DNA from: Thermoanaerobaculia bacterium
Lineage (GTDB): Bacteria > Acidobacteriota > Thermoanaerobaculia > Multivoradales > J023
Direction of reading: 5' to 3'
Assembly: GCA_030431255.1 (NCBI GenBank)
Contig: JAUIJL010000012.1
Coordinates: 62,001 to 126,000, forward strand
DNA: 64,000 nt
Shown here: in pieces, positions 1 to 64,000 of the stretch
How positions within the stretch are numbered: the stretch's first letter is position 1
Layout: each line of letters opens with the position of its first letter
The notes under the pieces: generated by a model
What the model was told of the DNA's origin: nothing
The model's input: only the letters and a program-made list of their open reading frames with translations
The model's database searches: none
Made by a program: the position numbers and the translations under genes

Positions 1-1561
1 AGTCGTCCAGCTCGAGGGCTGCTTGGGCGGCAGCTTTGGCCGGCGCCATCACCTCCGACGGCGGGCTGGCGCCGTAGATCCCCAACAAGGCATAGGCGTC
101 GGCCAACCCGGCGTGGGCCCGGGCGAATCGAGGCTCCAGGTCGAGGGTCGCCTTGAAATGGGTCACGGCTTGTCGCAGCGACACCGCCGTCCGCTCATTC
201 CAACAATGACGCCCCTTCATGTAGAGACGGTGGACCTCGTGGCTGAATCCTACCCGCTCCCGGCTGCGGCCCATCAGCTCCAGCTCGAGGGCATCGACGA
301 TCTGCTCGGCGATTTCGTCTTGGATTTCGAAGAGATCCTCTTGCTCGCGATCGAATTTGCCGGTCCACAACACGCTGCCGTCGGAGACCGACATCAATCG
401 GGCCAGAACCCTCAGGGAGCGACCGAAGACCTGCACGCTGCCCATCAACAACGTCTCCACATCCAATCGACGGCCGATCTCCTCACTGGCCAGATGAGCG
501 TAGCTGGGATGGGCGATCGACGTCCGACCCAGGACGCGCAGACCTTGGATCTGTGCCAGCTGGCCGATCAACGCCTCGGCAATGCCGGACGCCAAATAGG
601 CTTGGTTGTTGTCCGGCGATAAATCCTCGAACGGCAAAACAGCGATCGACGGCGACGCCGGTCCGGAGAGGTCGAGAAACGGCGACTCCACCTCGGTGAT
701 CTCACCGGTGGCGGGCCCGGTGCCGCTGGTCGAATTGGAAGCACGCCCCCAACGTCGGCTGACGACCTCCAAATCGGCCTTGAGCTTGCGCGCGTCCTGA
801 TAGCGCTCGTCGCGGGATTTGGTCAGGCACGACGCCAGAATCCGGGTGAGCTCGGGCGCCCGCGCCCGCACCGTCGAGCTCAAGGGCTCCGGCGCCCGAC
901 GCAGAATCGCCTTGCGCACCTCCTCGCGATCACCACCGGTGAACGGTCGACGCCCCGTGAGCATCTGTTGGAGCACGATACCCAGGGACCAAATATCCGT
1001 CCGGCGGTCGATCGGCTTGCCCCTGAGCTGCTCCGGGGACATATACGGCACCGTGCCGTAGACCATGCGGTCGCCGTCCATGCCGGCACCGGATAGGCGG
1101 GCGATTCCGAAGTCGAGAATCTTGACCTTATTGCCACTGGTGATCAGCAGATTGGCGGGTTTGATATCCCGATGCACAATGCCGTTTTCGTGGGCCTCCG
1201 CGAGCCCCGAGGCCACCTGGGCGGCAAAGTAGGTCGCCTCCTCCCAATCCAACGGACCTTGACGGATCAAGGCGTCGAGGGTTTCGCCGTCGTAGTAGGC
1301 CATGGCGATGAACAGCGCGCCGCTCGGGGTTTCGTCGATTTGGTAGATGGTGCAGATGTTGGGATGGTCGAGCGCCGACGCCGCCTGAGCCTCTTGGGTC
1401 AGACGCTGACGGGCCTCGGGATCGGCGCTCAGCTTGCCGGGCAAAAACTTCAACGCAGCTTGGCGCCCCAGACGCTGGTCCACGGCACGGTAAACCACCG
1501 ACATGCCGCCGGTCCCCAGCTCCTCCTCGATCAAATAATGGGATACGACCTGGCCGATCAA
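1..1561 (-). CDS. Ser/Thr protein kinase with TolB-like and TPR regions (3' end cut by window edge)
   Basis: PknB-type kinase truncated at its C-terminus by the window edge; about 520 codons are visible. The kinase domain is roughly residues 9-275, with the glycine loop GTGGMSVVY, catalytic HRDIKPAN, DFG (ILDFGIARL) and SPEQ in the activation segment. It is followed by a TolB/FlgO-like segment (SIAVLPFEDLSPDN) and the start of TPR-like helices (KATLDLEPRFARAHAGL). No membrane helix is visible in the part seen. I choose the TTG start at 1561 because GGAGAG lies 6 nt upstream and the protein then opens LIGQVVSHYLIEEELG, the usual N-terminus of this family. An in-frame ATG at 1591 adds ten unrelated residues and lacks a ribosome binding site. 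The role is presumably signalling; the substrate is unknown. Confidence 0.88.
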   Translation of the reverse strand, partial: MIGQVVSHYLIEEELGTGGMSVVYRAVDQRLGRQAALKFLPGKLSADPEARQRLTQEAQAASALDHPNICTIYQIDETPSGALFIAMAYYDGETLDALIRQGPLDWEEATYFAAQVASGLAEAHENGIVHRDIKPANLLITSGNKVKILDFGIARLSGAGMDGDRMVYGTVPYMSPEQLRGKPIDRRTDIWSLGIVLQQMLTGRRPFTGGDREEVRKAILRRAPEPLSSTVRARAPELTRILASCLTKSRDERYQDARKLKADLEVVSRRWGRASNSTSGTGPATGEITEVESPFLDLSGPASPSIAVLPFEDLSPDNNQAYLASGIAEALIGQLAQIQGLRVLGRTSIAHPSYAHLASEEIGRRLDVETLLMGSVQVFGRSLRVLARLMSVSDGSVLWTGKFDREQEDLFEIQDEIAEQIVDALELELMGRSRERVGFSHEVHRLYMKGRHCWNERTAVSLRQAVTHFKATLDLEPRFARAHAGLADAYALLGIYGASPPSEVMAPAKAAAQAALELDD

Positions 1562-1686
1562 GCTTCTCTCCGCAGTACGATCCACCCACATCCAATACTA
1601 GGAACCCACCTTCCGAAGACCGGAGAAGTATAGCGGCTTCCATCGCCCTTGGCCCCATAACCCGGCGATGTTAGCCTCCGCCGACC

Positions 1687-2352
1687 ATGGAACCTCTAGA
1701 AATCTTGGGCAAGACCCGAACCCCCGACGGCAAAGAGCTGGTGCTCACTGCCCGTGGCGACGAATTCCAAATCCGTATCGACGGACTCGAGCTGATGGCC
1801 AACGGCGCCTACAACTCGGAGCAAGCTTTGGCCACGGAAACCTGCTCGCGGCTCAAAACGCAGGATCCGGTCCTGTTGATCGGCGGTTTGGGCATGGGTT
1901 ATACCCTGCGCGCCGCCCTCGACGTGTTGAGCCCGAAAGCGCGAATCCGAGTCGCCGAGGTCTTCGAGCCGGTGGTGGAATGGAACCGTGGCCCCCTCGC
2001 CCACCTCTCCAGCCGGGCCCTCGACGATCCGCGAGTCGAGGTGGTAGTGGACGACGTCGCCGACGTGATCGATCGAGCCGAGGCCGAATACGACGCCATC
2101 CTGCTCGATGTCGACAACGGCCCCGAAGGATTGGTGATGGACCGCAACGATCGAATCTACGACGTCCAAGGGGTCTTCAGATGCCGACGGGCCCTGCGCC
2201 CCGGCGGCGTGTTGGCGGTTTGGTCGTCCTCCTCAGCACGGCATTTCGAGCAGCGACTGGAAGATTGCGACTTCCGGGTCGAGCACCTGCGGGTCCGCGC
2301 CCAAGAAGATAAACGAGTCCACCACAGCCTCTACCTGGCCCGGCGGGATTAG
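1687..2352 (+). CDS. Spermidine-synthase-like SAM-binding protein
   Basis: A 221-residue Rossmann methyltransferase-fold protein of the spermidine synthase-like group. The nucleotide-binding glycine motif is LLIGGLGMGYTLRAAL near residue 60, followed by the acidic strand AEVFEPVVEW and the strand DAILLDVDNGPEG that forms the active-site wall. It is shorter than true spermidine synthases (about 280-300 residues) because most of the N-terminal beta-domain is missing. It is therefore more likely an orphan SAM-dependent enzyme than a proven aminopropyltransferase. The gene is divergent from the upstream kinase with a spacing of about 100 bp. The fold is clear; the substrate is not. Confidence 0.8.
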   Translation: MEPLEILGKTRTPDGKELVLTARGDEFQIRIDGLELMANGAYNSEQALATETCSRLKTQDPVLLIGGLGMGYTLRAALDVLSPKARIRVAEVFEPVVEWNRGPLAHLSSRALDDPRVEVVVDDVADVIDRAEAEYDAILLDVDNGPEGLVMDRNDRIYDVQGVFRCRRALRPGGVLAVWSSSSARHFEQRLEDCDFRVEHLRVRAQEDKRVHHSLYLARRD

Positions 2353-2367
2353 GGGGTCTCCCTACAG

Positions 2368-2662
2368 CGGACCCTCACCCCCCAACCCCCTCTCCCTGCG
2401 CGGGCCGCGGCAGACAGGCAGGCAGAAGGGGACCAGAAGCCAAAGCACGGACTGCAACTTGAATCCTACGGACCCTCACCCCCCAGCCCCCTCTCCCGCA
2501 GACGGGAGAGGGGGAGCCAGAGAGCCCGACCAGCTTGCTCGGTTTAGTGGGAGATTTTTCTACGCCCGGACGGCTCAAGACCACCTTCAGATGCGCGCGC
2601 GGAGCGCAAGCAATCATTCCCCCTCTCCCGAGGACGGGCGGCCCGCGTAGGGAGAGGGGGAG
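2368..2662. repeat. Interspersed CCCTCACCCCC/CCCTCTCCC repeats in a non-coding stretch
   Basis: The 420 bp between the SAM protein and the DUF559 gene hold no convincing gene. Three partial copies of a GC-rich element are visible, at about 2368-2396, 2469-2516 and 2618-2662. The element is built from CCCTCACCCCCCA followed by CCCCCTCTCCC and an inverted GGGAGAGGGGG, so each fuller copy can fold into a hairpin. The same element makes up the 84-bp tandem array at 3091 and recurs at 11391-11545. It behaves like a REP-like or terminator-like interspersed element. No encoded function is apparent. Confidence 0.75.
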
Positions 2663-2774
2663 CCAGAGGGCTTACTCGGTGGTAACCTGATCTCTCGTCG
2701 CCACCTTGCACTAGCAGAGCCCCAAAGCCTATTCTGGAGCTTCCCCCCATCCGTTCTCAGAAAGCGACTATCCC

Positions 2775-3161
2775 ATGGTCGTAAAACGCACGAAGCTTGC
2801 CTGCGCCAAGATGCTCCGGCAGCACCCCACCAAAGCAGAAGCAGAGGCTTGGAAGCTGCTCAGAAATCGTCGAATTCTCGGACTGAAATTCGGGCGCGAA
2901 AAACCGCTGTTCGGATTCATCGTTGACGTCTACTGCGCCGAGCACCGTTTGGTAATCGAAATCGACGGCAAAATTCATGACACTCCGGAGATTCGAGCGG
3001 CCGACCAGGATCGCACCAGCCTGCTCGAAGGCAGGGGTTTCACCGTGATCCGGATCCCCAACCACCAAGTCACCGAAGACGAGATGACTCGCAAAATTCA
3101 AGGAGCCGTTTGTGCTCTGGGCTCTGGTCCCCCCTCTCCCGTCCTCGGGAGAGGGGGTTAG
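2775..3161 (+). CDS. DUF559-family endonuclease-like protein
   Basis: A 128-residue protein of the DUF559 group, related to the Vsr/restriction-endonuclease fold. Visible family motifs are LRQHPTKAEAEAWKLLRNRR near the N-terminus, GLKFGREKP, and the core FIVDVYCAEHRLVIEIDGKIH with its acidic and lysine-like catalytic positions (D-x(n)-E-I-D-G). The closing motif is GFTVIRIPNHQV. The biological substrate of such proteins is unknown; many are solitary accessory genes. The last 20 or so residues (VCALGSGPPSPVLGRGG) and the stop codon are encoded by the first unit of the 84-bp tandem repeat. The natural C-terminus has therefore probably been overwritten or extended by repeat insertion. Confidence 0.8.
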   Translation: MVVKRTKLACAKMLRQHPTKAEAEAWKLLRNRRILGLKFGREKPLFGFIVDVYCAEHRLVIEIDGKIHDTPEIRAADQDRTSLLEGRGFTVIRIPNHQVTEDEMTRKIQGAVCALGSGPPSPVLGRGG

Positions 3162-3400
3162 GGGGTGAGGGTCCGCAAAATCCAAGGAGCCGTTTGTGCT
3201 CTGGGCTCTGGTCCCCCCTCTCCCGTCCTCGGGAGAGGGGGTTAGGGGGTGAGGGTCCGCAAAATTCAAGGAGCCGTTTGTGCTCTGGGCTCTGGTCCCC
3301 CCTCTCCCGTCCTCGGGAGAGGGGGTTAGGGGGTGAGGGTCCGCAAAATCCAAGAAGCAGTCGTGCTCTGGGCTCCGCCCCCCTCTCCCGTCTGCAGGCG
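3091..3400. repeat. 84-bp tandem repeat, three full copies plus a decayed fourth
   Basis: The unit begins GCAAAATTCAAGGAGCCG and recurs exactly every 84 bp, at 3092, 3176, 3260 and 3344. The fourth copy decays near 3400. Each unit carries the inverted repeat CCCCTCTCCCG / CGGGAGAGGGG and the string TTAGGGGGTGAGGGTCC. The first unit begins inside the DUF559 gene, so that gene's stop codon and C-terminus are repeat-derived. Because 84 is a multiple of three, all copies share one phase. The internal hairpin recurs elsewhere in the window. Confidence 0.9.
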
Positions 3401-3433
3401 GCCGATAAAGAGAAGGGCTGGGGAGTAAGAGCC

Positions 3434-4585
3434 CTACGGCATCGCCGCGACGGCACGCTCAACGCTCGCTTGAAACGCTTCAAGCTCTACCAAAGATTGA
3501 GCCGAGCTCCCGTCCAAGGCCGGTCCCGGCTCCCGGGCCGATATCTCGATCAATCGATCGATGCGATCCGAGGTCGCCGGATGGGTGCTCAGCAAATCGA
3601 ATTCCAGCCCCGACGACTCCAGCCGCCCGAGGAACGTCGACACGGCCTCCGGGTTGATGTTCGCCCGCCGCAAATGCTCCCAACCCACCTCGTCGGCCTC
3701 CAGCTCTTGGTCCCGCGACAGGCTCAGGGATGCCAGCTCGGCTCCGCTCTGACCGATCATCTCCAAGACCACGCCGGCATCGCCGAAAACCATCTGCGCC
3801 AAGCTGAAGAAACCGATACTGCGCAACACCGCGTGCAAAGAATGCCGACGGCTGACGTGGGCCATCTCGTGGGCCAGGATCCCCTGAAGCTCCTCCACGG
3901 AGCCCGCTTCTTGAATCAAGCCACTGTTGAGCACGATTTGCCCTCCGGGCAGGGCAAAGGCGTTGACCGCGGGGTCGGCTACCACATGCACCTCGAAGGG
4001 GTAGGCAAAACCGTCGACGCTGAGCCGTAAGGGTTCCATGAGCTGATCGACCTGCCGTGCCACTTCCGGATCTTCCACAAAGGTGCCGCTCGCTTTCATC
4101 GCTTCGATCACCGTTCGCCCCAGCTCGATTTCCAGGTCCTCGGGAATCTTGTCGACGGCCCAGCTCACCAACCATCCCGCACCGAGCAGCAGACTCAGCA
4201 ACACGACCAAGGTCGTCAAACCCGCGGCCCACAGACTGATCGCCAGCCAGCTCCTCTGACGTTTGGCCTTGCCCAACGCCCGGCCCAAACCGGGAAGCGC
4301 AGCCAAAGCGGGATGTTCCAAAACGCGGGCATCCCGAACGATCACGACCACACCCGGCTGCTCCGGATCGGAAAAGAAGACCATGTCGTCGGCGGCGCCA
4401 CCCAATCGCAGCTCCAACCGTGGGGTCAGCGGTAGCTCCCAGGCCGTCCCCAAGACACCCAGATTCCGTGCAGTCTCGGTATTCGACGGCTCAAAGCGAA
4501 TACAAGATGGGTCCATCCGGATCCGGCCCTTAGCCGATCCGCCTTGGATCTTCGGGTGATGCAGCTCGGCTTCAAACTCTTTCAT
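3434..4585 (-). CDS. M48-family membrane zinc metalloprotease
   Basis: A 383-residue protein. Residues 1-100 form a non-catalytic domain, residues about 112-140 a single transmembrane segment (SLWAAGLTTLVVLLSLLLGA), and the rest a Peptidase_M48 domain. The zinc motif is HEMAH, preceded by ILA and followed by SRRH. The third zinc ligand is the Glu in the downstream motif DQELEADEVGW, and STHPATSDRI is the family's late helix motif. It probably cleaves misfolded or envelope proteins at the membrane, like HtpX/BepA relatives. The gene stands alone on the minus strand, with the hairpin at 4636-4680 upstream. Confidence 0.9.
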   Translation of the reverse strand: MKEFEAELHHPKIQGGSAKGRIRMDPSCIRFEPSNTETARNLGVLGTAWELPLTPRLELRLGGAADDMVFFSDPEQPGVVVIVRDARVLEHPALAALPGLGRALGKAKRQRSWLAISLWAAGLTTLVVLLSLLLGAGWLVSWAVDKIPEDLEIELGRTVIEAMKASGTFVEDPEVARQVDQLMEPLRLSVDGFAYPFEVHVVADPAVNAFALPGGQIVLNSGLIQEAGSVEELQGILAHEMAHVSRRHSLHAVLRSIGFFSLAQMVFGDAGVVLEMIGQSGAELASLSLSRDQELEADEVGWEHLRRANINPEAVSTFLGRLESSGLEFDLLSTHPATSDRIDRLIEISAREPGPALDGSSAQSLVELEAFQASVERAVAAMP

Positions 4586-4635
4586 CAGACATCTCTCAAC
4601 GCTCAGAATTAACGGCGCTCAGAAAATAACACTCA

Positions 4636-4680
4636 GAAATAACAAAGGGCCCCGATCTCGCCAATGGAGATCGGGACCCT
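4636..4680 (-). terminator. Rho-independent terminator of the small minus-strand unit
   Basis: On the minus strand GGGTCCCGATCTC and GAGATCGGGGCCC form a 13-bp stem with one G-U pair around a 7-nt loop. TTTGTTATTT follows immediately. In the opposite direction the T-run is distant, so the orientation favours a minus-strand transcript coming from about 4800-4950. Confidence 0.8.
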
Positions 4681-4758
4681 CTGGGTTCTTTTGGATGGCG
4701 TGGGGTACCCCTCATGAGGTGACCACCGGCAACGCCACGGATGCCGAAGAGGCTCCTC

Positions 4759-4803
4759 CTACGAGGCCGCCACCTCCATAGAACCGTGTTGCATATCGTC
4801 CAC
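4759..4803 (-). CDS. Candidate 14-residue micro-ORF with extended Shine-Dalgarno
   Basis: On the minus strand the string AAGGAGGTGATCCT is a perfect 12-13-nt complement of the 16S 3' end. It is followed seven nt after AGGAGG by GTG, opening a 14-codon frame (V/M DDMQHGSMEVAAS) that ends in TAG. A strong terminator lies about 80 nt downstream. The region upstream to about 4960 contains TTGACT and AT-rich strings that may be a promoter, but no spacing fits well. The peptide matches nothing I recognise. It could be a leader peptide, a small protein or a small RNA. The evidence is the RBS plus terminator only. Confidence 0.35.
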   Translation of the reverse strand: MDDMQHGSMEVAAS

Positions 4804-5057
4804 AGGATCACCTCCTTCCTAGGCGTAACCCACTTCGGCGGGTCCCCGCCCGCCCAACCCCGAAAACCGCCTAAATCTTCAGGGCCGCCTTCGACTCTCC
4901 CGAGTCAAAGGAACGTATATTTATGCTCGCCTATAAGTGGCGGAAAAGTCAAGGTTGATAGGTATTTAGCTTCGACGGTCCAAAACGATTTTCCGACCGG
5001 AAATCCCTCGACTCGCAACATGCTACGATTTCTCTTCGGCCCCAAAGGAGAAGCATC

Positions 5058-5714
5058 GTGACATCACGACCACCGGGATCTCCCCTTCCCGGCCAGGAAG
5101 CCGGCTCCCTATCCGGCGACCCCACAAGTCACGACGGACAGCACCCCATCACCCACTTGCTCGATCGTTGGAGCGAGGGCGACACCGGTGTCTTGGCGGA
5201 GCTCATGCCGCTGGTCTACACCGACCTGCGTCGGCTGGCGGGTCGATCCCTGCGTCGAGAGCGTCCGGACCACACCCTTCAACCCACGGCCTTGGTCCAC
5301 GAGGCCTACATGCGCCTCGCCAAGTCGGCGCCTCCCGATTTGGGCGATCGCGAGCACTTCCTCTGCTTAGCGGCCCGGCTGATGCGGCAGATTTTGGTCG
5401 ACCACGCGCGCCGTGCCAAAGCGGAGCGACGAGGGGGCGAGGCACCCAGGGTGCCGCTCGAAGAGCATCTCGATGAAGCCGAGCAGTCGGGCGACCTGCC
5501 GTCCGTGGACTTGCTGGCCTTGGACGAGGCCCTCAAGTCCCTTTCCGAGCTCGAGCCTCGCAAGGCCCAGGTGATCGAGCTGCGGTTCTTCGGCGGATTC
5601 GAGGTCAAAGAAGTGGCCGAGCTCTTGAGCGTTTCCGTGCCCACCGTGGTCACCGACACCCGCGTGGCCCGCGCGTGGTTGCTGGCACGCATCGACGACC
5701 CACCGATGAGCTGA
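5058..5714 (+). CDS. ECF-family RNA polymerase sigma factor
   Basis: A 218-residue sigma-70 of the ECF subgroup common in Acidobacteria and Planctomycetes beside Ser/Thr kinases. Region 2 is represented by LVYTDLRRLAGRSLRRER through HTLQPTALVHEAYMRL and FLCLAARLMRQILVDHAR. Region 4 (ALKSLSELEPRKAQVIELRFF through VKEVAELLSVSVPTVVTDTR) is the helix-turn-helix for the -35 element. The GTG start at 5058 has AAAGGAG 7 nt upstream. It lies 4 bp from the downstream TPR kinase, with which it is surely co-transcribed. The kinase may control it, as inferred for similar pairs. No anti-sigma gene is present. Confidence 0.92.
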   Translation: MTSRPPGSPLPGQEAGSLSGDPTSHDGQHPITHLLDRWSEGDTGVLAELMPLVYTDLRRLAGRSLRRERPDHTLQPTALVHEAYMRLAKSAPPDLGDREHFLCLAARLMRQILVDHARRAKAERRGGEAPRVPLEEHLDEAEQSGDLPSVDLLALDEALKSLSELEPRKAQVIELRFFGGFEVKEVAELLSVSVPTVVTDTRVARAWLLARIDDPPMS

Positions 5715-5718
5715 TCCC

Positions 5719-8232
5719 GTGACCCCGTTCCAGCGCATCGAAGCCCTTTTCCTGGAAGCGGTCGATCTGCCGCCCGAAGACCTACCGTCCTGGCTCGAAG
5801 AGCTGGAATCCCGCGAGACCGAGTCCGTGGTGACCGAGGTGCGGAAGATGCTGCGCGCCGATGCCGACGGAGGCGGACGTCTCGAAGGCTCGATCGAGCA
5901 AGCCGCAGCCCAAGTCTCCGCCTCGGAATCCATCTACGGCCTGCTTCCCGACGAGCCCTTCGAGCCCCAGCCCGGCCACCGCTTCGGCGCCTATCGCTTG
6001 GTCCGAGAGCTCGGCCGCGGGGGCATGAGCACGGTGTATTTGGCCACCCGATCCGACGACGAGTTCGAGCAAACCGTGGCGGTCAAAGTGGTCCGTCAGG
6101 GTCTGGCCGGTCCGGACCTGGCCAAGCGGCTGGTGGCGGAGCGGCAGATCTTGGCCCGCTTGTCGCACCCAAACATCGCCCGCTTGCTCGACGGCGGCAC
6201 CACCGAAAGCGGCACCCCTTTCTTCATCATGGAAGTGATCGACGGCGAGCCCATCGATCGCTACTGCGACCGGCACCGCCTCGACCTTCGGGCCCGGATC
6301 ACCCTCTTTCAAAAGGTCTGCCGCGCCGTGCACTTCGCCCACCGCAACTTGGTGGTGCACCGGGACATCAAACCGTCCAACGTGTTGGTGACGGAAGCCG
6401 ACGCCGGACCCGAAGGAGAAGGGGAGCCCAAGCTGCTGGATTTCGGCATCGCCAAGCTGCTCGACCCGGCCTCCCCCGTCGACGCCACCGTGTCGACCTT
6501 CCGGCTGGGTACACCGGGTTACACCAGCCCGGAGCAGATTCAAGGTCTGACGATCACCACCGCCAGCGACGTCTATTCCCTCGGCGTGCTGCTCTTCCGG
6601 CTGCTCACCGGCGGACGGCCCTACGCGTTCAAGGATTCCGCGCCGATCCGCGATATCGAGGCCGCGATCCTCGATCAACCTCCGATTCTGCCCAGCGTCG
6701 TCGCCCGACGGCTGGACGAGCAAGGGGCCGACCACCTGGCCGAGCTTCGCGGCGAGCGGGCCGAGGTCCTCAACCGACGCTTGGCCGGGGATCTCGACAA
6801 CATCCTGATGATGGCCTTGCGCAAAGAGCCGGAGCGTCGATACGGCTCGGTGGAAGCCCTGTCGGAGGATCTCGAGCGATATCTCAACGGCTTGCCGGTC
6901 TACGCACGGCCGGACACCTTCCTCTATCGCACGGGCAAATTCCTGCGCCGCCATCGGCTGGCGGTCGCCACCGTCTCGGCCCTGGTGCTCATGACCCTGG
7001 GCTTCCTCAACGTTTTGATCCGTCAACAAGCCCACACGGCCCAACAGCGGGATCGAGCGGAGCAGATCTCCGCCATGTTGGTCAGCCTTTTCGAAATGGC
7101 CGGCCCCAGCGCCGAGCGGCAAGACCTGGGCGCCAAGGATCTGCTCGACTTGGGCCGGGAGGAAGTGTCGAAGCTCGACGATCAGCCCGAGACCCAGGCC
7201 ATGTTGCGCCACACCCTGGGCACCCTCTACGAAGAGCTGGGCCTCTTCGACCAAGCCCAAGAGCTCTTCGAGCTGGCGGTCGAGCAACGTCGTCGGCTCC
7301 ATGGGGAGAAACATCCATCGGTGGCTGAAAGCCTCTACCACCTGGGTCGAGCCTGCGCCCGGGCCGGCGACTACGCCCGAGCCGAGCCGCATTTTCGCCG
7401 GGTCCTCGAGCTGCGCAAGGAGCTCCTGGGCGAAGACCACCCCGACGTCGCGGTCAGCCTCAACAGCCTGGCCCTGGTGTTACACGAAAAAGGCGACTAC
7501 CAAACCGCCGGCCCCATCTACCGCCGCGCCCTGGCCAAAAGCGAGCGCCTGAACGGCACCGACCATCCCCAAACCGTCAAAACCCGTGGCAACCTAGCCC
7601 TGCTGCTCCTGGATCGCGGGCATTACCCCGAAGCCGAGCGCATGTTCCGCCACGCCCTGGCGGATCGTCAGAAGCTCGAAGGCCGAGGCCTGATGGTCGC
7701 CGAGGTGCTCGACGGCCTAGCCCAAAGCCTCGGCGCCCAAGGCAAACAAGCCGCCGCCGAGCCCATCGCCCGCGAAGCCCTCGACATCCGCCGATCCCAC
7801 CTCGGCAACGACCACGTCGTCGTCGCCCGCAGCCTCGCCCACGTGGCCAATATCGTGCGCTTTCACGACCCGTCCACCGCCGAGACCCTGGCCGGCGCAG
7901 CCCTCGAGCAACGTCGCCGCTGGCTCGGCGACGACAACGCCGAAACCGGCGAAAGCTTCGCCATCTCTGCCTCGATAAAGGCTCAACAAGGCCGCCCCAC
8001 CGAAGCCGAAACCCTCTATCGCCAAGCCGTCGACTCCTACGCCGCCGGCCTCTCCTCCACCCACCCCATGGCCGCCAGACCCGTCGCCGAGCTCGGCGTC
8101 CTGCTCGCCGACACCGGCAGCTGTGCCGACGCCCTGCCATTCCTGCAACAAGCCGTCGAGCACCTGCCGGTCGCGGATCTTCGGACTGAGCCGGCCCGGG
8201 ACGCTCTTGCGGTCTGCCGTCGCTCGGACTGA
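5719..8232 (+). CDS. Membrane Ser/Thr protein kinase with C-terminal TPR repeats
   Basis: An 837-residue protein. The N-terminal 85 residues form a short helical lead. The kinase domain is about residues 91-395, with GRGGMSTVY, VAVKVV, HRDIKPSNVL, LLDFGIAKL and TSPEQ all intact, so it should be active. A single transmembrane helix lies at about 413-434 (VATVSALVLMTLGFLNVLI). A long Kinesin-light-chain-type TPR array runs from about 490 to 825 (GLFDQAQELFELAVEQRR, repeated DHPDVA-type motifs). The TPR part would therefore lie on the far side of the membrane as a sensor or scaffold. The GTG start is 4 bp after the sigma factor stop. Confidence 0.93.
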   Translation: MTPFQRIEALFLEAVDLPPEDLPSWLEELESRETESVVTEVRKMLRADADGGGRLEGSIEQAAAQVSASESIYGLLPDEPFEPQPGHRFGAYRLVRELGRGGMSTVYLATRSDDEFEQTVAVKVVRQGLAGPDLAKRLVAERQILARLSHPNIARLLDGGTTESGTPFFIMEVIDGEPIDRYCDRHRLDLRARITLFQKVCRAVHFAHRNLVVHRDIKPSNVLVTEADAGPEGEGEPKLLDFGIAKLLDPASPVDATVSTFRLGTPGYTSPEQIQGLTITTASDVYSLGVLLFRLLTGGRPYAFKDSAPIRDIEAAILDQPPILPSVVARRLDEQGADHLAELRGERAEVLNRRLAGDLDNILMMALRKEPERRYGSVEALSEDLERYLNGLPVYARPDTFLYRTGKFLRRHRLAVATVSALVLMTLGFLNVLIRQQAHTAQQRDRAEQISAMLVSLFEMAGPSAERQDLGAKDLLDLGREEVSKLDDQPETQAMLRHTLGTLYEELGLFDQAQELFELAVEQRRRLHGEKHPSVAESLYHLGRACARAGDYARAEPHFRRVLELRKELLGEDHPDVAVSLNSLALVLHEKGDYQTAGPIYRRALAKSERLNGTDHPQTVKTRGNLALLLLDRGHYPEAERMFRHALADRQKLEGRGLMVAEVLDGLAQSLGAQGKQAAAEPIAREALDIRRSHLGNDHVVVARSLAHVANIVRFHDPSTAETLAGAALEQRRRWLGDDNAETGESFAISASIKAQQGRPTEAETLYRQAVDSYAAGLSSTHPMAARPVAELGVLLADTGSCADALPFLQQAVEHLPVADLRTEPARDALAVCRRSD

Positions 8233-8486
8233 CAGCAAAATCCAATCGATCAACTTTTTTCAAATCCGACTATCTCCAAGCCCCTCTTTCTGCGCAGTCT
8301 CAGATAACGGCCCTTAGAGCTCTTCACCCCTTGGCTCTCGGGGCTGCATCCTCCGATGGTGGACCGAACGACTTCGGCCTCCCCCATCGGTCTTCCGAGT
8401 TCCCAGGGTCTTCGGTTGCCGGGCTTTAGACGGCCGGGTCTTTCGATGGCTTACGGGAAATCCAGTGAACCCAGAAGGAGCTAGAG
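8233..8486 (+). promoter_or_regulatory. Non-coding leader before the subtilase gene, with possible hairpin
   Basis: No gene is seen in these 254 bp. At about 8355-8388 GATGG...CCGAA and TTCGG...CCATC can pair into a long imperfect hairpin. GGTCTT(C/T)CG-like strings recur at 8389, 8407 and 8437. The subtilase start at 8487 is preceded by AAGGAGCTAGAG. I could not match the leader to a known riboswitch. Confidence 0.3.
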
Positions 8487-10880
8487 ATGGTCTGTAGATT
8501 TCGCCTCGTCTTGATGGTGGCGGCTGTGCTGCCCATGTTGATGTCGACGTTTTCACCCGCCGGAGCGTCGGAGCCTTCGAAGGTTTTGACCTTCGCCGAT
8601 GAATCCGGCCGTGTGGTTCGCACTAAGGCCCTTCCCAACCCGTACCGGACCCAGATGCGCACCGGCACGGTGGACTTGCGGCAATTCGCCACCAAGGCCG
8701 CCGATCTCACAGATGAAGCCGTGCCGTTGATCGTGGCGTTTGATCGGGCGCCGTCGAATGCGGTCGTCAAGGAGCTGGAGGCTGCCGGCGCTCAGGTGAT
8801 CGGTCACTTGCCCCCGGCTTCTTATTTGATTCGCGCCGACGCCGAAAGCGCGGCGGCGGTAACTCGGCTCGACGAGATGGCGGCGTTGGCTCGCTTCCAG
8901 GATGCTTGGAAGGTGAGCGAGCGTTTGTTGCCCGGACCCGTGGCTTCGGAGGTCGAGATCGTGCTGTTCAACAATGCCGACTTCAAACGAGTTTTGGAGA
9001 CCGCCCGCGCCTTGGGCGACGTGCTGTCGGTGTCGGAGGTGCTCGATCGGCACATCGTTCGCGCCGTGCTGTCGACCGAAGCCATCGAGACCATTTCAGC
9101 CCTCGCCGACGTGGAGATGATCGACGCGGCCGGGGTCGGCGGCATGATGAACAATGAGATTCGGGTGGTGTTGCAAACGGAAAAGCAACATTTCCAAGCC
9201 AATCAAGCTTTTTACAATCCGATCTACAACATCGGGGTCTTCGGCGCCGGTCAGCTGGTGACTCTAGTGGACACGGGTTTGGAAGATCATGAGGTCTATG
9301 CCGCAGCCGGCAAGATCTTCGCCAATGTGCCCGCGCCCAACTCTTGCGTCACCACCACCGGCGACTCCGTGAACCACGGCACCGGCGTGGCCGCCACGCT
9401 GCTGGGGGACAAGATCGGCGCCAGCGGCTCGTTCGGCACCGCCAACGACCTCGATGGTCTTTCCCTGCAATCGACCATGGCGATGGTGGACATCGTCGAC
9501 GCGGCCGGCAACTTCTGCCCGCCCACGGATTACGCCCTCGATCTCTTCTTCCCCTCCTGGCAAGTAGGTTCCATGGTCCACTCCAACAGCTGGGGCCATT
9601 GGGCGATCATCAACAATCCGACCGGCACCTACTCGTGGCGCAGCCAAGTGATCGACGATTACATGAGCCGACCGATCCTGCGGGAGCAGGTCATTCTTTT
9701 CGCCGCCGGCAACGCCGGTGCCACCTGGCCGGGCAATGTCTACATGCCCTACTCCCTATCCGACGAGGCCCATTCCAAGAACGCCATCGTGGTGGGTGGC
9801 AGCGGCAACGGCAATGCGCGGGATTTCATGTACCTCTACAGCAGCCGCGGACCGACGGACGACTGCCTCGGCATGCCGTGTGACGGCATCCAACGGGTCA
9901 AACCCGATCTCCTGGCCCCGGCCGCTTACATCGTCGATACCGCCGACACCGCGGGTTATTCCGCCTACTCCCAATTCTCGGGCACCAGCATCGCGGCCCC
10001 GGGCGCGGCCGCGGCGGCGACGCTCATTCGCGACTACTTCGCCCAGGGTATCTATCCCGTCAAACCCGCGGATCCGCCCCTCGGTGGCCCGCCCAGCTCG
10101 GCATTGATCAAGGCCATGTTGGTGAACGCCACGGTGCCGATCTACGACCCCACGGGTTATGAGGGCAATCTGGCGCAAGGCCTGGCGGCCGACGCCTACC
10201 CCAACTACGACCAAGGCTACGGTCGACCGGTGTTGGACAACGTGTTGGAGCCGGCGGGTTATCGCAAGCTCAAGGCCTATGAGAACGATTCCACCACGGT
10301 GAATACCGGGGACGTGTGGAGCCGCACCATCACTTTCAAAGAAAAGTGGGCGGCCGGCTGCAATACCCTGCGGGTGACCCTGGCTTGGAGCGATCCGGAA
10401 GGCACTTTGGCCGCGGGTCCGAAGCTGGTCAACGACTTGGATTTGGAAGTGGATTTCGGCGGCCAGACCTACAAAGGAAATCACCGCCTGACCGGCAACA
10501 CCGCTTACGACCAAGTGAACAATGTGGAGGACGTCTTCTTGCCCATGGGCCGCCAGACCCTCTTCTCACAGCTCAAACCGGTGGTGCGGGTCTTCGGCAG
10601 CTCCGTGCCCCAAGGTCCTCAGCCGTTCGCGGTGGTGGCGACTTACGGTGCCTGTGCGGACAACATCCCCTGCCCGCCGCCACCGGCGGCCGGCGGCTGC
10701 TACCGCGGCCCGGGCGACGTGGTGCCCGGCTCGAATTGGACTCCCAGCCCGGGTTGTGGCGACCAGGTGTACTCCTCGGATGAATACGACGGCAACGGCG
10801 ATCCCTACCCCTTCTGTGAGCCGCCCACCGTCGGACCCATCGGTACCGAGCCGAAACCCACCTCCCCTGGCCAGCTGTAG
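8487..10880 (+). CDS. Secreted S8 (subtilisin-type) serine protease
   Basis: A 797-residue exported protease. The signal peptide is about residues 1-27 (RLVLMVAAVLPMLMSTF, cleavage near AGAS). The catalytic triad is Asp262 (TLVDTGLED), His297 (NHGTGVAATL) and Ser501 (FSGTSIAAPG). Residues 28-240 resemble the N-terminal propeptide/linker of S8 family proteins. The domain after about residue 585 looks like a beta-sandwich common in subtilases (TLAWSDPEG, LVNDLDLEV). The last 70 residues are Cys/Pro/Gly-rich and may be a surface linker. Its likely role is extracellular protein degradation. The RBS is AAGGAG, 7 nt from the ATG. The transcript ends at the strong hairpin at 10931-10962. Confidence 0.93.
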   Translation: MVCRFRLVLMVAAVLPMLMSTFSPAGASEPSKVLTFADESGRVVRTKALPNPYRTQMRTGTVDLRQFATKAADLTDEAVPLIVAFDRAPSNAVVKELEAAGAQVIGHLPPASYLIRADAESAAAVTRLDEMAALARFQDAWKVSERLLPGPVASEVEIVLFNNADFKRVLETARALGDVLSVSEVLDRHIVRAVLSTEAIETISALADVEMIDAAGVGGMMNNEIRVVLQTEKQHFQANQAFYNPIYNIGVFGAGQLVTLVDTGLEDHEVYAAAGKIFANVPAPNSCVTTTGDSVNHGTGVAATLLGDKIGASGSFGTANDLDGLSLQSTMAMVDIVDAAGNFCPPTDYALDLFFPSWQVGSMVHSNSWGHWAIINNPTGTYSWRSQVIDDYMSRPILREQVILFAAGNAGATWPGNVYMPYSLSDEAHSKNAIVVGGSGNGNARDFMYLYSSRGPTDDCLGMPCDGIQRVKPDLLAPAAYIVDTADTAGYSAYSQFSGTSIAAPGAAAAATLIRDYFAQGIYPVKPADPPLGGPPSSALIKAMLVNATVPIYDPTGYEGNLAQGLAADAYPNYDQGYGRPVLDNVLEPAGYRKLKAYENDSTTVNTGDVWSRTITFKEKWAAGCNTLRVTLAWSDPEGTLAAGPKLVNDLDLEVDFGGQTYKGNHRLTGNTAYDQVNNVEDVFLPMGRQTLFSQLKPVVRVFGSSVPQGPQPFAVVATYGACADNIPCPPPPAAGGCYRGPGDVVPGSNWTPSPGCGDQVYSSDEYDGNGDPYPFCEPPTVGPIGTEPKPTSPGQL

Positions 10881-10930
10881 GAGCTGAGCTGCGATCCCCC
10901 TCGATCCCCCGCCCGGATCGAGGACCCCCA

Positions 10931-10962
10931 AGCCCGCCAGAACGGCGGGCTCTTTTTCTTTC
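10931..10962 (+). terminator. Rho-independent terminator after the subtilase gene
   Basis: AGCCCGCC and GGCGGGCT form a perfect 8-bp stem with a 5-nt loop, followed by TCTTTTTCTTT. It lies 50 bp after the protease stop codon. Confidence 0.92.
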
Positions 10963-11130
10963 CCAAAAAGCATGCATCCGAGACGGATCCTCTGCCGGTT
11001 TTCCATCAACCGGGCGATTGACCGACCCTACGCGATCCGAGGAACCAGGCAATACATTTGGTCTGTAATGCTGAACGTAATCCCCGTCGGCGAAATTAGA
11101 GTCGTCACAAGGAAGACCGAGGAGAAAGAA

Positions 11131-11229
11131 ATGGAAAACACCCGAACCGAAAGCACCCGCAACAAAGTCGAGCTAGCGCTTTGGGCCTTGGGCTCGTTGG
11201 TCGCCGTGGTGTATACCTACGCGATTTGA
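11131..11229 (+). CDS. Small single-pass membrane protein (32 residues)
   Basis: The frame runs MENTRTESTRNKVELALWAL then GSLVAVVYTYAI. It has a charged N-terminus and one hydrophobic helix running to the C-terminus. GAGGAGAAAGAA precedes the ATG, an excellent ribosome binding site, and the gene sits between two strong terminators (10931-10962 and 11344-11385), so it is its own transcription unit. A longer frame upstream (from 10972) lacks an RBS and is not preferred. The family is not recognised. It could be a small membrane-complex subunit, or a regulatory or toxin-like peptide. Confidence 0.55.
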   Translation: MENTRTESTRNKVELALWALGSLVAVVYTYAI

Positions 11230-11343
11230 CCGGCATCTGCCGGAACGCCGCGGAAATAGGGCCGCGGCACCAAACGATTTCCAGCTCCTTCCACATCGGC
11301 GCATGAGGTGCAGCCGATCGAAAACCTCCGGTCCCCCCTCCTC

Positions 11344-11385
11344 AACACGAGCACTCACCACTCCCGGTGCTCGTGTTTTTTTCTT
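11344..11385 (+). terminator. Rho-independent terminator after the small membrane protein gene
   Basis: ACACGAGCAC and GTGCTCGTGT form a 10-bp perfect stem around a 12-nt loop, followed by an unbroken run of seven T and TTCTTTCT. Confidence 0.92.
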
Positions 11386-11390
11386 TCTAC

Positions 11391-11545
11391 GCACCCTCAA
11401 CTCCCCAGCCCCCACTCTCCCGTCCAAACCTCTTGGGGTGTCTTCGTAGATACCCTGTGCCCGACCGATTCAAAATCACCCTCAAGCGCAAGCGATCCTT
11501 CCCCCTCTCCCGTCCCGGGAGAGGGGGGTTAGGGGGGTGAGGGCT
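11391..11545. repeat. Two further copies of the CCCTCTCCC hairpin element
   Basis: A partial copy lies at about 11391-11420. A full copy at 11500-11545 has CCCCTCTCCCG facing CGGGAGAGGGG and then GTTAGGGGGGTGAGGG. This matches the 84-bp array at 3091 and the copies at 2368-2662. It lies tail-side of the minus-strand thioesterase gene and could stabilise or terminate its transcript. Confidence 0.75.
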
Positions 11546-11598
11546 CACCCAAGCCTCACCACATGGCCGAAAAGCGGGCGGGAACGGCCGATTCCGAG

Positions 11599-12480
11599 TT
11601 ACTTCGACGGCTCCCACAGCCGCATGACGCCCTCTTGGGCGACCACCGCCACCAGGGTGCCGTCGCGATTGAAGATCTGGCCGCGGGCCAATCCCCGGGC
11701 ACCCGCCGCGCTCGGGCTTTCGAGCACATATAAAAGCCATTCGTCGATCCGGAACGGACGCTGAAACCAAAGGGCGTGATCCAAGCTCGCGATCTGAAGA
11801 TTTTCCGACCAAACCGTCAGACCGTGGGGGCGGGTGGCCGTGCCCACCAGGTAGTAATCCGACACGTAGGCCAACATATTGCGATGCAGGTGGTCGTCGT
11901 CGGGCAGGGGGCCCACGGTCTTGAACCAAATGTGCGCCCGGGGCTCACGGGCCTCACCGAGCTCCGATTCCATGAACCGAGGGGTTTCCACGGAACGGAA
12001 CTCGAAGGGACGCTCGTGGAATAGGTATCGGGGCAGCTTCGCTTCCGGAATGGTCTTGAGCAGGCGACGGCGATATTCCGCCACATCCTCCAGCTCTTCG
12101 GGCGGTGGCACATCGGGCATGGTGTTCTGATGCTCCAGACCGTCCTCCGGCACTTGGAACGAGGCCGCCAGATTGAGAATCGGCCGACCGTGCTGGATCG
12201 CCACCACGCGACGGCTGGTGAAGGTGCGACCGTCTCGCTGGCGATCGACCTCGAAAATAATCGGCGAGGTGTGGTCGCCTTTGCGCAAGAAGTAGGCGTG
12301 CAGGGAGTGCACCACCCGGTCTTCTACGGTGTTGTTCGCCGCGGCCAGGGCTTGGCCGAGAACTTGGCCGCCGAATACCCGGTTGGTGCCGATATCGCGA
12401 CTTTGCCCGCGGAAAAGGTTGGTGTCCAAAACCTCGAGGGTGAGCAGGTCGATCAGATCTTCGAGAATGGGATTCATCAT
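11599..12480 (-). CDS. tesB: Acyl-CoA thioesterase II
   Basis: A 293-residue double-hotdog thioesterase that hydrolyses acyl-CoA to free fatty acid and CoA. The N-terminal hotdog carries NRVFGGQVLGQALAAA and HSLHAYFLRKGD. The C-terminal hotdog carries SLDHALWFQRPF and ends with the conserved Gln region VAVVAQEGVMR. The Asp of LDHALWF and the Gln of AQEG match positions of the Asp-Thr-Gln catalytic triad of TesB. The length equals the family norm. The start overlaps the enoyl-CoA hydratase stop (TGATG), so the two are translationally coupled and probably act together in fatty-acyl-CoA turnover. Confidence 0.93.
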   Translation of the reverse strand: MMNPILEDLIDLLTLEVLDTNLFRGQSRDIGTNRVFGGQVLGQALAAANNTVEDRVVHSLHAYFLRKGDHTSPIIFEVDRQRDGRTFTSRRVVAIQHGRPILNLAASFQVPEDGLEHQNTMPDVPPPEELEDVAEYRRRLLKTIPEAKLPRYLFHERPFEFRSVETPRFMESELGEAREPRAHIWFKTVGPLPDDDHLHRNMLAYVSDYYLVGTATRPHGLTVWSENLQIASLDHALWFQRPFRIDEWLLYVLESPSAAGARGLARGQIFNRDGTLVAVVAQEGVMRLWEPSK

Positions 12481-13238
12481 CAGCCTTTCTTGCCCACTGC
12501 GGCTTCCATGAAGGCGCGAATCCCTTCAAGGGTTTCAGGGTCGGACCACACTTTTTGGACCTCGTCGTCCATGACGTGGGAGTAGCGGTCGATCCGCTCC
12601 AGGGTCTCCCGCCTCAGATGGTGTTTGGTGACGGCAAAGGCCGAGCTGGAAACCCTTCCCCAACGGCCGGCCAGCTCCACCGCCTCCTCGACCACCTTCT
12701 CGGGATCGACCAAGCGATCCACCCAACCCGCTTCCAGCGCCTCCACGGCTCCTTGCAATGTACCGGAGTACACTTTTTCTTGGATCTCGCGGTCGCTGAA
12801 ATGGAAGCGCAGGATTTCCATGGCCGTCGCCGGAAAGGGCACGCCCACCAGAAGCTCGGTGACGCCGACCTTGCCTTTGCCAGAGGTCATGATCCGGTAG
12901 TCGCAGGCCGCCGCCAAAATGTATCCACCGGCGATGGCATGGCCGTTGACCGCCGCGACCACCGGTTTGGACAGGCTGAAGAGGCGTCGCACCCCTTGGG
13001 AAAGAGCCGGCAGGAAGTCTCTCAAATAGTCGGCCCCGCCCTCGAGCACCTTGAAGAGGTCGACACCGGCGGAAAAATTACCGCCGGTACCGGTCACCAC
13101 GATCCCCTTGATGTCGGAGGTTTCCAGGGCGTCGAGCCGGTCGCTCAAGGCGTCGAAAAGGTCTGTATCGATGGCGTTTGCTTTACCGTGCTCGATGCGA
13201 AGCACGGCGACCCCATCTCGATCCTGCCGGTGAATCAT
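12480..13238 (-). CDS. Enoyl-CoA hydratase/isomerase family protein
   Basis: A 252-residue crotonase-fold protein. The oxyanion-hole segments are GTGGNFSAGVDLFK and NGHAIAGGYILAAACDYRI. The place of the first catalytic Glu of hydratases (near GVTELLVGVPF) has Glu, while the second is not obvious, so it may be an isomerase or atypical member. I prefer the ATG at 13238: GAGGAG lies upstream and the protein then opens MIHRQDRDGVAVLRIEHGKAN, as in the family. An extension to 13337 would run through the start of the divergent aminopeptidase gene. It is co-translated with the thioesterase downstream. Confidence 0.88.
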   Translation of the reverse strand: MIHRQDRDGVAVLRIEHGKANAIDTDLFDALSDRLDALETSDIKGIVVTGTGGNFSAGVDLFKVLEGGADYLRDFLPALSQGVRRLFSLSKPVVAAVNGHAIAGGYILAAACDYRIMTSGKGKVGVTELLVGVPFPATAMEILRFHFSDREIQEKVYSGTLQGAVEALEAGWVDRLVDPEKVVEEAVELAGRWGRVSSSAFAVTKHHLRRETLERIDRYSHVMDDEVQKVWSDPETLEGIRAFMEAAVGKKG

Positions 13239-13317
13239 GGCCAAAATCTCCTCATTTGCCGAAATCCATGGCGACTCGGGTCTTGTGACCAGCGTGCCGG
13301 TGCCGTACATTTTCCCC

Positions 13318-14577
13318 ATGAATGAAACCCATCTCAACCGCTACGCCAGAATTCTCGTCGAGCACGGTGCGGGCCTACGCGAGGGTCAGGACCTTTTCAT
13401 CGCTTCGGAGATCGCCCATCGCGACCTCGCCTACCAAGTCGCCGAGGTGGGCTATGAGCTCGGGGCCCGCAGCGTCTCCACCAAGCTCTCCGACCCACGG
13501 AGCCAGGCTCAGCTGATCCGACGGGGTCAGTTGGAGCAGATCGAGCTCGCCCACGAGCAGGAACGGGCCTGGTTGAATCAGGTGGTGCTGACCCGCGGCG
13601 CCATGATCTCCCTGCGAGGAGAGGAGGATCCCCGGCTGATGCCGACCATTGCCCGGGAGCTGCCGGAGCGCCACGCCCTCTACACCCGCAGCAGCAATCA
13701 GAAGGGCAAGCTGCTGTTGAACCACGGCATCAACCGAGGCCTATGCCCCTGGGTGGTCGCCGGCGCCGTCACCCCCGCGTGGGCGGCTCTGGTATTCCCG
13801 GATCTCGAGGTCGATGAAGCGGTCGACCGGCTGTGGCAGCACATTTTCCGCTTCACGTTTGCTGACCAAGACAATTTTTTGGAGGCTGCGGAGGCCAAGG
13901 ATCAGCGGCTGCATCACCGACGGGCCCTGCTCAACGGTTTGGAGATCCGCGAGATCCGAGTGGTCGGGGGCAAGAGCGATCTGCGGGTCGGCCTCGCCCC
14001 TCAGGCCCGCTGGCTGGGGGGAAGCAAGACCACGGTGTACGGCCAGAAATTCAACGCCAACGTGCCGACCGAGGAGAACTTCACCACCCCGGACCGCCGC
14101 CGGGTCGACGGCACCCTGGCCGCCACCATGCCCTTCCGCACCAAGAGTGGCTTGTTAGTGAAAGATCTGGTGATGCAATTCAAAGACGGCAAGCTGGAGT
14201 CGTTCGAAGCCTCCGAGGGTGGCGACGGCTTCGAACGCTGGATCGACAGCGACGACGGCGCCCGCTACCTCGGTGAGCTGGCGCTCGTGGGTCAGGATTC
14301 GCCGATCGCCCAAAGCGGTCTTTTCTTCGAGCACACCCTCTTCGATGAAAACGCCTGGGCCCATGCCGCCCTCGGCCAGGCCTATACCACCGCCCTCGAA
14401 GGTGGAGAAAAGATGACCGCGGCCGAGCGCGAGGCGGTGGGATGCAACCACTCCACCATCCATACCGACATCATGTTCGGCTCTCCGGAGGTCTCGATCA
14501 TCGCCACGGATTGCAACGCCGGCGAGGTCACCCTGATCGACAAGGGGCATTGGACCGAGAAATTCCTCGATCCCTGA
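13318..14577 (+). CDS. M29-family (thermophilic-type) aminopeptidase
   Basis: A 419-residue metallo-aminopeptidase related to AmpS/AmpT. Characteristic segments are the metal-binding EENFTTPDRRRVDGT, FFEHTLFDENAWAH, and the C-terminal cluster GCNHSTIHTDIMFGSPE. The likely metal ligands (Glu, His, His-x-Asp) are all present. The predicted role is removal of N-terminal residues from peptides in the cytosol. The ATG at 13318 gives the usual family start MNETHLNRYARILVEHG. The frame is open upstream to 13237, but that part has no RBS and overlaps the divergent hydratase promoter. The intergenic space between the two divergent genes is only 79 bp. Confidence 0.93.
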   Translation: MNETHLNRYARILVEHGAGLREGQDLFIASEIAHRDLAYQVAEVGYELGARSVSTKLSDPRSQAQLIRRGQLEQIELAHEQERAWLNQVVLTRGAMISLRGEEDPRLMPTIARELPERHALYTRSSNQKGKLLLNHGINRGLCPWVVAGAVTPAWAALVFPDLEVDEAVDRLWQHIFRFTFADQDNFLEAAEAKDQRLHHRRALLNGLEIREIRVVGGKSDLRVGLAPQARWLGGSKTTVYGQKFNANVPTEENFTTPDRRRVDGTLAATMPFRTKSGLLVKDLVMQFKDGKLESFEASEGGDGFERWIDSDDGARYLGELALVGQDSPIAQSGLFFEHTLFDENAWAHAALGQAYTTALEGGEKMTAAEREAVGCNHSTIHTDIMFGSPEVSIIATDCNAGEVTLIDKGHWTEKFLDP

Positions 14578-14734
14578 GAGCACCTGCCGAAGCTCGAGAT
14601 CACTTGAAGACACGTCTCTTAAAGGCCGCGTTTGTCACATTCTCGACGTGGGTTGCGTGAGCTTAAGTGACGGGGCTTCTAGATGATCCATGCCCCGCGG
14701 AATCTTGAGAACCCTTTGAAGGAGCTACGATCCA

Positions 14735-15505
14735 ATGCGCAAATATCTCTCTCTGATGGCGGTCTGCGGTCTGCTGGCCGGCTCGGCAGCCGCCGATTTG
14801 AAGGTCACCTCCACCAATAAAAGCACCGGCATGGCGTCCATGGGTGACGGTCAAACCGTGACTTACATCAAAGGCATGAAAGTGCGAACCGACAGCCGCT
14901 CGGGCGGCGACGTGCAGACCATGGTTCTGGATATCGACGCTCGCCAAATGATCGTCTACAGCAGCAAAAAGAAAAAGGCCCAGGTCTACGACATGACGCC
15001 CATGGCCGAGCAGCAGGTGAGCATCGGCGCCGGCGACGTGAGCATTGAGCCCACCGGAAACACCCGCGAGGTAGCTGGTTATACCTGCGAGGACCACAAC
15101 ATCAGCGTCGTCATTTCGGCCGGCATGGCCGGTGCGCCCGGCATGGATATGGACATCGCGATGAAGGGTCCGGTTTGTTTGTCGAAGAAGGCGCCGGGAG
15201 CCGACGAATACGCGCAGCTCTACACCGCCATGGCGGAAAAGGGCCTCTTCTTCGCGCCGCCGGAAGCGGCCCAAGCCCAACCCGGCCGCGAGCGTGGCAT
15301 GACCCAGCTCTACAAGGCCATGGCCGAGCGCGGGGTCGGTTTGGCCACGCAGCTGGACGTGGGATTCGAAGGCTCGGGCATGATGGCCAAGATGATGAAA
15401 AAGATGAATTTCACCACCACCACCGAGGTGACGGACATCTCCGACGCCCCCCTTGCCGACAGCCTCTTCGAGGTGCCCGCCGGGTACAAGATCAAGAAGC
15501 AGTGA
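14735..15505 (+). CDS. DUF4412-type exported protein
   Basis: A 256-residue exported protein. The signal peptide is residues 1-20 (SLMAVCGLLAGSAAA, cleavage before DLKV). The mature part matches the DUF4412 pattern seen in acidobacterial and Bacteroidetes periplasmic proteins: a beta-rich half with GMKVRTDSRSG and TMVLDIDARQMIVYSSKKKK, then AGYTCEDHNISV. A Met-rich stretch (GMAGAPGMDMDIAMKGP, MMAKMMKKMNF) is unusual and could bind copper, but this is only inference. GAAGGAG precedes the ATG. No function is established for the family. Confidence 0.75.
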   Translation: MRKYLSLMAVCGLLAGSAAADLKVTSTNKSTGMASMGDGQTVTYIKGMKVRTDSRSGGDVQTMVLDIDARQMIVYSSKKKKAQVYDMTPMAEQQVSIGAGDVSIEPTGNTREVAGYTCEDHNISVVISAGMAGAPGMDMDIAMKGPVCLSKKAPGADEYAQLYTAMAEKGLFFAPPEAAQAQPGRERGMTQLYKAMAERGVGLATQLDVGFEGSGMMAKMMKKMNFTTTTEVTDISDAPLADSLFEVPAGYKIKKQ

Positions 15506-15559
15506 ACGGGGGCTGAGATTTCCCTGAGCACCTTGCCAACGACCTCATCGGAGACATAG

Positions 15560-15584
15560 GCTGGGGTCTTTACCGAACCCCAGC
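15560..15584 (+). promoter_or_regulatory. Hairpin between the DUF4412 and TPR genes
   Basis: GCTGGGGT and ACCCCAGC form a perfect 8-bp stem with a 9-nt loop, ending about 10 nt before the GAGGAGG ribosome site of the TPR gene. It lacks a T-run, so an mRNA-stability or attenuation role is more likely than termination. Confidence 0.5.
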
Positions 15585-15600
15585 ACTCCGAGGAGGTCGC

Positions 15601-16098
15601 ATGCACCCTGCCAAGCTTCGCAATGCCTTGATCGCCGTTTTGATTGCCGTCTGCATCGTGCCCATGGCCCAGGCCGCGGGCTCGAAAGCCAAAGAGAAGC
15701 CCAAAGACACCGCGGAAAGCGTGTTCAACGAGGGTGTTGCCGCGATGAAAAAGGGCGATTACGCGGGCGCGGCCGGCAGCTTCGAGAAGGCCTTGGGCCT
15801 CAAGGACGATTTCGCCGAGGCCCACAACAACCTCGCCTACTGCCTGCGCAAGCAGGGCGCGGACCACTTCGACACGGCCCTTGAGCATTACAATAAGGCG
15901 ATCGAGCTGGACCCCAAGCTGGCCCAGGCTTACCACTATCGCGGCGTGCTGCACGCCTTGGCCGGTGACGAAGCCGCGGCAAAGGCCGACCACGAGGCCT
16001 TGCTCGAGCTGGACCGCGAGCTGGCCGACCAATTGATGAAGGTGATCGCCAGCGGCGAGGAGCCCGAGGGCCACGGTGGCGCCGTCACCGCTTGGTGA
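15601..16098 (+). CDS. Exported tetratricopeptide-repeat protein
   Basis: A 165-residue protein with a signal peptide (LRNALIAVLIAVCIVPMAQA, cleavage near residue 22), a Lys-rich linker, and about three TPR units at residues 38-150 (VFNEGVAAMKKGDYAGAAGS, AEAHNNLAYCLRKQGADHFD, AQAYHYRGVLHALAGDEAAA). GAGGAGG lies just upstream of the ATG. Its stop overlaps the downstream di-heme peroxidase gene by 23 nt, suggesting joint expression. A scaffold role in the periplasm is inferred. Confidence 0.82.
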   Translation: MHPAKLRNALIAVLIAVCIVPMAQAAGSKAKEKPKDTAESVFNEGVAAMKKGDYAGAAGSFEKALGLKDDFAEAHNNLAYCLRKQGADHFDTALEHYNKAIELDPKLAQAYHYRGVLHALAGDEAAAKADHEALLELDRELADQLMKVIASGEEPEGHGGAVTAW

Positions 16099-17374
16099 TC
16101 AGCCCAGTGATCAACCGGGTCATCAGCCCGTGTCTCCGGCGCGACCGCCGCTAAAGACTGGACTCGCTCTCTCAGCGCTGGCCCTGGCGTCGGCGCTGTG
16201 GGCGGTGCGGCTTGCGGGTGAACAACCCCATCCCGCGCCTTCCCCTCCGACAGCCGATCCCGCGCCAGAATCCCCCTGGACCTGGGATCTGCCTCCTGGC
16301 TTCCCACCGCCTCGGGTCCCCGCAGACAACCCCATGTCGGCCGCCAAGGTCGCCCTGGGGCGTTTCCTCTTCTACGACACCCGCCTTTCCCGCGACGGCT
16401 CCATGAGCTGTGCCACTTGCCATCGGCAGGAGCTGGCCTTCACCGACGGCAACGCCCGACCCGTCGGGGTCACGGGGGACATGCATCCGCGCAGCGCCAT
16501 GTCCCTCACCAACGTCGCCTACAACGTCAGTCTGACCTGGGACGATCCGGGCTCACGGTTCCTGGAGGATCAGCTCACCACCCCGATCTTCGGTCACGAT
16601 CCCATCGAAATGGGTATGGAGCGCTCGGAGGATCTGCTCAGCCGTCTACGCTCTGATTGGTTGACCGTGCTCGCCTTTCAGGCCGCCTTCGGGGACGCGG
16701 CTCCCCCGTCACCCGATGATCCACAAACGCGGGAAGGTCCGCAGCTGATCACTATGGACCGGGTCGCCAAGGCTTTGGCAGCCTTTGAGCGCACCCTGAT
16801 CTCCGGCGACTCCGCCTTCGACCGCTACCTGTACCAAGGCCAGACCGACGCCCTCAGCACGTCGGAACGGCGGGGCATGCAGCTCTTCTTTTCCCATCGC
16901 TTGGCGTGCAGCGACTGCCATCAGGGTTTCAACTTCTCGGGTCCGTTTCACTTCGAAGGCTCCCGCGACCACGAGCCCGTATTTCACAACACTGGGCTCT
17001 ACAACCTACCGAGTGAAAGCGGTTTGGGGGGCTACCCACCCGATAACCCCGGCTTGCGTCGACATACCGGTCGCAAGGAAGATACCGGGCGATTCCGCGC
17101 TCCCACCCTGCGCAACATCGCGGTGACCGCACCCTACATGCACGACGGCTCGATCCCCACGCTCGATGAAGTGCTCGACCACTACGCGGCAGGGGGCCGA
17201 ACCCTCACCGACGGGTCCTACGCGGGCGTCGGCGCCCAAAACCCGTTCAAGAACGAGCGAGTCCGCGGCTTCCAGCTGACGGACACCGAGCGTCGTGACC
17301 TGTTGGCCTTCCTACACGCCTTGACCGACGAGTCTTTTTTGTCGGACCCACGATTCGGCCCACCGGATCCGTAG
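16076..17374 (+). CDS. Di-heme cytochrome c peroxidase-family protein
   Basis: A 432-residue exported protein of the CcpA/MauG superfamily. A membrane-export segment lies at about residues 29-48 (GLALSALALASALWAVRLAG), then a Pro-rich linker and two heme c motifs, CATCH (112-116) and CSDCH (278-282). The family's conserved blocks VALGRFLFYDTRLS, TPIFGHDPIEMGM, RFRAPTLRNIAVTAPYMHDG and a late Met/His region are visible. It would reduce peroxide with electrons from a c-type cytochrome, or act as a MauG-like oxidant. Starts are possible at GTG 16076 (overlapping the TPR gene) or GTG 16130; both keep the export signal. Confidence 0.9.
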   Translation: MAPSPLGDQPSDQPGHQPVSPARPPLKTGLALSALALASALWAVRLAGEQPHPAPSPPTADPAPESPWTWDLPPGFPPPRVPADNPMSAAKVALGRFLFYDTRLSRDGSMSCATCHRQELAFTDGNARPVGVTGDMHPRSAMSLTNVAYNVSLTWDDPGSRFLEDQLTTPIFGHDPIEMGMERSEDLLSRLRSDWLTVLAFQAAFGDAAPPSPDDPQTREGPQLITMDRVAKALAAFERTLISGDSAFDRYLYQGQTDALSTSERRGMQLFFSHRLACSDCHQGFNFSGPFHFEGSRDHEPVFHNTGLYNLPSESGLGGYPPDNPGLRRHTGRKEDTGRFRAPTLRNIAVTAPYMHDGSIPTLDEVLDHYAAGGRTLTDGSYAGVGAQNPFKNERVRGFQLTDTERRDLLAFLHALTDESFLSDPRFGPPDP

Positions 17375-17394
17375 GCGTTGTCGGGGGTGTGAGA

Positions 17395-17602
17395 GACGCC
17401 TGGCACTTCACTGGTGTGGGAGACGCCTGGCACCTCACAAGCGAGCTCTGGGTTTAGGAGACGCCTGGCACCTCATATCCATATCTGGACTCGAAGTACG
17501 GAAAATTCAGTTCTTCTCACCAGTGTGGGAGACGCCCGCCCATTTGAAACGCCTGGCACCTCACATTTGGACCCCGCCTATTCGAAACGCCTGGCACCTC
17601 AC
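17395..17602. repeat. Five copies of an ACGCCTGGCACCTCAC repeat
   Basis: The 16-bp core occurs at 17395, 17422, 17461, 17549 and 17587, with one or two changes in the first and third. Flanks such as GTGGGAG upstream and ATTTGGACC downstream are shared by some copies. The core contains the palindrome GCCTGGC. The cluster lies just upstream of the IS200-like transposase gene, as REP elements do for RAYT genes. A relative (GAGATGCCTGGC) occurs at about 19704. Confidence 0.8.
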
Positions 17603-17755
17603 ATTTGGACCCAGGGTACGAAAAAACTTCAGATTATCTCGCTGAGTGCAGAATTCGCGCTCGTTTTTACGTCCAGTCTTAGAAAAGGGCCGATGGATAC
17701 CGTCGGGCAGCCGGAGTTGTTGCTCGGAAAACCATCAACCCTTGGAGGACAGGAC

Positions 17756-18703
17756 ATGGGACGCGACCTCAGATACGTTCCCCCGAACAGCTTGCAACAT
17801 GTCACCGACGTGACTTTCCAGAATCGACCATTCCTTCTCCCGTCAGAGGAGGTCAATGAGCGAATTCTCGGTGTCATCGGAAAAGCCCAGAAGAAATACG
17901 ACATGGAAATTAACGGCATCGCCGTGCTTTCTACGCATTGGCACCTACTCCTCAGACCGCGAGACGGCGCCCACCTTTCTACCTTCATGTGTTTCGTCAA
18001 GACCAATGTTTCCAAGGAGATCGGGAAGTATATGCTCGGCTGGGACGGCAGCCTTTTCCATGGCCGCTACCACTCGACGACGGTTTCCGAGGACGAAGCT
18101 GATCAGGTCAAGGTGCTTCGATACATCCTCGCCCACGGCGCCAAAGAGCTTCTGGTCGACACGGTCGAAGAATGGCCGGGTATCAACAGCGCGGTGCCGA
18201 CCATCGAAGGCAAAGATCTGGTCGGAAAGTGGTTGAACCGCACTTCGTCCTACTACGCTCGCCTTCGACGGGGAGAACAGGTCGTAGCCGACGAATTCTC
18301 GACCGAGGAGCGAGTGGTGATTTCCCCTCTGCCCTGTTGGCGGCATCTGTCGGAGTCCCAATGGCGGGGTGCCGTGGCGGATCTGGTCGAAGACATCAAT
18401 CGCGAGGCGGCGCTTGTTCGCGAGGATTTGGGAGCTTCAAGCGTGGGTATCGAGCGCATTCTGGGAGCTTCTCCGATAAGCCGCCCAAGGTGCGTGGAAA
18501 AGTCGCCCAAACCTCGGTTTCATGCTCGAAATCCAGCGACCTATCGAAGGATGCTGGAAGTGTGGCGGGAAGTGACTTGTAGCTTCCGAGAGGCGTCGGA
18601 AAAGCTGAGGTCCGGTGTCAGGCAAGTCGTATTCCCCGAGGGAACCTTCCCTCCGGGTCTGCCATTTGTGCCATTCAGCCCCGGATCTCAGTGGGCTGGT
18701 TGA
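17756..18703 (+). CDS. IS200-like / REP-associated tyrosine transposase
   Basis: A 315-residue Y1-transposase (HUH) family protein. The metal-binding HUH-type motif is HWHLLLRP near residue 63. The helix carrying the catalytic Tyr is likely KEIGKYMLGW, followed by GSLFHGRYHSTTVSEDE as in RAYT proteins. The C-terminal 120 residues are less conserved. I choose ATG 17756 because GGAGG lies 7 nt upstream. The frame is open back to 17414 only because the repeat sequence happens to lack stops. No terminal inverted repeats were found. The gene fits a domesticated RAYT beside its own repeats better than a complete insertion sequence. The 240 bp downstream hold nothing recognisable. Confidence 0.8.
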   Translation: MGRDLRYVPPNSLQHVTDVTFQNRPFLLPSEEVNERILGVIGKAQKKYDMEINGIAVLSTHWHLLLRPRDGAHLSTFMCFVKTNVSKEIGKYMLGWDGSLFHGRYHSTTVSEDEADQVKVLRYILAHGAKELLVDTVEEWPGINSAVPTIEGKDLVGKWLNRTSSYYARLRRGEQVVADEFSTEERVVISPLPCWRHLSESQWRGAVADLVEDINREAALVREDLGASSVGIERILGASPISRPRCVEKSPKPRFHARNPATYRRMLEVWREVTCSFREASEKLRSGVRQVVFPEGTFPPGLPFVPFSPGSQWAG

Positions 18704-18946
18704 GTCGCGAGTCGCCACCAACTACCGCCAAGTGCCGGTTCAGTCTCTGCCGGAAGAGCTCGATCCGTTGAGTATCTTTGACCACCGGGAAAATAGTCGG
18801 ACGATCGTCAGACTAGGGAGAGGTGTGTTTGGGGATCTCGGTGGGCAAGTCGCGTCGCCTCAAACGCGTCTTCCATTGCCAATTTCGTGTCCTTCCCTAG
18901 CAAGATATTTATGAAGTGGGTGGCACTGAGACCCAAGCGCCAGAGT

Positions 18947-19741
18947 TTATGCCCCAGGTTTCACGCAAAAGGGAATCCAGTGGGCAAATTCACCCTCTTC
19001 AAGCACCGAAGTTAAGGCGTATGTCTCGGTGCCAGGCATTTCATCGCTGCGGAAAAGGGTGACGTCGAACCCGGCCTCTCGATAGCGATCTAAGTAGTCC
19101 GGACCACACTCCCGGGCGTGAAAATTCCGCTGGGCAACAACCTCATCGTATTCGATCGTCGCCGAACACGTGATCGGAACCACCAGAATCGCCAACCCAC
19201 CCGGTTTCAGGACACGGAAAATCTCCGCCAACGCCAAAACGTCCTCCACCACGTGCTCCAAGACATGGGAAGCGAAGAAAAAGTCCAACGCACCGTCGGC
19301 GATCGGCAAGCTCCGCAGATCCAAACCGGTCTGAGCGATGCCCGGCTCGATATCTCCGCTCCACAGGCGGCCCCCATGGGCTTCGAGCAAGGTGGACAAA
19401 CACCGCTCCGGAGCGATGTGGAGCCCTCGATCGTAGCTCCACCCACCCCGTTCGTCCTGCCACCTATCGATCGCGAGCTTGATCACCCGATGCCGCGATC
19501 GACTTTCACACCGAGGACAGATTTGCCTGGCACGTCCGGCAAATTGAAGAAACGGACCGGAATATCGACAAACGGGACACGTCGCGCGGCTGACGGACCT
19601 CGGTACCAACAAATTTGACAGATTTACCCAATGGTCGTCCCGGGCCAAACCGCGCCAACGCCCTCTCAGGATCGACCCCAAGACCCGTCGGCCCGATTTT
19701 TGGAGATGCCTGGCTCTCCAATCCCCAGAACTATTTTCCAT
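18947..19741 (-). CDS. Class I SAM-dependent methyltransferase with N-terminal zinc-ribbon-like motif
   Basis: A 264-residue protein. Residues about 55-80 contain two Cys pairs (CPVC and CPRC, separated by about 18 residues), a likely zinc knuckle. The methyltransferase domain follows: GLHIAPERCLSTLL stands for motif I region, GDIEPGIAQTGLDLRSLPIA includes the post-I acidic residue, and FFFASHVLEHVVEDVLALAE with LKPGGLAILVVP are Methyltransf_11 hallmarks. The substrate is unknown. The gene's first 30 codons overlap sequence resembling the GCCTGGC repeat (about 19704), so the N-terminus may be repeat-altered. It is the last gene of the minus-strand run starting near 30.2 kb, but may be separately expressed. 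Confidence 0.82.
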   Translation of the reverse strand: MENSSGDWRARHLQKSGRRVLGSILRGRWRGLARDDHWVNLSNLLVPRSVSRATCPVCRYSGPFLQFAGRARQICPRCESRSRHRVIKLAIDRWQDERGGWSYDRGLHIAPERCLSTLLEAHGGRLWSGDIEPGIAQTGLDLRSLPIADGALDFFFASHVLEHVVEDVLALAEIFRVLKPGGLAILVVPITCSATIEYDEVVAQRNFHARECGPDYLDRYREAGFDVTLFRSDEMPGTETYALTSVLEEGEFAHWIPFCVKPGA

Positions 19742-19780
19742 GGACGCGACCGTACAAAATGCCAGAAAAACCCAACCCGC

Positions 19781-20428
19781 TCAATGAGCGTCGCCCTTCG
19801 CCGACAGAATCCCCTCGACCATCGGCTCCAACGAGCTCAATCCGCTCCGTTTGCCGATCACCATCGACGCTTCCTTCGACTCACCGTCGAGGAAAAAGGC
19901 CTTGAGCGCGAAAATCGCCCCAACGCGATTGCCGCTGGCGCAATGGACCAGCACCGGTCGATCTCCCACCTCTTCCAGGTGCTCGGCAAGCCGGCGCGCC
20001 GTTTCCTCCGTCAAATCCGGTTGACCCGCGACCGGAATCGACACGTAGCCCATGCCTAGGGAGGCCACCACCGCCTCCTCATCCCATTCCGTCAGCTCAC
20101 CCGGCGCCCGCAGGTTGATCACCGTTCCATAACCCGCGGCCGCGACCTCCGCCAGCTGCTCCCGGGTGGGCTGGCCGCCGACCAAGACCTGATCCCAGGG
20201 TATCTTGGCGTTCGGTAAATCGACGAGCTTCGCCTGGGCTGCCACCGGCCGGACTGCGGTCTCATCTTCGCGGCCCGCTTCTACGCTCTCCTGTCCGGCC
20301 ACCGGCCAGCCACAAAAGAGCAACGCGACAAGACACAGCCCCCACGATTTCGGGCTCCACAGCTTCACCCGTGCCCAGGGTTTCGCAGGTTGATGTCGAA
20401 GAATCTTTGATGTGCTGCTTCTGCTCAA
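19781..20428 (-). CDS. DUF442-type exported protein phosphatase
   Basis: A 215-residue protein with an N-terminal membrane-export segment at about 29-46 (GLCLVALLFCGWPVAGQ). The dual-specificity-phosphatase-like domain of the DUF442 (beta-lactamase-hydrolase-like) group opens with VLVGGQPTREQLAEVAAAGY and INLRAPGE. The P-loop is VHCASGNRVG, which has the catalytic Cys and Arg in the C-x4-R spacing typical of this group. Periplasmic location is inferred from the leader. The substrate is unknown; relatives occur near sulfide or respiratory genes. The gene follows the solute-binding protein on the same strand with an 88-bp gap. Confidence 0.82.
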   Translation of the reverse strand: MSRSSTSKILRHQPAKPWARVKLWSPKSWGLCLVALLFCGWPVAGQESVEAGREDETAVRPVAAQAKLVDLPNAKIPWDQVLVGGQPTREQLAEVAAAGYGTVINLRAPGELTEWDEEAVVASLGMGYVSIPVAGQPDLTEETARRLAEHLEEVGDRPVLVHCASGNRVGAIFALKAFFLDGESKEASMVIGKRSGLSSLEPMVEGILSAKGDAH

Positions 20429-20516
20429 CGTCCTATCTCCACTGGCTGCATTTGGGTCGTCGGTGACACCGGACCAAGGTATCAGCTTGCTCTGCCCTTT
20501 CGAAGACGACCTCTCG

Positions 20517-21341
20517 TCATTCGATCATATCGGCGTATCGCTCTCCGATGGCGTCGTAGCGTCCATCTTCCTTCATCTCGACCAAACACGCGTCCATGCC
20601 CCGAAGGAACGCGTCCGGGTCCTCGATCACTTGCTGCGCCTTGGTGATGGCGACCCGATAACCCGCAGTCTTCAGATCGAAGCCCATGGCCACATCGACG
20701 GCCGCTTCCAAATTCAATCGGCGACGATGACGCAACGCGGTCGACAACATCAACGGCACCGCGTCCACACGGCCTTCCGCCACCGCTCTCAGGCCCTGCT
20801 CGTCCGATTCCACAATCAGCACCTCGCCGTCTTGAATTCGGCGCTGGATGTAAGCATCGAATTTCGGGGAATACTTCATGCCCCGACGATGGGCCAGACG
20901 CAGGTCATCGAGGGCCTCGGGCTCCGTGCCGCTCAACGACAACCCCGCCCTGACGAAGGGCCTATAGCCGGAGTAGAACATCGGCTCCTCGCCGAAACGA
21001 AGGTACTCCGCCCGCTCCGGACGATAGGAGAGCACATGGAGCTGGAAACGATTCGAGCGCAGCCCGGCAAAGACCTCGTCGACCTCGGCCGGCTCGAAGA
21101 TCGGTGTGTAGCCGAGCTCGGCGAGACAAATCTCTAGGATTTCCACCGCCGAGCCCTTTGGAGATTCGGGTCGTCCGCCGAAGAAGTATGGAGTCCAATA
21201 GGCGGAGCCGATCCGGATTTCCGGCAGATCCGTGGTCACGGCTCCGTCTCCGGAGGCCGCCGACACGGGCGAAAGCATGCTTCCGACGCCGAGGAAGGCT
21301 GTACACACGGACGAAGCAAACCGGACCCATGGAATACGCAT
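20517..21341 (-). CDS. Periplasmic amino-acid-type solute-binding protein
   Basis: A 274-residue family-3 extracellular solute-binding protein. The signal peptide ends near residue 29 (SMLSPVSAASG). The mature protein shows the usual pattern: WTPYFFGGRPESPKGSAVEI with the polar-ligand lobe, GLRSNRFQLHVLSYRPERAEY, and AVAEGRVDAVPLMLSTALR. No permease or ATPase is adjacent. It may therefore serve as a sensor-type or orphan binding protein, perhaps tied to the neighbouring respiratory genes. A perfect 10-bp palindrome (ATAGCGCTAT, 21354-21363) lies 13 bp upstream of its ATG. Confidence 0.82.
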   Translation of the reverse strand: MRIPWVRFASSVCTAFLGVGSMLSPVSAASGDGAVTTDLPEIRIGSAYWTPYFFGGRPESPKGSAVEILEICLAELGYTPIFEPAEVDEVFAGLRSNRFQLHVLSYRPERAEYLRFGEEPMFYSGYRPFVRAGLSLSGTEPEALDDLRLAHRRGMKYSPKFDAYIQRRIQDGEVLIVESDEQGLRAVAEGRVDAVPLMLSTALRHRRRLNLEAAVDVAMGFDLKTAGYRVAITKAQQVIEDPDAFLRGMDACLVEMKEDGRYDAIGERYADMIE

Positions 21342-21353
21342 AATCCTAAAAGG

Positions 21354-21363
21354 ATAGCGCTAT
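21354..21363. promoter_or_regulatory. Palindrome upstream of the solute-binding protein gene
   Basis: ATAGCGCTAT is a perfect 10-bp palindrome, 13 bp before the ATG at 21341 and 61 bp after the oxidase subunit I stop. It is a possible operator; no regulator can be assigned. Confidence 0.3.
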
Positions 21364-21423
21364 TCTTCTGGAAAGAGACGAACAAGGTCTCTGTCGCCGC
21401 GGAAGACAGACGGATCGTTGACG

Positions 21424-23052
21424 TCAGAACGGCTTGAACGGCAGCGACTCAAACCTCGGCATGGTGTAGAGGTCGTAGAGCGGCACCGCGTAGGCGGCGA
21501 TGATCAGCACCACGGCCACCACCGTCCAAAAGCCGAATCGATCCCACAAACCAGCTTTGCCCGTCGCCTCCAAGGGCTCCGAGAATGCCACCTCGGGAGG
21601 GGCGATCTCTTTGCCCCAGAGCCAGGTGCCGAGGATCACTGCCAGGAAGCACAACGAGCTGATGAAGAGAATCACACCGCCGTAGGCGGAGATGAGCGTC
21701 ATACCCTCCCACCCCTTGGCCACCTCGGAGTCGAGGAATTTGCCGGAATAGACCCGCCGGGGCATGCCCATGAGGCCGACCACATGGTTGATGCCACCGA
21801 AAATCGTCATGCCGACAAACCACAAATAGGGTTGCCAAATCGCCAGCTTGGGGAATTTCAGCTCCCGTCCGAGCACCCGCGGCATCAGCCAGTAGCAAAG
21901 GCCCATGAAGGTCAGGGCCACGGCGGTTCCCACGGTGAGATGGAAATGCCCCATGATCCACGCGGTGTTGTGGACCATGGCGTTCATGGCGTACGCGGCG
22001 TTGATCGCGCCGCCGAAGCCACCGACGGCGAAGGTCAGCATGGCCAGACCCACAGAAGCGAAAAACGGATCCTTCCAAGGCAACGCCCCGATCCAATCGA
22101 AGAGCCCCTTCTTGCCCTTCAACCGACCCGCCACCTCCAACGAAGCGATCACCGTGAACGCCGTCACCAACGAAGGGAAGAGAATCATGTAGGTGGTAAT
22201 GGTATGCACCAGCTTCCACGACGCGTCGATTCCGGGATCGGTAAATTGATGGTGGAAACCCACCGGCGTGGAGAAAAGGATGAACATGATGAACACCACC
22301 CGCGCCAGCTGATCACTGAACAGCTTTCCTTCCACGTGACGGGGAACGATGGTGTACCAGACGACATAGGCCGGGATCAGCCAGAAATAGGTCAGGGGAT
22401 GGCCGAACCACCAGAACCAGGTCCTCGCGATCACCGGATCCACCGTTTTGATCAAACCCAGGCTCCAGGGCACCAACATGGTCAGCACCTCGACCGCCAA
22501 TCCGGAGGTGGCCAGGATCCAGACGATCACCGACACCAACATGCCGTGGAAGGCCAGAGGGGTCGGCGTTTCGGGATGGTCCTTGCGCCACATCACATAA
22601 GTGCGAATCAGCACCGCGCAGAATCCCCACGAGCCGACCACTAAAAGGGTGGCACCGACATAAAACGACCAATGGGCCTGCAGGGGAGGATAGAAGGTAT
22701 AGAGCACGGTGCTGGTGCCGGAAAGAATGGCCACCGTGGTCATCAAGGTGCCGAATAGGGCGAGCCAAAACGAGCCCGTCGCAAGGCCCTTCCACTCGAG
22801 CTTGCCCAGGGTTTCGCGGGCGACGAAATAACCCAAACCCATGATGAAGAAGGTGGTGAACACCAACGCCATGAGCACGCCGTGGGCGGTGACCGAAAGA
22901 TAGTAGAGCTTCTCCGAGCGCATGGGCAGCGGGATATCCGCGCGGGACAGCGCTTGCATCACCGCCATAGCCGCCCCTAAGCCGAATGCGGCAATGGCCA
23001 CGGCAAAATGTTGGACCTCCAACCGACGATCCGGTAGCTCGACGCCGCTCAC
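21424..23052 (-). CDS. cbaA: ba3-type (B-family) cytochrome c oxidase subunit I
   Basis: A 542-residue heme-copper oxidase subunit with about 13 membrane helices. The low-spin heme His lies in TAHGVLMALVFT. The CuB/His-Tyr motif is WFGHPLTYFWLIPAY, in which the proton-channel Glu of A-type oxidases is replaced, as in B-type. The CuB His pair is in GFHHQFTDPG. The heme a3 and b His residues are in MGHFHLTVGTAVAL. I set the start at GTG 23052: GGAGGAA lies 6 nt upstream and the gene overlaps subunit II by 4 nt. The upstream extension to 23118 would run inside subunit II. It should reduce O2 to water and pump protons. Confidence 0.93.
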   Translation of the reverse strand: MSGVELPDRRLEVQHFAVAIAAFGLGAAMAVMQALSRADIPLPMRSEKLYYLSVTAHGVLMALVFTTFFIMGLGYFVARETLGKLEWKGLATGSFWLALFGTLMTTVAILSGTSTVLYTFYPPLQAHWSFYVGATLLVVGSWGFCAVLIRTYVMWRKDHPETPTPLAFHGMLVSVIVWILATSGLAVEVLTMLVPWSLGLIKTVDPVIARTWFWWFGHPLTYFWLIPAYVVWYTIVPRHVEGKLFSDQLARVVFIMFILFSTPVGFHHQFTDPGIDASWKLVHTITTYMILFPSLVTAFTVIASLEVAGRLKGKKGLFDWIGALPWKDPFFASVGLAMLTFAVGGFGGAINAAYAMNAMVHNTAWIMGHFHLTVGTAVALTFMGLCYWLMPRVLGRELKFPKLAIWQPYLWFVGMTIFGGINHVVGLMGMPRRVYSGKFLDSEVAKGWEGMTLISAYGGVILFISSLCFLAVILGTWLWGKEIAPPEVAFSEPLEATGKAGLWDRFGFWTVVAVVLIIAAYAVPLYDLYTMPRFESLPFKPF

Positions 23053-23525
23053 GGTGCTTCCTCCACGATCAACTTGGCTTGCATCAAGTGGTGAGACAGA
23101 CCGCAGTATTCGTTGCACAGCACCAAATACTCACCGGGTCGGTCGAAGGTGACGGTGAATTGGCTGACATAACCCGGGATGACCATGGCATTGGCATTGG
23201 TGCCGACGATCTGAAAGCCGTGGATCACGTCCGGACTGGTCAACCGAAAGGTCACCGGCACGCCGGCCGGCACCCGCATCACGCCCGGGGTAAAGACGAA
23301 CATGCGCGCCAAGCCGGTGACCAATACCGAGCCGTCCTCGCGGGTCGTGACCCCGGCCTGGGTGAACTCGCCCTCGGTCAGCACCTTGGTGGGGTCCACT
23401 GTCTCGATGCGGCTCGGCGGGTGCACGGCGTGGGAGCCGGCGGAAAAGATCACCGCCGCCAAGAAGGCGATGATCATCAGGGCCGCCGCCCAAATCCAAA
23501 TGCGTTCGTAGAGATCGACTTTCAT
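23049..23525 (-). CDS. cbaB: ba3-type cytochrome c oxidase subunit II (CuA)
   Basis: A 158-residue short subunit II with a single N-terminal anchor (residues about 10-28, WAAALMIIAFLAAVIFSAGS) and a cupredoxin domain. The CuA ligands are the His in DVIHGFQIVG, the two Cys and His of LCNEYCGLSHHLM, and its Met. The length matches the B-family (Thermus ba3) subunit. It accepts electrons from a soluble or membrane cytochrome. It is followed by subunit I with a 4-nt overlap. Confidence 0.93.
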   Translation of the reverse strand: MKVDLYERIWIWAAALMIIAFLAAVIFSAGSHAVHPPSRIETVDPTKVLTEGEFTQAGVTTREDGSVLVTGLARMFVFTPGVMRVPAGVPVTFRLTSPDVIHGFQIVGTNANAMVIPGYVSQFTVTFDRPGEYLVLCNEYCGLSHHLMQAKLIVEEAP

Positions 23526-23583
23526 AAGGAGCTAATACTCCACCCGGCTCGGTCGTGCCGAAATCCGGCTCTGGATGAATCGA

Positions 23584-23796
23584 TTAGAAGCTGGTCGCGC
23601 CGCGAGAAAGGAAAAGAAAAAAGTACAGCCCGACCCACCCGACGACAAAAAGCAACATGTAGAGGGCCAGGACCGCCAGAGCTCCCTTGGGGTGACCGAT
23701 TCTCTCGATCAGGTCTTGAGGGTCGTTCGGATTCTCGTCTTGAGATGGGTGGTCTAGAGATGCGTGGTCTTGAGATCGATCAGTAGGCTCAGTCAT
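23584..23796 (-). CDS. cbaD: Cytochrome c oxidase subunit IIa-like small membrane protein
   Basis: A 70-residue protein with a charged N-terminal half and one transmembrane helix. The segment GHPKGALAVLALYMLLFVVG followed by LFLSRG closely resembles the Thermus ba3 oxidase subunit IIa, whose motif is KPKGALAVILVL and which ends in FFARG. I prefer the ATG at 23796, where AAGGA lies 6 nt upstream; the ATG at 23802 leaves no spacing. It lies 21 bp after tetraheme napB and 58 bp before subunit II, so it links the nap and oxidase genes into one operon. Confidence 0.8.
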   Translation of the reverse strand: MTEPTDRSQDHASLDHPSQDENPNDPQDLIERIGHPKGALAVLALYMLLFVVGWVGLYFFLFLSRGATSF

Positions 23797-23817
23797 CGCC
23801 ATTCCTTCAAATAGGGA

Positions 23818-24420
23818 TCAGATCGGGAACGATTTCAACATCGGAGCTTCTATTTGCTGCAAATGGCATTGCTCGCAGCGCTGCCGTTCCGGGTGAGTGG
23901 TCCGGATCTCCTCGCGGGCGGCGGCGCCCGAATGGCAAGCCAGGCAATTCTCTCTCATCAGCTTGGCGTGCGGCATAGTGGGCGGAGCGCCGGGATATAG
24001 GCGGGTGCCCCGCCTGAGATCTTGGGGCTGGCCGACAAATGTGGTCTCCACCCAAGGCTCATGCGACCGCTGATACACATGACACTGCTCGCAGCGAGCC
24101 ATGGCGCTCATGCCACCGGTGAGCTCGTGGGGGGACGGCGGTGAGAATCCCAAATCCTCCACCGCCATGCCACGCTCGTTGTGACAGCTGACGCACGACG
24201 CCCCGAGGGCCTCGTGGGGAATGATCGGCGGCGCACCGTCGAAAAGGCGTCGCTCCGCCCGTTCCAACGCCGCGGTTTTTACACCGGCGGCCTTTCCCGA
24301 AGAGCCTTCCTGGGAGACAGCCGTATCCCTCGGCCCAGCGCAGGACACTGAGCAGGACACAGAGCACAGCACCGTGAGCACCCACATCGCCCTGAGCATG
24401 CATGTCGGAAGAGAATTCAT
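23818..24420 (-). CDS. napB: NapB-like tetraheme c-type cytochrome
   Basis: A 200-residue exported cytochrome with an N-terminal hydrophobic leader (ALRAMWV-type, ending Cys-rich, possibly a lipoprotein signal). It has four heme c motifs: CVSCH, CEQCH, CLACH and CEQCH. Ordinary NapB has two. Here the diheme module APP(I/T)(I/M)PH...C-x2-CH...CEQCH occurs twice, the second copy carrying the typical NapB string ENCLACHSG. The start is uncertain: ATG 24420 gives a sensible leader, while GTG 24462 overlaps napA by 26 nt. It should pass electrons to NapA in the periplasm. Confidence 0.85.
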   Translation of the reverse strand: MNSLPTCMLRAMWVLTVLCSVSCSVSCAGPRDTAVSQEGSSGKAAGVKTAALERAERRLFDGAPPIIPHEALGASCVSCHNERGMAVEDLGFSPPSPHELTGGMSAMARCEQCHVYQRSHEPWVETTFVGQPQDLRRGTRLYPGAPPTMPHAKLMRENCLACHSGAAAREEIRTTHPERQRCEQCHLQQIEAPMLKSFPI

Positions 24421-24436
24421 CGCGGCCACGAGCCCC

Positions 24437-26785
24437 TCAGACTTTTTCGATGCGCGCGGCACATTTCTTATAGTCCGGCTCTTTCGAAATATTGTCCATG
24501 GCGTCCAAGGTCAGCTCATTGATCTTCAAGCTTTCATCGAAGAAGGGCACGAATAGCGAGCCCCGTGGCGGCGCCCCACGGCCGTCGACCTCGGCGAGCA
24601 GCTCCAGGCTGCCGCGCCGGGTGGTCAGCCGCACCCGGTCACCGCTTTTGATACTCGCCGCCGCGGCGTCGGCCCGGTTCAGCTCCACATAGGCCGACGG
24701 AACCGCTTGGTGCAGCTGTCGGATCCGACGGGTCATCGAGCCCGTATGCCAGTGCTCGAGCACGCGACCGGTGGTCAGCCAGAAGGGGTATGCGTCGTCG
24801 GGCACTTCCGCGGGCGGATGGTAGGGCCGCAACCAAACCGCCGCCCGCTCACCATAACCTTTGGCCTTATAGAAATGAACGCCCTCGGCTTTTTTGACAT
24901 AGGGGTCGTGCCCGGCGGAATAGCGATAGGCGGTCTCCTTGCCGTCCACCACCGGCCACATCATGCCCCGTGTCTCTTTGAGCTGAGCATAGCTGGCCAG
25001 GTCCTTGCCGTTGCCGAGGGTGAAGCTGCGATATTCCTCAAACATGGGCTCGTGCCAATCCCCCTCCCAAGGGAAAAGATGACCCATGCCCATGCGTTTG
25101 GCCACCTCGATGATCTGCCAAGCGTCTTCCTTGGCTTGCCCGGGCGGGTCCACCGCCTGATTCCACTGCTGAGTCCGCCGCTCGCTGTTGCCGAAGACCC
25201 CCTCCCGCTCGACCCATGCCGCCGACGGCAAGATGAGATCCGCCACCTCTGTCGTGGGAGTGGGATAGATGTCGGACACCACCAGAAATCGCCCGTCTCC
25301 CGGCTTGCGCTCCCATCGGTGAAGATTCGGCAGACTGACCCAAGGATTGGTCACCTGGATCCACATGGCCTTGACGTCGCCGCGGGAGAACGCGCGGAAC
25401 ATGTCCACGGCGTGATAACCCGGTTTGGGGTTGATGGTGCCGGCCTCCAGACCCCAGATCTCTTCGGCTTTGCGGCGATGGTCTTCCTTCATCACCACCA
25501 TGTCCGCCGGCAGCCGGTTGGAGAGCGTTCCCACTTCCCGCGCCGTGCCACAGGCAGACGGCTGGCCGGTCAAGCTGAAGGGGTTGGCGCCGGGACGGCC
25601 GATTTTGCCGGTCAGCAAATGGAGATTGTTGATCAGGTTGTTCATCCACGTGCCGCGGGTGTGTTGATTGACCCCCATGCACCACAAGCTGACCACACCC
25701 CGGCCACGATTGCCGTAGAGCTCTGCTAAGGCGCGAATTTGCGCCTCGGGCACTTCAGAGATCTCCGCCACCCGAGCCGGGGTGTAGTCCTTCAAGAAAG
25801 CGCGGAAGTCGTCGAAAGAGGCCTCTTCCGCCCTGTCCTTGAAGACATAACGCTCCGCTTGGTCCCCGAAGGCACCGAAGCCGATTTGGTCCAGATCCTC
25901 GATCCCACGGCGGAAAACGACGTTTTCACGAACGAAAGCCTGATCGACTCGATCGTTCTCCACCAATAAATGCAAGATGCCGTTGGCCAGGGCCAGATCG
26001 CTCCCCGGTTTGAATTCCACGTAAAGGTCGGCGTATTGGCTGGTCGGCGTTCGGCGGGTGGCGATATCGACGATCCGCACATTGGGATCTTGCCGCCGGT
26101 GCTCGAGGATCCGACTGAACAGCACGGGGTGCATCTCGGCCATGTTGTTGCCCCAGAGCACGAAGTCGTCACCGGCCTCGAAGTCTTGGTAGCAGCCCAT
26201 GGGCTCGTCGCTTTGGAATTGGGTCACAAAACCCATCACCGCGCTGGCCATGCACAGACGGGCGTTGGGGTCGATGTTGTTGGAGCGCATGCCGCCCTTG
26301 ACCCATTTGAGCGCCGCATAACCGTCGTGCACGCCCCATTGGCCGGAACCGTAAACCGCCACCGATTCCGGTCCGCTCTCCTCCAAGGTCCGGCTGAAAT
26401 GCTGGGCCACCAAATCCAGCGCCTCGTCCCAGGAGATGGTCTCCAATCGCCCATCGGGAAATCGCCGCTGGGGCTGGGTCAATCGATCCTTGCCGTAAAG
26501 GAAGGCCGGCAGGTGATAACCCTTGACGCAGAGCAGACCCCGATTGACCGGGCTCGCCTCGTCGCCCCGAACCGCCTGCACTTTGCCGTCCGCCACCCCG
26601 ACCTCAACCCCACAGCCGGTGCCGCAAAAGCGACACGGCGCTTTCGACCAGGTGAGGTCGGGAAGACCCTGTGCGACGTCGCTCGCCGCCAGGCGCTCCG
26701 CCTCCTCGCGGTCGGAGCAGGAGAACGCCGCGACCGACGTGCCGGCGCCGACGCCGGTCAAGAACCGTCGCCGATCGATCTTCAT
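24437..26785 (-). CDS. napA: Periplasmic nitrate reductase catalytic subunit
   Basis: A 782-residue molybdopterin (bis-MGD) oxidoreductase. The Tat signal is DRRRFLTGVGAG. The N-terminal [4Fe-4S] motif is CRFCGTGCGVEVG plus Cys in GLLCVKGYH. The likely Mo-ligand Cys lies in NARLCMASAVMGF, matching the NapA family rather than NarG. It reduces nitrate to nitrite in the periplasm. Its start overlaps the octaheme cytochrome stop by 4 nt (ATGA). The usual partners NapD (chaperone) and NapC/NapGH (quinol dehydrogenase) are absent from the window, so a different electron input is implied. Confidence 0.93.
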   Translation of the reverse strand: MKIDRRRFLTGVGAGTSVAAFSCSDREEAERLAASDVAQGLPDLTWSKAPCRFCGTGCGVEVGVADGKVQAVRGDEASPVNRGLLCVKGYHLPAFLYGKDRLTQPQRRFPDGRLETISWDEALDLVAQHFSRTLEESGPESVAVYGSGQWGVHDGYAALKWVKGGMRSNNIDPNARLCMASAVMGFVTQFQSDEPMGCYQDFEAGDDFVLWGNNMAEMHPVLFSRILEHRRQDPNVRIVDIATRRTPTSQYADLYVEFKPGSDLALANGILHLLVENDRVDQAFVRENVVFRRGIEDLDQIGFGAFGDQAERYVFKDRAEEASFDDFRAFLKDYTPARVAEISEVPEAQIRALAELYGNRGRGVVSLWCMGVNQHTRGTWMNNLINNLHLLTGKIGRPGANPFSLTGQPSACGTAREVGTLSNRLPADMVVMKEDHRRKAEEIWGLEAGTINPKPGYHAVDMFRAFSRGDVKAMWIQVTNPWVSLPNLHRWERKPGDGRFLVVSDIYPTPTTEVADLILPSAAWVEREGVFGNSERRTQQWNQAVDPPGQAKEDAWQIIEVAKRMGMGHLFPWEGDWHEPMFEEYRSFTLGNGKDLASYAQLKETRGMMWPVVDGKETAYRYSAGHDPYVKKAEGVHFYKAKGYGERAAVWLRPYHPPAEVPDDAYPFWLTTGRVLEHWHTGSMTRRIRQLHQAVPSAYVELNRADAAAASIKSGDRVRLTTRRGSLELLAEVDGRGAPPRGSLFVPFFDESLKINELTLDAMDNISKEPDYKKCAARIEKV

Positions 26786-28437
26786 GGACCTTCACCGCCC
26801 TTCTTCGCAGCGGGTCCACCTTGACCGTATCGCTCCTCCATCGCCTTGCGGATCGCCGCCATTTGCTCGGCCGCGCCCTCTTCGAACCAACGGTGCTCGG
26901 GACGGGCGAGGATCTCGTCGATCACCCGGTGGACCTCCGCGCCCGCCGTGCCTCCGTCATGGTCGGCCAACTCACGGGCTTGGGGAATCATCTCCATGTA
27001 GAAGCGCTCCGCCACCTCGAACATGCCGTGCCAATGGGTGTAATCCGGCGCCATCATCGACGCACCGTGGCGCGCCCGACGACCTTCGTGGTGCCAGAGA
27101 TAGAACCACGTCCATTCGATCTCTTCGTCGAATTGGGTCGGCGTCAGCAAGCCTTGGTCCTGCAAGGCGGCCATGATCGCCTTGCCCGGCTTGGCGAATT
27201 TCTCGTTGTAGAGGATCACCAAGTCGTCGTATTGCTTGTAGAAAGCATTGACGTAGTCCGGGGTGTGGCAATTGGAGCACACCGCCTTCATGCGCGTGCG
27301 CTTGGCCTCGGCGGTGTCGGCGATCAGCTTCTGCCGCTCGGCCGGATCCGTCGCCTTGACGATCTTGCCGTTGATGTCCGTATCCATCACCAGGCTGACC
27401 GGCGGGCGGTTGGTCCACGAAATGCGCTCGCCCGGATCGTGGGTGATCTTGCCGCCGTTGCGGATGTTGCCGGACATATGGCACGTCGCGCAGGTGGGCG
27501 CATGGCTGTAGTCCTTACCCAAAACCCAGGAGTCGCCGTCGAGCCCCATCTCGTCTTTCAAATCTCGGTAGGCGATGCCGTGCTTGGATTCCTCGAAGAT
27601 CTCCTTTTGGGGATGATCCGGCCCGAGGTGACATTTGCCGCAATTCTCCGGCTGACGGGCCCGCCGGGGCGAGAAGTCGTGGCGGCTGTGGCACGCGGAG
27701 CACGAGCCCCGGGAGCCGTCCAGATTGAGCCGGCCGATGCCGGTGTTGGGCCAGGTGCCGGCGTGGAAGCGTGGCCGACCACTCTCATCCTTCACCACCT
27801 TGGCGAGGGCGTCGAGATTGGTGGGACGACCGTTTTCGTCCGGCTGCAGCTCATCGACGGTGATCATGCCGCCGTCGGTGCCCAAGAGGGCGATTTTCGA
27901 GCCGTGGCATTGTTGGCAGCCCGAGAAGGCGCTGGCCATGCCGTTGACCATGTCGACCGCTTTGCCCGGGGTCGGCGAATGGGGGTTGAAGGGCTCCCGT
28001 GCACCTTCCACGGTCTCCGCCAAGAAATTGTCGAGGGAAGCGAGAATATTTCCACCCGCCGCGTGGTGGCTCTTCTCGAATTCCTTGGCCACCTCGCCGT
28101 GACACACCGCGCAATCCCGTGGGGTGACGATCGTGGCGACGGTATAACCGTAATGGGGAAAGGCGTCCGCGTCGGCTTCGTCCGCTCGGTGGCAATCCAC
28201 ACAGCCCACGCCCTTGAGCGCGTGGGTGGAGCCCCGCCAATGGTCCACGATGCCCGGAGTGCCTTGGATATGGCAATCCACACATTGACGGGAGCTGGCC
28301 GGAATCGCCACCGAGTGGGGAGAAAGCCCGGCTTCCTCGTAGCGTCGCGCGACTTCGAGCTTCTGCACGAAGACCAGCGAGGCCAGGAAGAGCCCGGATA
28401 GGACGATCAAAATGGTTCTTTTTTCTTTCAGAGTCAT
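26782..28437 (-). CDS. Octaheme hydroxylamine-oxidoreductase-like cytochrome c
   Basis: A 551-residue multiheme cytochrome. An uncleaved-looking N-terminal helix (residues 9-25) is followed by eight CxxCH motifs with Cys at 52, 79, 109, 174, 246, 266, 316 and 387. The C-terminal block HHEGRRARHG / ASMMAPDYTHWHG at 450-471 is the signature of the HAO family. Tyr466 sits where HAO carries the Tyr that cross-links to the catalytic P460 heme. HAO relatives oxidise hydroxylamine or hydrazine, or (epsilonproteobacterial type, no cross-link) reduce nitrite. It lies between cytochrome b and napA, with a 4-nt overlap with napA. The direction of its reaction cannot be read from sequence alone. Confidence 0.9.
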   Translation of the reverse strand: MTLKEKRTILIVLSGLFLASLVFVQKLEVARRYEEAGLSPHSVAIPASSRQCVDCHIQGTPGIVDHWRGSTHALKGVGCVDCHRADEADADAFPHYGYTVATIVTPRDCAVCHGEVAKEFEKSHHAAGGNILASLDNFLAETVEGAREPFNPHSPTPGKAVDMVNGMASAFSGCQQCHGSKIALLGTDGGMITVDELQPDENGRPTNLDALAKVVKDESGRPRFHAGTWPNTGIGRLNLDGSRGSCSACHSRHDFSPRRARQPENCGKCHLGPDHPQKEIFEESKHGIAYRDLKDEMGLDGDSWVLGKDYSHAPTCATCHMSGNIRNGGKITHDPGERISWTNRPPVSLVMDTDINGKIVKATDPAERQKLIADTAEAKRTRMKAVCSNCHTPDYVNAFYKQYDDLVILYNEKFAKPGKAIMAALQDQGLLTPTQFDEEIEWTWFYLWHHEGRRARHGASMMAPDYTHWHGMFEVAERFYMEMIPQARELADHDGGTAGAEVHRVIDEILARPEHRWFEEGAAEQMAAIRKAMEERYGQGGPAAKKGGEGP

Positions 28438-28446
28438 TGGATTCCC

Positions 28447-28532
28447 CTAAAGCCCGAGCTTTCCTTCAAAGCTGCCGTACCCGACCTGATCTTTCAAATC
28501 TTCAGCTTCCGTTTCATCAATAGGCCTCTCAG
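28447..28532 (-). other. Open tail after cytochrome b in another frame
   Basis: After the cytochrome b stop (28533), the minus strand stays open in another frame for about 27 codons (AERPIDETEAEDLKDQVGYG then SFEGKLGL, stop at 28447). Its acidic, coding-like composition suggests either a C-terminal extension separated by a frameshift or chance. GGGGAA just before 28437 serves as the ribosome site of the octaheme gene. Confidence 0.3.
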
Positions 28533-29582
28533 CTAGTGGGCGACCACCGCTTCCCAGACCGTCAACAAAATGATCAGCAACACACCGACGATGCCGATCC
28601 AAACACTGGCTTCCGGATATTTGGTTTTGCGCCGGATCCAATCGTCGATAAAGGGCCAAACGAACATGATGAAAACGATGAATCCCGTGGACAACACCGC
28701 GACCGTGCCCGTGAACAACTTGAGCCATCGGAACGCGACATAGAAGAACCATTCCGGCTTGATCACTTCGGGGGTGACCAGCGGATCGGCCTTCGGGCCG
28801 AGGGTCGCGGGCACAATGCAGGCCAGCGCCGTCAGCACCACCATCAGCAAGAGACCGATGATCAGCTCGCTCAGGATGTGCTCGGGAAAGAAATTGAAGT
28901 ATTTGGGCTCGTCCTCGGGCTCGTCGCCGAATTCGAATTCCGTCACCCCTTGAACCCGGATAATGCCGATGTGCACGATCACCAGGAGGGTCAGCAGGGT
29001 CGGCAGCACCGCCGCATGCAAAACGAAAAAACGTGGCAACGTCTGGGAGTTGAAACCATCGCCACCGAGCATCGCCATCTTCATCCACTCGCCGACCACC
29101 GGCACGCTGCCGGCGATATTCGCCCCCACCGCCGCTCCCCAATAGGAAAGCTGCTCGTAGACCAGGCAATAGCCGGTGAACCCCAGCATCAGGGTGCAGA
29201 TGAGCATGCACATGCCCACCATCCAATTGATCTCGCGGGGTTTGCGATAGGCGCCGGTGAAATAGACCCGCATCTGGTGCAGGATCACCGCCGCGATCAT
29301 GAAGGTGGCGCCCCATTTGTGGACCCCGCGCACCAACCAGCCGTAGGCCGCCTCCTCGGTGATGAAACGCACTGATTCGTAGGCCGTCTCGGCGGCCGGT
29401 TTGTAATACACCGCCAGCAGCAAGCCGGTGACGATCTGCACCACGAAGAGATAGGCCGGGGTGCCGCCGAGGGCGAACCACCACCGCTTGAGGTGGTTGG
29501 GAACGGGCTCATTGGTCAGCTCACGGAGATCCTCTCCGGAAACGGGCAGGCGCTCTTGGATCCATCGAACCGGGGTAGCCAC
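28533..29582 (-). CDS. Cytochrome b of a bc-type quinol oxidase complex
   Basis: A 349-residue cytochrome b with fused N- and C-terminal parts (about eight helices). Heme ligands are the paired His residues in VRGVHKWGATFMIAAVILHQ and RFFVLHAAVLPTLLTLLVIVH. The Qo-site motif appears as PEWFFY, where PEWY is usual. The start is GTG 29582 with GGAGG 8 nt upstream and the stop of the Rieske gene 2 bp before it; the longer frame to 29636 is inside the Rieske gene. It oxidises quinol in the membrane with the Rieske protein. No cytochrome c1 gene follows; the next gene encodes the octaheme cytochrome. Confidence 0.92.
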   Translation of the reverse strand: MATPVRWIQERLPVSGEDLRELTNEPVPNHLKRWWFALGGTPAYLFVVQIVTGLLLAVYYKPAAETAYESVRFITEEAAYGWLVRGVHKWGATFMIAAVILHQMRVYFTGAYRKPREINWMVGMCMLICTLMLGFTGYCLVYEQLSYWGAAVGANIAGSVPVVGEWMKMAMLGGDGFNSQTLPRFFVLHAAVLPTLLTLLVIVHIGIIRVQGVTEFEFGDEPEDEPKYFNFFPEHILSELIIGLLLMVVLTALACIVPATLGPKADPLVTPEVIKPEWFFYVAFRWLKLFTGTVAVLSTGFIVFIMFVWPFIDDWIRRKTKYPEASVWIGIVGVLLIILLTVWEAVVAH

Positions 29583-29584
29583 GC

Positions 29585-30226
29585 TCAAGCCCTCCGTCCA
29601 GGGTCGGCAAAGGGAGCGGGACACACGAAGAGGCACGGATCGTGCCCGGGTCCCGGCGGCGACTCCTGATCCTCGAGAATCTTGCCCGGACCCATGGCCA
29701 GCTCCTCCGTGGACACCTCGATGTAGAGCAGACCGGCGTCCACCTTCAACGGATAACGGGGCAAGCTTTGGCCGGCATCACCCGGCGGGCCACCGATGCC
29801 CTTGCCGTCCGGAGAAAACACCCCGTTGTGGCAGGGACAGAAGAAGCGGTTGTTTTGTCCTTCCCAATGCACCTGACAACCCAGATGTGGGCAGGTCGAG
29901 GACAGGGCGATGAAGGCCCCCTCTTCGTCTTCCGGCTGCTGGCGGGCGATATTGACCGTGGCCCCGCCGGGGGTGCGAAACAGCACCGAATCGCCCACCG
30001 ACAAATGCTTCAGGGGCGCCACGTACATCCAGCCCTTGGCGGGAGGGCCGGCCGGGAAGAGGAAGCGCCCTAGAAAGGCGGCGAAGGTGCCGTATGCGGC
30101 CACCAAACCCGCAGCCAACCCCCATTTGCTCAGGGTGTCGAGGACATCCCGACGGGGCTCGTCGACTCCTGAGCCTGCCATTGGGCTCCCAGGTCCGGCG
30201 TTTTCTGTTCCAGCGGTTTCCTGCAT
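29585..30226 (-). CDS. Rieske [2Fe-2S] protein of the bc-type complex
   Basis: A 213-residue protein with an N-terminal anchor helix (KWGLAAGLVAAYGTFAAFLG) and a Rieske domain. The cluster ligands are STCPHLGCQVHWEG and FFCPCHNGVFSPDG (Cys-x-His...Cys-x2-His). The start at ATG 30226 (MQETAGTENAGPG) is preferred: an upstream frame to 30328 consists of a Val/Ile/Ala run encoded by a 12-bp tandem repeat. First gene of the cytochrome b, octaheme, nap, oxidase operon. It passes quinol electrons to the c-type cytochromes. Confidence 0.9.
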   Translation of the reverse strand: MQETAGTENAGPGSPMAGSGVDEPRRDVLDTLSKWGLAAGLVAAYGTFAAFLGRFLFPAGPPAKGWMYVAPLKHLSVGDSVLFRTPGGATVNIARQQPEDEEGAFIALSSTCPHLGCQVHWEGQNNRFFCPCHNGVFSPDGKGIGGPPGDAGQSLPRYPLKVDAGLLYIEVSTEELAMGPGKILEDQESPPGPGHDPCLFVCPAPFADPGRRA

Positions 30227-30260
30227 CCTCGGTCCCCCGAACGGCAGCTGCACAACAACC

Positions 30261-30304
30261 ATGACGGCGACAATGACGGCAACGATGACGGCGACGATGA
30301 CGGC
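30261..30304. repeat. 12-bp tandem repeat upstream of the Rieske gene
   Basis: ATGACGGCGACG-type units occur 3.7 times (30261, 30273, 30285, 30297) with single-base changes. The region is 35-80 bp upstream of the Rieske start, where the operon promoter should lie, and translates to an artificial Val-Ile-Val-Ala repeat in the upstream open frame. Copy-number change could alter promoter spacing by full helical turns. Confidence 0.75.
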
Positions 30305-30445
30305 TTGAACGGGTCGCGACCCACCCACGTCGATTCGGCAACGATCTCTAGTGACGACCTCAGGCTACGTGCGCAGACCTCCCCACCCAACACGCGTTGG
30401 GAGGGGCAGCGAGCAGCCCAATGGGCGGGGTCTCGACCTACCCGT

Positions 30446-32410
30446 TCAGGCGGGATCGGACTCAGGAACCGCCTCCGAGGACGTCCGGCTCTCCATCGCG
30501 CCGCGGCGCAGGAAGTCTTCGAGCAGCTGCTTGGCGATTTTCATAAAGTCACGCTCGGTCAAAATACCCACCAATCGCCCGTGCTCGACCACCGGCAGGC
30601 AGGCGATCCCGTGCTCGCGCATGGTGTTGATGGCCTCCAGGGTCGAGGTCTCCGGCCCCACGGTGATCAGCTCTCGCTGCATGACCTCGTGGACCGCGAT
30701 CGGCCGGCGCTCGCGACCGATGCTGTGGGCGAGGACCCGCATCAAGGTGCGATGGGTCACCAATCCGACGAGACGATGCTCCGCGTCTTCCACCGGCACA
30801 TGACGAATATGCCGCCAATCCATCAGGCTCGCCGCGAGATCCACCACATCGTCCGGATCGACGGTGAAGAGATCCGTGGTCATCAGCCCGGCGACCCGGC
30901 GATAGCTGTGGTGCCAGGCATTGCTTTCCCGCGCCCGCGCCAAAGGCCACGCATGCACCGGCTCGCCGCCCTCTTGATGCCCCTTGAAGCTCGCGGTGAG
31001 CTGCATCAATCGCTCGTAGTTGGTGCCGTCGCCGTCCATGGATGCCAAGGAATCGAGCAGCCATCGACTCGCGGTGCGGCCGCTGTCGACCCGATCCTCG
31101 ATCACCCCGAGGTATCGATCGCGATCTTGCTCCGACACCCCCAAGGCATCCAAGCCGTCCCGCGCACGGAGCAGGAGCTCGTCGAGGATCAGCTCGCGAG
31201 CCGGTCGGACTCGGCCGTCGAGCCAATAGATTTGGGAGTCGAGCCCATTGCGGGCCACGCTTTGAAAGCTCTTGCGCACGCGGTCGAAATCGATTTCCCG
31301 CCGCACGTCTCCCAAATCGACCCCCAGCCCTTTCACCAGGCCGAACCAAAACGCCGCGTTGGCCACCTCGTCGACGACCGTCGGGCCCGCCGGCAGCATG
31401 CGATTTTCGATCCGCAGATGGGCCACCCCATCCACCACTCCGAGGCAAGGTCGGTTCCATCGATAGACCGTGCCGTTGTGCATGCGCAAAGCCTTGAGGT
31501 CCGGTATCTCACCCCGGGCGAGCAGCTCCAACGGATCGGGACCCATGTCGCCGGTCAGGAGCAGCCGGAATCGCGCGATGTCCTCTTGAAAAATCTCCAC
31601 CACGGAGTCGTCCAACCAGCGCTCGCCGAAGCTTACTCGGGGATATTGTGCCCGTCGGTGGCTGGCCGCTTTGCGCGTATCCACGGACTGCTGGAAGAGG
31701 GCGATCCGGGTCTCGTGCCACAACCTTCGCCCGAACAATAGGGGTGAGCCCACCGCCGCCGCCAGCACCGGAGCCGCGGCGAGCTGCGCCACGTTGTAGA
31801 CCCGTGCAAAATCCTCGGCGGACACCTGGAGATGGACTTGAAAGCTCGTGTTGCAGGCCTCCAACATCACACTGTCGTGGCGCAGGCTCATTTCGTCCTG
31901 CCCCTTCATGTGCAGCCGGAAATCGCTGCCGCGTATTTCGCGCATCACTTGATTGAGGGCAAAATAGCGCGGATTCGGCGTCATGTTGTCGAGGCTCATA
32001 TCCTCCTTCTCCAGGGTCGGAAGAATGCCCGTCATCAAAACGTCGATGCCCATTTCCCGCGCCGCGGCTCTGGCGTGGCCCAGATGGGTTTCCAAATCCT
32101 CATGCAATCGGCTCAAACAGTCGGGGGTCAGCTCCAAGGGATCGAGATTGAATTCCAGGTTGAAACGCGCCAGCTCGGTGGTGAAGTGGGGATCGTCGAT
32201 TCGCTCCAAGAGCTCCATGGAGCGGGGGGCCGGTCGATGGACCGAATCCACCAAAAACAGCTCTTGCTCAGCACCGATGCGGGTCACACCCTGCTCGAAG
32301 AGATCCCCTCGGATCATCTGATCCAAGGCGCGGACGTCGTCCAACAGCCGCTGCATGAAGATTCGAAGATTCTCGGGGTCCCGGTGATCCCCCACGTCGT
32401 GCTCACCCAC
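30446..32410 (-). CDS. Glutamate-cysteine-ligase-2-like enzyme fused to CBS pair
   Basis: A 654-residue protein. Residues about 40-400 match the GCS2-type carboxylate-amine ligase fold (RIGAEQELFLVD, LEFNLDPLELTPDCLSRLHE, LEACNTSFQVHLQV, VDGVAHLRIENRMLPAGPTV, with Glu/His/Arg active-site candidates). The C-terminal 130 residues hold two CBS motifs (VAGLMTTDLFTVDPDDVVDL and EVMQRELITVGPETSTLEAI), an adenosine-nucleotide-sensing Bateman module. This suggests ATP/AMP-regulated ligation of glutamate with an amine or cysteine; the substrate is not provable. The start is uncertain: the GTG at 32410 lies just beside a 14-bp repeat tract. Confidence 0.82.
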   Translation of the reverse strand: MGEHDVGDHRDPENLRIFMQRLLDDVRALDQMIRGDLFEQGVTRIGAEQELFLVDSVHRPAPRSMELLERIDDPHFTTELARFNLEFNLDPLELTPDCLSRLHEDLETHLGHARAAAREMGIDVLMTGILPTLEKEDMSLDNMTPNPRYFALNQVMREIRGSDFRLHMKGQDEMSLRHDSVMLEACNTSFQVHLQVSAEDFARVYNVAQLAAAPVLAAAVGSPLLFGRRLWHETRIALFQQSVDTRKAASHRRAQYPRVSFGERWLDDSVVEIFQEDIARFRLLLTGDMGPDPLELLARGEIPDLKALRMHNGTVYRWNRPCLGVVDGVAHLRIENRMLPAGPTVVDEVANAAFWFGLVKGLGVDLGDVRREIDFDRVRKSFQSVARNGLDSQIYWLDGRVRPARELILDELLLRARDGLDALGVSEQDRDRYLGVIEDRVDSGRTASRWLLDSLASMDGDGTNYERLMQLTASFKGHQEGGEPVHAWPLARARESNAWHHSYRRVAGLMTTDLFTVDPDDVVDLAASLMDWRHIRHVPVEDAEHRLVGLVTHRTLMRVLAHSIGRERRPIAVHEVMQRELITVGPETSTLEAINTMREHGIACLPVVEHGRLVGILTERDFMKIAKQLLEDFLRRGAMESRTSSEAVPESDPA

Positions 32411-32411
32411 C

Positions 32412-32520
32412 GTGTTTCACCCACCGTGTCTCGCTCACTGTGTCTCGCTCACTGTGTCTCGCTCACTGTGTCTCGCTCACTGTGTCTCGCTCACTGTGTC
32501 TCACCCTCGCGTTGCTCCGC
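32412..32520. repeat. 14-bp tandem repeat (GTGTCTCGCTCACT), six full copies
   Basis: Perfect 14-bp units start at 32426, 32440, 32454, 32468, 32482 and 32496. Decayed units lie at 32412 and 32510. On the minus strand each unit carries TGA, one of which (32491-32493) is the stop of the DUF2892 gene; the others fall in rotating frames. The tract fills the gap between that stop and the start of the ligase gene, so slippage would change their spacing. Confidence 0.9.
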
Positions 32521-32826
32521 CCGCGACGGCGGATCTTCTAAGGTCTCTTCCGATGCCTCTTCCAATGACCCAGGGGCTTTCGAGTCCGGGGACCGCGGAT
32601 CGGAACCGTCGTTCCACTCGACCTGCTTTCGATCCCAACGTTGCCTCCAGAGCGATTTCGCCGGGCACCAACCCACCAGGCCCGTCAACAGCGGATACAA
32701 AGCAACCACTCTCAAAGACACCGCCCAAATCGGTCCTTCGGCTCCCCACCATCCCACGGACATCAAGTACACACCCAATACCAGGCGGAATAGCCGTTGG
32801 TAGAGCTCTAGATTCAATAGGGTCAT
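32491..32826 (-). CDS. DUF2892-type small membrane protein
   Basis: A 111-residue protein. Its first 60 residues match the DUF2892 (YgaP transmembrane) pattern: LYQRLFRLVLGVYLMSVGWW, a second helix ending LYPLLTGLVGWCPAKSLW with the conserved Cys-Pro. The C-terminal 50 residues are acidic and disordered. Members are often membrane anchors linked with rhodanese/sulfur handling. The stop codon and last residues (EGETQ) are inside the 14-bp repeat tract. Confidence 0.8.
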   Translation of the reverse strand: MTLLNLELYQRLFRLVLGVYLMSVGWWGAEGPIWAVSLRVVALYPLLTGLVGWCPAKSLWRQRWDRKQVEWNDGSDPRSPDSKAPGSLEEASEETLEDPPSRAEQREGETQ

Positions 32827-33036
32827 CGGCGTCGATGTGTGGCGGCATCAAACTTAAGTCGGCTTAAATCGGCGGATTTTTGCCAGTATGCATCACGTGG
32901 TCGACCCCGGCGATATACCAAAGGGCAGGCCGGGCCCCCGAGCCCTACCCGAAAAGGTGGCCACCGCGCATTTGCTGCAGATTCTGAACGAAGCTTTAGC
33001 ACCGCTCGCCAAATATCGTGATAGAAAAATTCCTTC

Positions 33037-34455
33037 ATGACCTTTAGAAAGATCAAATGGCTGGTGATCGCCGCGCCGGTGCTGGTGGTGATCGTGCTCG
33101 AGTACTCGCGTTGGGCCTTAGCCCCGATGCTCGCGTCATGGCCGGGCAGGCTGTTGATGGACGCCGTGGTGGTGGTGGGAGCTGTATCCTTCTACGCTGC
33201 GGTATCCGCCTTCATCTCCCAGCTGATGGAACGGCTCGAGCAACAAAACCGTGAGCTCAAGGCTCTGCGCTCGGCAAGCCTGGACATCAGCGCATTGCTG
33301 TCCCTCGACAGTGTGCTGAAGAGGATCGTCGACCAAGCGAGGACTTTGCTCGAATGCCGCTACGGCGCGCTGGCGGTCTACGATCTGGACGGTCAATTGG
33401 AAACCTTCGTCAGCTCGGGTATCGACGAATCGGTCCGCGCTTCCATCGAGCACCCTCCCACCGGCCAAGGGCTGCTCCGGCTGCCCCTCAAAACCGGCCA
33501 GCATCTGAGGTTGACAGACCTCAGCCGGCACCCTTCCTCAGTGGGCTTTCCCCCGAATCACCCCGAAATGCGTTCTCTCTTGGCCATGCCCGTGGTGTGT
33601 AGAGAGCCCTTCCGAGGCAATCTCTATCTCTCGGAAAAAGTAGACGGCTCCGAATTCACCGTCGAAGACGAAGAAACCCTGGGGCGATTCGCGGTCCAAG
33701 CCGCGATCGCCGTCGACAATGCCCAGCTCCATGCCAAAGTCGCCGGCATAGCGGTGCTCGACGAACGGCTGCGTCTGGCCCGGGAGATGCACGACGGTCA
33801 GGCCCAAGTCTTGGCCTATGTGAACACCAAGGCTCAAGTGGTGGATCAGCTGATGCTCAACGGCGAGGTAGAACGAGCCCGGGAGCACCTCGGCCAAATG
33901 GCCGCCGCCGCCCGAGAGGTCTATGCCGACGTGCGCGAAGGAATCCGCTCCCTGCGCACCACGGTCGATCACGACCACGATCTCCGTCAAGTCCTCACGG
34001 ACCTCGTGGGTCATTGGCAGGACCAAACAGGTAACGCCATCGAGCTGGACATCCAGGGTCAGGCCCGCTACGACCGCGAGGCGGAGCTGCAATTGCTCAG
34101 GGTCGCCCAGGAAGCCATGACCAACGTCCGCAAACATTCCCGAGCGAAGAAGGTAGACCTGCGCGCCCGCTTGAACGAGCATCGGATGAGCTTGGAGGTG
34201 GAGGACGACGGCGTAGGATTCGATACGGACACGAGCCAATCCCCATCCCAATTCGGCCTGACCACCATGCGTGAGCGGTGTGAAGCCATCGGTGCCGATT
34301 TGACGATCAGCTCGAAACCAGGCAGAGGCACCTTGATCCGAGTGCAGTATTCGCCACCTCCACCCATGGCCGAAAACACGAAATCGACGAACCGGTCCGC
34401 GGCCGAAGAAGCCTCGACCGACAAAACTGACACACCGCGGGTTGCCGAATCGTAG
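33037..34455 (+). CDS. NarL-type sensor histidine kinase with GAF domain
   Basis: A 472-residue membrane sensor. Two N-terminal helices lie at about 8-25 and 38-58 (VVVVGAVSFYAAVSAFISQL). A GAF domain spans about 85-225 (LLECRYGALAVYDLDGQL). The HisKA_3 domain has phospho-His252 in RLRLAREMHDGQAQVLA. The ATPase domain has LRVAQEAMTNVRKHSRAKKV and EDDGVGFDTDTSQSPSQFGL (N and G boxes). It is partnered with the response regulator 42 bp downstream. Such NarX-like pairs often respond to nitrate or redox state, and this one is within 3 kb of the nap operon, but the link is inferred from position only. Confidence 0.92.
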   Translation: MTFRKIKWLVIAAPVLVVIVLEYSRWALAPMLASWPGRLLMDAVVVVGAVSFYAAVSAFISQLMERLEQQNRELKALRSASLDISALLSLDSVLKRIVDQARTLLECRYGALAVYDLDGQLETFVSSGIDESVRASIEHPPTGQGLLRLPLKTGQHLRLTDLSRHPSSVGFPPNHPEMRSLLAMPVVCREPFRGNLYLSEKVDGSEFTVEDEETLGRFAVQAAIAVDNAQLHAKVAGIAVLDERLRLAREMHDGQAQVLAYVNTKAQVVDQLMLNGEVERAREHLGQMAAAAREVYADVREGIRSLRTTVDHDHDLRQVLTDLVGHWQDQTGNAIELDIQGQARYDREAELQLLRVAQEAMTNVRKHSRAKKVDLRARLNEHRMSLEVEDDGVGFDTDTSQSPSQFGLTTMRERCEAIGADLTISSKPGRGTLIRVQYSPPPPMAENTKSTNRSAAEEASTDKTDTPRVAES

Positions 34456-34496
34456 AGCAACCTGGAAAAACCACGCCAAGCAAGCTGAGGATCGCC

Positions 34497-35147
34497 ATGA
34501 AGATAGTGATCGCCGACGACCATCTGCTCTTTCGCGACAGCCTAAAAAGCCTGATCGAAATCCGCGGCCATGAGGTCGTGGGGGTCTCGGGCACGGGCAA
34601 AGAGACCGTGGACATGGCCCGATCCTTGAAACCGGACATCGTGCTGATGGACCTGACCATGCCGGATATGGACGGCTTGGAGGCGACCAGGATCATCACC
34701 TCAGAGCTACCGGAAGTGAAGGTCGTGGTGCTGACCGCCTCCAACGAAGACGATGATCTATTCGAGGCGATCAAGTCGGGAGCCGAGGGCTATTTGCTCA
34801 AAGATCTTCAGGCCGAAAAGTTTTTCGCCCTGCTCGAAGGCGTCTCCCGAGGTGAGCCGGCGTTGACCCCCCTGCTCGCCCGCAAGCTCCTGGCCGAGCT
34901 CAAGAACCCGCGCTCCGTGGCCAAAAAAGCCGTCGACCCCGACGCCCTGACCCGCCGGGAAACCGAGGTGCTCGAAGCCATGGTGGCCGGCATTACCACC
35001 AATCGCAAGCTGGCGGAGCATCTGAGCGTCAGCGAAAATACGATCAAATTTCACATGCGAAACATTTTGGACAAATTGCACTTACACAACCGAGCGCAAG
35101 TGGTCAGCTATGCCATTCGCCACAAGATCGTGGAGCCGGACGCCTAA
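34497..35147 (+). CDS. NarL/FixJ-family response regulator
   Basis: A 216-residue regulator. The receiver domain (1-120) has acidic pocket Asp7/Asp8, phospho-acceptor Asp52 (IVLMDLTMPDMDG), Thr/Lys later (VVVLTASNEDDD, GYLLKDLQAE). A LuxR-type helix-turn-helix lies at about 150-212 (LTRRETEVLEAMVAGITTNR, SVSENTIKFHMRNILDKL). It is the cognate partner of the preceding kinase. Targets are unknown; the nearby nap/oxidase operon is a candidate. Confidence 0.93.
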   Translation: MKIVIADDHLLFRDSLKSLIEIRGHEVVGVSGTGKETVDMARSLKPDIVLMDLTMPDMDGLEATRIITSELPEVKVVVLTASNEDDDLFEAIKSGAEGYLLKDLQAEKFFALLEGVSRGEPALTPLLARKLLAELKNPRSVAKKAVDPDALTRRETEVLEAMVAGITTNRKLAEHLSVSENTIKFHMRNILDKLHLHNRAQVVSYAIRHKIVEPDA

Positions 35148-35153
35148 ATCCCC

Positions 35154-35876
35154 TCAACCGATCCACTGACTGAGCCACTTACCGACCCCCCAGGATAGGG
35201 CCGCGGCCGACCCGCCCAGCAGAAATGTCGAGAAGCCCGCCTGCCACCAAGGGCTCAAGGACCAACGGGAACGCCCACAGCCGATGGCGAAGAATACGAG
35301 ACCGGTGGTCACCGCCGAGACCAAAAACGCGTTCTGGAGCCCGAGCACGAAGGGAAGAATCGGCACGGCACCGCACACCAAGAACGCGCTGAACGTGGTC
35401 ACGGCCGCCAGCATGGGCGAGCGGGCGTCCGAAGACAGACCGTATTCCTCGTTCAACATGGTCTCCACCCAGCGCTCCCGATCGGCGGTGATGGCATCGA
35501 CCACCACTTCCAGATTCTCTCCCGACAGCCCCTTGCGCTGGTAAATCTGCCGTATTTCCTCGCGCTCGCCTTCGGGTGCCTCGGCGATGTGACGAAGCTC
35601 CACCCGGCGCAAATGCTCTCTCTCGTCCATCTCGGCGTGGGTGCCGGAGTAGTTGCCGGCAGCCATAGAAAAACCGTCCGCCAGCAAATTGGCCAATCCC
35701 AAGATCACCACGACCTTGGGAGAGAGAGACGCGCCTTCGACTCCCGAAACAATCGCGAAGGTGGTCACGGCGCCATCGATACCGCCGTAGATCCAATCCC
35801 GCAGATAGCTCGTTTTCGGACCCTCCGCCAAGCGTTGGCGAATCGCGTCCGGAGAGTGGTCGTGCTCTAGTTGCAT
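35154..35876 (-). CDS. VIT1/CCC1-family metal transporter
   Basis: A 240-residue membrane protein of the vacuolar iron/manganese transporter family. Family blocks are LRDWIYGGIDGAVTTFAIVS and GLANLLADGFSMAAGNYSGT near the N-terminus, the cytosolic acidic metal-binding stretch with EREHLRRVELRHIAEAPEGE, and C-terminal helices from FSAFLVCGAVPILPF on. It would move Fe2+ or Mn2+ out of the cytosol. Convergent with the response regulator gene, 6 bp apart. Confidence 0.9.
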   Translation of the reverse strand: MQLEHDHSPDAIRQRLAEGPKTSYLRDWIYGGIDGAVTTFAIVSGVEGASLSPKVVVILGLANLLADGFSMAAGNYSGTHAEMDEREHLRRVELRHIAEAPEGEREEIRQIYQRKGLSGENLEVVVDAITADRERWVETMLNEEYGLSSDARSPMLAAVTTFSAFLVCGAVPILPFVLGLQNAFLVSAVTTGLVFFAIGCGRSRWSLSPWWQAGFSTFLLGGSAAALSWGVGKWLSQWIG

Positions 35877-36011
35877 CCTTTCAGTGTACCCCTTGCAAGA
35901 TCCTGAAGAATCGTAATTCTATTCGTAGGGTTCCTCACAGTACTGTTATTCATGCTTTGTTTGCTATAGAATTTGACATCTGGGTCATGAGAAGGCCCTC
36001 AGAGCTATAGA

Positions 36012-36033
36012 GCCAGTTGCTGATAAAACTGGC
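36012..36033 (+). promoter_or_regulatory. Hairpin before the ribosome site of the unknown gene
   Basis: GCCAGTT and AACTGGC form a perfect 7-bp stem with an 8-nt loop, ending 3 nt before AAGGACC, the ribosome site of the gene at 36048. It may influence translation. The 170-bp region before it (35877-36047) is AT-rich and includes TATAGAAT and TTGACA-like strings, a likely promoter area. Confidence 0.4.
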
Positions 36034-36047
36034 CTTAAGGACCAGCT

Positions 36048-36665
36048 ATGATCGAAGTTTGGAGCCAAGACGGTCAGCGTAAATTGGGTGATCTCGCCAT
36101 CGAGGTCCGGGGTATGTCGTCCCTAAAGCTACCGGTCTTCGACCCGAAATCCCCTCCCTCCGACGGCAAGATCGAGTCCGCTGTGCTCGGATACGTCGAG
36201 CTGAAAAAAGAGCCATTTTATCCGGATTATCCGAAGGTCGTCTATCGCTGGTTGCTCAAGGGCGACGACGAAAAAGCCTCCCTGCTCGAATGCCACACCG
36301 CGTTCCGCCCCAGCCTCGACGAAGGGGATTCCGAGTCCGCCAAGGACTCCATGCTCAAAGCCGCCTGCACCTTCGTCGCCACCGTCGCGGGCCAAACCCT
36401 ACAGCTCGGCTTCCACGGTGTGATGTGGGATCTCGAAGCGGACGGTTTCTTGCTGCTCACCGTGGTCGGCAGCAACAAAACCCACCGTCGCGTGCTCGAC
36501 CTCCAATTCGTCGCCCAAAGCGAAGCCGATCACCAGAAGTCCCTAGCCAAGCAGCTCCTGGCCACCATGGTCGAGGAAGACCGCGAGGCCGGCGAAGAGG
36601 TACCCTCGGACATGGTCCCTAGCCTGGGCTCCGGATCCCTGGCCGATAGCGGTGCGGCCGGCTAG
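36048..36665 (+). CDS. Unknown cytosolic protein
   Basis: A 205-residue protein without signal peptide or membrane helix. It opens MIEVWSQDGQRKLGDLAIEV and has an acidic C-terminal tail (MVEEDREAGEEVPSDMVPSL). A few strands are visible (FVATVAGQTLQLGFHGVMW, FLLLTVVGSNKTHRR). I do not recognise the family. The gene has AAGGA, 6 nt upstream of the ATG. Its last five codons and the stop lie in a 14-bp tandem repeat. Confidence 0.6.
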   Translation: MIEVWSQDGQRKLGDLAIEVRGMSSLKLPVFDPKSPPSDGKIESAVLGYVELKKEPFYPDYPKVVYRWLLKGDDEKASLLECHTAFRPSLDEGDSESAKDSMLKAACTFVATVAGQTLQLGFHGVMWDLEADGFLLLTVVGSNKTHRRVLDLQFVAQSEADHQKSLAKQLLATMVEEDREAGEEVPSDMVPSLGSGSLADSGAAG

Positions 36666-36720
36666 GTGCGACCGGCTAGGTGCGGCCGGCTAGGTGCGGC
36701 CGGCTAGGCGCCCCCGGCTA
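36651..36720. repeat. 14-bp tandem repeat (GGTGCGGCCGGCTA), five copies on two stop codons
   Basis: Units start at 36651, 36665, 36679, 36693 and 36707, with changes in the second and last. Each carries TAG (with the next base), so plus-strand stops at 36663, 36677, 36691, 36705 and 36719 rotate through all frames. The first is the stop of the unknown gene, and the CTA at 36718-36720 is the stop of the convergent ABC ATPase gene. Confidence 0.9.
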
Positions 36721-37461
36721 GGGGTCCTCTCCGCGGGCCAATTTCTCCAGCAATCGCAATCTTTCCTCCTGCCGCTCCGGTAGATCGGCAAAGTACCGGG
36801 CCGACCCGCGCACCATGCCGACCGCCGCGGTGGCCATGGGCACGAAGGGCTCCAGCTCGTGGGTCACTACCACGATCAGAGCCCCCGCCTTCTGACGCTC
36901 GGCGAGCCACACCAGCAGGTCGGCCCTCAGACCGCGATCCAAGGCGTCCAAGGGCTCGTCCAGCAGCAAGATCCGCGGATCTCCCAACCTCGACGCCGCC
37001 AATAACACTCGCCTTCGCTGCCCTTTGGACAGCTCGCGAATGGAGCGTCGACCCAAACCGGAGCCTTCCTCCAAACCCATGAGATCCAAGACCTCGGACA
37101 CCCGCTCCCGGGGCTCCGCGCGCAGGTCCGCCACCAGCTCGAGCACCTCCCGAACCGATGCATAGGGCGTGATGTCCGGCTGCTCCGGCACGTAGGCCAA
37201 GCGCTGGCGGGCCGCTGCTTCGTCCGTCCAAAGATCCTTGCCGTCAATCTCCACTCGACCCTGGTCCGGATATTCGACCCCAGCCAACAACTTGAGCAAG
37301 GTGCTCTTACCGTGACCGTTGGGCCCCAGAAGCAGCACCAAGCCGGACGTCAGACGTAGATCGACCCCACGTAGAACCGGAGTCTCCCGGGCGTAGCCGA
37401 AGCTCACCCCCTTGAGCTCCACCTTCAATTCGCGATGCTCTCGCTCAGGCTTATCTCTCAC
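36718..37461 (-). CDS. ABC-transporter ATP-binding protein
   Basis: A 247-residue ABC ATPase. It has Walker A LLGPNGHGKSTLL, Q-loop YVPEQPDITPYASV, signature RELSKGQRRRVLLA (LSKGQ), Walker B RILLLDEPLDALD and switch His in VVTHELEPFV. The start is GTG 37461 with GAGGAG 10 nt upstream; the frame to 37875 is open only inside the upstream permease gene. It pairs with the multi-helix protein 26 bp upstream, forming a CcmA- or ABC-2-type exporter. The cargo is unknown. Confidence 0.88.
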   Translation of the reverse strand: MRDKPEREHRELKVELKGVSFGYARETPVLRGVDLRLTSGLVLLLGPNGHGKSTLLKLLAGVEYPDQGRVEIDGKDLWTDEAAARQRLAYVPEQPDITPYASVREVLELVADLRAEPRERVSEVLDLMGLEEGSGLGRRSIRELSKGQRRRVLLAASRLGDPRILLLDEPLDALDRGLRADLLVWLAERQKAGALIVVVTHELEPFVPMATAAVGMVRGSARYFADLPERQEERLRLLEKLARGEDP

Positions 37462-37487
37462 GGATTCGAATCTCCTCGGTCTCTCTC

Positions 37488-38789
37488 CTAGGTCTCTCCC
37501 AAATCCAGGTGATGACGCTCGCGCCACCGGCTGACCTTCAGCTTTCGTTCCCATTGCGATCCCGATCGAATGGCCGGCGCTAGCGCCGGCAAGTACATCC
37601 ACGTGATCCAAGGCCAGGCGGCCGCGAGCAACGGCAACAGCCAAATCTCGCCGACGGTCGAAGCTCCGAGGCGGGTCATGCCTTCCTCCTGTCGATATAG
37701 AGCCGAGGCGGCGCGCACGGCTTGCAGGAGCAAACATGCCGACAAGGGAGGGATCGCCCACGGTGCCATCCGCCCGATCGGAATCAGCATCGGCAGGGTC
37801 AGAAGGGCCAAAAAGCCGGCATCGATCATCAGTCGCGAGCGGCTGCTCCAGGGCAAAGATCGCGACCAAGCCCACGGCGGACGGTTCTTCCTCAACCCGC
37901 CCGCCAAAGGCAAAATCATCGCCACCAAGGCCAATCCACCTCCCACCCTCGCCCCCAGGGTCGCCTCCCAGACCTGCAGCTCATTGTTGCGAATGAAGAG
38001 CCACACACACGCGATGGGAATCGCCGCCCCCAACCACAAGCTCAAGACTGTGCTCGTTCCCAAAGCACGCCACATCAGCCGCCATGGCAGAAAGCTCCCG
38101 GGCAGGAGCTGGTAAGAGATCCGCCGGCTGAACAGGCTTTGAGCTATCGGTCCTCGGACACCTGGGACCGCCCGCACGGACGCGCTCCGAGGGCTGGGAT
38201 CCCACCTGTCGTGCAGCCACAGCAGCCCGGCGGCGATCCCAACCCCCCACCACGAGCCGAGGACGAGGACCGCCGCCGGCAGCGCCGTCCACACCCCGAT
38301 GCCCCTGGGTCGCCAACGCACGGCCAACACCGTGGAGCTCGCGCCGAGCAGGAGCAGGGCGATCGGCATGGAGCCGCTGACCCGCCATGGACCTTCAATC
38401 GGCAGCTGGTCCGACAAGGCAACGCCCATGACCCACAAGATCCAACCCACCGCCAACACCGGCCCTTGACACGCCAACCCCGCGAGCACCACGGCCCGGC
38501 GGCGATGATCGCGGCCCAGGGGCAAATGGCGATGCCAGCCCCGAAGGGTCGACTCCAAGGCGGGACGGGCGGCCAACGCATTGGCCCACAACCACAGCCC
38601 GAAGACCACCAGGGCCCCGACCTCTCCTCGCACCACCACGGCGGCCGCCACCATCACTGTGTAGTTGGGCTCTGGAGTCAGGCCCACGGCGACAAAAAGC
38701 AACACCGCCTGGATGCCCGTATTGCGAAGGGTGACCCTGACCGTGGATCTCGAGTGAAAGCGCAAAAGAGCGAGCAAAGGATGTCTCAT
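37488..38789 (-). CDS. Multi-helix membrane protein, probable ABC permease partner
   Basis: A 433-residue protein (from ATG 38789; GTG 38807 adds six) with about 10 hydrophobic helices (for example VILLFVAVGL-like first helix, ALPAAVLVLGSWWGVGIAAG, GGGLALVAMILPLAGGL). No named family motif is seen. The position directly before the ABC ATPase, on the same strand, is the reason for calling it a permease. The ends (MRHPLLALLRFHSRST and WRERHHLDLGET) are hydrophilic. Confidence 0.65.
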   Translation of the reverse strand: MRHPLLALLRFHSRSTVRVTLRNTGIQAVLLFVAVGLTPEPNYTVMVAAAVVVRGEVGALVVFGLWLWANALAARPALESTLRGWHRHLPLGRDHRRRAVVLAGLACQGPVLAVGWILWVMGVALSDQLPIEGPWRVSGSMPIALLLLGASSTVLAVRWRPRGIGVWTALPAAVLVLGSWWGVGIAAGLLWLHDRWDPSPRSASVRAVPGVRGPIAQSLFSRRISYQLLPGSFLPWRLMWRALGTSTVLSLWLGAAIPIACVWLFIRNNELQVWEATLGARVGGGLALVAMILPLAGGLRKNRPPWAWSRSLPWSSRSRLMIDAGFLALLTLPMLIPIGRMAPWAIPPLSACLLLQAVRAASALYRQEEGMTRLGASTVGEIWLLPLLAAAWPWITWMYLPALAPAIRSGSQWERKLKVSRWRERHHLDLGET

Positions 38790-38883
38790 GGAGCTAGCAA
38801 TACGCACCGCCGGACCCTAGGTTTCTCACGACAACTTTCTCGCAATTGCGCAGGCCGGCATCGTGCTCCCAAGCCTCCACCGG

Positions 38884-38972
38884 CGGTGAGGCTTCTGTGA
38901 GACTTGCTCGGCAAGATCCCGAATCACTTTAAACATCGGTGAAACTTTCGTGAGATTTACCGGGCAAGATCC
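38884..38972. repeat. Two 36-bp direct repeats upstream of the Spondin/CHRD gene
   Basis: Sequences at 38884-38919 and 38937-38972 match at 28 of 36 positions, both containing CGGTGA, GTGAGA and GGCAAGATCC. The second ends 78 bp before the gene start. Five helical turns separate them (53 bp), so paired regulator sites are possible. Confidence 0.6.
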
Positions 38973-39050
38973 TCACGTCGCAGCGGCTCGTCTCCCCGGC
39001 GCGCCGCGCTACCACCCCACGTTCCAATCCCTAAGACGAGGATGATTGCC

Positions 39051-40439
39051 ATGCGTAAAACGCTTCTTTGCTTGCTCTGTCTCGCCGCGATCCTGACCGC
39101 CGGATCCGCCCTGGCCATCGAGGTCGAGGTCACCGTAGAAAATATCGCGCCCTCCCAAGGAGCCATCATCACCCCCGTGTGGGTCGGATTCCACGCCGGC
39201 CAATTCGACTCCTACGACGGCGGCGTCTCCGCTGACGGCTTCCCCGGGCTGGAAAGCCTCGTCGAGGACGGCAACACCGCTCCCTTGAGCGACGATTTCG
39301 GGATCCAGGTACCGGATGGTGCGCAGGCCACCTTATTCGGCCCCAACGGACCGATCTTCCCGGGCGATTCCGCCTCTGCCCGTTTCGAGCTCGACCCGAG
39401 CGCCCACCGCTACCTCAGCTACGTGTCGATGGTGATTCCGTCCAATGACGCCTTTGTCGCCAACGGCAATCCCACCGCCCACCGGGTCTTCGACACCGAT
39501 GGCCGCTTCACCGGATTCTCGTTCTACATTTTGGGCAATGAGGTCAACGACGCCGGCACCGAGGTGAACGACGAGGTGCCCGAGAACACTGCCGCCTTGG
39601 CCCAAGCCGCGCCGAATACCGGTGTCGACGAAAACGGCGTGGTCACCAATCACCCGGGCCCCATGGCGGGCGGCAACATTCTGGCCGCGACCCCCAACGG
39701 CGACTTCGAGCTGCCCGGTTATCGGATCGCTAAAGTCACCGTCGAAGCCGTGCCCACGACCCGCGTCTACTTCGGCGCCGACCCAGGCCAAGAGACCGCC
39801 GAGGTCGAGAGCAACGCCTCCGGCGCGTGCCACGCCGTGCTCAACGAGGCTCGCACCAGCCTGTACGTCAGCTGTGAGCACAACGTCGAAGGCGTGACCG
39901 CCGCCCACGTCCACCAGGCCGAGGCCGGTTCCGACGGTCCCGTGCTCCTGCCCTTCGACGACGCCGAAGCCAATCCCATCGCCCAGAGCTTCGAGGTCGA
40001 CGCCGACGCGGTGGCCGCCTTCTTGGACGGCGAGCTCTACGTCAACATCCACACGGACGCTTTCCCGGCGGGAGAAATCCGCGGTCAAATCGACGCTTGC
40101 TTCTCCGGCCCCGGTGGCTTGTGCCTGAACGATCGCCGCTTCCAGGTGAGCGCCACCTGGGAAACCGACGCCGCCTCCGGAGACGGCGTCGCGGTCGCCA
40201 ATACCAACGACGCGGGTTTCTTCACCTTCTTCAGCGCGGACAACATCGAGCTCGACGTGAAGGTGCTCGACAACTGTGACCAGAGCGGCTTCTTCTGGGT
40301 CTTCGCCGCCGGCCTGACCAACGCCGGTGTGGAGCTGGAGGTCGAGGACACCATGACCGGTGAGTCCAAGACCTACACCAACCCGCTGGGCACCACCTTC
40401 GTCACCCTGACCGACACCTCGGCCTTCCCCTGCCCCTGA
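39051..40439 (+). CDS. Secreted protein with Spondin-N-like, CHRD and C-terminal beta domains
   Basis: A 462-residue secreted protein. The signal peptide is 1-23 (LLCLAAILTAGSALA). A Spondin_N-like domain follows, about 25-215 (VTVENIAPSQGAIITPVWVG). The CHRD domain is about 235-350 (ACHAVLNEARTSLYVSCEHN, HVHQAEAGSDGPV, GELYVNIHTDAFPAGEIRGQ). The C-terminal 110 residues begin LCLNDRRFQVSATW and contain NCDQSGFFWVFAAGLTNAGV, a module I know from acidobacterial secreted proteins. Start at ATG 39051, since GAGG lies about 10 nt upstream and the alternative at 39042 leaves no spacing. Function unknown, probably cell-surface or extracellular. Confidence 0.85.
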   Translation: MRKTLLCLLCLAAILTAGSALAIEVEVTVENIAPSQGAIITPVWVGFHAGQFDSYDGGVSADGFPGLESLVEDGNTAPLSDDFGIQVPDGAQATLFGPNGPIFPGDSASARFELDPSAHRYLSYVSMVIPSNDAFVANGNPTAHRVFDTDGRFTGFSFYILGNEVNDAGTEVNDEVPENTAALAQAAPNTGVDENGVVTNHPGPMAGGNILAATPNGDFELPGYRIAKVTVEAVPTTRVYFGADPGQETAEVESNASGACHAVLNEARTSLYVSCEHNVEGVTAAHVHQAEAGSDGPVLLPFDDAEANPIAQSFEVDADAVAAFLDGELYVNIHTDAFPAGEIRGQIDACFSGPGGLCLNDRRFQVSATWETDAASGDGVAVANTNDAGFFTFFSADNIELDVKVLDNCDQSGFFWVFAAGLTNAGVELEVEDTMTGESKTYTNPLGTTFVTLTDTSAFPCP

Positions 40440-40440
40440 G

Positions 40441-40600
40441 GGAGCGGGCGGGGGCAAGCCCCGCCCCTACGCTGGATGGCAAGGCGGGCGGGGGCAAGCC
40501 CCGCCCCTACGCTGGATGGCAAGGCGGGCGGGGGCAAGCCCCGCCCCTACACTGGATGGCAAGGCGGGCGGGGGCAAGCCCCGCCCCTACACTGGATTGC
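40441..40600. repeat. 40-bp tandem repeat, four copies, each with a hairpin
   Basis: Exact period of 40 bp from 40441; units start near 40441, 40481, 40521, 40561 and differ at one or two bases. Each contains GGGCGGGG-(GCAAG)-CCCCGCCC, a strong 8-bp stem. The array directly follows the CHRD gene stop and may end its transcript; there is no T-run. The following 140 bp (to 40741) hold no gene. Confidence 0.92.
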
Positions 40601-40741
40601 TGATTCGAGGAGCTTTCCACAGGCCACGTAGCCCGGTCGGTGCGGTGCTTGCCGCCCGGCCGGGCTCACCGATCCAAAACGCTGCACTGGCCGTAACCAC
40701 GCTCAACCTCGGCCTTACCCAACAACCCCGAGCAACATCCC

Positions 40742-41473
40742 GTGACCCAACGACGCGTATTGATCATCGAAGACGAGGTGGAGCTGGCTCAGCTGGTGGC
40801 TCTGCACGTCAAGGACTGGGGCGCCGAGGTGCGAGTGACCCACGACGGCGACGAGGGCCGAGAGCTGGCCATCGGTGAGCATTTCGACTTCGTGGTCCTG
40901 GATTGGATGCTGCCCGGCAGCGACGGGCTGACCATCCTCCAGGCCATTCGCCGACACAAACCCACCACCCCCGTGCTCATGCTGACCGCCAAAACCAGCG
41001 AAATCGATCGGGTGCTCGGTCTCGAGGTAGGCGCTGACGACTATTTGACCAAACCCTTCAGCCCACGGGAGATGATCGCGCGGATCAAGGCGATCTTGCG
41101 ACGCACGGAAGCCCGTCAGGCCCAGAGCTCCCTGGCAGGCGGCAGCCCCAAGGCTTTCCGAGTGGGAGCCCTGAGCGTCGACCCCGAGCGCCGAGAGGCC
41201 AAGCTCGCCGACCGGCACCTACGACTGACCGCCAAAGAATTCGATCTATTGGCTCAATTCGCCGCCAACCCCGGACGGGTCTACTCCCGAGCCGAGCTGC
41301 TCGACCTGGTTTGGGGATACGGCCACGAAGGCTACGAGCACACCGTCAACTCCCACATCAACCGGCTGCGCTCCAAGCTCGAAGACGATACGGGCACCCC
41401 CAGCTACATCCTCACCGTCTGGGGTATCGGCTACAAGCTGGCCGACCCCGCCACGGCGGCCACGGCGGGTTGA
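40742..41473 (+). CDS. phoB: OmpR/PhoB-family response regulator
   Basis: A 243-residue regulator with receiver domain (Glu10/Asp11 pocket, phospho-acceptor Asp54 in FVVLDWMLPGSDG, Lys in YLTKPFSPREM) and a winged-helix DNA-binding domain (about 145-235, RLTAKEFDLLAQFAANPGRV, HTVNSHINRLRSKLEDD). It is translationally coupled to the kinase gene downstream (TTGA). The pair meets the pst operon tail to tail, as PhoBR-like pairs often lie beside pst genes, so control of phosphate uptake is the natural inference; the name phoB rests on context. Confidence 0.88.
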   Translation: MTQRRVLIIEDEVELAQLVALHVKDWGAEVRVTHDGDEGRELAIGEHFDFVVLDWMLPGSDGLTILQAIRRHKPTTPVLMLTAKTSEIDRVLGLEVGADDYLTKPFSPREMIARIKAILRRTEARQAQSSLAGGSPKAFRVGALSVDPERREAKLADRHLRLTAKEFDLLAQFAANPGRVYSRAELLDLVWGYGHEGYEHTVNSHINRLRSKLEDDTGTPSYILTVWGIGYKLADPATAATAG

Positions 41474-43230
41474 TCCGAAACGCCGTGCCGTCCCTGGGGC
41501 TTCACCTACGACTCGCCTTGGCCTTGCTCACCCTCCTGGTGATCGCCGGCTCGGTGAACCTCGCCTCGACTCTGATCATGAGCCGGCAGTATTTGAATGA
41601 GGTCACCCAAGTGGCCAATCGGGGTCTGGCCCGTCAGATTGCCGAGGCCAAAGCCGAGCGCTTGGTCACTGACGACGGCAGGTTGTCGACCCGCGGGCTC
41701 GAAGAGCTTCTCCATTGGATGATGGTGGTGCATCCCGGACCCCACTTCTATGTGCTCGACCTGCGCGGAGAGATCATCGCCTTCGACCCCACAGCCGGCG
41801 AGCCGACCAGGGATCAAGTAGCCCTGGCTCCCGTGCGGCGCTATTTGGACCGGGAACGCCTCGACCAACATCGAGCTCGGCGGGCTCCCGTCGAGCCCCA
41901 CCATCCCGAGCAAACGGCTAGCGGCAAAGGGCCGATCAAAACCATCTTGGGAGACGATCCCCGAGCCCCCGGAAAACCGACCGTCTTCTCCGTCTCACCG
42001 CTTCCTGCCGAAGGTGAGCCCATGGGTTATCTCTACATTGTGCTGCGCCCGCAGTCCATGGAGACCCTGAGCGAAAGCCTGCGCGGCAGCTACATTCTCC
42101 AGCTCACCGTCCGCAATGCCGCCGCCTACCTCCTGGTGACTCTGGTGCTGGGTCTGGTGGTCTTCTACCGCTTGACCCGCCCCCTGCGGCGATTGGCCGA
42201 GCGAGTCGACCGCATGAGCCCGGCTATTCCGACCCACTCAGACGACCCGGCTCCTCCTCCGGACACTCCCCCCGTCCCGGACACCGCCACCCCGGATGCT
42301 CCCGGCAAAAGATTCGTCGGCGACGAGGTGAAGTGGTTGGAGCAACGGTTCGACGCCATGGGCGAGCGCCTGCATCGGCATCTCGACGAGGCCGAAAAGC
42401 TCGACCGCCTGCGCCGAGATCTCTTCGCCAACGTCTCCCACGACCTGCGCACCCCGATCGCCACCTTGCGCGGATATTTGGAAACGCTGGCGTTGGGCGA
42501 TGAAGCCCTGACCCCGGAGCAACGGGCCGAATATCTGGCGATCGCTTTGCGCCACTCCGAGCGCCTCAGCCGATTGGTCAACGAGCTCCTGGAGCTCTCC
42601 AAGCTCGACAGCCACTCCGTGGCGCCGAATTTGGAACGATTCCAAATCGGCGAGCTGATCCAAGACAATACCCAGCGATTCCGATTGCGAGCGGAGAAGA
42701 TCGGCGTGGCGCTCAAGGCGGACATCAACCCCGACGCCCCGGCGGTGCTCGCGGACTTGGGTCTCATGGAACGGGCCTTAGAGAACCTCATCGGCAACGC
42801 CCTGCGACACACCGATGCCGGCGGCTCGGTGACCGTGGCGGCCCGTCCCCACGGCGACCGCCTCCGCATCAGCGTCGCCGACACGGGATGCGGCATCGCT
42901 GAGAAGGACCTGCCCCATATCTTCGAGCGTTTCAACGGCTCGCGGCATCTCTCCAGCGGGCGCTTGAGCACCGCCGGCACCGGCCTGGGCTTGGCCATCA
43001 CCCAACGGATCGCCGAGCTGCACCGCAGCGAGCTGAAAGTGGAGAGCGTGGTCGGCGAAGGCACTACCTTCTCATTCGAGCTGGATATCTCGCCCCAGAC
43101 CCGGACCAGCGGTTTGGGAAGGGTGACCCGACGCACCCGCGAGTGGTTAGACTCGCTGCGAACCAAAGACCGTCTGCGCCCGTTTACAAACCAGGGCGGC
43201 GGCGCGGGCCAACCGACTCCTCAGCCGTAA
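41470..43230 (+). CDS. phoR: PhoR-like sensor histidine kinase
   Basis: A 586-residue sensor kinase. First membrane helix about 9-30 (LALALLTLLVIAGSVN), a periplasmic segment of about 170 residues, second helix (AAAYLLVTLVLGLVVFY), HAMP-like linker, then HisKA with phospho-His324 (FANVSHDLRTPIATL) and HATPase (ENLIGNALRHTDAG, DTGCGIAEKDLPHIFERF, GTGLGLAI). The start is best placed at TTG 41470, overlapping the regulator's TGA; GTG 41485 is an alternative. It ends inside the last codons of the convergent pstB copy (10-bp overlap). The linker between HAMP and kinase is Pro-rich (PAPPPDTPPVPD). Confidence 0.88.
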   Translation: MIRNAVPSLGLHLRLALALLTLLVIAGSVNLASTLIMSRQYLNEVTQVANRGLARQIAEAKAERLVTDDGRLSTRGLEELLHWMMVVHPGPHFYVLDLRGEIIAFDPTAGEPTRDQVALAPVRRYLDRERLDQHRARRAPVEPHHPEQTASGKGPIKTILGDDPRAPGKPTVFSVSPLPAEGEPMGYLYIVLRPQSMETLSESLRGSYILQLTVRNAAAYLLVTLVLGLVVFYRLTRPLRRLAERVDRMSPAIPTHSDDPAPPPDTPPVPDTATPDAPGKRFVGDEVKWLEQRFDAMGERLHRHLDEAEKLDRLRRDLFANVSHDLRTPIATLRGYLETLALGDEALTPEQRAEYLAIALRHSERLSRLVNELLELSKLDSHSVAPNLERFQIGELIQDNTQRFRLRAEKIGVALKADINPDAPAVLADLGLMERALENLIGNALRHTDAGGSVTVAARPHGDRLRISVADTGCGIAEKDLPHIFERFNGSRHLSSGRLSTAGTGLGLAITQRIAELHRSELKVESVVGEGTTFSFELDISPQTRTSGLGRVTRRTREWLDSLRTKDRLRPFTNQGGGAGQPTPQP

Positions 43231-44024
43231 CGGCCCTCGATGTAATCCGCGGTCTCTTGGCACTTCGGGGTCACGAACATCTCCGCGGTCTGGCTGTGCT
43301 CAATCACCTTGCCGAGCAACATGAAGATGCATTCATCACTGGCTCGGCTCGCCTGGGCCATGTTGTGGGTGACGATCAAAATCGTGTATTGCCCACGCAG
43401 CTCCCAGATCAGCTCCTCCACGGCCTCGGTGCCCTTGGGATCCAAGGCCGAGCAAGGCTCGTCCATGAGCAGCACCGAGGGTTTGACCGGCAACAATCTG
43501 GCGATGCACAGCTTCTGCTGCTCCTCGAGAGCCAAACCCACCGCCGGACGATCCAACCGGTCCTTCACCTGATCCCACAGCAGCACCTGCCGCAGGGAGC
43601 TCTCGACGATCTCGTCGGCGGCGGAGCGGCTCAGCCGCTTGCCCCGTTCTTGGTGGGTGCGATAGCCGAACAGAACATTGTCCCGAATGGAAAGCGGCAG
43701 CGGGTTCGGCCGCTGGAAGACCATGCCCACCTGCTTGCGCACCTGCACCGGCTCGACGTTCTCGGCGTAGACGTCGAATCCCAGAACCTCGATCGAGCCC
43801 GTGGTGCGGACATAACCCAGCCGTTCATTGATGCGATTGACGCTGCGCAGGAAGGTGGATTTGCCGCAACCGGACGGTCCGATCAAGCTGGTGATGATGC
43901 CTTGCTTGATCTCCAGGTCGACATCGAAAAGGGCCTGAAAGGTGCCGTACCAAAGGTTCAGCTTACGAGTTTCGATCGCCAACGCTGTTGTCGGCTCCGC
44001 GGGCAAAGCAGTGGATTCAGCCAA
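43221..44024 (-). CDS. pstB: PstB-type ATPase with degenerate ABC signature
   Basis: A 267-residue PstB family protein. Walker A (GPSGCGKST), Q-loop (MVFQRPNPLPLSIRDN), Walker B (VLLMDEPCSALDP) and switch His (IVTHNMAQ) are intact. The signature motif, LSGGQ in normal PstB, reads LALEEQ (AVGLALEEQQKLCIARLL). The start is TTG 44024, with GGAGGGG upstream and an 8-nt overlap with the preceding pstB copy; no ATG or GTG fits. Last gene of the pst operon. It probably forms a heterodimer with the other PstB to drive phosphate import. Confidence 0.85.
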   Translation of the reverse strand: MAESTALPAEPTTALAIETRKLNLWYGTFQALFDVDLEIKQGIITSLIGPSGCGKSTFLRSVNRINERLGYVRTTGSIEVLGFDVYAENVEPVQVRKQVGMVFQRPNPLPLSIRDNVLFGYRTHQERGKRLSRSAADEIVESSLRQVLLWDQVKDRLDRPAVGLALEEQQKLCIARLLPVKPSVLLMDEPCSALDPKGTEAVEELIWELRGQYTILIVTHNMAQASRASDECIFMLLGKVIEHSQTAEMFVTPKCQETADYIEGRYG

Positions 44025-44820
44025 AACGCCCCTCCACGTAGTCTCGGGTGCGGGGATCTTTCGAGTTGCCGGTAAAGAGATCTTCGGTGTCGGCCACCTC
44101 CACCAGCTCACCGGTCAAGAAAAACGCGGTGCGATCCGCCAATCGCCGGGCCTGCTGCACCAGGTTGGTCACCAACACGATGGTCATCTCGGAGCGCAGC
44201 TCCTTCAGCACGTCCTCGATGCGCATGGTGGTCACCGGATCGACGGCAATCGAGAATTCGTCCAAGAGCAGGATCTCCGGGTCTTGGCTGAGGGCCCGCG
44301 CGATGGTCAGTCGCTGCTGCTGACCGCCCGAGAGCAAGCTGCCCAAGGAGCCCAGGCGATCCTTGACCTCGTCCCACAGCGCGGCCCGGCTCAAGCAGCG
44401 CTCGACGATTTCGTCGAGCTTGGCCTTGCTCTTGATGCCGCGCAGGCGCGGCGACAAGGCCACGTTGTCGTAGATGGTCATCGGCAAGCCCACCGGCAGC
44501 GGGAAGACCACGCCGATCCTCCGACGCAGGGCATAGACATTGCGCCAGGACCGAACCGGTCGGCCGTCGATGGCGATGTCGCCTTCGATGACCATATTCG
44601 GGGTCATGTCGCTCATCCGATTGAGGGCGCGCAAAAAAGACGTCTTACCCGAGCCGGCCGGTCCGATGATGCCGAAGATTTCGTTCTCGTAGACATCGAA
44701 GCTCGCCCCGGAAAGCGCGACCTTGTCGCCGTAGCGGATGGTCAGATCCCGCACGGAGATCTTGCCGGCACCGGTGCCGGCTGGATCCTCAGCTCGGGTC
44801 TCGGCAGTCTCGCTCACCAC
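44017..44820 (-). CDS. pstB: PstB-type ATPase lacking Q-loop Gln and switch His
   Basis: A 267-residue PstB family protein. Walker A (GPAGSGKTS) and signature LLSGGQQQRLTIARAL are intact, as is the Glu of Walker B (ILLLDEFSIAVDP). The Q-loop, usually VFQ-x-PNPFPMSIYDN, reads VFPLPVGLPMTIYDN, lacking Gln. The switch His position reads LVTNLVQQ, Asn instead of His. It overlaps pstA by 7 nt and the second pstB by 8 nt. Its losses are complementary to those of the partner. Confidence 0.85.
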   Translation of the reverse strand: MVSETAETRAEDPAGTGAGKISVRDLTIRYGDKVALSGASFDVYENEIFGIIGPAGSGKTSFLRALNRMSDMTPNMVIEGDIAIDGRPVRSWRNVYALRRRIGVVFPLPVGLPMTIYDNVALSPRLRGIKSKAKLDEIVERCLSRAALWDEVKDRLGSLGSLLSGGQQQRLTIARALSQDPEILLLDEFSIAVDPVTTMRIEDVLKELRSEMTIVLVTNLVQQARRLADRTAFFLTGELVEVADTEDLFTGNSKDPRTRDYVEGRFG

Positions 44821-45683
44821 TTCTTCTTACCCCGCAAATAGACCCGAAACGCGATCGACACCGCGTTCATGCTCAACACCAACGAGATCAACACCAGCGC
44901 CACGCCGTAGGGCAGGGCTTCGGGTACCTCCGGGACTTGGGTCGAGATCACGAAAAGATGCAGGGACAACGCCATGGTTTGATCCCAAACGGTTTCCGGT
45001 AGAAAGGGTAGGAAGAAGGCCGCGCCGGTAAACATGATCGGCGCGGTTTCTCCGGCGGTTCGGGAGACCTCGAGAATCACCCCGGTAAGGATGCCGGAAA
45101 GGGAATTCGGCAACACCACTTTGCGGATGGTTTGCCAGCGGGTGGCCCCCATGCTCCAACAGGCCTCGCGAAAGGCCTGGGGCACCGCTTGCAACGCCTC
45201 GCGGGTGGAAACGATCACCACCGGCAACGCCATCACCGCCAGGGTCAGGCTGGCGGCCAAGATGCTGGTGCCGAAGCGGAAGAAAATCACGAACGCGCCG
45301 ACCCCGAAGAGGGCATGCACGATCGACGGCACGCCGGCCAAATTGATTACCGCCAAGTTGATCGCCCGGGTCAGCCAATTGTCGGGGGCGTATTCGGAAA
45401 GGTAGAGGGCCGCGGCAATGCCGATCGGCACCGAGGCGATCAACGCCACCACCACCAACCAAATGGTGCCGACGAAGGCCGGCAGGATGCCGCCCGCGGT
45501 CATGCCGTTGGTGGGCTCGGTGAGCAAGAAATCCATCGAGATCATCGGCCCGCCTTTGTAGACCAACATGGCGAGAATGACCACGACGGGCAAGATCAAT
45601 AGGAGTGTCATGGCCAGGAAAAGGGTCCTGAATAGACGCTCCCTGCGTTGATTCTGAAGATTGAGCTCGGTCGCTTCAAACAT
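44814..45683 (-). CDS. pstA: Phosphate ABC-transporter permease PstA
   Basis: A 289-residue permease with about six helices. The BPD-transporter family motif is the cytosolic EAA-like loop (REALQAVPQAFREACWSMGA then TRWQTIRKVVLPNSLSGI). The N-terminal opening (FLAMTLLLILPVVVILAM) is usual for PstA. With PstC it forms the phosphate channel. 23-bp gap after pstC; 7-nt overlap with the next pstB. Confidence 0.92.
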   Translation of the reverse strand: MFEATELNLQNQRRERLFRTLFLAMTLLLILPVVVILAMLVYKGGPMISMDFLLTEPTNGMTAGGILPAFVGTIWLVVVALIASVPIGIAAALYLSEYAPDNWLTRAINLAVINLAGVPSIVHALFGVGAFVIFFRFGTSILAASLTLAVMALPVVIVSTREALQAVPQAFREACWSMGATRWQTIRKVVLPNSLSGILTGVILEVSRTAGETAPIMFTGAAFFLPFLPETVWDQTMALSLHLFVISTQVPEVPEALPYGVALVLISLVLSMNAVSIAFRVYLRGKKKW

Positions 45684-45706
45684 GGGGATGCTCTCGGAAT
45701 CGTCCC

Positions 45707-46630
45707 CTATGGACGCTGTTTGCGAACGCCTCGAACCACGAGGTCGGCGGTGAGGTTGATCACGAAGGTCACGATGAAAAGAAAGATGCCCAGGGTGAAC
45801 AGGGCTTGGTAATGCTCGGAGCCGGCGGCGGTCTCTCCCAGCTCCGCGGCGATGGTCGCGGTCAAGGCGCGCACCGAATCGAAGGGGCTGGTGGGCAGGT
45901 TGATCGAGTGGCCCGAGGCCATCAGCACCGCCATGGTTTCACCGAATCCGCGGCCCACACCGAGCAGAATCGCCGCCACCAAACCGTTCTTGGCGGCGGG
46001 CAGGACGACCCGGAAGATCACCTGCCAACGGGTAGCTCCGAGGGCCTCGGCGGCCTCGCGATAGGTGTCGGGCACCGCCTTGAGGGCATCTTCCGCCAAG
46101 GTGGTCATGATCGGCGCGGCCATCAAACCCAAGATGATGCCCGAGTTGAGCACGTTGAGGCCGACGGGAACATTGAAAAGCTCGATGATCAAGGGGTTCA
46201 TGATCGACAGCCCGATGAAACCCCACACCACCGACGGGATCGCCGCCAGCATCTCCACCAACACCTTCAAATACTCGCGGGTTTTTCCGGTGGCGAACTC
46301 ACCGATGTAAATCGCCGCGCCGAGGGAGAACGGCACCGCGACGATCATGGCCAAACCGGTAACGCTCGCGGTGCCCGCGATCAAGGCCAAGGCGCCGTAG
46401 GTCGGGTTGTGGCTGGAGGTCGGCCGCCACCTCGGAGAAGCGAAGAATTCGCCGAAATCCAAGGTGCTGACAATAAAGCCGTAACCTTCCTTGGAGATGA
46501 AGATGAAGATGCCGATGATGAAGAGGATACCGGAAATACCACCGACAAAGACCAGGCTTTGCACCGCGCGGTCGACCCACCATGCCGCGTCTCTACGATC
46601 TGCCGAATGGGACATCTCAGCCGTTTCCAT
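45707..46630 (-). CDS. pstC: Phosphate ABC-transporter permease PstC
   Basis: A 307-residue permease (from ATG 46630; ATG 46615 is nearly as likely, and the frame is open to 46660). Six or more helices and the coupling loop EDALKAVPDTYREAAEALGA then TRWQVIFRVVLPAAKNGL are visible. The segment FASPRWRPTSSHNPTYGALA is a PstC-type periplasmic loop. Overlaps the phoU fusion gene by about 14 nt with the chosen start. Confidence 0.9.
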   Translation of the reverse strand: METAEMSHSADRRDAAWWVDRAVQSLVFVGGISGILFIIGIFIFISKEGYGFIVSTLDFGEFFASPRWRPTSSHNPTYGALALIAGTASVTGLAMIVAVPFSLGAAIYIGEFATGKTREYLKVLVEMLAAIPSVVWGFIGLSIMNPLIIELFNVPVGLNVLNSGIILGLMAAPIMTTLAEDALKAVPDTYREAAEALGATRWQVIFRVVLPAAKNGLVAAILLGVGRGFGETMAVLMASGHSINLPTSPFDSVRALTATIAAELGETAAGSEHYQALFTLGIFLFIVTFVINLTADLVVRGVRKQRP

Positions 46631-47690
46631 CGCCGACGGCGGACTCGCCGTGCAAGACATCCATCAGCTCGGTGAGGTGGGACCGCAGCTGAGCCAAGGC
46701 CTCTTCCGGGTCGTCGGAAATCTGCCATTGGCGGCAGACCGAGCGGAATGGCACCGAGCCGTCGAGATGTTGACGGGGATCGCCGTTGAGACCGATCAGG
46801 AGATGCAAGGACGTCAGCTCCTCAGAGGTCAGGTCGAGGGCAGAGGGTGCCAAATCGCCGTGATCCAAGCCCTTGGCGCGCATGACTTCCAACCACCGGG
46901 GATCGACCTTCTCGGCCGGGCTCCAGCCCGCGCTGGAATATTCCCCGAATTCATCGAAGCCTTTGCGGGCGAAGGCCTCGGCCATCAGGCCGGCACCGTC
47001 GTTGCGCTCGTCGAAAAAGAGAATCCGGTACTTCTTGGCCTTTTTGGTCTCGCCGGCCACGGCGAAAAGGGTCTCCTCGCAGAGGTTCTTCGCCTGGTCA
47101 GCCACCCGTCCGAGCCGATTGAAAATCACCAGCAGGGAAAATAGAGACTTGAGATCCTCACCGCCTTTTTCACCCAGCTCAATGAGGTCGGCAAAGACCG
47201 TGCGAAAGCTGGTTTCGATGGGTTTGGCCATGGCGATGGTGCCCCGAGCGAGCTCGGCGTTGCCTTCCACGAAGGCCTTGATCGCCTGAGCGAACATGCG
47301 ACGGGAGGGCTCTGCCATGAGACCGATATCCCGAGCGATACGCTCCGGCGGTGGGCCCGGCAGCTGCTCCGTGTGTCGCCCCAAGCTGACCGCGTAATCT
47401 CCGACCCGCTCGATCTCCAGGGTCAGGCGCATCACCGACGACACGAAACGCAAATGACCGGCGCTGGGAAGGTGCCGAGCCACGAAAGCATGGCATAGGC
47501 GATCAATCGATCGAACCTCGCGGTTGATCCTCAAATCCCCCAGCACCACCTCGGACGCCAGCTCCTGATTGTGGGTCAAGACCGCGTGGACCGAGTCCTC
47601 CAAAGCCCGCTCCACACGATCACCCACCGTCTGGATGCGGCGCCGGATCTCTTTTAGATCCTGCTCCAACCTTTCCTCATAATGGCTCAT
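46617..47690 (-). CDS. phoU: PhoU fused to a catalytically dead LMW-phosphatase-like domain
   Basis: A 357-residue protein. Residues 1-215 are PhoU (two three-helix repeats; for example LTLEIERVGDYAVSLGRHTE and VIFNRLGRVADQAKNLCEET, the E-x2-R-x2-D metal-binding motifs). Residues about 221-340 resemble low-molecular-weight phosphatase/arsenate-reductase proteins (MAEAFARKGFDEFGEYSSAG, WLEVMRAKGLDHGDLAPSAL). The active loop, normally C-x-GN-x-CR, reads DERNDGA, so Cys and Arg are gone. PhoU normally represses PhoR signalling at Pst. The added domain may sense or bind a phosphate-like ligand. Located between pstS and pstC. Confidence 0.85.
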   Translation of the reverse strand: MSHYEERLEQDLKEIRRRIQTVGDRVERALEDSVHAVLTHNQELASEVVLGDLRINREVRSIDRLCHAFVARHLPSAGHLRFVSSVMRLTLEIERVGDYAVSLGRHTEQLPGPPPERIARDIGLMAEPSRRMFAQAIKAFVEGNAELARGTIAMAKPIETSFRTVFADLIELGEKGGEDLKSLFSLLVIFNRLGRVADQAKNLCEETLFAVAGETKKAKKYRILFFDERNDGAGLMAEAFARKGFDEFGEYSSAGWSPAEKVDPRWLEVMRAKGLDHGDLAPSALDLTSEELTSLHLLIGLNGDPRQHLDGSVPFRSVCRQWQISDDPEEALAQLRSHLTELMDVLHGESAVGDGNG

Positions 47691-47729
47691 GGAAGCGGGC
47701 TCCTTTGCTCAACCTTGTAAATCGGCTGC

Positions 47730-48731
47730 TCAGCCTTGGGGGTCGGCCGAGTCGGCCTCCGAGCTTTCGGTCGTCTCACCTTCGGTCATTTCGCCTTCGG
47801 CGTCTTCGGCCGGAGCCTCGGCCGCGGCATCGCCGCCACAGCTCACGGGTTTAGCCGGCGCATAGCCTTTTTCCACGATGATGCATTGACCGACGTCGGA
47901 GAGCACCCAATCGAGATAGTCCTTCACGATGCCCTGGGGCTCGCCGGAGGTGTACATGAAGAGGGGGCGGGCGATGGGATAGGTGCCGTCTACCGCCGTC
48001 GCCACCGACGGGGCGACGCAATCGGCACCGTCCGGGCTGGAGATACACGGCATTTTGACGTGCTCGCCGGCGTAGGCCAAACCGCTGTAGCCGATGGCGC
48101 AGGGGGTGTGCTCCACCAAGTCCACGACGTCTTTCGAGCCGTGCATATCGCGGGTGCCCAAGCGGAAATCTCTCTGCTTGCCGAGCACCGCTTCTTGGAA
48201 ATACACATAGGTGCCGGAGTTGTTCTGGCGGGAGACCACCACGATCTCATCGCTGTCGCAGCCGGGCACTTGCACCCCGAGGTCGCTCCACTTTGCGGCC
48301 GTGCCGCCCTCACCGTAGATCTCGGCCAGCTGGGCGAGGGAAATGGCGTCCATGGGGTTGTCCGGGTGCACAAAAACGGCCAGAGCGTCGAAGCCGACCA
48401 CGTGCTCCAACGGGTCGTGGCCGTTGGCCCGAGCCTGCTCGAGCTCTTTGTCTTTCATTTTGCGGCTGGCGTTGGCCAAGTCCACCGTGCCGTTGATCAT
48501 CGCGGAGATACCGGTGCCGGAGCCACCGCCCGACACGGCCACCGCCACCTCCGGATTGACCTCTTTGTAGGCTTCCGCCCACGCTTGGGCCACGTTGACC
48601 AGGGTGTCGGAGCCTTTGTTCTGAATGACTTTTCGAGAGCTGGAATCGCCGGCTTGGCCTTGGTCGGCGGGGCGTCCGCAGGCCACGGGCAGGATAGCCA
48701 CGAGGGCGATCAACATAAGCGTCTTGCGCAT
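47730..48731 (-). CDS. pstS: Phosphate-binding protein PstS
   Basis: A 333-residue periplasmic binding protein. N-terminal leader (LIALVAILPVAC), with Cys-18-type lipoprotein signal though the lipobox is imperfect. Phosphate-binding family blocks are NKGSDTLVNVAQAWAEAYKE, SGGGSGTGISAMINGTVDLA and RQNNSGTYVYFQEAVLG. A Glu/Asp-rich tail (about residues 300-333, EGEMTEGETTESSEAD) is unusual. First gene of the pst operon. The 134 bp upstream contain no PHO box I can recognise. Confidence 0.92.
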   Translation of the reverse strand: MRKTLMLIALVAILPVACGRPADQGQAGDSSSRKVIQNKGSDTLVNVAQAWAEAYKEVNPEVAVAVSGGGSGTGISAMINGTVDLANASRKMKDKELEQARANGHDPLEHVVGFDALAVFVHPDNPMDAISLAQLAEIYGEGGTAAKWSDLGVQVPGCDSDEIVVVSRQNNSGTYVYFQEAVLGKQRDFRLGTRDMHGSKDVVDLVEHTPCAIGYSGLAYAGEHVKMPCISSPDGADCVAPSVATAVDGTYPIARPLFMYTSGEPQGIVKDYLDWVLSDVGQCIIVEKGYAPAKPVSCGGDAAAEAPAEDAEGEMTEGETTESSEADSADPQG

Positions 48732-48865
48732 GATTTCTTATCCTTTGTAGAAGGGGAGAACGCTGTGAAGCGTCAACGCTGGGGCACCGGCAGGCAGGAA
48801 CGGGTGCCGCGGGCCCTTATTTTGGTCGGCCCGGGGACTTTTGTAAAGATAGGAGCAAGGCAGGA

Positions 48866-51301
48866 TCAATCCAGCTCGAAGAGACGAGACATCAACAGCT
48901 GAAGTGGAAACCGCCCCAGGCTTCCCGCGACCACCGCGCTCTCGTTGAATGCTCGGACCGAATCGGCGCTCAGTCCTTCTCCCCAAATCACCACCGGCAA
49001 CGGATCCGCGGCGTGCTGACCGCTTTCGGAAAGGGTCGCATGATCCCCCGAGACGGCGATCCGCAAGGGCCCCTCCCACTCCGCGAGCAACCCACCCAAG
49101 GCTTGGTCGATCTGCTCCAAGAACCGTGCTTTGAGATCGGGACGCCGATCGTGGGCGGCAATATCCGCTCCCTTCACGTGCACGATCACCAGATCCTTTT
49201 CCGCCAATGCGGCTCTGGCTTGCTGGAGCTTCAGGTCCAGGTCCGTATCGAGATTGGCGGTCATGCCCGGCTCCTGCACGATTTGGGCCCCCAGCCACTT
49301 GGCCAGCCCGAGCACCGTGCGATCCCCGCCGATGCAAGCCAGGCGCAAGGCTTGCCCCCGAACCTCCAAGGGGCTCAACAGATGAATTCGTCCGGCGCCG
49401 CGGCTCAAGATGCCGTTGGCCGGCGGCAAGCCGTCTTCCACCCGGCGCCGGTTGATCGGATGCTCGGACAGAACCTTTCTCGCTTCGAGCTCGAAGAGAG
49501 CCAACAGGCGCGCGGTCAACACGGCCCGGGGGTCGTGGGGATCCACCGGGCGCGGCACTTGGGCCCGACACGGGGCGGAGCCGTCACCGGGATCGCTGCC
49601 GAGAATCGCCGAGCTCAGCCCCTCGCCTCGCAAGACCACGGCCAGGCGATGCTCTGTCGCCGCCCGAACCAAAATCCGCACCCCCTCGAATCGCCCCCGG
49701 GGCAGGGTCATCCGATCCAAAGCCTTGGCCAGCTCTTCGGCATCCTGCCGAATGCGCCCGGCTCGACGGTCGAGCACCGTGCCGTCTTTACCGAAAGTGG
49801 CGAAATTGGCCCGCAGGGCGATGTCGTGCATCTTCAATTTCAGGCCCGCGCCCACCGCCTCCACGGGACCTCGCTTCAGGGCCGCCGGCGATTGTCCGAA
49901 CAGCGCCAGGCTACCGGCCGCGGTGTCGGGCACCACCCCCGGAGCCACCGGATCCGCCAAACCCACCTGCCCTTCGGCGGCCAGACGATCCAGATTCGGC
50001 GTATCCGCCGCCTCCAAAGGGGTTCGTCCACCGAGGGCCCGCACCGGGCGGTCGGCCAGCCCGTCGATGATCAGCAGCAGGGTCGGAATCCGCCGAATCT
50101 TCGAGGTCACCTCGAACAACCCCTTGGGCAGCTGCCGACGCAGCAGGGTGGTAATCACCCGCAAAGACTCTCCCGCCGCGTCCCCACCAGTGGTGCTGAT
50201 CAGAGGAATGTCCTCGGACTCCGCTTGCTCGAGCATGAACTCATGGAGAATGCGAATCGATTCAAAGCTCTCGATATATCGCTCCGCGACCCGCTGCCCT
50301 TGACGAGTGCGGGCGAAAAATCGGCTGCGGTGGGTCTCCGCGTCGGGGGTCGCGAGCATCAGCGGCACTTGATAACAAGTGCTGTCGAGGTCCGGGAACG
50401 GCACCACCGGCGGCAAGAGGTGAACCCCTTCCACCAAAATGCTTTGACCTTCGGCCACCGCCCGCTCCACCACCGCCTTCACCCCGACTCCGATTCGCAC
50501 GGCCTGCTCCTGGAAGGCGTTCAGCAACGCGCTCGACGGATCGTCGTCTTCTTCATAAAGCGGTAGCTGACTGGCGGCAAAGCTCGAGCCGTGGATCACC
50601 GGCAAGATTTGGGGCGAGAAGACCATGCGCATAACCTGGCGGATGGTGTCGGTGGCGATCACCCGGTAGATCCGCAACATCGGCGCCAGCTCGAGAGCCA
50701 GGGTCGACTTGCCGGTTCCGCTCGCCCCGCCGATATAAATCGCGATCGGTTTGGGCAGATGGTGCACCCGACGCACCATGCGATAGCGGTTGGCCGCCTC
50801 TTTCCCTTCCACCCGCTGCAGAAGATCGGCGACCCGGAGCGCCAAATCACCACTATCCAGCCGCTCGATGCCCTCTACTCGGAGCTCGCCCTCCAGGGTC
50901 ATCACATGGCGATAAGCGCGATCGAAATCCAACCCGGCACCGCTCAAGCTGCGGGCGAGCAAGCCGCGGGAAAACGGCTGATGGTGATCACCCTTCGTCA
51001 CCACCACACCGGCCGGCGGCATCGCCGACGCCCCCAGAGAAACCTTCTGAGCCGCCTCGGTGCCGAAAGATTCCTCCGTCACCTCGAGGATCAAATCCCA
51101 AAGCTCCTCAGAAGACACCTCCGCCTGATCAGCGAGCCGACCCTTCACCGCATGGGCCACGGCGTAGCCGTCATCGAATTCCAGACCCCGCTGCATCAGC
51201 TCGTGGGTGATCACCCCGCGCAGAAACGGCTGACGCCCCTGGGGCGACACCACCGTCAACGAGGACTTCCGTCGGTTCTTTGCTGAAATCTTCTTGGCCA
51301 T
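48866..51301 (-). CDS. Fused 2-phosphoglycerate kinase and archaeal-type phosphoglycerate mutase
   Basis: An 811-residue bifunctional protein. Residues 15-175 hold two ATP-cone-like regions (QPFLRGVITHELMQRGLEFD and QPFSRGLLARSLSGAGLDFD). Residues about 180-400 are the P-loop kinase of 2-phosphoglycerate kinase (YIGGASGTGKSTLALELA). Residues about 408-811 are ApgM-type cofactor-independent mutase (LLLIIDGLADRP, VHVKGADIAAHDRRPDLKAR, AVSGDHATLSESGQHAADPL). The first activity makes 2,3-bisphosphoglycerate and the second interconverts 3- and 2-phosphoglycerate. At the mutase nucleophile loop the expected PGSDTAH reads PDTAAGS, Thr replacing Ser. Start at ATG 51301 with GGAG 5 nt upstream; the frame continues to 51415 without an RBS. 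Confidence 0.85.
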   Translation of the reverse strand: MAKKISAKNRRKSSLTVVSPQGRQPFLRGVITHELMQRGLEFDDGYAVAHAVKGRLADQAEVSSEELWDLILEVTEESFGTEAAQKVSLGASAMPPAGVVVTKGDHHQPFSRGLLARSLSGAGLDFDRAYRHVMTLEGELRVEGIERLDSGDLALRVADLLQRVEGKEAANRYRMVRRVHHLPKPIAIYIGGASGTGKSTLALELAPMLRIYRVIATDTIRQVMRMVFSPQILPVIHGSSFAASQLPLYEEDDDPSSALLNAFQEQAVRIGVGVKAVVERAVAEGQSILVEGVHLLPPVVPFPDLDSTCYQVPLMLATPDAETHRSRFFARTRQGQRVAERYIESFESIRILHEFMLEQAESEDIPLISTTGGDAAGESLRVITTLLRRQLPKGLFEVTSKIRRIPTLLLIIDGLADRPVRALGGRTPLEAADTPNLDRLAAEGQVGLADPVAPGVVPDTAAGSLALFGQSPAALKRGPVEAVGAGLKLKMHDIALRANFATFGKDGTVLDRRAGRIRQDAEELAKALDRMTLPRGRFEGVRILVRAATEHRLAVVLRGEGLSSAILGSDPGDGSAPCRAQVPRPVDPHDPRAVLTARLLALFELEARKVLSEHPINRRRVEDGLPPANGILSRGAGRIHLLSPLEVRGQALRLACIGGDRTVLGLAKWLGAQIVQEPGMTANLDTDLDLKLQQARAALAEKDLVIVHVKGADIAAHDRRPDLKARFLEQIDQALGGLLAEWEGPLRIAVSGDHATLSESGQHAADPLPVVIWGEGLSADSVRAFNESAVVAGSLGRFPLQLLMSRLFELD

Positions 51302-51517
51302 GGGGGCTCCGTCTAAGTCCGAGCTGAATTCGCCTTCTCGTGCTTGGGCAGAGCCAAGGTTAGGACCTTCGAACCCAAGACCGCAAGCAGCAGAGCCGGC
51401 CGGAGCTCGCTGCAAATGTGCTCAGCCGTGCCTCACGGCAACACCCGGAATCGGTGCTCAGAGCAGCCACGGGAAACCGTGCAGCCGACAGGCTCACGTG
51501 GTAATCTTCTCAGTCTT

Positions 51518-53320
51518 ATGTCCCAAGCCCATGATCTGCCCGTCGACCTCGAAAAGGTCAGCGCCCTCGCCCGCGAGCTCGCGGACATCGACATGGTGCA
51601 AGAGGCTGCCCACCTATTTGAGATGGCGCTTCGGTTGGATCCCCACAATCGGGGCATTCAGCTCGGCTTGGCCAAGATCCGCAATCGCCTCAAACACGAA
51701 GCGGGAGCCCAGCAAAAAAACGCTGAGTCGGCGCTCCGTGAGAAGCTGCGGCGAAATGCCATCGACGCATGCCACTTCGCCGGCTTAGGCGCCTTGTATC
51801 GCGATCGAAAAAACAAAAAGCTGGCCCAAGAATGCGTCGAGATCGCCTTGGAAAAGGAGTCGATCCATCCTCAGGCCCACTTGCTCCAAGGCCGCATTCT
51901 TTTCGAGGAGAAAGACTACGACGGAGCCCGGACCGCCCTGCGAGCCGCGTATCGATTCAACCCGTTCGACCGGTCGATCGCCGAGCTTCTCGGACGGGTC
52001 GAGCGGGAAAGGGAGCATTATCTCGAAGCGCTCGAGGCCACCATCGACGCCTTTCTCCTGCTGCCCGAGGAAGAGCACGAGGACGGGCGGGTCTTAAAGG
52101 AACGCATCCGCGAGCTCAAAAAACTGCTCGACTACAGCGGTGATCAAATCGTCGACATCTTTCACCAGCGCCAAGAGAAGCTGCAAACGGACTTCGATCG
52201 GTTGGAGCTCCAGCGGGAACGCTATCTGAACGAGAAGGCCTCTGGCGTCTCTCCGTCGACCGCCGACGAAGCCGAGAGCGGTCGCATCGTCTTGGCGGTT
52301 CGCCTCCGCCAATTCGATATTTGGAAGCGGCTCAACGACGAGCACGTCTTTCAGATCACCCGAGTGGTTTTTCAAGAGCAATTCCCCGCCGAGACGGTGC
52401 TGTTCAAGCAAGGGGATTCGAGCTACGACCTCTACCTGATCGAAGAGGGCGAGGTGATCATCCGTCGCCCGACCCACTACGGCAATTTCGAGCTGGCGCG
52501 TCTCGGCCCCGGGGCGCTGATGGGCGAGATCAGCTTCATTTCCAGAGTCGAGCGATCCGCCGACGGCATCACCGCTGCCGACACCAAGATTGTGCGCATC
52601 GACGCCAACGGCCTCGACTCTTTGATCGAGGAACGGCCCGACCTCGGGGTCAAGATCTACATGAGCTTTTGGCAGGGCTTGGCCCTCAAGCTGCGGGGCT
52701 CCAACGAGCAGCTGCGGACCTTCTTCGATACCCAAGAGGACTCGAAGAAGCTCGACGAGCTTCGTCAGGCGGCCCAGGGTGATCAAATCGACGGTGCCTC
52801 GTCCGACACCATGGAGGTGCTTCAAGAGCAGGGCCTGAGCGGAGCGGAGCTGCAAACCTTGGCGGATTTCTCCAACGTCAAACGGTATCCCGGCGGCACC
52901 TTTCTCTTCCACGAGGGGGACCCCGGCACCGAGATGTACGTGGTGTTGGAGGGCAAAGTGATGATCAGCAAATTTATTCCCGGCGGCGGCGAGGAGGCTC
53001 TCGCCATTCTCGAGCGGGGCGATTTCTTCGGGGAAATGGCGTTGATCGACAACGCCCCTCGCTCGGCGGACGCCAAGGCCTTCCAAGGCCCGGCCACGGT
53101 CGTGGCCTTTGATCAGCAGACATTGCGGGAAGTGGAAATGTCCGATCCGAAAGCCTCGGTCGACTTCATCCGCCTGCTTTGCCAGCTGATGTGCCAGCGG
53201 CTGCGGGAGATCGATGAAAAAGTCACCTCGTGGCGCATCATGTCCGGTCAACGACCGGACGAAGACGGCAAGCACCAAGAAACCAGCTTCGAATTCCCAC
53301 CGGCGTTGGCCGAAGCCTGA
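51518..53320 (+). CDS. TPR protein with two cyclic-nucleotide-binding domains
   Basis: A 600-residue soluble protein. N-terminal TPR-like helices about 1-190 (DMVQEAAHLFEMALRLDPHN, ACHFAGLGALYRDRKNKKLA, DYDGARTALRAAYRFNPFDR), a coiled linker, then two cNMP domains at about 280-395 (VLFKQGDSSYDLYLIEEGEV, LGPGALMGEISFISRVERSA) and about 455-575 (FLFHEGDPGTEMYVVLEGKV, LERGDFFGEMALIDNAPRSA). The second has the phosphate-binding cassette GEMAL-x5-PRSA, the first GEISF-x6-RSA. No DNA-binding or kinase domain. ATG 51518 is the likely start; the RBS is weak. Divergent from the glycolytic fusion, 216 bp apart. Confidence 0.88.
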   Translation: MSQAHDLPVDLEKVSALARELADIDMVQEAAHLFEMALRLDPHNRGIQLGLAKIRNRLKHEAGAQQKNAESALREKLRRNAIDACHFAGLGALYRDRKNKKLAQECVEIALEKESIHPQAHLLQGRILFEEKDYDGARTALRAAYRFNPFDRSIAELLGRVEREREHYLEALEATIDAFLLLPEEEHEDGRVLKERIRELKKLLDYSGDQIVDIFHQRQEKLQTDFDRLELQRERYLNEKASGVSPSTADEAESGRIVLAVRLRQFDIWKRLNDEHVFQITRVVFQEQFPAETVLFKQGDSSYDLYLIEEGEVIIRRPTHYGNFELARLGPGALMGEISFISRVERSADGITAADTKIVRIDANGLDSLIEERPDLGVKIYMSFWQGLALKLRGSNEQLRTFFDTQEDSKKLDELRQAAQGDQIDGASSDTMEVLQEQGLSGAELQTLADFSNVKRYPGGTFLFHEGDPGTEMYVVLEGKVMISKFIPGGGEEALAILERGDFFGEMALIDNAPRSADAKAFQGPATVVAFDQQTLREVEMSDPKASVDFIRLLCQLMCQRLREIDEKVTSWRIMSGQRPDEDGKHQETSFEFPPALAEA

Positions 53321-53504
53321 GCCGGCTTCCCATCCTGAGGTTGGAGCCGTTTAGACCCGGCCGGCCGTTTGGATTTATTGCCTCCCCTCCGTAACTTACA
53401 GCTGGTCCCGTCGTATCTCTATTTGAACCCGCTCAAGAGGCGGCCTGCCACCCATCTACTGTGCTCACCGGCGCCTTGCTCCGGTCTTCCTGAAGGATCG
53501 ATTC

Positions 53505-54698
53505 ATGCGTAACGATTCCGCCGCATCCCGTCATGCCAACGGTTGCTTTCCTCCCGGCGACGCTGCTCCCGGTCGGAAACCGGCGCCGGCCCATATTCTG
53601 CTGCTCCTGTTGACGATTCTCCTTGCTTTGGCCTCGATCGGCTGCGAGCAAATCGAAGCTTCGATCGACCAGTGGAAGGAAGAAGACAAAAAGGTCGAAA
53701 AGAATCCCGACGACGATCTCGTTCCCGTCGAGGTGGCGTCCTTGGAGGCTGGACCGATCGAATCCGTGCTTCGCTTCTCCACCAACCTGGAAGCGGAGAG
53801 CGAGGTGCAAGTTTTCTCCCAATCCTCCCGTCTGGTCACCCAGCTCTTGGTGGAAGAGGGCAAGCGGGTCCAGCAGGGGCAAGTGCTGCTCCGACTGCAA
53901 GACGACGAGCAGAAAAGTGCTCTGGCTCGCATCGAAAGCCAGTTGGAAAAAGCCCAGAGAGAGTTGACCCGACAAAAGAATCTCTTCGCCAAGGAGCTGA
54001 TCCCCGAGCAGACCTACAACGACAAGGTCTATGAGGTGGAGCAGCTGGAGCTACAGCTCGACGATGCCCGCCGCGAGCTCTCCTACACGGAGGTGAAGGC
54101 GCCCTTCGCCGGCACCGTGACCCAGAGAATGGTCAACCTGGGCGACAACATTAAGATCAACCAACACCTCTTCGATTTGGTGGACTTCGACACCATCGTC
54201 GCCCGCATCTTCGTGCCGGAAAAAGACCTCCCTCGCTTGCACGTCGGCCAATCCGCCCGCTTGCGCTCGGAGTCCCTCGATGGGGTCCGCGAAGGCACGG
54301 TCCTGCGCATTGCCCCGGTGGTCGACCCAAGGAGCGGCACGGTCAAGGTCACCGTCGGCATTCCTCGTAACCAGGGCATGTTGCCGGGTCAATACGTGGA
54401 GGTGGAGCTGGTGGTGGAGCGCAAAGAAGAAGCGCTTCTGGTGCCGAAACGGGCTCTGATCTACGACGACACGTCCATTTTCGTTTACCGGCTCCGCGAC
54501 GACCTGACCGTCGAGCGCCTGCTGGTAGAAGCCGAGGTGGAAGATCAACGCCATATCGAGCCCCGTGGCTCCGAAGGCGGTCTCCAGGTGGGCGATCGGG
54601 TCGTGGTGGCCGGCCAAGCCGGTTTGAAGGACGGCAACAAGGTGCGGTTGGCGGAAACCGATCGCGACCTCACGAGCCCGACGGAGGGCGCGCTGTGA
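53505..54698 (+). CDS. RND efflux periplasmic adaptor (membrane-fusion protein)
   Basis: A 397-residue adaptor. Leader with lipobox-like end (TILLALASIGC), then lipoyl/hairpin segments (VTQLLVEEGKRVQQGQVLLR, ELSYTEVKAPFAGTVTQRMV), beta-barrel (FVPEKDLPRLHVGQSARLRS) and membrane-proximal domain. GAAGGA lies 7 nt upstream of the ATG. It joins the RND pump to an outer-membrane channel, not encoded here. Overlaps the first permease gene by 4 nt. Confidence 0.9.
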   Translation: MRNDSAASRHANGCFPPGDAAPGRKPAPAHILLLLLTILLALASIGCEQIEASIDQWKEEDKKVEKNPDDDLVPVEVASLEAGPIESVLRFSTNLEAESEVQVFSQSSRLVTQLLVEEGKRVQQGQVLLRLQDDEQKSALARIESQLEKAQRELTRQKNLFAKELIPEQTYNDKVYEVEQLELQLDDARRELSYTEVKAPFAGTVTQRMVNLGDNIKINQHLFDLVDFDTIVARIFVPEKDLPRLHVGQSARLRSESLDGVREGTVLRIAPVVDPRSGTVKVTVGIPRNQGMLPGQYVEVELVVERKEEALLVPKRALIYDDTSIFVYRLRDDLTVERLLVEAEVEDQRHIEPRGSEGGLQVGDRVVVAGQAGLKDGNKVRLAETDRDLTSPTEGAL

Positions 54699-57600
54699 GC
54701 CGTTCGTCCGACTTGCCGCCCGAAGAGCCGGCGTCCGAGAAGGAAACCTCCGAAGACCTGAATTCCGAAACAGAGATCGAAGCCGAGGAGGCGGCTCCGC
54801 GAGCTCGGGAGTCGAGCTTCTCTACCAGCCGCCCGGTCGCCGTGCTCATGGTCTTCCTGGCCGCCGTGGTCTTCGGTTTCTTCTCCTACGGCCGACTGCC
54901 GGTCACTTTGATGCCCGAGCTGAGCTACCCCACCCTGACGGTGCGCACGGAATATCCCGGCGCGGCGCCCGAGGAGGTGGAGAACGACATCAGCCGACCG
55001 ATCGAAAACGCCCTCGGTGTGGTCGGCGGCTTGACCCGCATCTCGTCCGTCAGCCGGGCCGGCGTTTCGGACGTGGTGTTGGAGCTGAGCTGGGATACGG
55101 ACATGTCCGACGCCTTGCAGGACACCCTGGAAAAGCTCGACCTCGTCTTCTTGCCCAACGAGGCCGAGCGTCCGCTGATCCTGCGCTTCGACCCTTCCCT
55201 CGACCCGGTGATGGAGCTGTCTCTTTCCGGCAAAGGTGAGGCCTACCAAGGTGAGGACGGCCTGCGTCGATTGCGTCGCATCTCCGAGCTGCAAGTCCGG
55301 CGCGCCCTCGAGCCGATCAAGGGTGTGGCCGCGGTTCGTCTGCGCGGTGGCTTGGAAGAAGAGATCCACGTGCTGGTGGACGAGGAGCAGCTCCGGCGAA
55401 CCGGGCTTTCCGTCACCCAGGTGATCAACCGCTTGCGCCAGGAAAACGTCAACGTGGCGGGCGGCACCATCAAAGAAGGGCGTACCGAGTATATGGTGCG
55501 CACCCTGAATGAGTTCCAAACCCTCGATCAGATGCGGGAGGTGGTGATCGCGCGCATCGAAGGCCGCGACGTGCGCCTCCAGGATTTGGCGACCGTGGTG
55601 GTCGGCCACAAAGAGCGGGAAATCATGACCCGCACCGGCGGCGGCGAGAGCGTTCAGATCGACATCTACAAAGAAGCCGACGCCAATATGGTGGCGATGG
55701 CCAAACGGGTGCGCGACCGCTTGGGCGAATTCGATCCTGTGGAATTCGAAAAGGAGCGACAGGGCGGCGAGCCGAAGAAGAAAAAACGCGGATTCGGCGG
55801 GCGTCCCGAGGGTGAAGGCTTCGGCCCCAAAAAAGAAGGCCTCACCGAGCAACTCTACAAATCGGAAGGCTCATTGCTCGAGGTGGTCGCAGATCGTTCC
55901 CTATTCATCGACAGCTCGATCAAAGAAGTCCGCTCGACGGCCATCTTCGGCGGCCTGCTGGCGGTCGTCGTGCTCTTCCTCTTCCTGCGCAACGCCAAGT
56001 CCACCGGCATCATCGCGGTCGCGATCCCCATTTCCCTGTTGGTGACTTTCGCGCCCCTCAACATGCTCGGCGTGTCCCTGAACATCATGTCGTTGGGTGG
56101 CTTGGCCCTCGGCATCGGCATGTTGGTGGACTCGTCGATCGTGGTGTTGGAGTCAATCTTCCGTTGTCGCGAGGAAGGGGACGATCCCATGACCGCGGCG
56201 GTGCGGGGCACCCGGGAGGTGCGCGGCGCGGTGGTCGCCTCCACCTTGACCTCGATCGCGGTCTTTTTCCCCATGGTCTTCGTCGAGGGGGTGGCCGGCC
56301 AAGCGTTCGGCGATCTCGGTCTGGCGGTGGTGATTTCGTTGCTGGCTTCCCTGGTGGTGGCCGTGAGCTTTATCCCGATGCTCGCCAGCCGCCGAGCTTC
56401 CGTCAGCTCGGGTCTGGGCCGCGGCTCCCTGCCGTCGTTCCGGGATCTGAAATTGAGCGAGGACTTTCAAACCCTTCGTGAATGGCGATCGGAACGTGGC
56501 GCCGCCCGTTTCCTGCCTTGGCTGGCCGCGTGGATCTACCTCTGCCTGCGGTCCCTCCTGGTGCTCACCGTCTTCCCGATCCTCTGGCTGCTGGCCGCCG
56601 TCACCTGGCTGTTGATCCAGCTCGGACGCCGGGGGCTCAGCGTCCTGCTTCGGGTGCTCAAACCCCTGGCCGCCCTGCCGTTGGCTTTGGCGTCCGGTTT
56701 GCTGAGCTTCTCCGAAGACCGCTACCCACGGTTGTTGCGGTGGTCCTTGCGCAGCCCGGCCCTGGTCTGCCTGATCACCGTCGGCCTCTTCGGGGCGGTG
56801 ATTTGGCTCGGCCTGGGTCTCGATTCCGAGCTCTTGCCCGAGGTGCATCAAGGTGAGCTCACCGTGGAGGTGGCCCTGCCCGTGGGCACGCCCTTGGAGC
56901 AAACCAACGAGATTCTGGCGCCGATCGAAGCGGCCATTCTTTCCGAGGAAACCCAAATCGAGAATCTCCTGGTGACCGTGGGTTACGACGCCGCCAACTC
57001 CCAGCGCAGCGACGAGGGCGAGCACACCGCTCGATTCAAGGTGCTGCTACCGAGCTCGGATCCGGCGGTGGAGCAGCGGGTGGTCGATCGCCTGCGCAAA
57101 CGATTCCGCGAGGTCCCCGATCTCGACGCCCGCGTGGTGCGTCCCGTGCTCTTCAGCTTCCGCACCCCGATCGAGGTGGAGGTTCATGGGGACGACCTGG
57201 CCGAGCTCGAAGCATGGTCCAATCGGGCCCGGGACTTGATGAGCCAGATGCCCGAGCTGGCGGACGTGGAGTCCACCTTGCGTTCCGGCTCGCCGGAGAT
57301 GCAGATCGTCTACGACCGCAACCAGCTGGCCCGCTACAACCTCGACATCGCCACGGTCGCGTCCCTGGTGCGGGATTCCGTCAAAGGCTTTGAAGCCACC
57401 CGCTATAACCTCATCGACCGTCGCATTCCGATCATCGTTCGCTATCGAGAGGACGACCGGGCGACCGTCGACGACGTGCGGCGGATTGAGATCAATCCCG
57501 GCTCGAGCCGGCCGATCCCGCTGGAGGCGGTGGCCAAGGTCGAGCTCGGCGAAGGTCCCAGCGAGGTGCGCAGAATCGACGGCCGACGTGTGGCCTTGAT

Positions 57601-58354
57601 CCGCGCCAACCTGGCCGACGGCTCCTTGGGCGCCGCGGTGGCCGGCATCGAGTCCAAGCTCCAAGAGCTGCCCTGGCCGGCCGACATGGCCTTCTACCTG
57701 ACCGGCCAGAATCAAGAGTGGGAACGCAGCCAAAAAAGTCTGCTCTTGGCCTTGGGCCTGTCGATCTTCTTGGTCTACGTGATCATGGCGGCGCAATTCG
57801 AATCCCTCTTGCACCCGCTGGTGATCATGTTCACCATTCCCTTGGCGTTCCTCGGCACCTTCCTGGGCCTGCACTTGCTGAGCATCAACCTCTCGATTGT
57901 GGTGTTCCTCGGCATGATCATGCTCGCCGGTATCGTGGTCAACAACGCCATCGTCATGGTCGACTACACCAACACCCTCAAACGCCGGGGCATGCCGAGG
58001 GAAGAAGCGGTGATCACCGCCGGCACCGTGCGCCTTCGACCGATTCTGATGACCACCGCCACCACCGCTTTGGGCCTTTTGCCCATGGCCATGGGCCTGG
58101 GGGACGGCGCCGAGATCCGCCGTCCCATGGCGATCGCAGTGATCAGCGGCCTGATCATCGCCACCGGCTTGACCCTGCTGATCATCCCGACCATCTACTC
58201 GCTGGTGGATCGTTTCCAATCCGCCCTGCTCGGGCGCTCCGAGTCCTCCGAGCCGGCCGACACGGAGTCGGACACAGTCGAAGGGGCCGAGCCGTCACGG
58301 TCACCCCGAGTCGAAGGCCCGATGCCCGATCTCCAGGATCATCCTGCTACATAG
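54695..58354 (+). CDS. RND-family efflux permease with long inserts
   Basis: A 1219-residue pump of the HAE1/AcrB superfamily, starting at GTG 54695 within the adaptor's last codon. Twelve core helices, with the TM4 motif GGLALGIGMLVDSSIVVLES. It is about 180 residues longer than usual. One Lys/Gly-rich insert occurs near residue 355-385 (KKKKRGFGGRPEGEGFGPKK). A second long insert between TM6 and TM7 (about 570-690) contains three hydrophobic segments such as SLLVLTVFPILWLLAAVTWL. The C-terminal tail is acidic. It exports drugs or lipids using the proton gradient, inferred from family. Confidence 0.9.
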   Translation: MSRSSDLPPEEPASEKETSEDLNSETEIEAEEAAPRARESSFSTSRPVAVLMVFLAAVVFGFFSYGRLPVTLMPELSYPTLTVRTEYPGAAPEEVENDISRPIENALGVVGGLTRISSVSRAGVSDVVLELSWDTDMSDALQDTLEKLDLVFLPNEAERPLILRFDPSLDPVMELSLSGKGEAYQGEDGLRRLRRISELQVRRALEPIKGVAAVRLRGGLEEEIHVLVDEEQLRRTGLSVTQVINRLRQENVNVAGGTIKEGRTEYMVRTLNEFQTLDQMREVVIARIEGRDVRLQDLATVVVGHKEREIMTRTGGGESVQIDIYKEADANMVAMAKRVRDRLGEFDPVEFEKERQGGEPKKKKRGFGGRPEGEGFGPKKEGLTEQLYKSEGSLLEVVADRSLFIDSSIKEVRSTAIFGGLLAVVVLFLFLRNAKSTGIIAVAIPISLLVTFAPLNMLGVSLNIMSLGGLALGIGMLVDSSIVVLESIFRCREEGDDPMTAAVRGTREVRGAVVASTLTSIAVFFPMVFVEGVAGQAFGDLGLAVVISLLASLVVAVSFIPMLASRRASVSSGLGRGSLPSFRDLKLSEDFQTLREWRSERGAARFLPWLAAWIYLCLRSLLVLTVFPILWLLAAVTWLLIQLGRRGLSVLLRVLKPLAALPLALASGLLSFSEDRYPRLLRWSLRSPALVCLITVGLFGAVIWLGLGLDSELLPEVHQGELTVEVALPVGTPLEQTNEILAPIEAAILSEETQIENLLVTVGYDAANSQRSDEGEHTARFKVLLPSSDPAVEQRVVDRLRKRFREVPDLDARVVRPVLFSFRTPIEVEVHGDDLAELEAWSNRARDLMSQMPELADVESTLRSGSPEMQIVYDRNQLARYNLDIATVASLVRDSVKGFEATRYNLIDRRIPIIVRYREDDRATVDDVRRIEINPGSSRPIPLEAVAKVELGEGPSEVRRIDGRRVALIRANLADGSLGAAVAGIESKLQELPWPADMAFYLTGQNQEWERSQKSLLLALGLSIFLVYVIMAAQFESLLHPLVIMFTIPLAFLGTFLGLHLLSINLSIVVFLGMIMLAGIVVNNAIVMVDYTNTLKRRGMPREEAVITAGTVRLRPILMTTATTALGLLPMAMGLGDGAEIRRPMAIAVISGLIIATGLTLLIIPTIYSLVDRFQSALLGRSESSEPADTESDTVEGAEPSRSPRVEGPMPDLQDHPAT

Positions 58355-58364
58355 GACCCGTGAT

Positions 58365-58428
58365 TTGAAACAGGTGGTATTTGAAAGCAGGTGGTTTTTG
58401 AAACAGTGGTTTTTGGAACCGGTGCACG
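58365..58428. repeat. Degenerate 16-bp tandem repeat between the RND genes
   Basis: TTGAAACAGGTGGT-like units start at 58365, 58381, 58398 and 58413. It fills the 95-bp gap between the two permease genes, just before the GAAGGAG ribosome site of the second. Confidence 0.65.
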
Positions 58429-58449
58429 GCTTCCATCGAAGGAGCTCCC

Positions 58450-61400
58450 ATGAGCGCTGAAAATCCGACCCCATCGCGAAGCGAATCCGTTCTGCCCCGC
58501 TTCTCCCTCGACCGTCGGGTCACCGTCTTGGTGTTGCTGGCGACTTGCCTGGTGATCGGCACCATCGCTACCTTCGGCATTCCCCTCGAGCTGATCCCCC
58601 GCGGATTCGATGCGCCGCACCTCTCCGTGCGTGGCAATTGGCGGGACGCGCCGGCCCAAGAGGTGCTCGACAAGCTGACCCTGCCCATGGAGGAAGAGCT
58701 GTCCACGGTGCCGGGTCTTCAGAATCTTTATTCGTTCTCGGGCACGGGTTTCTCGCGCATCACCCTGACGTTCAAGAGCGGGGTCGACATGGACGTCGCC
58801 TACCGCGAAATTCGCGACCGGATCGAACGGGCCAAGGTCCGCATGCCCGACGACATCGATCGGGTAGAGATCCGCAAAGCCAGCGAGAGCGACATTCCGG
58901 TATTCGCCTTCGGCATCACCACTGAGCCGGGCCTGACGGATTCCTACAATTTGATCCAGAACGAGATCATCAAACCCATCCAACGGGTGGACGGGGTCGC
59001 GGGCATCTCGGTCCAGGGATTGGTGGAAAAAGAGGTGCTGATCGAGCTCGATCGCGAGCGCACCGAAGCGGCAGGTCTCAATATTTACGAGCTGGGGCTG
59101 GCCCTGAGCAGCGACAACTTCACCATGGCCAGCGGTCATGTGGAAGCCGGCGACAAGAAGCTGCTGCTACGATCCGTGGCCAAATATAAAGATCTGGACG
59201 AGATCAAAAACCGCATGATGAGCGCCAATGTGCGGCTCGGCGATATCGCCACCATCCGTTTCGCCGAACCCGATCGTCGCTTCTTCGCCCGCGCCAACTC
59301 GAAACCCGCTTACTTCGGCATCGTGCTCAAAGAGAGCGAGGCCAACGCCCTCGACGTCTCCGACCGCATCGCTGCGGCGATAGAAAAGATGCAGGACAAC
59401 CCGCGGCTGGAGCTGATCGGTATCGAGGTCTTTTTCAATCAGGGCGAGACCATCCGGGAGAGCCTGGGTATTTTGCTCGACTCCGGACGCATCGGCGCCT
59501 TTTTCGCCATCCTGGTGTTGTTCTTCTTCCTGCGTCGCTTCCGCATGACCGTGATCATCGCGTTGTCGATCCCTTTGTCGATCTTCATCGCGCTCACCGC
59601 CATGTACTTCTTCGGCGAGACCCTGAACATCATCTCCCTGCTCGGTCTGATGATCTCCGTCGGTCTATTGGTCGACAACTCGGTGGTGGTGGCGGAGAAC
59701 ATCTTTCGCCTGCATCAAAACGGCATGGACCGTCGGCAAGCGGCGATCCGCGGAGCCGGAGAGATTTCTTTGGCGATCGTCATGGCGACATTGACCACGG
59801 TGATCGTTTTTCTGCCGGTGTCGCTGGTCGAGGGCCAGGGCCAATTCTTCATGTTGCGCCTATCCATCCCGATCACCGTGTCGTTGATTGCTTCCCTATT
59901 CGTGGCGCTGATTTTCGTGCCCCTTTCGGTGTACCTCACCCTGCCCAACGGCGGCGGTGACAAGAAAAAGGCCCATCACCTCTTGGGTGATCACGCGCGC
60001 GGCGTGCTCCGGAGCGTTTACAACGCCAGCTTCGAACGGATCAATCACAGCTACAACCGCATGCTCGCGCTCTTCTTGCGCCGGCGTTTGGATTTGGTGA
60101 TGGTTTTGATGCTGGTGGTCGCCATCAGCAGCGCCGGACCGTTCAAGACCGTCAAAACGGGAGCGGTCCAAGAGGACGAGCGCGGCGGATTCGAGGTCGA
60201 TGTCGACCTTCCCCAGGCCACCACCCTGGAAGAGTCGACCGATCACTTCCGTCGGGTCGAGAAAATCGTCGAGAAAAAGAAAGACGAATGGGATCTTCAA
60301 ACCTATTTGATCGTCAATTGGCGCAACGGTGGCGAGGTCCAAGGTTGGTTTAAGACCCCCCGCACCAACGACATCACCGCCCGCGAGGTGGTGGAAGAGT
60401 TGGTGGAGCTGATGCCCGAGCGCGCGGGCACCGAGATCTACACCGGCCTCGACAACGAGGACGAAGGGGAGAAGACCGATCTCCAAACCTACAATCTCGT
60501 GGGCGAGGACCCGAAGGAGCTGGAGAAGCTGGCGGTCGAGCTGGAAGACCTCTTCGAAGGAGTCACCGGTGTGCTCGGAGTGAAACGGGCCGGCGACCGG
60601 CCCAACGACGAGATGGCCATTCAATTGGACCGCGAGCAAGCCCAACGCCTCGGCGTCAACCCCGAAGCCGTAGCCGGTGTGGTGCGCAACTCCATCGGCG
60701 GGCGGCTGCTGCCGAAGATCTACCGCGACGGTCGAGAGATTCCGGTCCGGGTGCGATATCAAGAAAAAGACCGCGAAAGCCTGGCCCAGCTCTACGATTT
60801 CCGAGTTCCCACCGCTTCGGGTGACGCCATCCCCCTGTCGAGCGTGACCACGGCCCAACGCCTGGACGCCCCCGGAAGAATCTGGCGAATCAACAAACAG
60901 GTCAGCCGCAGCATTACCCTGGAGCTCGAGGAGGGTCAGGAAGAAGCCACCCGAAAACGGCTCAAAACCCTGGTCGCCGGCATCGACCTTCCCGAAGGGG
61001 TTCGCTTCGGCAACCCGCGACGGGGCCTGGGTCAGCAGGATGAAGCGGAAGCCATGCTCTTTGCCGCCGGTCTTTCGGTGGTCTTCATCTACCTGCTGAT
61101 GGGATTCCTATTCGAGAGCTTCGTGTTGCCCCTATCGATCGTCACTACCATTCCGCTGGCGATTCTCGGCGTCTATTGGGCCCATTTCATCACCGGCCTG
61201 CAGGTCGATCCCCTGGGCATGGTGGGCATGGTCCTGTTGATCGGGGTGGTGGTCAACAACGGCATTGTGCTGGTGGACTACATCAACCGGCTGAGAGCTG
61301 ACGGTTACGACCGAACCAAAGCGGTGCTCAGCGCCGCGGACCGACGCTTCCGACCGATCATGATGACCGCCTTGACTACCATTTGCGGCATGATCCCGCT

Positions 61401-61635
61401 CTTGCTCGGCGGCACCTCTAGCATCGGATTGTCCTATAAGAGCTTCGGTGTCACCCTGATCGGCGGCATGACCGTCGCCACCCTGCTGACCCTCTTGGTG
61501 GTGCCGGTGACCTACTCCTTCTTCGACGATTTACGAAACGTCATGGGGCAATTTTTTGCCAGAGCCTTCGCAGGACGAAAGGGAACGACCGCAAAAATCT
61601 CCGGGGGATCCAGCCAAACCCAGGCCGAGGCTTAG
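58450..61635 (+). CDS. Second RND-family efflux permease
   Basis: A 1061-residue RND pump of normal length. Opening helix about 27-45 (VTVLVLLATCLVIGTIATFG), TM4 relay motif LMISVGLLVDNSVVVAENIF, and TM10-11 motif GVVVNNGIVLVDYINRLRAD. Sequence is diverged from the upstream permease, so it is not a recent duplicate. The two permeases may form a heteromeric pump like MdtBC, or use the one adaptor separately. The last codon is within a 14-bp repeat. Confidence 0.92.
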   Translation: MSAENPTPSRSESVLPRFSLDRRVTVLVLLATCLVIGTIATFGIPLELIPRGFDAPHLSVRGNWRDAPAQEVLDKLTLPMEEELSTVPGLQNLYSFSGTGFSRITLTFKSGVDMDVAYREIRDRIERAKVRMPDDIDRVEIRKASESDIPVFAFGITTEPGLTDSYNLIQNEIIKPIQRVDGVAGISVQGLVEKEVLIELDRERTEAAGLNIYELGLALSSDNFTMASGHVEAGDKKLLLRSVAKYKDLDEIKNRMMSANVRLGDIATIRFAEPDRRFFARANSKPAYFGIVLKESEANALDVSDRIAAAIEKMQDNPRLELIGIEVFFNQGETIRESLGILLDSGRIGAFFAILVLFFFLRRFRMTVIIALSIPLSIFIALTAMYFFGETLNIISLLGLMISVGLLVDNSVVVAENIFRLHQNGMDRRQAAIRGAGEISLAIVMATLTTVIVFLPVSLVEGQGQFFMLRLSIPITVSLIASLFVALIFVPLSVYLTLPNGGGDKKKAHHLLGDHARGVLRSVYNASFERINHSYNRMLALFLRRRLDLVMVLMLVVAISSAGPFKTVKTGAVQEDERGGFEVDVDLPQATTLEESTDHFRRVEKIVEKKKDEWDLQTYLIVNWRNGGEVQGWFKTPRTNDITAREVVEELVELMPERAGTEIYTGLDNEDEGEKTDLQTYNLVGEDPKELEKLAVELEDLFEGVTGVLGVKRAGDRPNDEMAIQLDREQAQRLGVNPEAVAGVVRNSIGGRLLPKIYRDGREIPVRVRYQEKDRESLAQLYDFRVPTASGDAIPLSSVTTAQRLDAPGRIWRINKQVSRSITLELEEGQEEATRKRLKTLVAGIDLPEGVRFGNPRRGLGQQDEAEAMLFAAGLSVVFIYLLMGFLFESFVLPLSIVTTIPLAILGVYWAHFITGLQVDPLGMVGMVLLIGVVVNNGIVLVDYINRLRADGYDRTKAVLSAADRRFRPIMMTALTTICGMIPLLLGGTSSIGLSYKSFGVTLIGGMTVATLLTLLVVPVTYSFFDDLRNVMGQFFARAFAGRKGTTAKISGGSSQTQAEA

Positions 61636-61663
61636 CCGGCGGCGCCTAGCCGGCAGCGCCTAA
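61633..61663. repeat. Double 14-bp repeat (TAGCCGGCGGCGCC) on two stop codons
   Basis: Units at 61633-61646 and 61647-61660 are followed by TAA. The RND gene's TAG is in the first unit; the next TAG and the TAA lie at +14 and +28, in the other two frames. CTA at 61660-61662 is the stop of the convergent gene. This unit resembles the reverse complement of the repeat at 36651. Confidence 0.85.
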
Positions 61664-62211
61664 AGCCGTTCCGCACCGAGGGTGCGACGGACCGCCTCGA
61701 GCACCAGAAAGGTCGAGCCGCCCACCGAGCAGCCCACGAGGAAGAGGGCCATCGCGAGTTGGGAAATGCCGAATCCGAAGAGGGTTCGGTAGGGGGCCAA
61801 GAGAAGGGTCAGCACCACCGCGGTCGGCAGCAGACCGAAGGCAATGGTGGAAGCCCACTTCTGGGCGGTTTCGGTGCGCAGCCAAAGAAATTCGAGCTCG
61901 GCGCCTTCAGCCCGGCGTGCCCGTCTCAGTAAAGCTAAGGCCCGCAGGAGCACCAAGCCGGCCAGGATCCCGGAAACCGCCAGCACCACCAGCATGGCGG
62001 TGAGCACCTCCACGCCACCGACGATAAAACCCTCTTGCTCCACCGGCAGCTCGCCCCACACCGTGGAGGGGCGCTGCATCATTTGAGCGGCGGACGTCGA
62101 GCACCAAGCGCCACAGGCCCCCAAAGCCGCGCCGTAAGCCCACCAGCTCGCGCCCGGTGGGACCAGCCCGGACCACCGTCCGCCACTCAACGTCGACAAG
62201 AAATCTCTCAT
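61660..62211 (-). CDS. Unknown four-helix membrane protein
   Basis: A 183-residue protein with hydrophobic segments at about 20-42, 62-88, 116-140 and 146-170 (for example VEVLTAMLVVLAVSGILAGL and FGLLPTAVVLTLLLAP). The loop after helix 2 is Arg/Ala-rich (RRARRAEGAELEFLWLRTE). No family recognised. It converges on the RND operon, and the stop codon overlaps the repeat at its end. An ATG at 62211 without strong RBS is the best start. Confidence 0.6.
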   Translation of the reverse strand: MRDFLSTLSGGRWSGLVPPGASWWAYGAALGACGAWCSTSAAQMMQRPSTVWGELPVEQEGFIVGGVEVLTAMLVVLAVSGILAGLVLLRALALLRRARRAEGAELEFLWLRTETAQKWASTIAFGLLPTAVVLTLLLAPYRTLFGFGISQLAMALFLVGCSVGGSTFLVLEAVRRTLGAERL

Positions 62212-62388
62212 GACTGAATCCTGCCCACCATCGCACGACCTATCTAATCAAGATAGAATCCCACCAACTCCCAGCCGAGGAAGTGAAGTAGGGACACGGC
62301 CCGACGAGCCGATGCCCGGCCACAGCAACTTTGAGAAAAATACAAGACGACACCCAGCTCGTGGAGCGAATGAAATTCGAGCTTTATT

Positions 62389-64000
62389 ATGGACGAAAAA
62401 TCCGAATCACAAAAACCCGAGGTAGCCCTCGACGGCTCCCACGAGCAGCCCAATTCGGATTCTTCGAGCGACGATTTGAGAGCGGCAAGCCCCGGCCCTG
62501 ACGAGCCGTCGCGAGGTACGCCGGGCTCGGAGGGGCCGAGCGACCAAGACGAAACGACGGAGCGACCCAGCCCCTATGTTCCCCCAGGTGTCTCTCCAGA
62601 TGCCTCACCGGGAGAGCCACGGCGCCCGCCGTCCAGAATCGGACATCAGACCTTCTCCAGCACCGAGCGTCGACCCAGGCATCCCAAGGACGAAAAGGTG
62701 GATCGGGAGAAGGATCCCCTGAGTCATATCCGACCTGTCGAGCAACAGCCGACCTTACAGACCGATTTCTGGTCCAGCTCGTCTCCCAAAGCGGGCATCT
62801 CCACCAGCGGTGACCTCCGCGCCGACTTCAGCCTGTGGCTGCGCCGCCGCAACGAATCCGGCTCCCTGGACGAGACCTTGCAATCGATCGCCGACGACGA
62901 CTCGGACGACGACCTCGAAAGCCCTGTCCTACCCACCGCGGTAGAAGATGTCTACGAGGACCGTGGGGAAATCGGACACGGCGGCATGGGCACTGTACGC
63001 CAAGTCTTCGATCGCCGCTTGCGACGGGAGACCGCCCTCAAAATTCTCAAGGAGGAGATGGGCTCGAAGCACCGGGAGATTCGCCGTTTCGTGGAAGAGG
63101 CGCAGATCACGGGACAGCTCGACCACCCGAATATCGTGCCGATCCACGATCTGGGTCAGGATTCCAACGGCTCCCATTACTTCACCATGAAGCTGGTCCA
63201 GGGCGACGATCTGGAGACCATCATCTCCGACCTGGATGAGACCCGGCTCGACCCCGACGTGCTGGCGGATCACCTTCAAATCTTCATCAAGGTGTGCGAG
63301 GCGGTTTCCTTCGCCCACAGCCGGGGGGTCATCCATCGGGATCTCAAACCCTCGAACATCATGGTCGGTGAGTATGGTCAGGTCTACGTGATGGATTGGG
63401 GCATCGCCCGGTTGATGCCGGATTTGCCGATCGTCGAAACCGGTAGCTCCCTGAAATCGATCGTCACGGTATCCCGCAGTGAAAACAAAGATATCGACTC
63501 CCCCGGCACCATCGTCGGCACACCGCGATATATGGCCCCGGAGCAAGTGCAGGGAGATCACGAGCGGATCGATCATCGAGCCGACGTCTTCGCCCTCGGC
63601 GGCACCCTCTACCAAATCCTCACGGGCTGCGCTCCCTACACCGAGCAGAACTACTTCTCGTTGCTCGTCCAGGTCCAGAATTGCGAGGTCATGAGACCCA
63701 GCGAGCGCCCGGGTTGCAAGCACCTACCGGCGGAGCTAGAACGCATCACCCTCAAAGCGTTGGCCGCCGACCCCGAGGATCGCTACCCCACCGTGGTGGA
63801 TCTTCAAAAGGACGTCGAGCGATTCCTGCGCGGCATCTGGCATCTGCCGACGGAAACTTTTCCCGCCGGCTCGGCGATCATCACCGAAGGCGATGAGGGG
63901 GCCTCGGCTTACATCATCCGCAAGGGTCGGTGCCGGGTCGTGCGCGACATCGGCGGCGCCATCAAGGTGCTCCGGGAGATGGGCCCGGGTGACGTTTTCG
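62389..64000 (+). CDS. Ser/Thr protein kinase with C-terminal cyclic-nucleotide domain (3' end cut)
   Basis: At least 537 residues, cut at the window end. The N-terminal 185 residues are disordered and rich in Pro/Ser/Asp. The kinase domain is about 190-490: GEIGHGGMGTVRQ, ALKIL, HRDLKPSNIM, and DWG in place of DFG (VYVMDWGIARL, seen in some bacterial kinases), then GTPRYMAPEQ. The beginning of a cNMP domain follows (GSAIITEGDEGASAYIIRKG). An ATG at 62389 is the likely start. The combination suggests cyclic-nucleotide- or oligomer-controlled phosphorylation; the ligand is unproven. Confidence 0.88.
   Translation, partial: MDEKSESQKPEVALDGSHEQPNSDSSSDDLRAASPGPDEPSRGTPGSEGPSDQDETTERPSPYVPPGVSPDASPGEPRRPPSRIGHQTFSSTERRPRHPKDEKVDREKDPLSHIRPVEQQPTLQTDFWSSSSPKAGISTSGDLRADFSLWLRRRNESGSLDETLQSIADDDSDDDLESPVLPTAVEDVYEDRGEIGHGGMGTVRQVFDRRLRRETALKILKEEMGSKHREIRRFVEEAQITGQLDHPNIVPIHDLGQDSNGSHYFTMKLVQGDDLETIISDLDETRLDPDVLADHLQIFIKVCEAVSFAHSRGVIHRDLKPSNIMVGEYGQVYVMDWGIARLMPDLPIVETGSSLKSIVTVSRSENKDIDSPGTIVGTPRYMAPEQVQGDHERIDHRADVFALGGTLYQILTGCAPYTEQNYFSLLVQVQNCEVMRPSERPGCKHLPAELERITLKALAADPEDRYPTVVDLQKDVERFLRGIWHLPTETFPAGSAIITEGDEGASAYIIRKGRCRVVRDIGGAIKVLREMGPGDVF

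Follow-up and report, generated by a model that had tools for sequence, protein, structure and literature searches.

A 2-phosphoglycerate kinase-ApgM fusion with threonine at the nucleophile position, recurrently linked to phosphate-uptake genes

ApgM phosphoglycerate mutases (TIGR00306; structures 2zkt, 3idd and 3kd8) are the closest known relatives of the C-terminal half of the fusion protein described here, with which they share the whole-domain fold, the presumed ligands, most other conserved polar positions and the subfamily score. However, ApgM has a Ser nucleophile in a GSDTAH loop, whereas the fusion has a Thr, within PDTAAG in most members; it also differs in its fusion to or pairing with a 2-phosphoglycerate kinase (2PGK) and in its phosphate-gene setting. 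The 2PGK models NF003259 and NF008994 have the P-loop kinase and, probably, an N-terminal cone region in common with the fusion and give long profile matches, but the fusion scores below their equivalog cut-offs, has two cone-like repeats and carries a C-terminal ApgM domain.

Phosphopentomutase (B. cereus Thr85) has the same metalloenzyme fold and, according to PDB titles, a Thr at the phosphorylated place, although its Z-score is about 20 against 46.8 for ApgM and its substrate differs. SPAP alkaline phosphatase, compared by its description in excerpts of PMC3145672, also uses a Thr nucleophile (Thr89), and its ligand types (D, T, D, H plus D, H, H) occur in the fusion's chain order; unlike the fusion, it is a phosphatase with a His at +4, which is absent from most fusion loops. 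Excerpts of PMC4844318 tie the plant 2PGK-family kinase LPA1 to phosphorus storage, as we propose for the fusion, but describe it as a proposed inositol-monophosphate kinase and mention no ApgM half; overexpression of a rice 2PGK homologue raised seed total P. Likewise in excerpts, cDPG, made from 2,3-DPG, was suggested as a phosphate and energy store (PMC10690619), and 2PGK in mesophilic methanogens was taken as a sign of a different function there (PMC2686161). Among the PMC papers naming "2-phosphoglycerate kinase", none evidently dealt, in the excerpts available, with a Pst/PhoU link or a kinase-mutase fusion.

Anatomy of the fusion gene

In the window (the whole 64,000-nucleotide stretch analysed), one minus-strand ORF with GGAG five bases upstream of its ATG encodes two ATP-cone-like repeats, a 2PGK-family domain and an entire mutase domain of ApgM type in this order (Table 1). 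ATP-cone regions, a P-loop kinase and an ApgM-like enzyme in one frame had been proposed in the initial annotation, and this was borne out by profiles, an AlphaFold2 model (mean pLDDT 90.5) and structure alignment. Specifically, the apgM subfamily model TIGR00306 (NCBIfam) scored 329.1 bits over residues 408-807, above its cut-off of 320, and the ApgM equivalog PRK04024 scored 354.9 bits, below its cut-off of 489. The 2PGK equivalogs NF003259 (269.3 bits, cut-off 343, best stretch 99-369) and NF008994 (276.2 bits, cut-off 603, residues 2-383) also remained below their cut-offs, and NF008996 and NF038358 matched more weakly. Phosphopentomutase PRK12383 (17.3 bits, cut-off 254) and the PhpG phosphonoformyl transferase model (233.3 bits, cut-off 545) fell below theirs.

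In the structure alignment, the mutase half matched Pyrococcus horikoshii ApgM (2zkt_B) with a Z-score of 46.8 and an rmsd of 2.4 over 369 residues. The kinase model matched solved kinases of NMP-kinase-like fold, and no ATP-cone entry was present among the 50 structure matches listed for it; none of the best 60 of 117 structure chains found for the kinase at E<=1 was named 2PGK. The two cone-like repeats resembled each other (blastp 8e-7; hhalign 98.7%). D413, D713, H717, D753, H754 and H763, which we take to be the six ApgM metal ligands besides the nucleophile, were all present in the window protein.

Downstream of the fusion lies a phosphate-uptake gene series, pstS-phoU-pstC-pstA-pstB-pstB. 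This operon setting was absent from the initial annotation.

Table 1. Features of the fusion gene and its neighbours in the window
Feature	Position	Strand	Evidence
2PGK-ApgM(Thr) fusion gene	48866..51301	-	811 aa; ATG at 51301, stop at 48866; ORF, profile scores, AlphaFold2 model
First ATP-cone-like repeat, aa 13-89	51035..51265	-	Resembles second repeat; same strand/helix order in model; no Pfam match
Second ATP-cone-like repeat, aa 98-181	50759..51010	-	PF03477 (ATP cone) E 0.055, below cut-off; 8.5e-10 in unfused relative L111, above cut-off
2PGK-family P-loop kinase domain, aa 182-392, NMP-kinase/gluconokinase-like fold	50126..50758	-	Profiles; fold search, best Z 15.6
Walker A GGASGTGKST, aa 191-200	50702..50731	-	Sequence
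ApgM-type metalloenzyme domain, aa 405-811	48869..50089	-	Profile, phmmer, structure alignment
Nucleophile loop GVVPDTAAGSLALFG, aa 455-469	49895..49939	-	Alignments
Thr460 codon, at place of ApgM nucleophile Ser	49922..49924	-	Alignment; opens a helix in model
Asp413, presumed metal ligand	50063..50065	-	Invariant in alignment of relatives
Asp713, presumed metal ligand	49163..49165	-	Invariant in alignment of relatives
His717, presumed metal ligand	49151..49153	-	Invariant in alignment of relatives
Asp753-His754, presumed metal ligands	49040..49045	-	Invariant in alignment of relatives
His763, presumed metal ligand	49013..49015	-	Invariant in alignment of relatives
pstS-type phosphate-binding protein	47730..48731	-	TIGR02136 235.7 bits, above cut-off 206.6; begins 135 bases past fusion stop
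phoU with C-terminal low-molecular-weight-phosphatase-like part	46617..47690	-	PF01895 6e-26; PF01451 5.8e-4 (below cut-off); TIGR02135 128.2 bits, just under 130.25
pstC	45707..46660	-	TIGR02138 272.9 bits, above cut-off
pstA	44814..45683	-	TIGR00974 266 bits, above cut-off
pstB-like ATPase 1	44017..44820	-	TIGR00972 293.4 bits, best model, below cut-off 343.2
pstB-like ATPase 2, actual start probably within this ORF	43221..44111	-	TIGR00972 323 bits, best model, below cut-off 343.2
Divergent neighbour, TPR and two cyclic-nucleotide-binding domains	51344..53320	+	Domain search

Threonine at the nucleophile position

The replacement of the ApgM nucleophile Ser by Thr, also read in the initial annotation, was confirmed in register when the mutase half was aligned with ApgM: phmmer alignments paired T460 with the motif Ser (GSDT(A/S)H) across a gap-free loop. 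Thr was found in 56 of the 57 readable loops of related loci; for 54 of these the contig also shows the kinase, and L103 and L104 have Thr loops on contigs that end before the kinase. The sole Ser belonged to L120, whose ApgM is not adjacent to its 2PGK, and Ser was found in all 20 stand-alone ApgMs fetched from the window's order (36 order genomes had such matches). Mutase domains fused to the kinase or adjoining it have Thr throughout, and therefore the substitution is neither a sequencing error nor chance.

Two unfused relatives, L111 (GTDIGH) and L174 (GTDVGH), have the Thr and retain the canonical loop Asp and His, which fixes the register of the Thr. Most members have the loop PDTAAG, in which the Asp and His of SDTAH are lost. 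A Ser in another register was ruled out by the gap-free phmmer alignment, the L111 and L174 loops and the comparison with Ser-ApgMs.

A 47-domain tree without archaeal ApgM, for which four distant ApgM-like rows served as the root, placed the 21 Thr domains in one clade (support 0.73). These aligned domains retain the Thr and all six positions taken as ligands, apart from a single residue that the truncated row L108 lacks, and the positions conserved in ApgM were retained as well. Together, these loci offer a candidate evolutionary series, from Ser to Thr in a near-canonical loop to Thr in a remodelled loop, and with separate genes and a fused gene, of how a mutase may change job.

Kinase-mutase linkage and phosphate genes across loci

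A 2PGK match (E<=1e-10) was found in 37 of 59 order genomes, the same 37 that have the fusion, with no second 2PGK; the NF003259 cut-off was exceeded in none of the 59. Both halves share one stop-free frame in 29 relatives' loci (L003-L031, some ending at contig edges), so that chance or a frameshift was rejected as the origin of the fusion. Of the 59 loci L054-L112, most likewise had one frame; the exceptions were L111 and L112 (separate genes) and L100 (a frame change within the kinase), and L103, L104, L107, L109 and L110 have one half only on the contig. Elsewhere, the kinase and mutase are separate neighbouring genes, likewise in a phosphate-gene setting.

By record titles, the loci are spread over Acidobacteriota, Planctomycetota and one deltaproteobacterial genome, although titles are unsafe as taxonomy: L061, titled Deltaproteobacteria, is a genome of the window's own order (G010). 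In the class of L112's genome, 6 of 17 genomes matched at E<=1e-70, five strongly and with Thr and G070 more weakly and with Ser, and in the order of L106's genome only L106's own matched (1/57). Eighteen plasmid records matched, none across >80% of the query, and the 2PGK search also gave matches in Thermus, Deinobacterium and Methanocaldococcus controls. Nineteen loci, which we take to be from sponge symbionts, were set apart as a clade by the absence of their first cone.

Neighbouring genes were identified by tblastn, each family being represented by one or two queries (E<=1e-12; PstB at >=60% identity), and Pfam was used to check some of them. A marker gene (Pst, PhoU, Na/Pi cotransporter, CHAD or SixA) lay within 1.7 kb of 28 of 67 kinase-mutase loci, compared with 0 of 20 Ser-ApgM loci (Fisher 2.0e-4; since the loci are related, Fisher and binomial values overstate independence). 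Among GpmI control loci (10 picked from 17 GpmI genomes), 0/10 had a marker within 2 kb and 2/10 within 8 kb, several control loci having short flanks. Uptake and PhoU markers alone were found at 21/67 loci within 8 kb and 20/67 within 2 kb. The 39 loci without a marker include all 19 of the clade without the first cone, to which near-duplicate loci are confined; leaving this clade out, 28 of 48 loci had a marker. Of the 41 loci flanked by 2 kb or more in both directions, 19 had one. Five of the 67 loci hold one half only, three of which (L104, L109 and L110) were counted as positive.

PhoU was found within 10 kb of the fusion in 5 of the 37 fusion genomes, compared with an expectation of 0.19, and CHAD was near the fusion in four genomes, three of them from one family. 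In a planctomycete class, all loci with strong matches (5/5) have the kinase and mutase as a pair of separate genes accompanied by Pst or Na/Pi genes. Moreover, the separate pairs of L111 and L174 have Na/Pi genes alongside, and L106 has a divergent pst-phoU.

A candidate phosphate-homeostasis module

In the initial annotation, the fusion was suggested to make and use or hydrolyse 2,3-bisphosphoglycerate, which is plausible; a regulated phosphoglycerate switch had also been considered, but the position in a phosphate-uptake operon points to phosphate homeostasis, not to a glycolytic switch. As the fusion is often beside phosphate-uptake genes, it probably manages phosphate rather than breaks down sugar. 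Our main reading, to which we give a probability of about 42%, is that the fusion may be a module for phosphate homeostasis, in which 2,3-bisphosphoglycerate is both formed and turned over, and not the glycolytic mutase. Judging from its family, the kinase half would convert 2-phosphoglycerate and ATP to 2,3-bisphosphoglycerate. The ApgM half, with Thr460 as the putative nucleophile on an intact two-metal site, would bind phosphoglycerates, move or remove phosphate via a phospho-threonine, and most likely discharge 2,3-bisphosphoglycerate. The two halves might thereby set the size of a pool that serves as a phosphate store or a phosphate-status metabolite, and the tandem ATP cones may sense nucleotides. 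Bacterial phosphate sensing and storage by means other than polyphosphate, and the intracellular cue to which PhoU and Pst respond, are active questions in the field; a conserved central-carbon enzyme pair in phosphate-uptake operons points to a specific metabolite, 2,3-bisphosphoglycerate, as a candidate that can be assayed.

More tentatively, some bacteria might use 2,3-bisphosphoglycerate or its product as an intracellular phosphate reserve or signal, charged and discharged by a dedicated pair of 2PGK and Thr-ApgM that was fused at least once, perhaps twice, and whose inheritance goes together with that of Pst, PhoU, Na/Pi and polyphosphate-linked genes. The GTDIGH and GTDVGH loops, with Asp and His kept, would suit a mutase too, which counts against the homeostasis reading.

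Another iPGM was found in 34 of the 37 fusion genomes (9 GpmI and 25 stand-alone ApgM, three in pieces), which rejects the fusion as the sole glycolytic mutase of these 34 hosts; G006, G021 and G050 had no complete second mutase, that of G050 being a fragment at a contig edge. dPGM (E<=1e-20) was found in none of 23 fusion genomes searched and in 2 of 40 order genomes, both without the fusion, and cofactor supply for dPGM is therefore unlikely.

The alternative of a substrate channel is unlikely but deserves consideration. The Thr-ApgM half would then act as a mutase that passes 2-phosphoglycerate, made from 3-phosphoglycerate, to the kinase, giving 2,3-bisphosphoglycerate from 3-phosphoglycerate and ATP for phosphate storage or signalling. 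It would explain the retention of the ApgM-conserved positions, which we take to be the phosphoglycerate pocket, and the near-canonical loops of L111 and L174 apart from Thr; the unfused L111 mutase also reached 435.6 bits with PRK04024 (cut-off 489). However, most fusion genomes already own another mutase, most members have a remodelled loop, and Ser-to-Thr in E. coli alkaline phosphatase caused a 4000-fold loss of kcat (according to excerpts of PMC11677397).

Rather less probable is an action of both halves on another phosphorylated acid or a polyol phosphate, as in relatives of 2PGK. Plant LPA1 is a proposed inositol-phosphate kinase (excerpts of PMC4844318), and the relatives include a mevalonate-3-phosphate 5-kinase model. 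Moreover, the protein scores under the equivalog cut-offs for 2PGK and for ApgM (PRK04024), with weaker NF008996 and NF038358 matches, and therefore the substrates may differ. Conversely, the unfused L111 kinase came near the 2PGK cut-off (325.1 of 343), and the ApgM-conserved positions are retained.

Two further alternatives are improbable. Phosphopentomutase is primed by glucose 1,6-bisphosphate, and kinase-made 2,3-bisphosphoglycerate could similarly phosphorylate Thr460, turning a cofactor-independent mutase into a bisphosphate-primed one; the shared fold (3twz, Z 20.3, 220 residues, rmsd 2.9) and PDB entries titled phosphorylated phosphopentomutase and T85E/T85Q variants are consistent with this putative phosphorylation. 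Equally improbably, the ApgM half might bind phosphoglycerate and control the kinase or PhoU/Pst without turnover, as the tandem ATP cones and the PhoU operon setting would suggest, but the 21 Thr domains keep the Thr and ligands, bar the one L108 residue, and these should have been lost from a domain that no longer works as an enzyme.

Regarding regulation of the locus, 16 upstream stretches were compared with the E. coli-type Pho box consensus, and none scored above the shuffles' maximum. On the other side of the fusion, a relative of the divergent TPR/cyclic-nucleotide-binding neighbour adjoins the gene in 4 of 20 extended loci.

Domain architecture and the putative threonine nucleophile

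The fusion combines two ATP-cone-like repeats (residues 13-89 and 98-181, alike by blastp at 8e-7 and by hhalign at 98.7%), a P-loop kinase of the 2-phosphoglycerate kinase (2PGK) family (residues 182-392, profile search) and a full ApgM-type metalloenzyme (residues 405-811). Only the second repeat resembles the Pfam ATP cone, weakly in the window copy (E 0.055) and above the cut-off in a relative, locus L111. In an AlphaFold2 model (mean pLDDT 90.5, pTM 0.71), structure comparison placed the kinase domain with folds of the NMP-kinase/gluconokinase type (Z up to 15.6; rmsd 2.9-3.1 over 169-175 residues), and the ApgM-type domain matched 2zkt_B (Z 46.8, rmsd 2.4, 369 residues). Profiles, repeat comparison and folds bear out the initial annotation of ATP-cone-like, P-loop kinase and ApgM-like parts in one frame. 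Both halves are from known families, which are named among the archaeal-like genes common to Thermus and Deinococcus (PMC1274311). The first cone is absent from the fusion in 19 related loci (L080-L091, L093, L095, L097, L099-L101 and L105); a small gene lies 3' of the fusion in five loci belonging to the same genus (L048-L051 and L053), and its L048 copy matches a SpoU methylase.

Coordinates of the fusion gene and of genes near the fusion in the window and in related loci
Feature	Location	Position	Strand	Remark
2PGK-ApgM fusion gene	window	48866-51301	minus	811 residues, ATG start
phoU	window	46617-47690		
two PstB-like ATPases	window	43221-44820		
TPR + cyclic-nucleotide-binding protein gene	window	51344-53320		divergent from fusion
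PhoU	L106	5704-6771		
CHAD-domain and ParA/MinD-like ATPase genes	L034	4427-7074		

The phmmer alignment of the mutase half with ApgM placed T460 of the fusion on the ApgM Ser, with DPVAPGVVPDTAAGSLALFG gap-free against the corresponding loop in three structurally solved ApgM chains (two archaea), confirming the Ser-to-Thr change proposed earlier. Phosphoserine is the working intermediate of cofactor-independent phosphoglycerate mutases (PMC2964296). T460 lies at a helix start in the model, the seat of the superfamily nucleophiles (PMC11677397). Thr was found in 56 of 57 readable loops (67 loci examined), with the kinase visible on the contig for 54 of the 56; the sole Ser was in L120, an ApgM ~4.6 kb away from a 2PGK. 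All 20 stand-alone ApgMs fetched from the window's order, in which 36 genomes have such matches, carried Ser, mostly as PGSGPGHLALFGY. Glu replaces His717 in these 20 proteins (L121-L140). In L111 (GTDIGH) and L174 (GTDVGH) Thr is present and the Asp and His of GSDTAH are retained, so the Ser-to-Thr change probably preceded loop remodelling.

Six other presumed ligand positions are retained across the Thr clade in the domain alignment, and among the other conserved positions checked, one varies (Asn629). Thr nucleophiles do occur in the alkaline phosphatase superfamily, as had been claimed: SPAP uses Thr89 (ligand types D,T,D,H and D,H,H; PMC3145672), the nucleophile of ENPPs is also Thr (PMC11677397), and PDB entry titles give Thr85 for phosphopentomutase, whose substrate binding is described in PMC11641776. 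Given these precedents and the retained ligand positions, the ApgM half likely has a working two-metal phosphotransfer site.

Distribution and relation to glycolysis

Going by record names, which can mislead (e.g. L061), most of the named hosts belong to the Acidobacteriota, many of them to the Thermoanaerobaculia. 2PGK matches occur in 37 of the 59 genomes of the order, exactly the 37 carrying the fusion, and no second 2PGK was found in those order genomes (59 searched). When 149 genomes were sampled evenly over the phylum, 13 gave a match at E<=1e-90. Kinase and ApgM are separate adjoining genes in L111, in L112 and four further genomes of its class, and in L174, where the gene order is reversed. 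The fusion in L106 (record name Deltaproteobacteria) branches outside these unfused relatives in the tree, so fusion may have occurred twice, or genes may have split.

In 34 of the 37 fusion genomes, gene content speaks against the fusion being the glycolytic mutase; GpmI is present in nine, including G000, and a stand-alone ApgM in 25 others. A search of 23 fusion genomes gave no 2,3-bisphosphoglycerate-dependent mutase, making a need for 2,3-bisphosphoglycerate as its cofactor unlikely.

Phosphate-gene neighbourhood and a proposed bisphosphoglycerate pool

The window fusion is followed 3' by pstS, phoU, pstC, pstA and two pstB-like genes; PstS, PstC and PstA exceed the NCBIfam cut-offs, and PhoU falls narrowly under. 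The same pst/phoU set adjoins the fusion, upstream, downstream or divergent, in L037, L067, L068, L069, L076, L077, L098 and L106. Additionally, Na/Pi-cotransporter relatives adjoin L057, L065, L072, L110, L111, L156-L159 and L174, and a PhoU gene adjoins L109 (neighbour calls for L057, L065, L072, L109 and L110 were checked with Pfam). Further loci have CHAD and SixA-like genes as neighbours; polyphosphate granules bind CHAD proteins, and a figure legend of the same paper groups SixA, PPX and CHAD genes together (PMC10892726).

With Pst, PhoU, Na/Pi-cotransporter, CHAD and SixA genes as markers, 28 of 67 loci (window, L034, L037, L054-L112, L156-L159 and L174) had one within 8 kb, and in every one of the 28 a marker was no more than 1.7 kb away. 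The count was 28 of 48 once one clade of 19 near-related loci was left out, and 21 of 67 within 8 kb for uptake/PhoU markers only. Markers were found at 0 of 20 Ser-ApgM control loci. Of the 10 GpmI control loci, two had a marker within 8 kb, the nearest lying 2.2 and 4.6 kb away, and none had one within 2 kb. PhoU lay within 10 kb of the fusion in 5 of 37 genomes against 0.19 expected, and CHAD in 4 of 31 against 0.12 expected, the genomes being related in both cases.

We propose that the kinase half would convert 2PG and ATP to 2,3-bisphosphoglycerate, as its family suggests and as described for archaeal 2PGK (PMC10690619), and that the ApgM half would act on phosphoglycerates by phospho-Thr chemistry, with discharge of the bisphosphate as its most likely reaction. 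The outcome would be a tunable 2,3-bisphosphoglycerate pool tied to phosphate supply. Such a phosphate-linked pool fits the suggestion that cDPG, a product of 2,3-DPG, is a phosphate and energy store (PMC10690619), the view that 2PGK function in mesophilic methanogens differs from thermoprotection (PMC2686161), and the higher seed total P in rice overexpressing its own 2PGK homologue (PMC4844318). Counting against this mechanism, 39 of the 67 loci had no marker, the profile scores of the fusion did not reach the equivalog cut-offs, and no Pho box was found upstream in a scan of 16 stretches with the E. coli consensus. The Thr variant, the tight kinase-mutase pairing and the phosphate-gene setting are not evident in the available text of the literature naming 2-phosphoglycerate kinase.

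The window phoU encodes a C-terminal low-molecular-weight-phosphatase-like region (Pfam match below cut-off), and the L106 PhoU is of the same size as the window PhoU and alignable across nearly its full length. The two PstB-like ATPases stand in succession in one pst operon, and both were found in the pst sets of the eight relatives named above. Near the L034 fusion, a CHAD-domain gene adjoins a ParA/MinD-like ATPase gene, with related genes in L038, L042 and L044; this pair might have a role in positioning polyphosphate granules. The TPR and cyclic-nucleotide-binding protein gene adjoins the fusion in the window and in L035, L036, L041 and L043.
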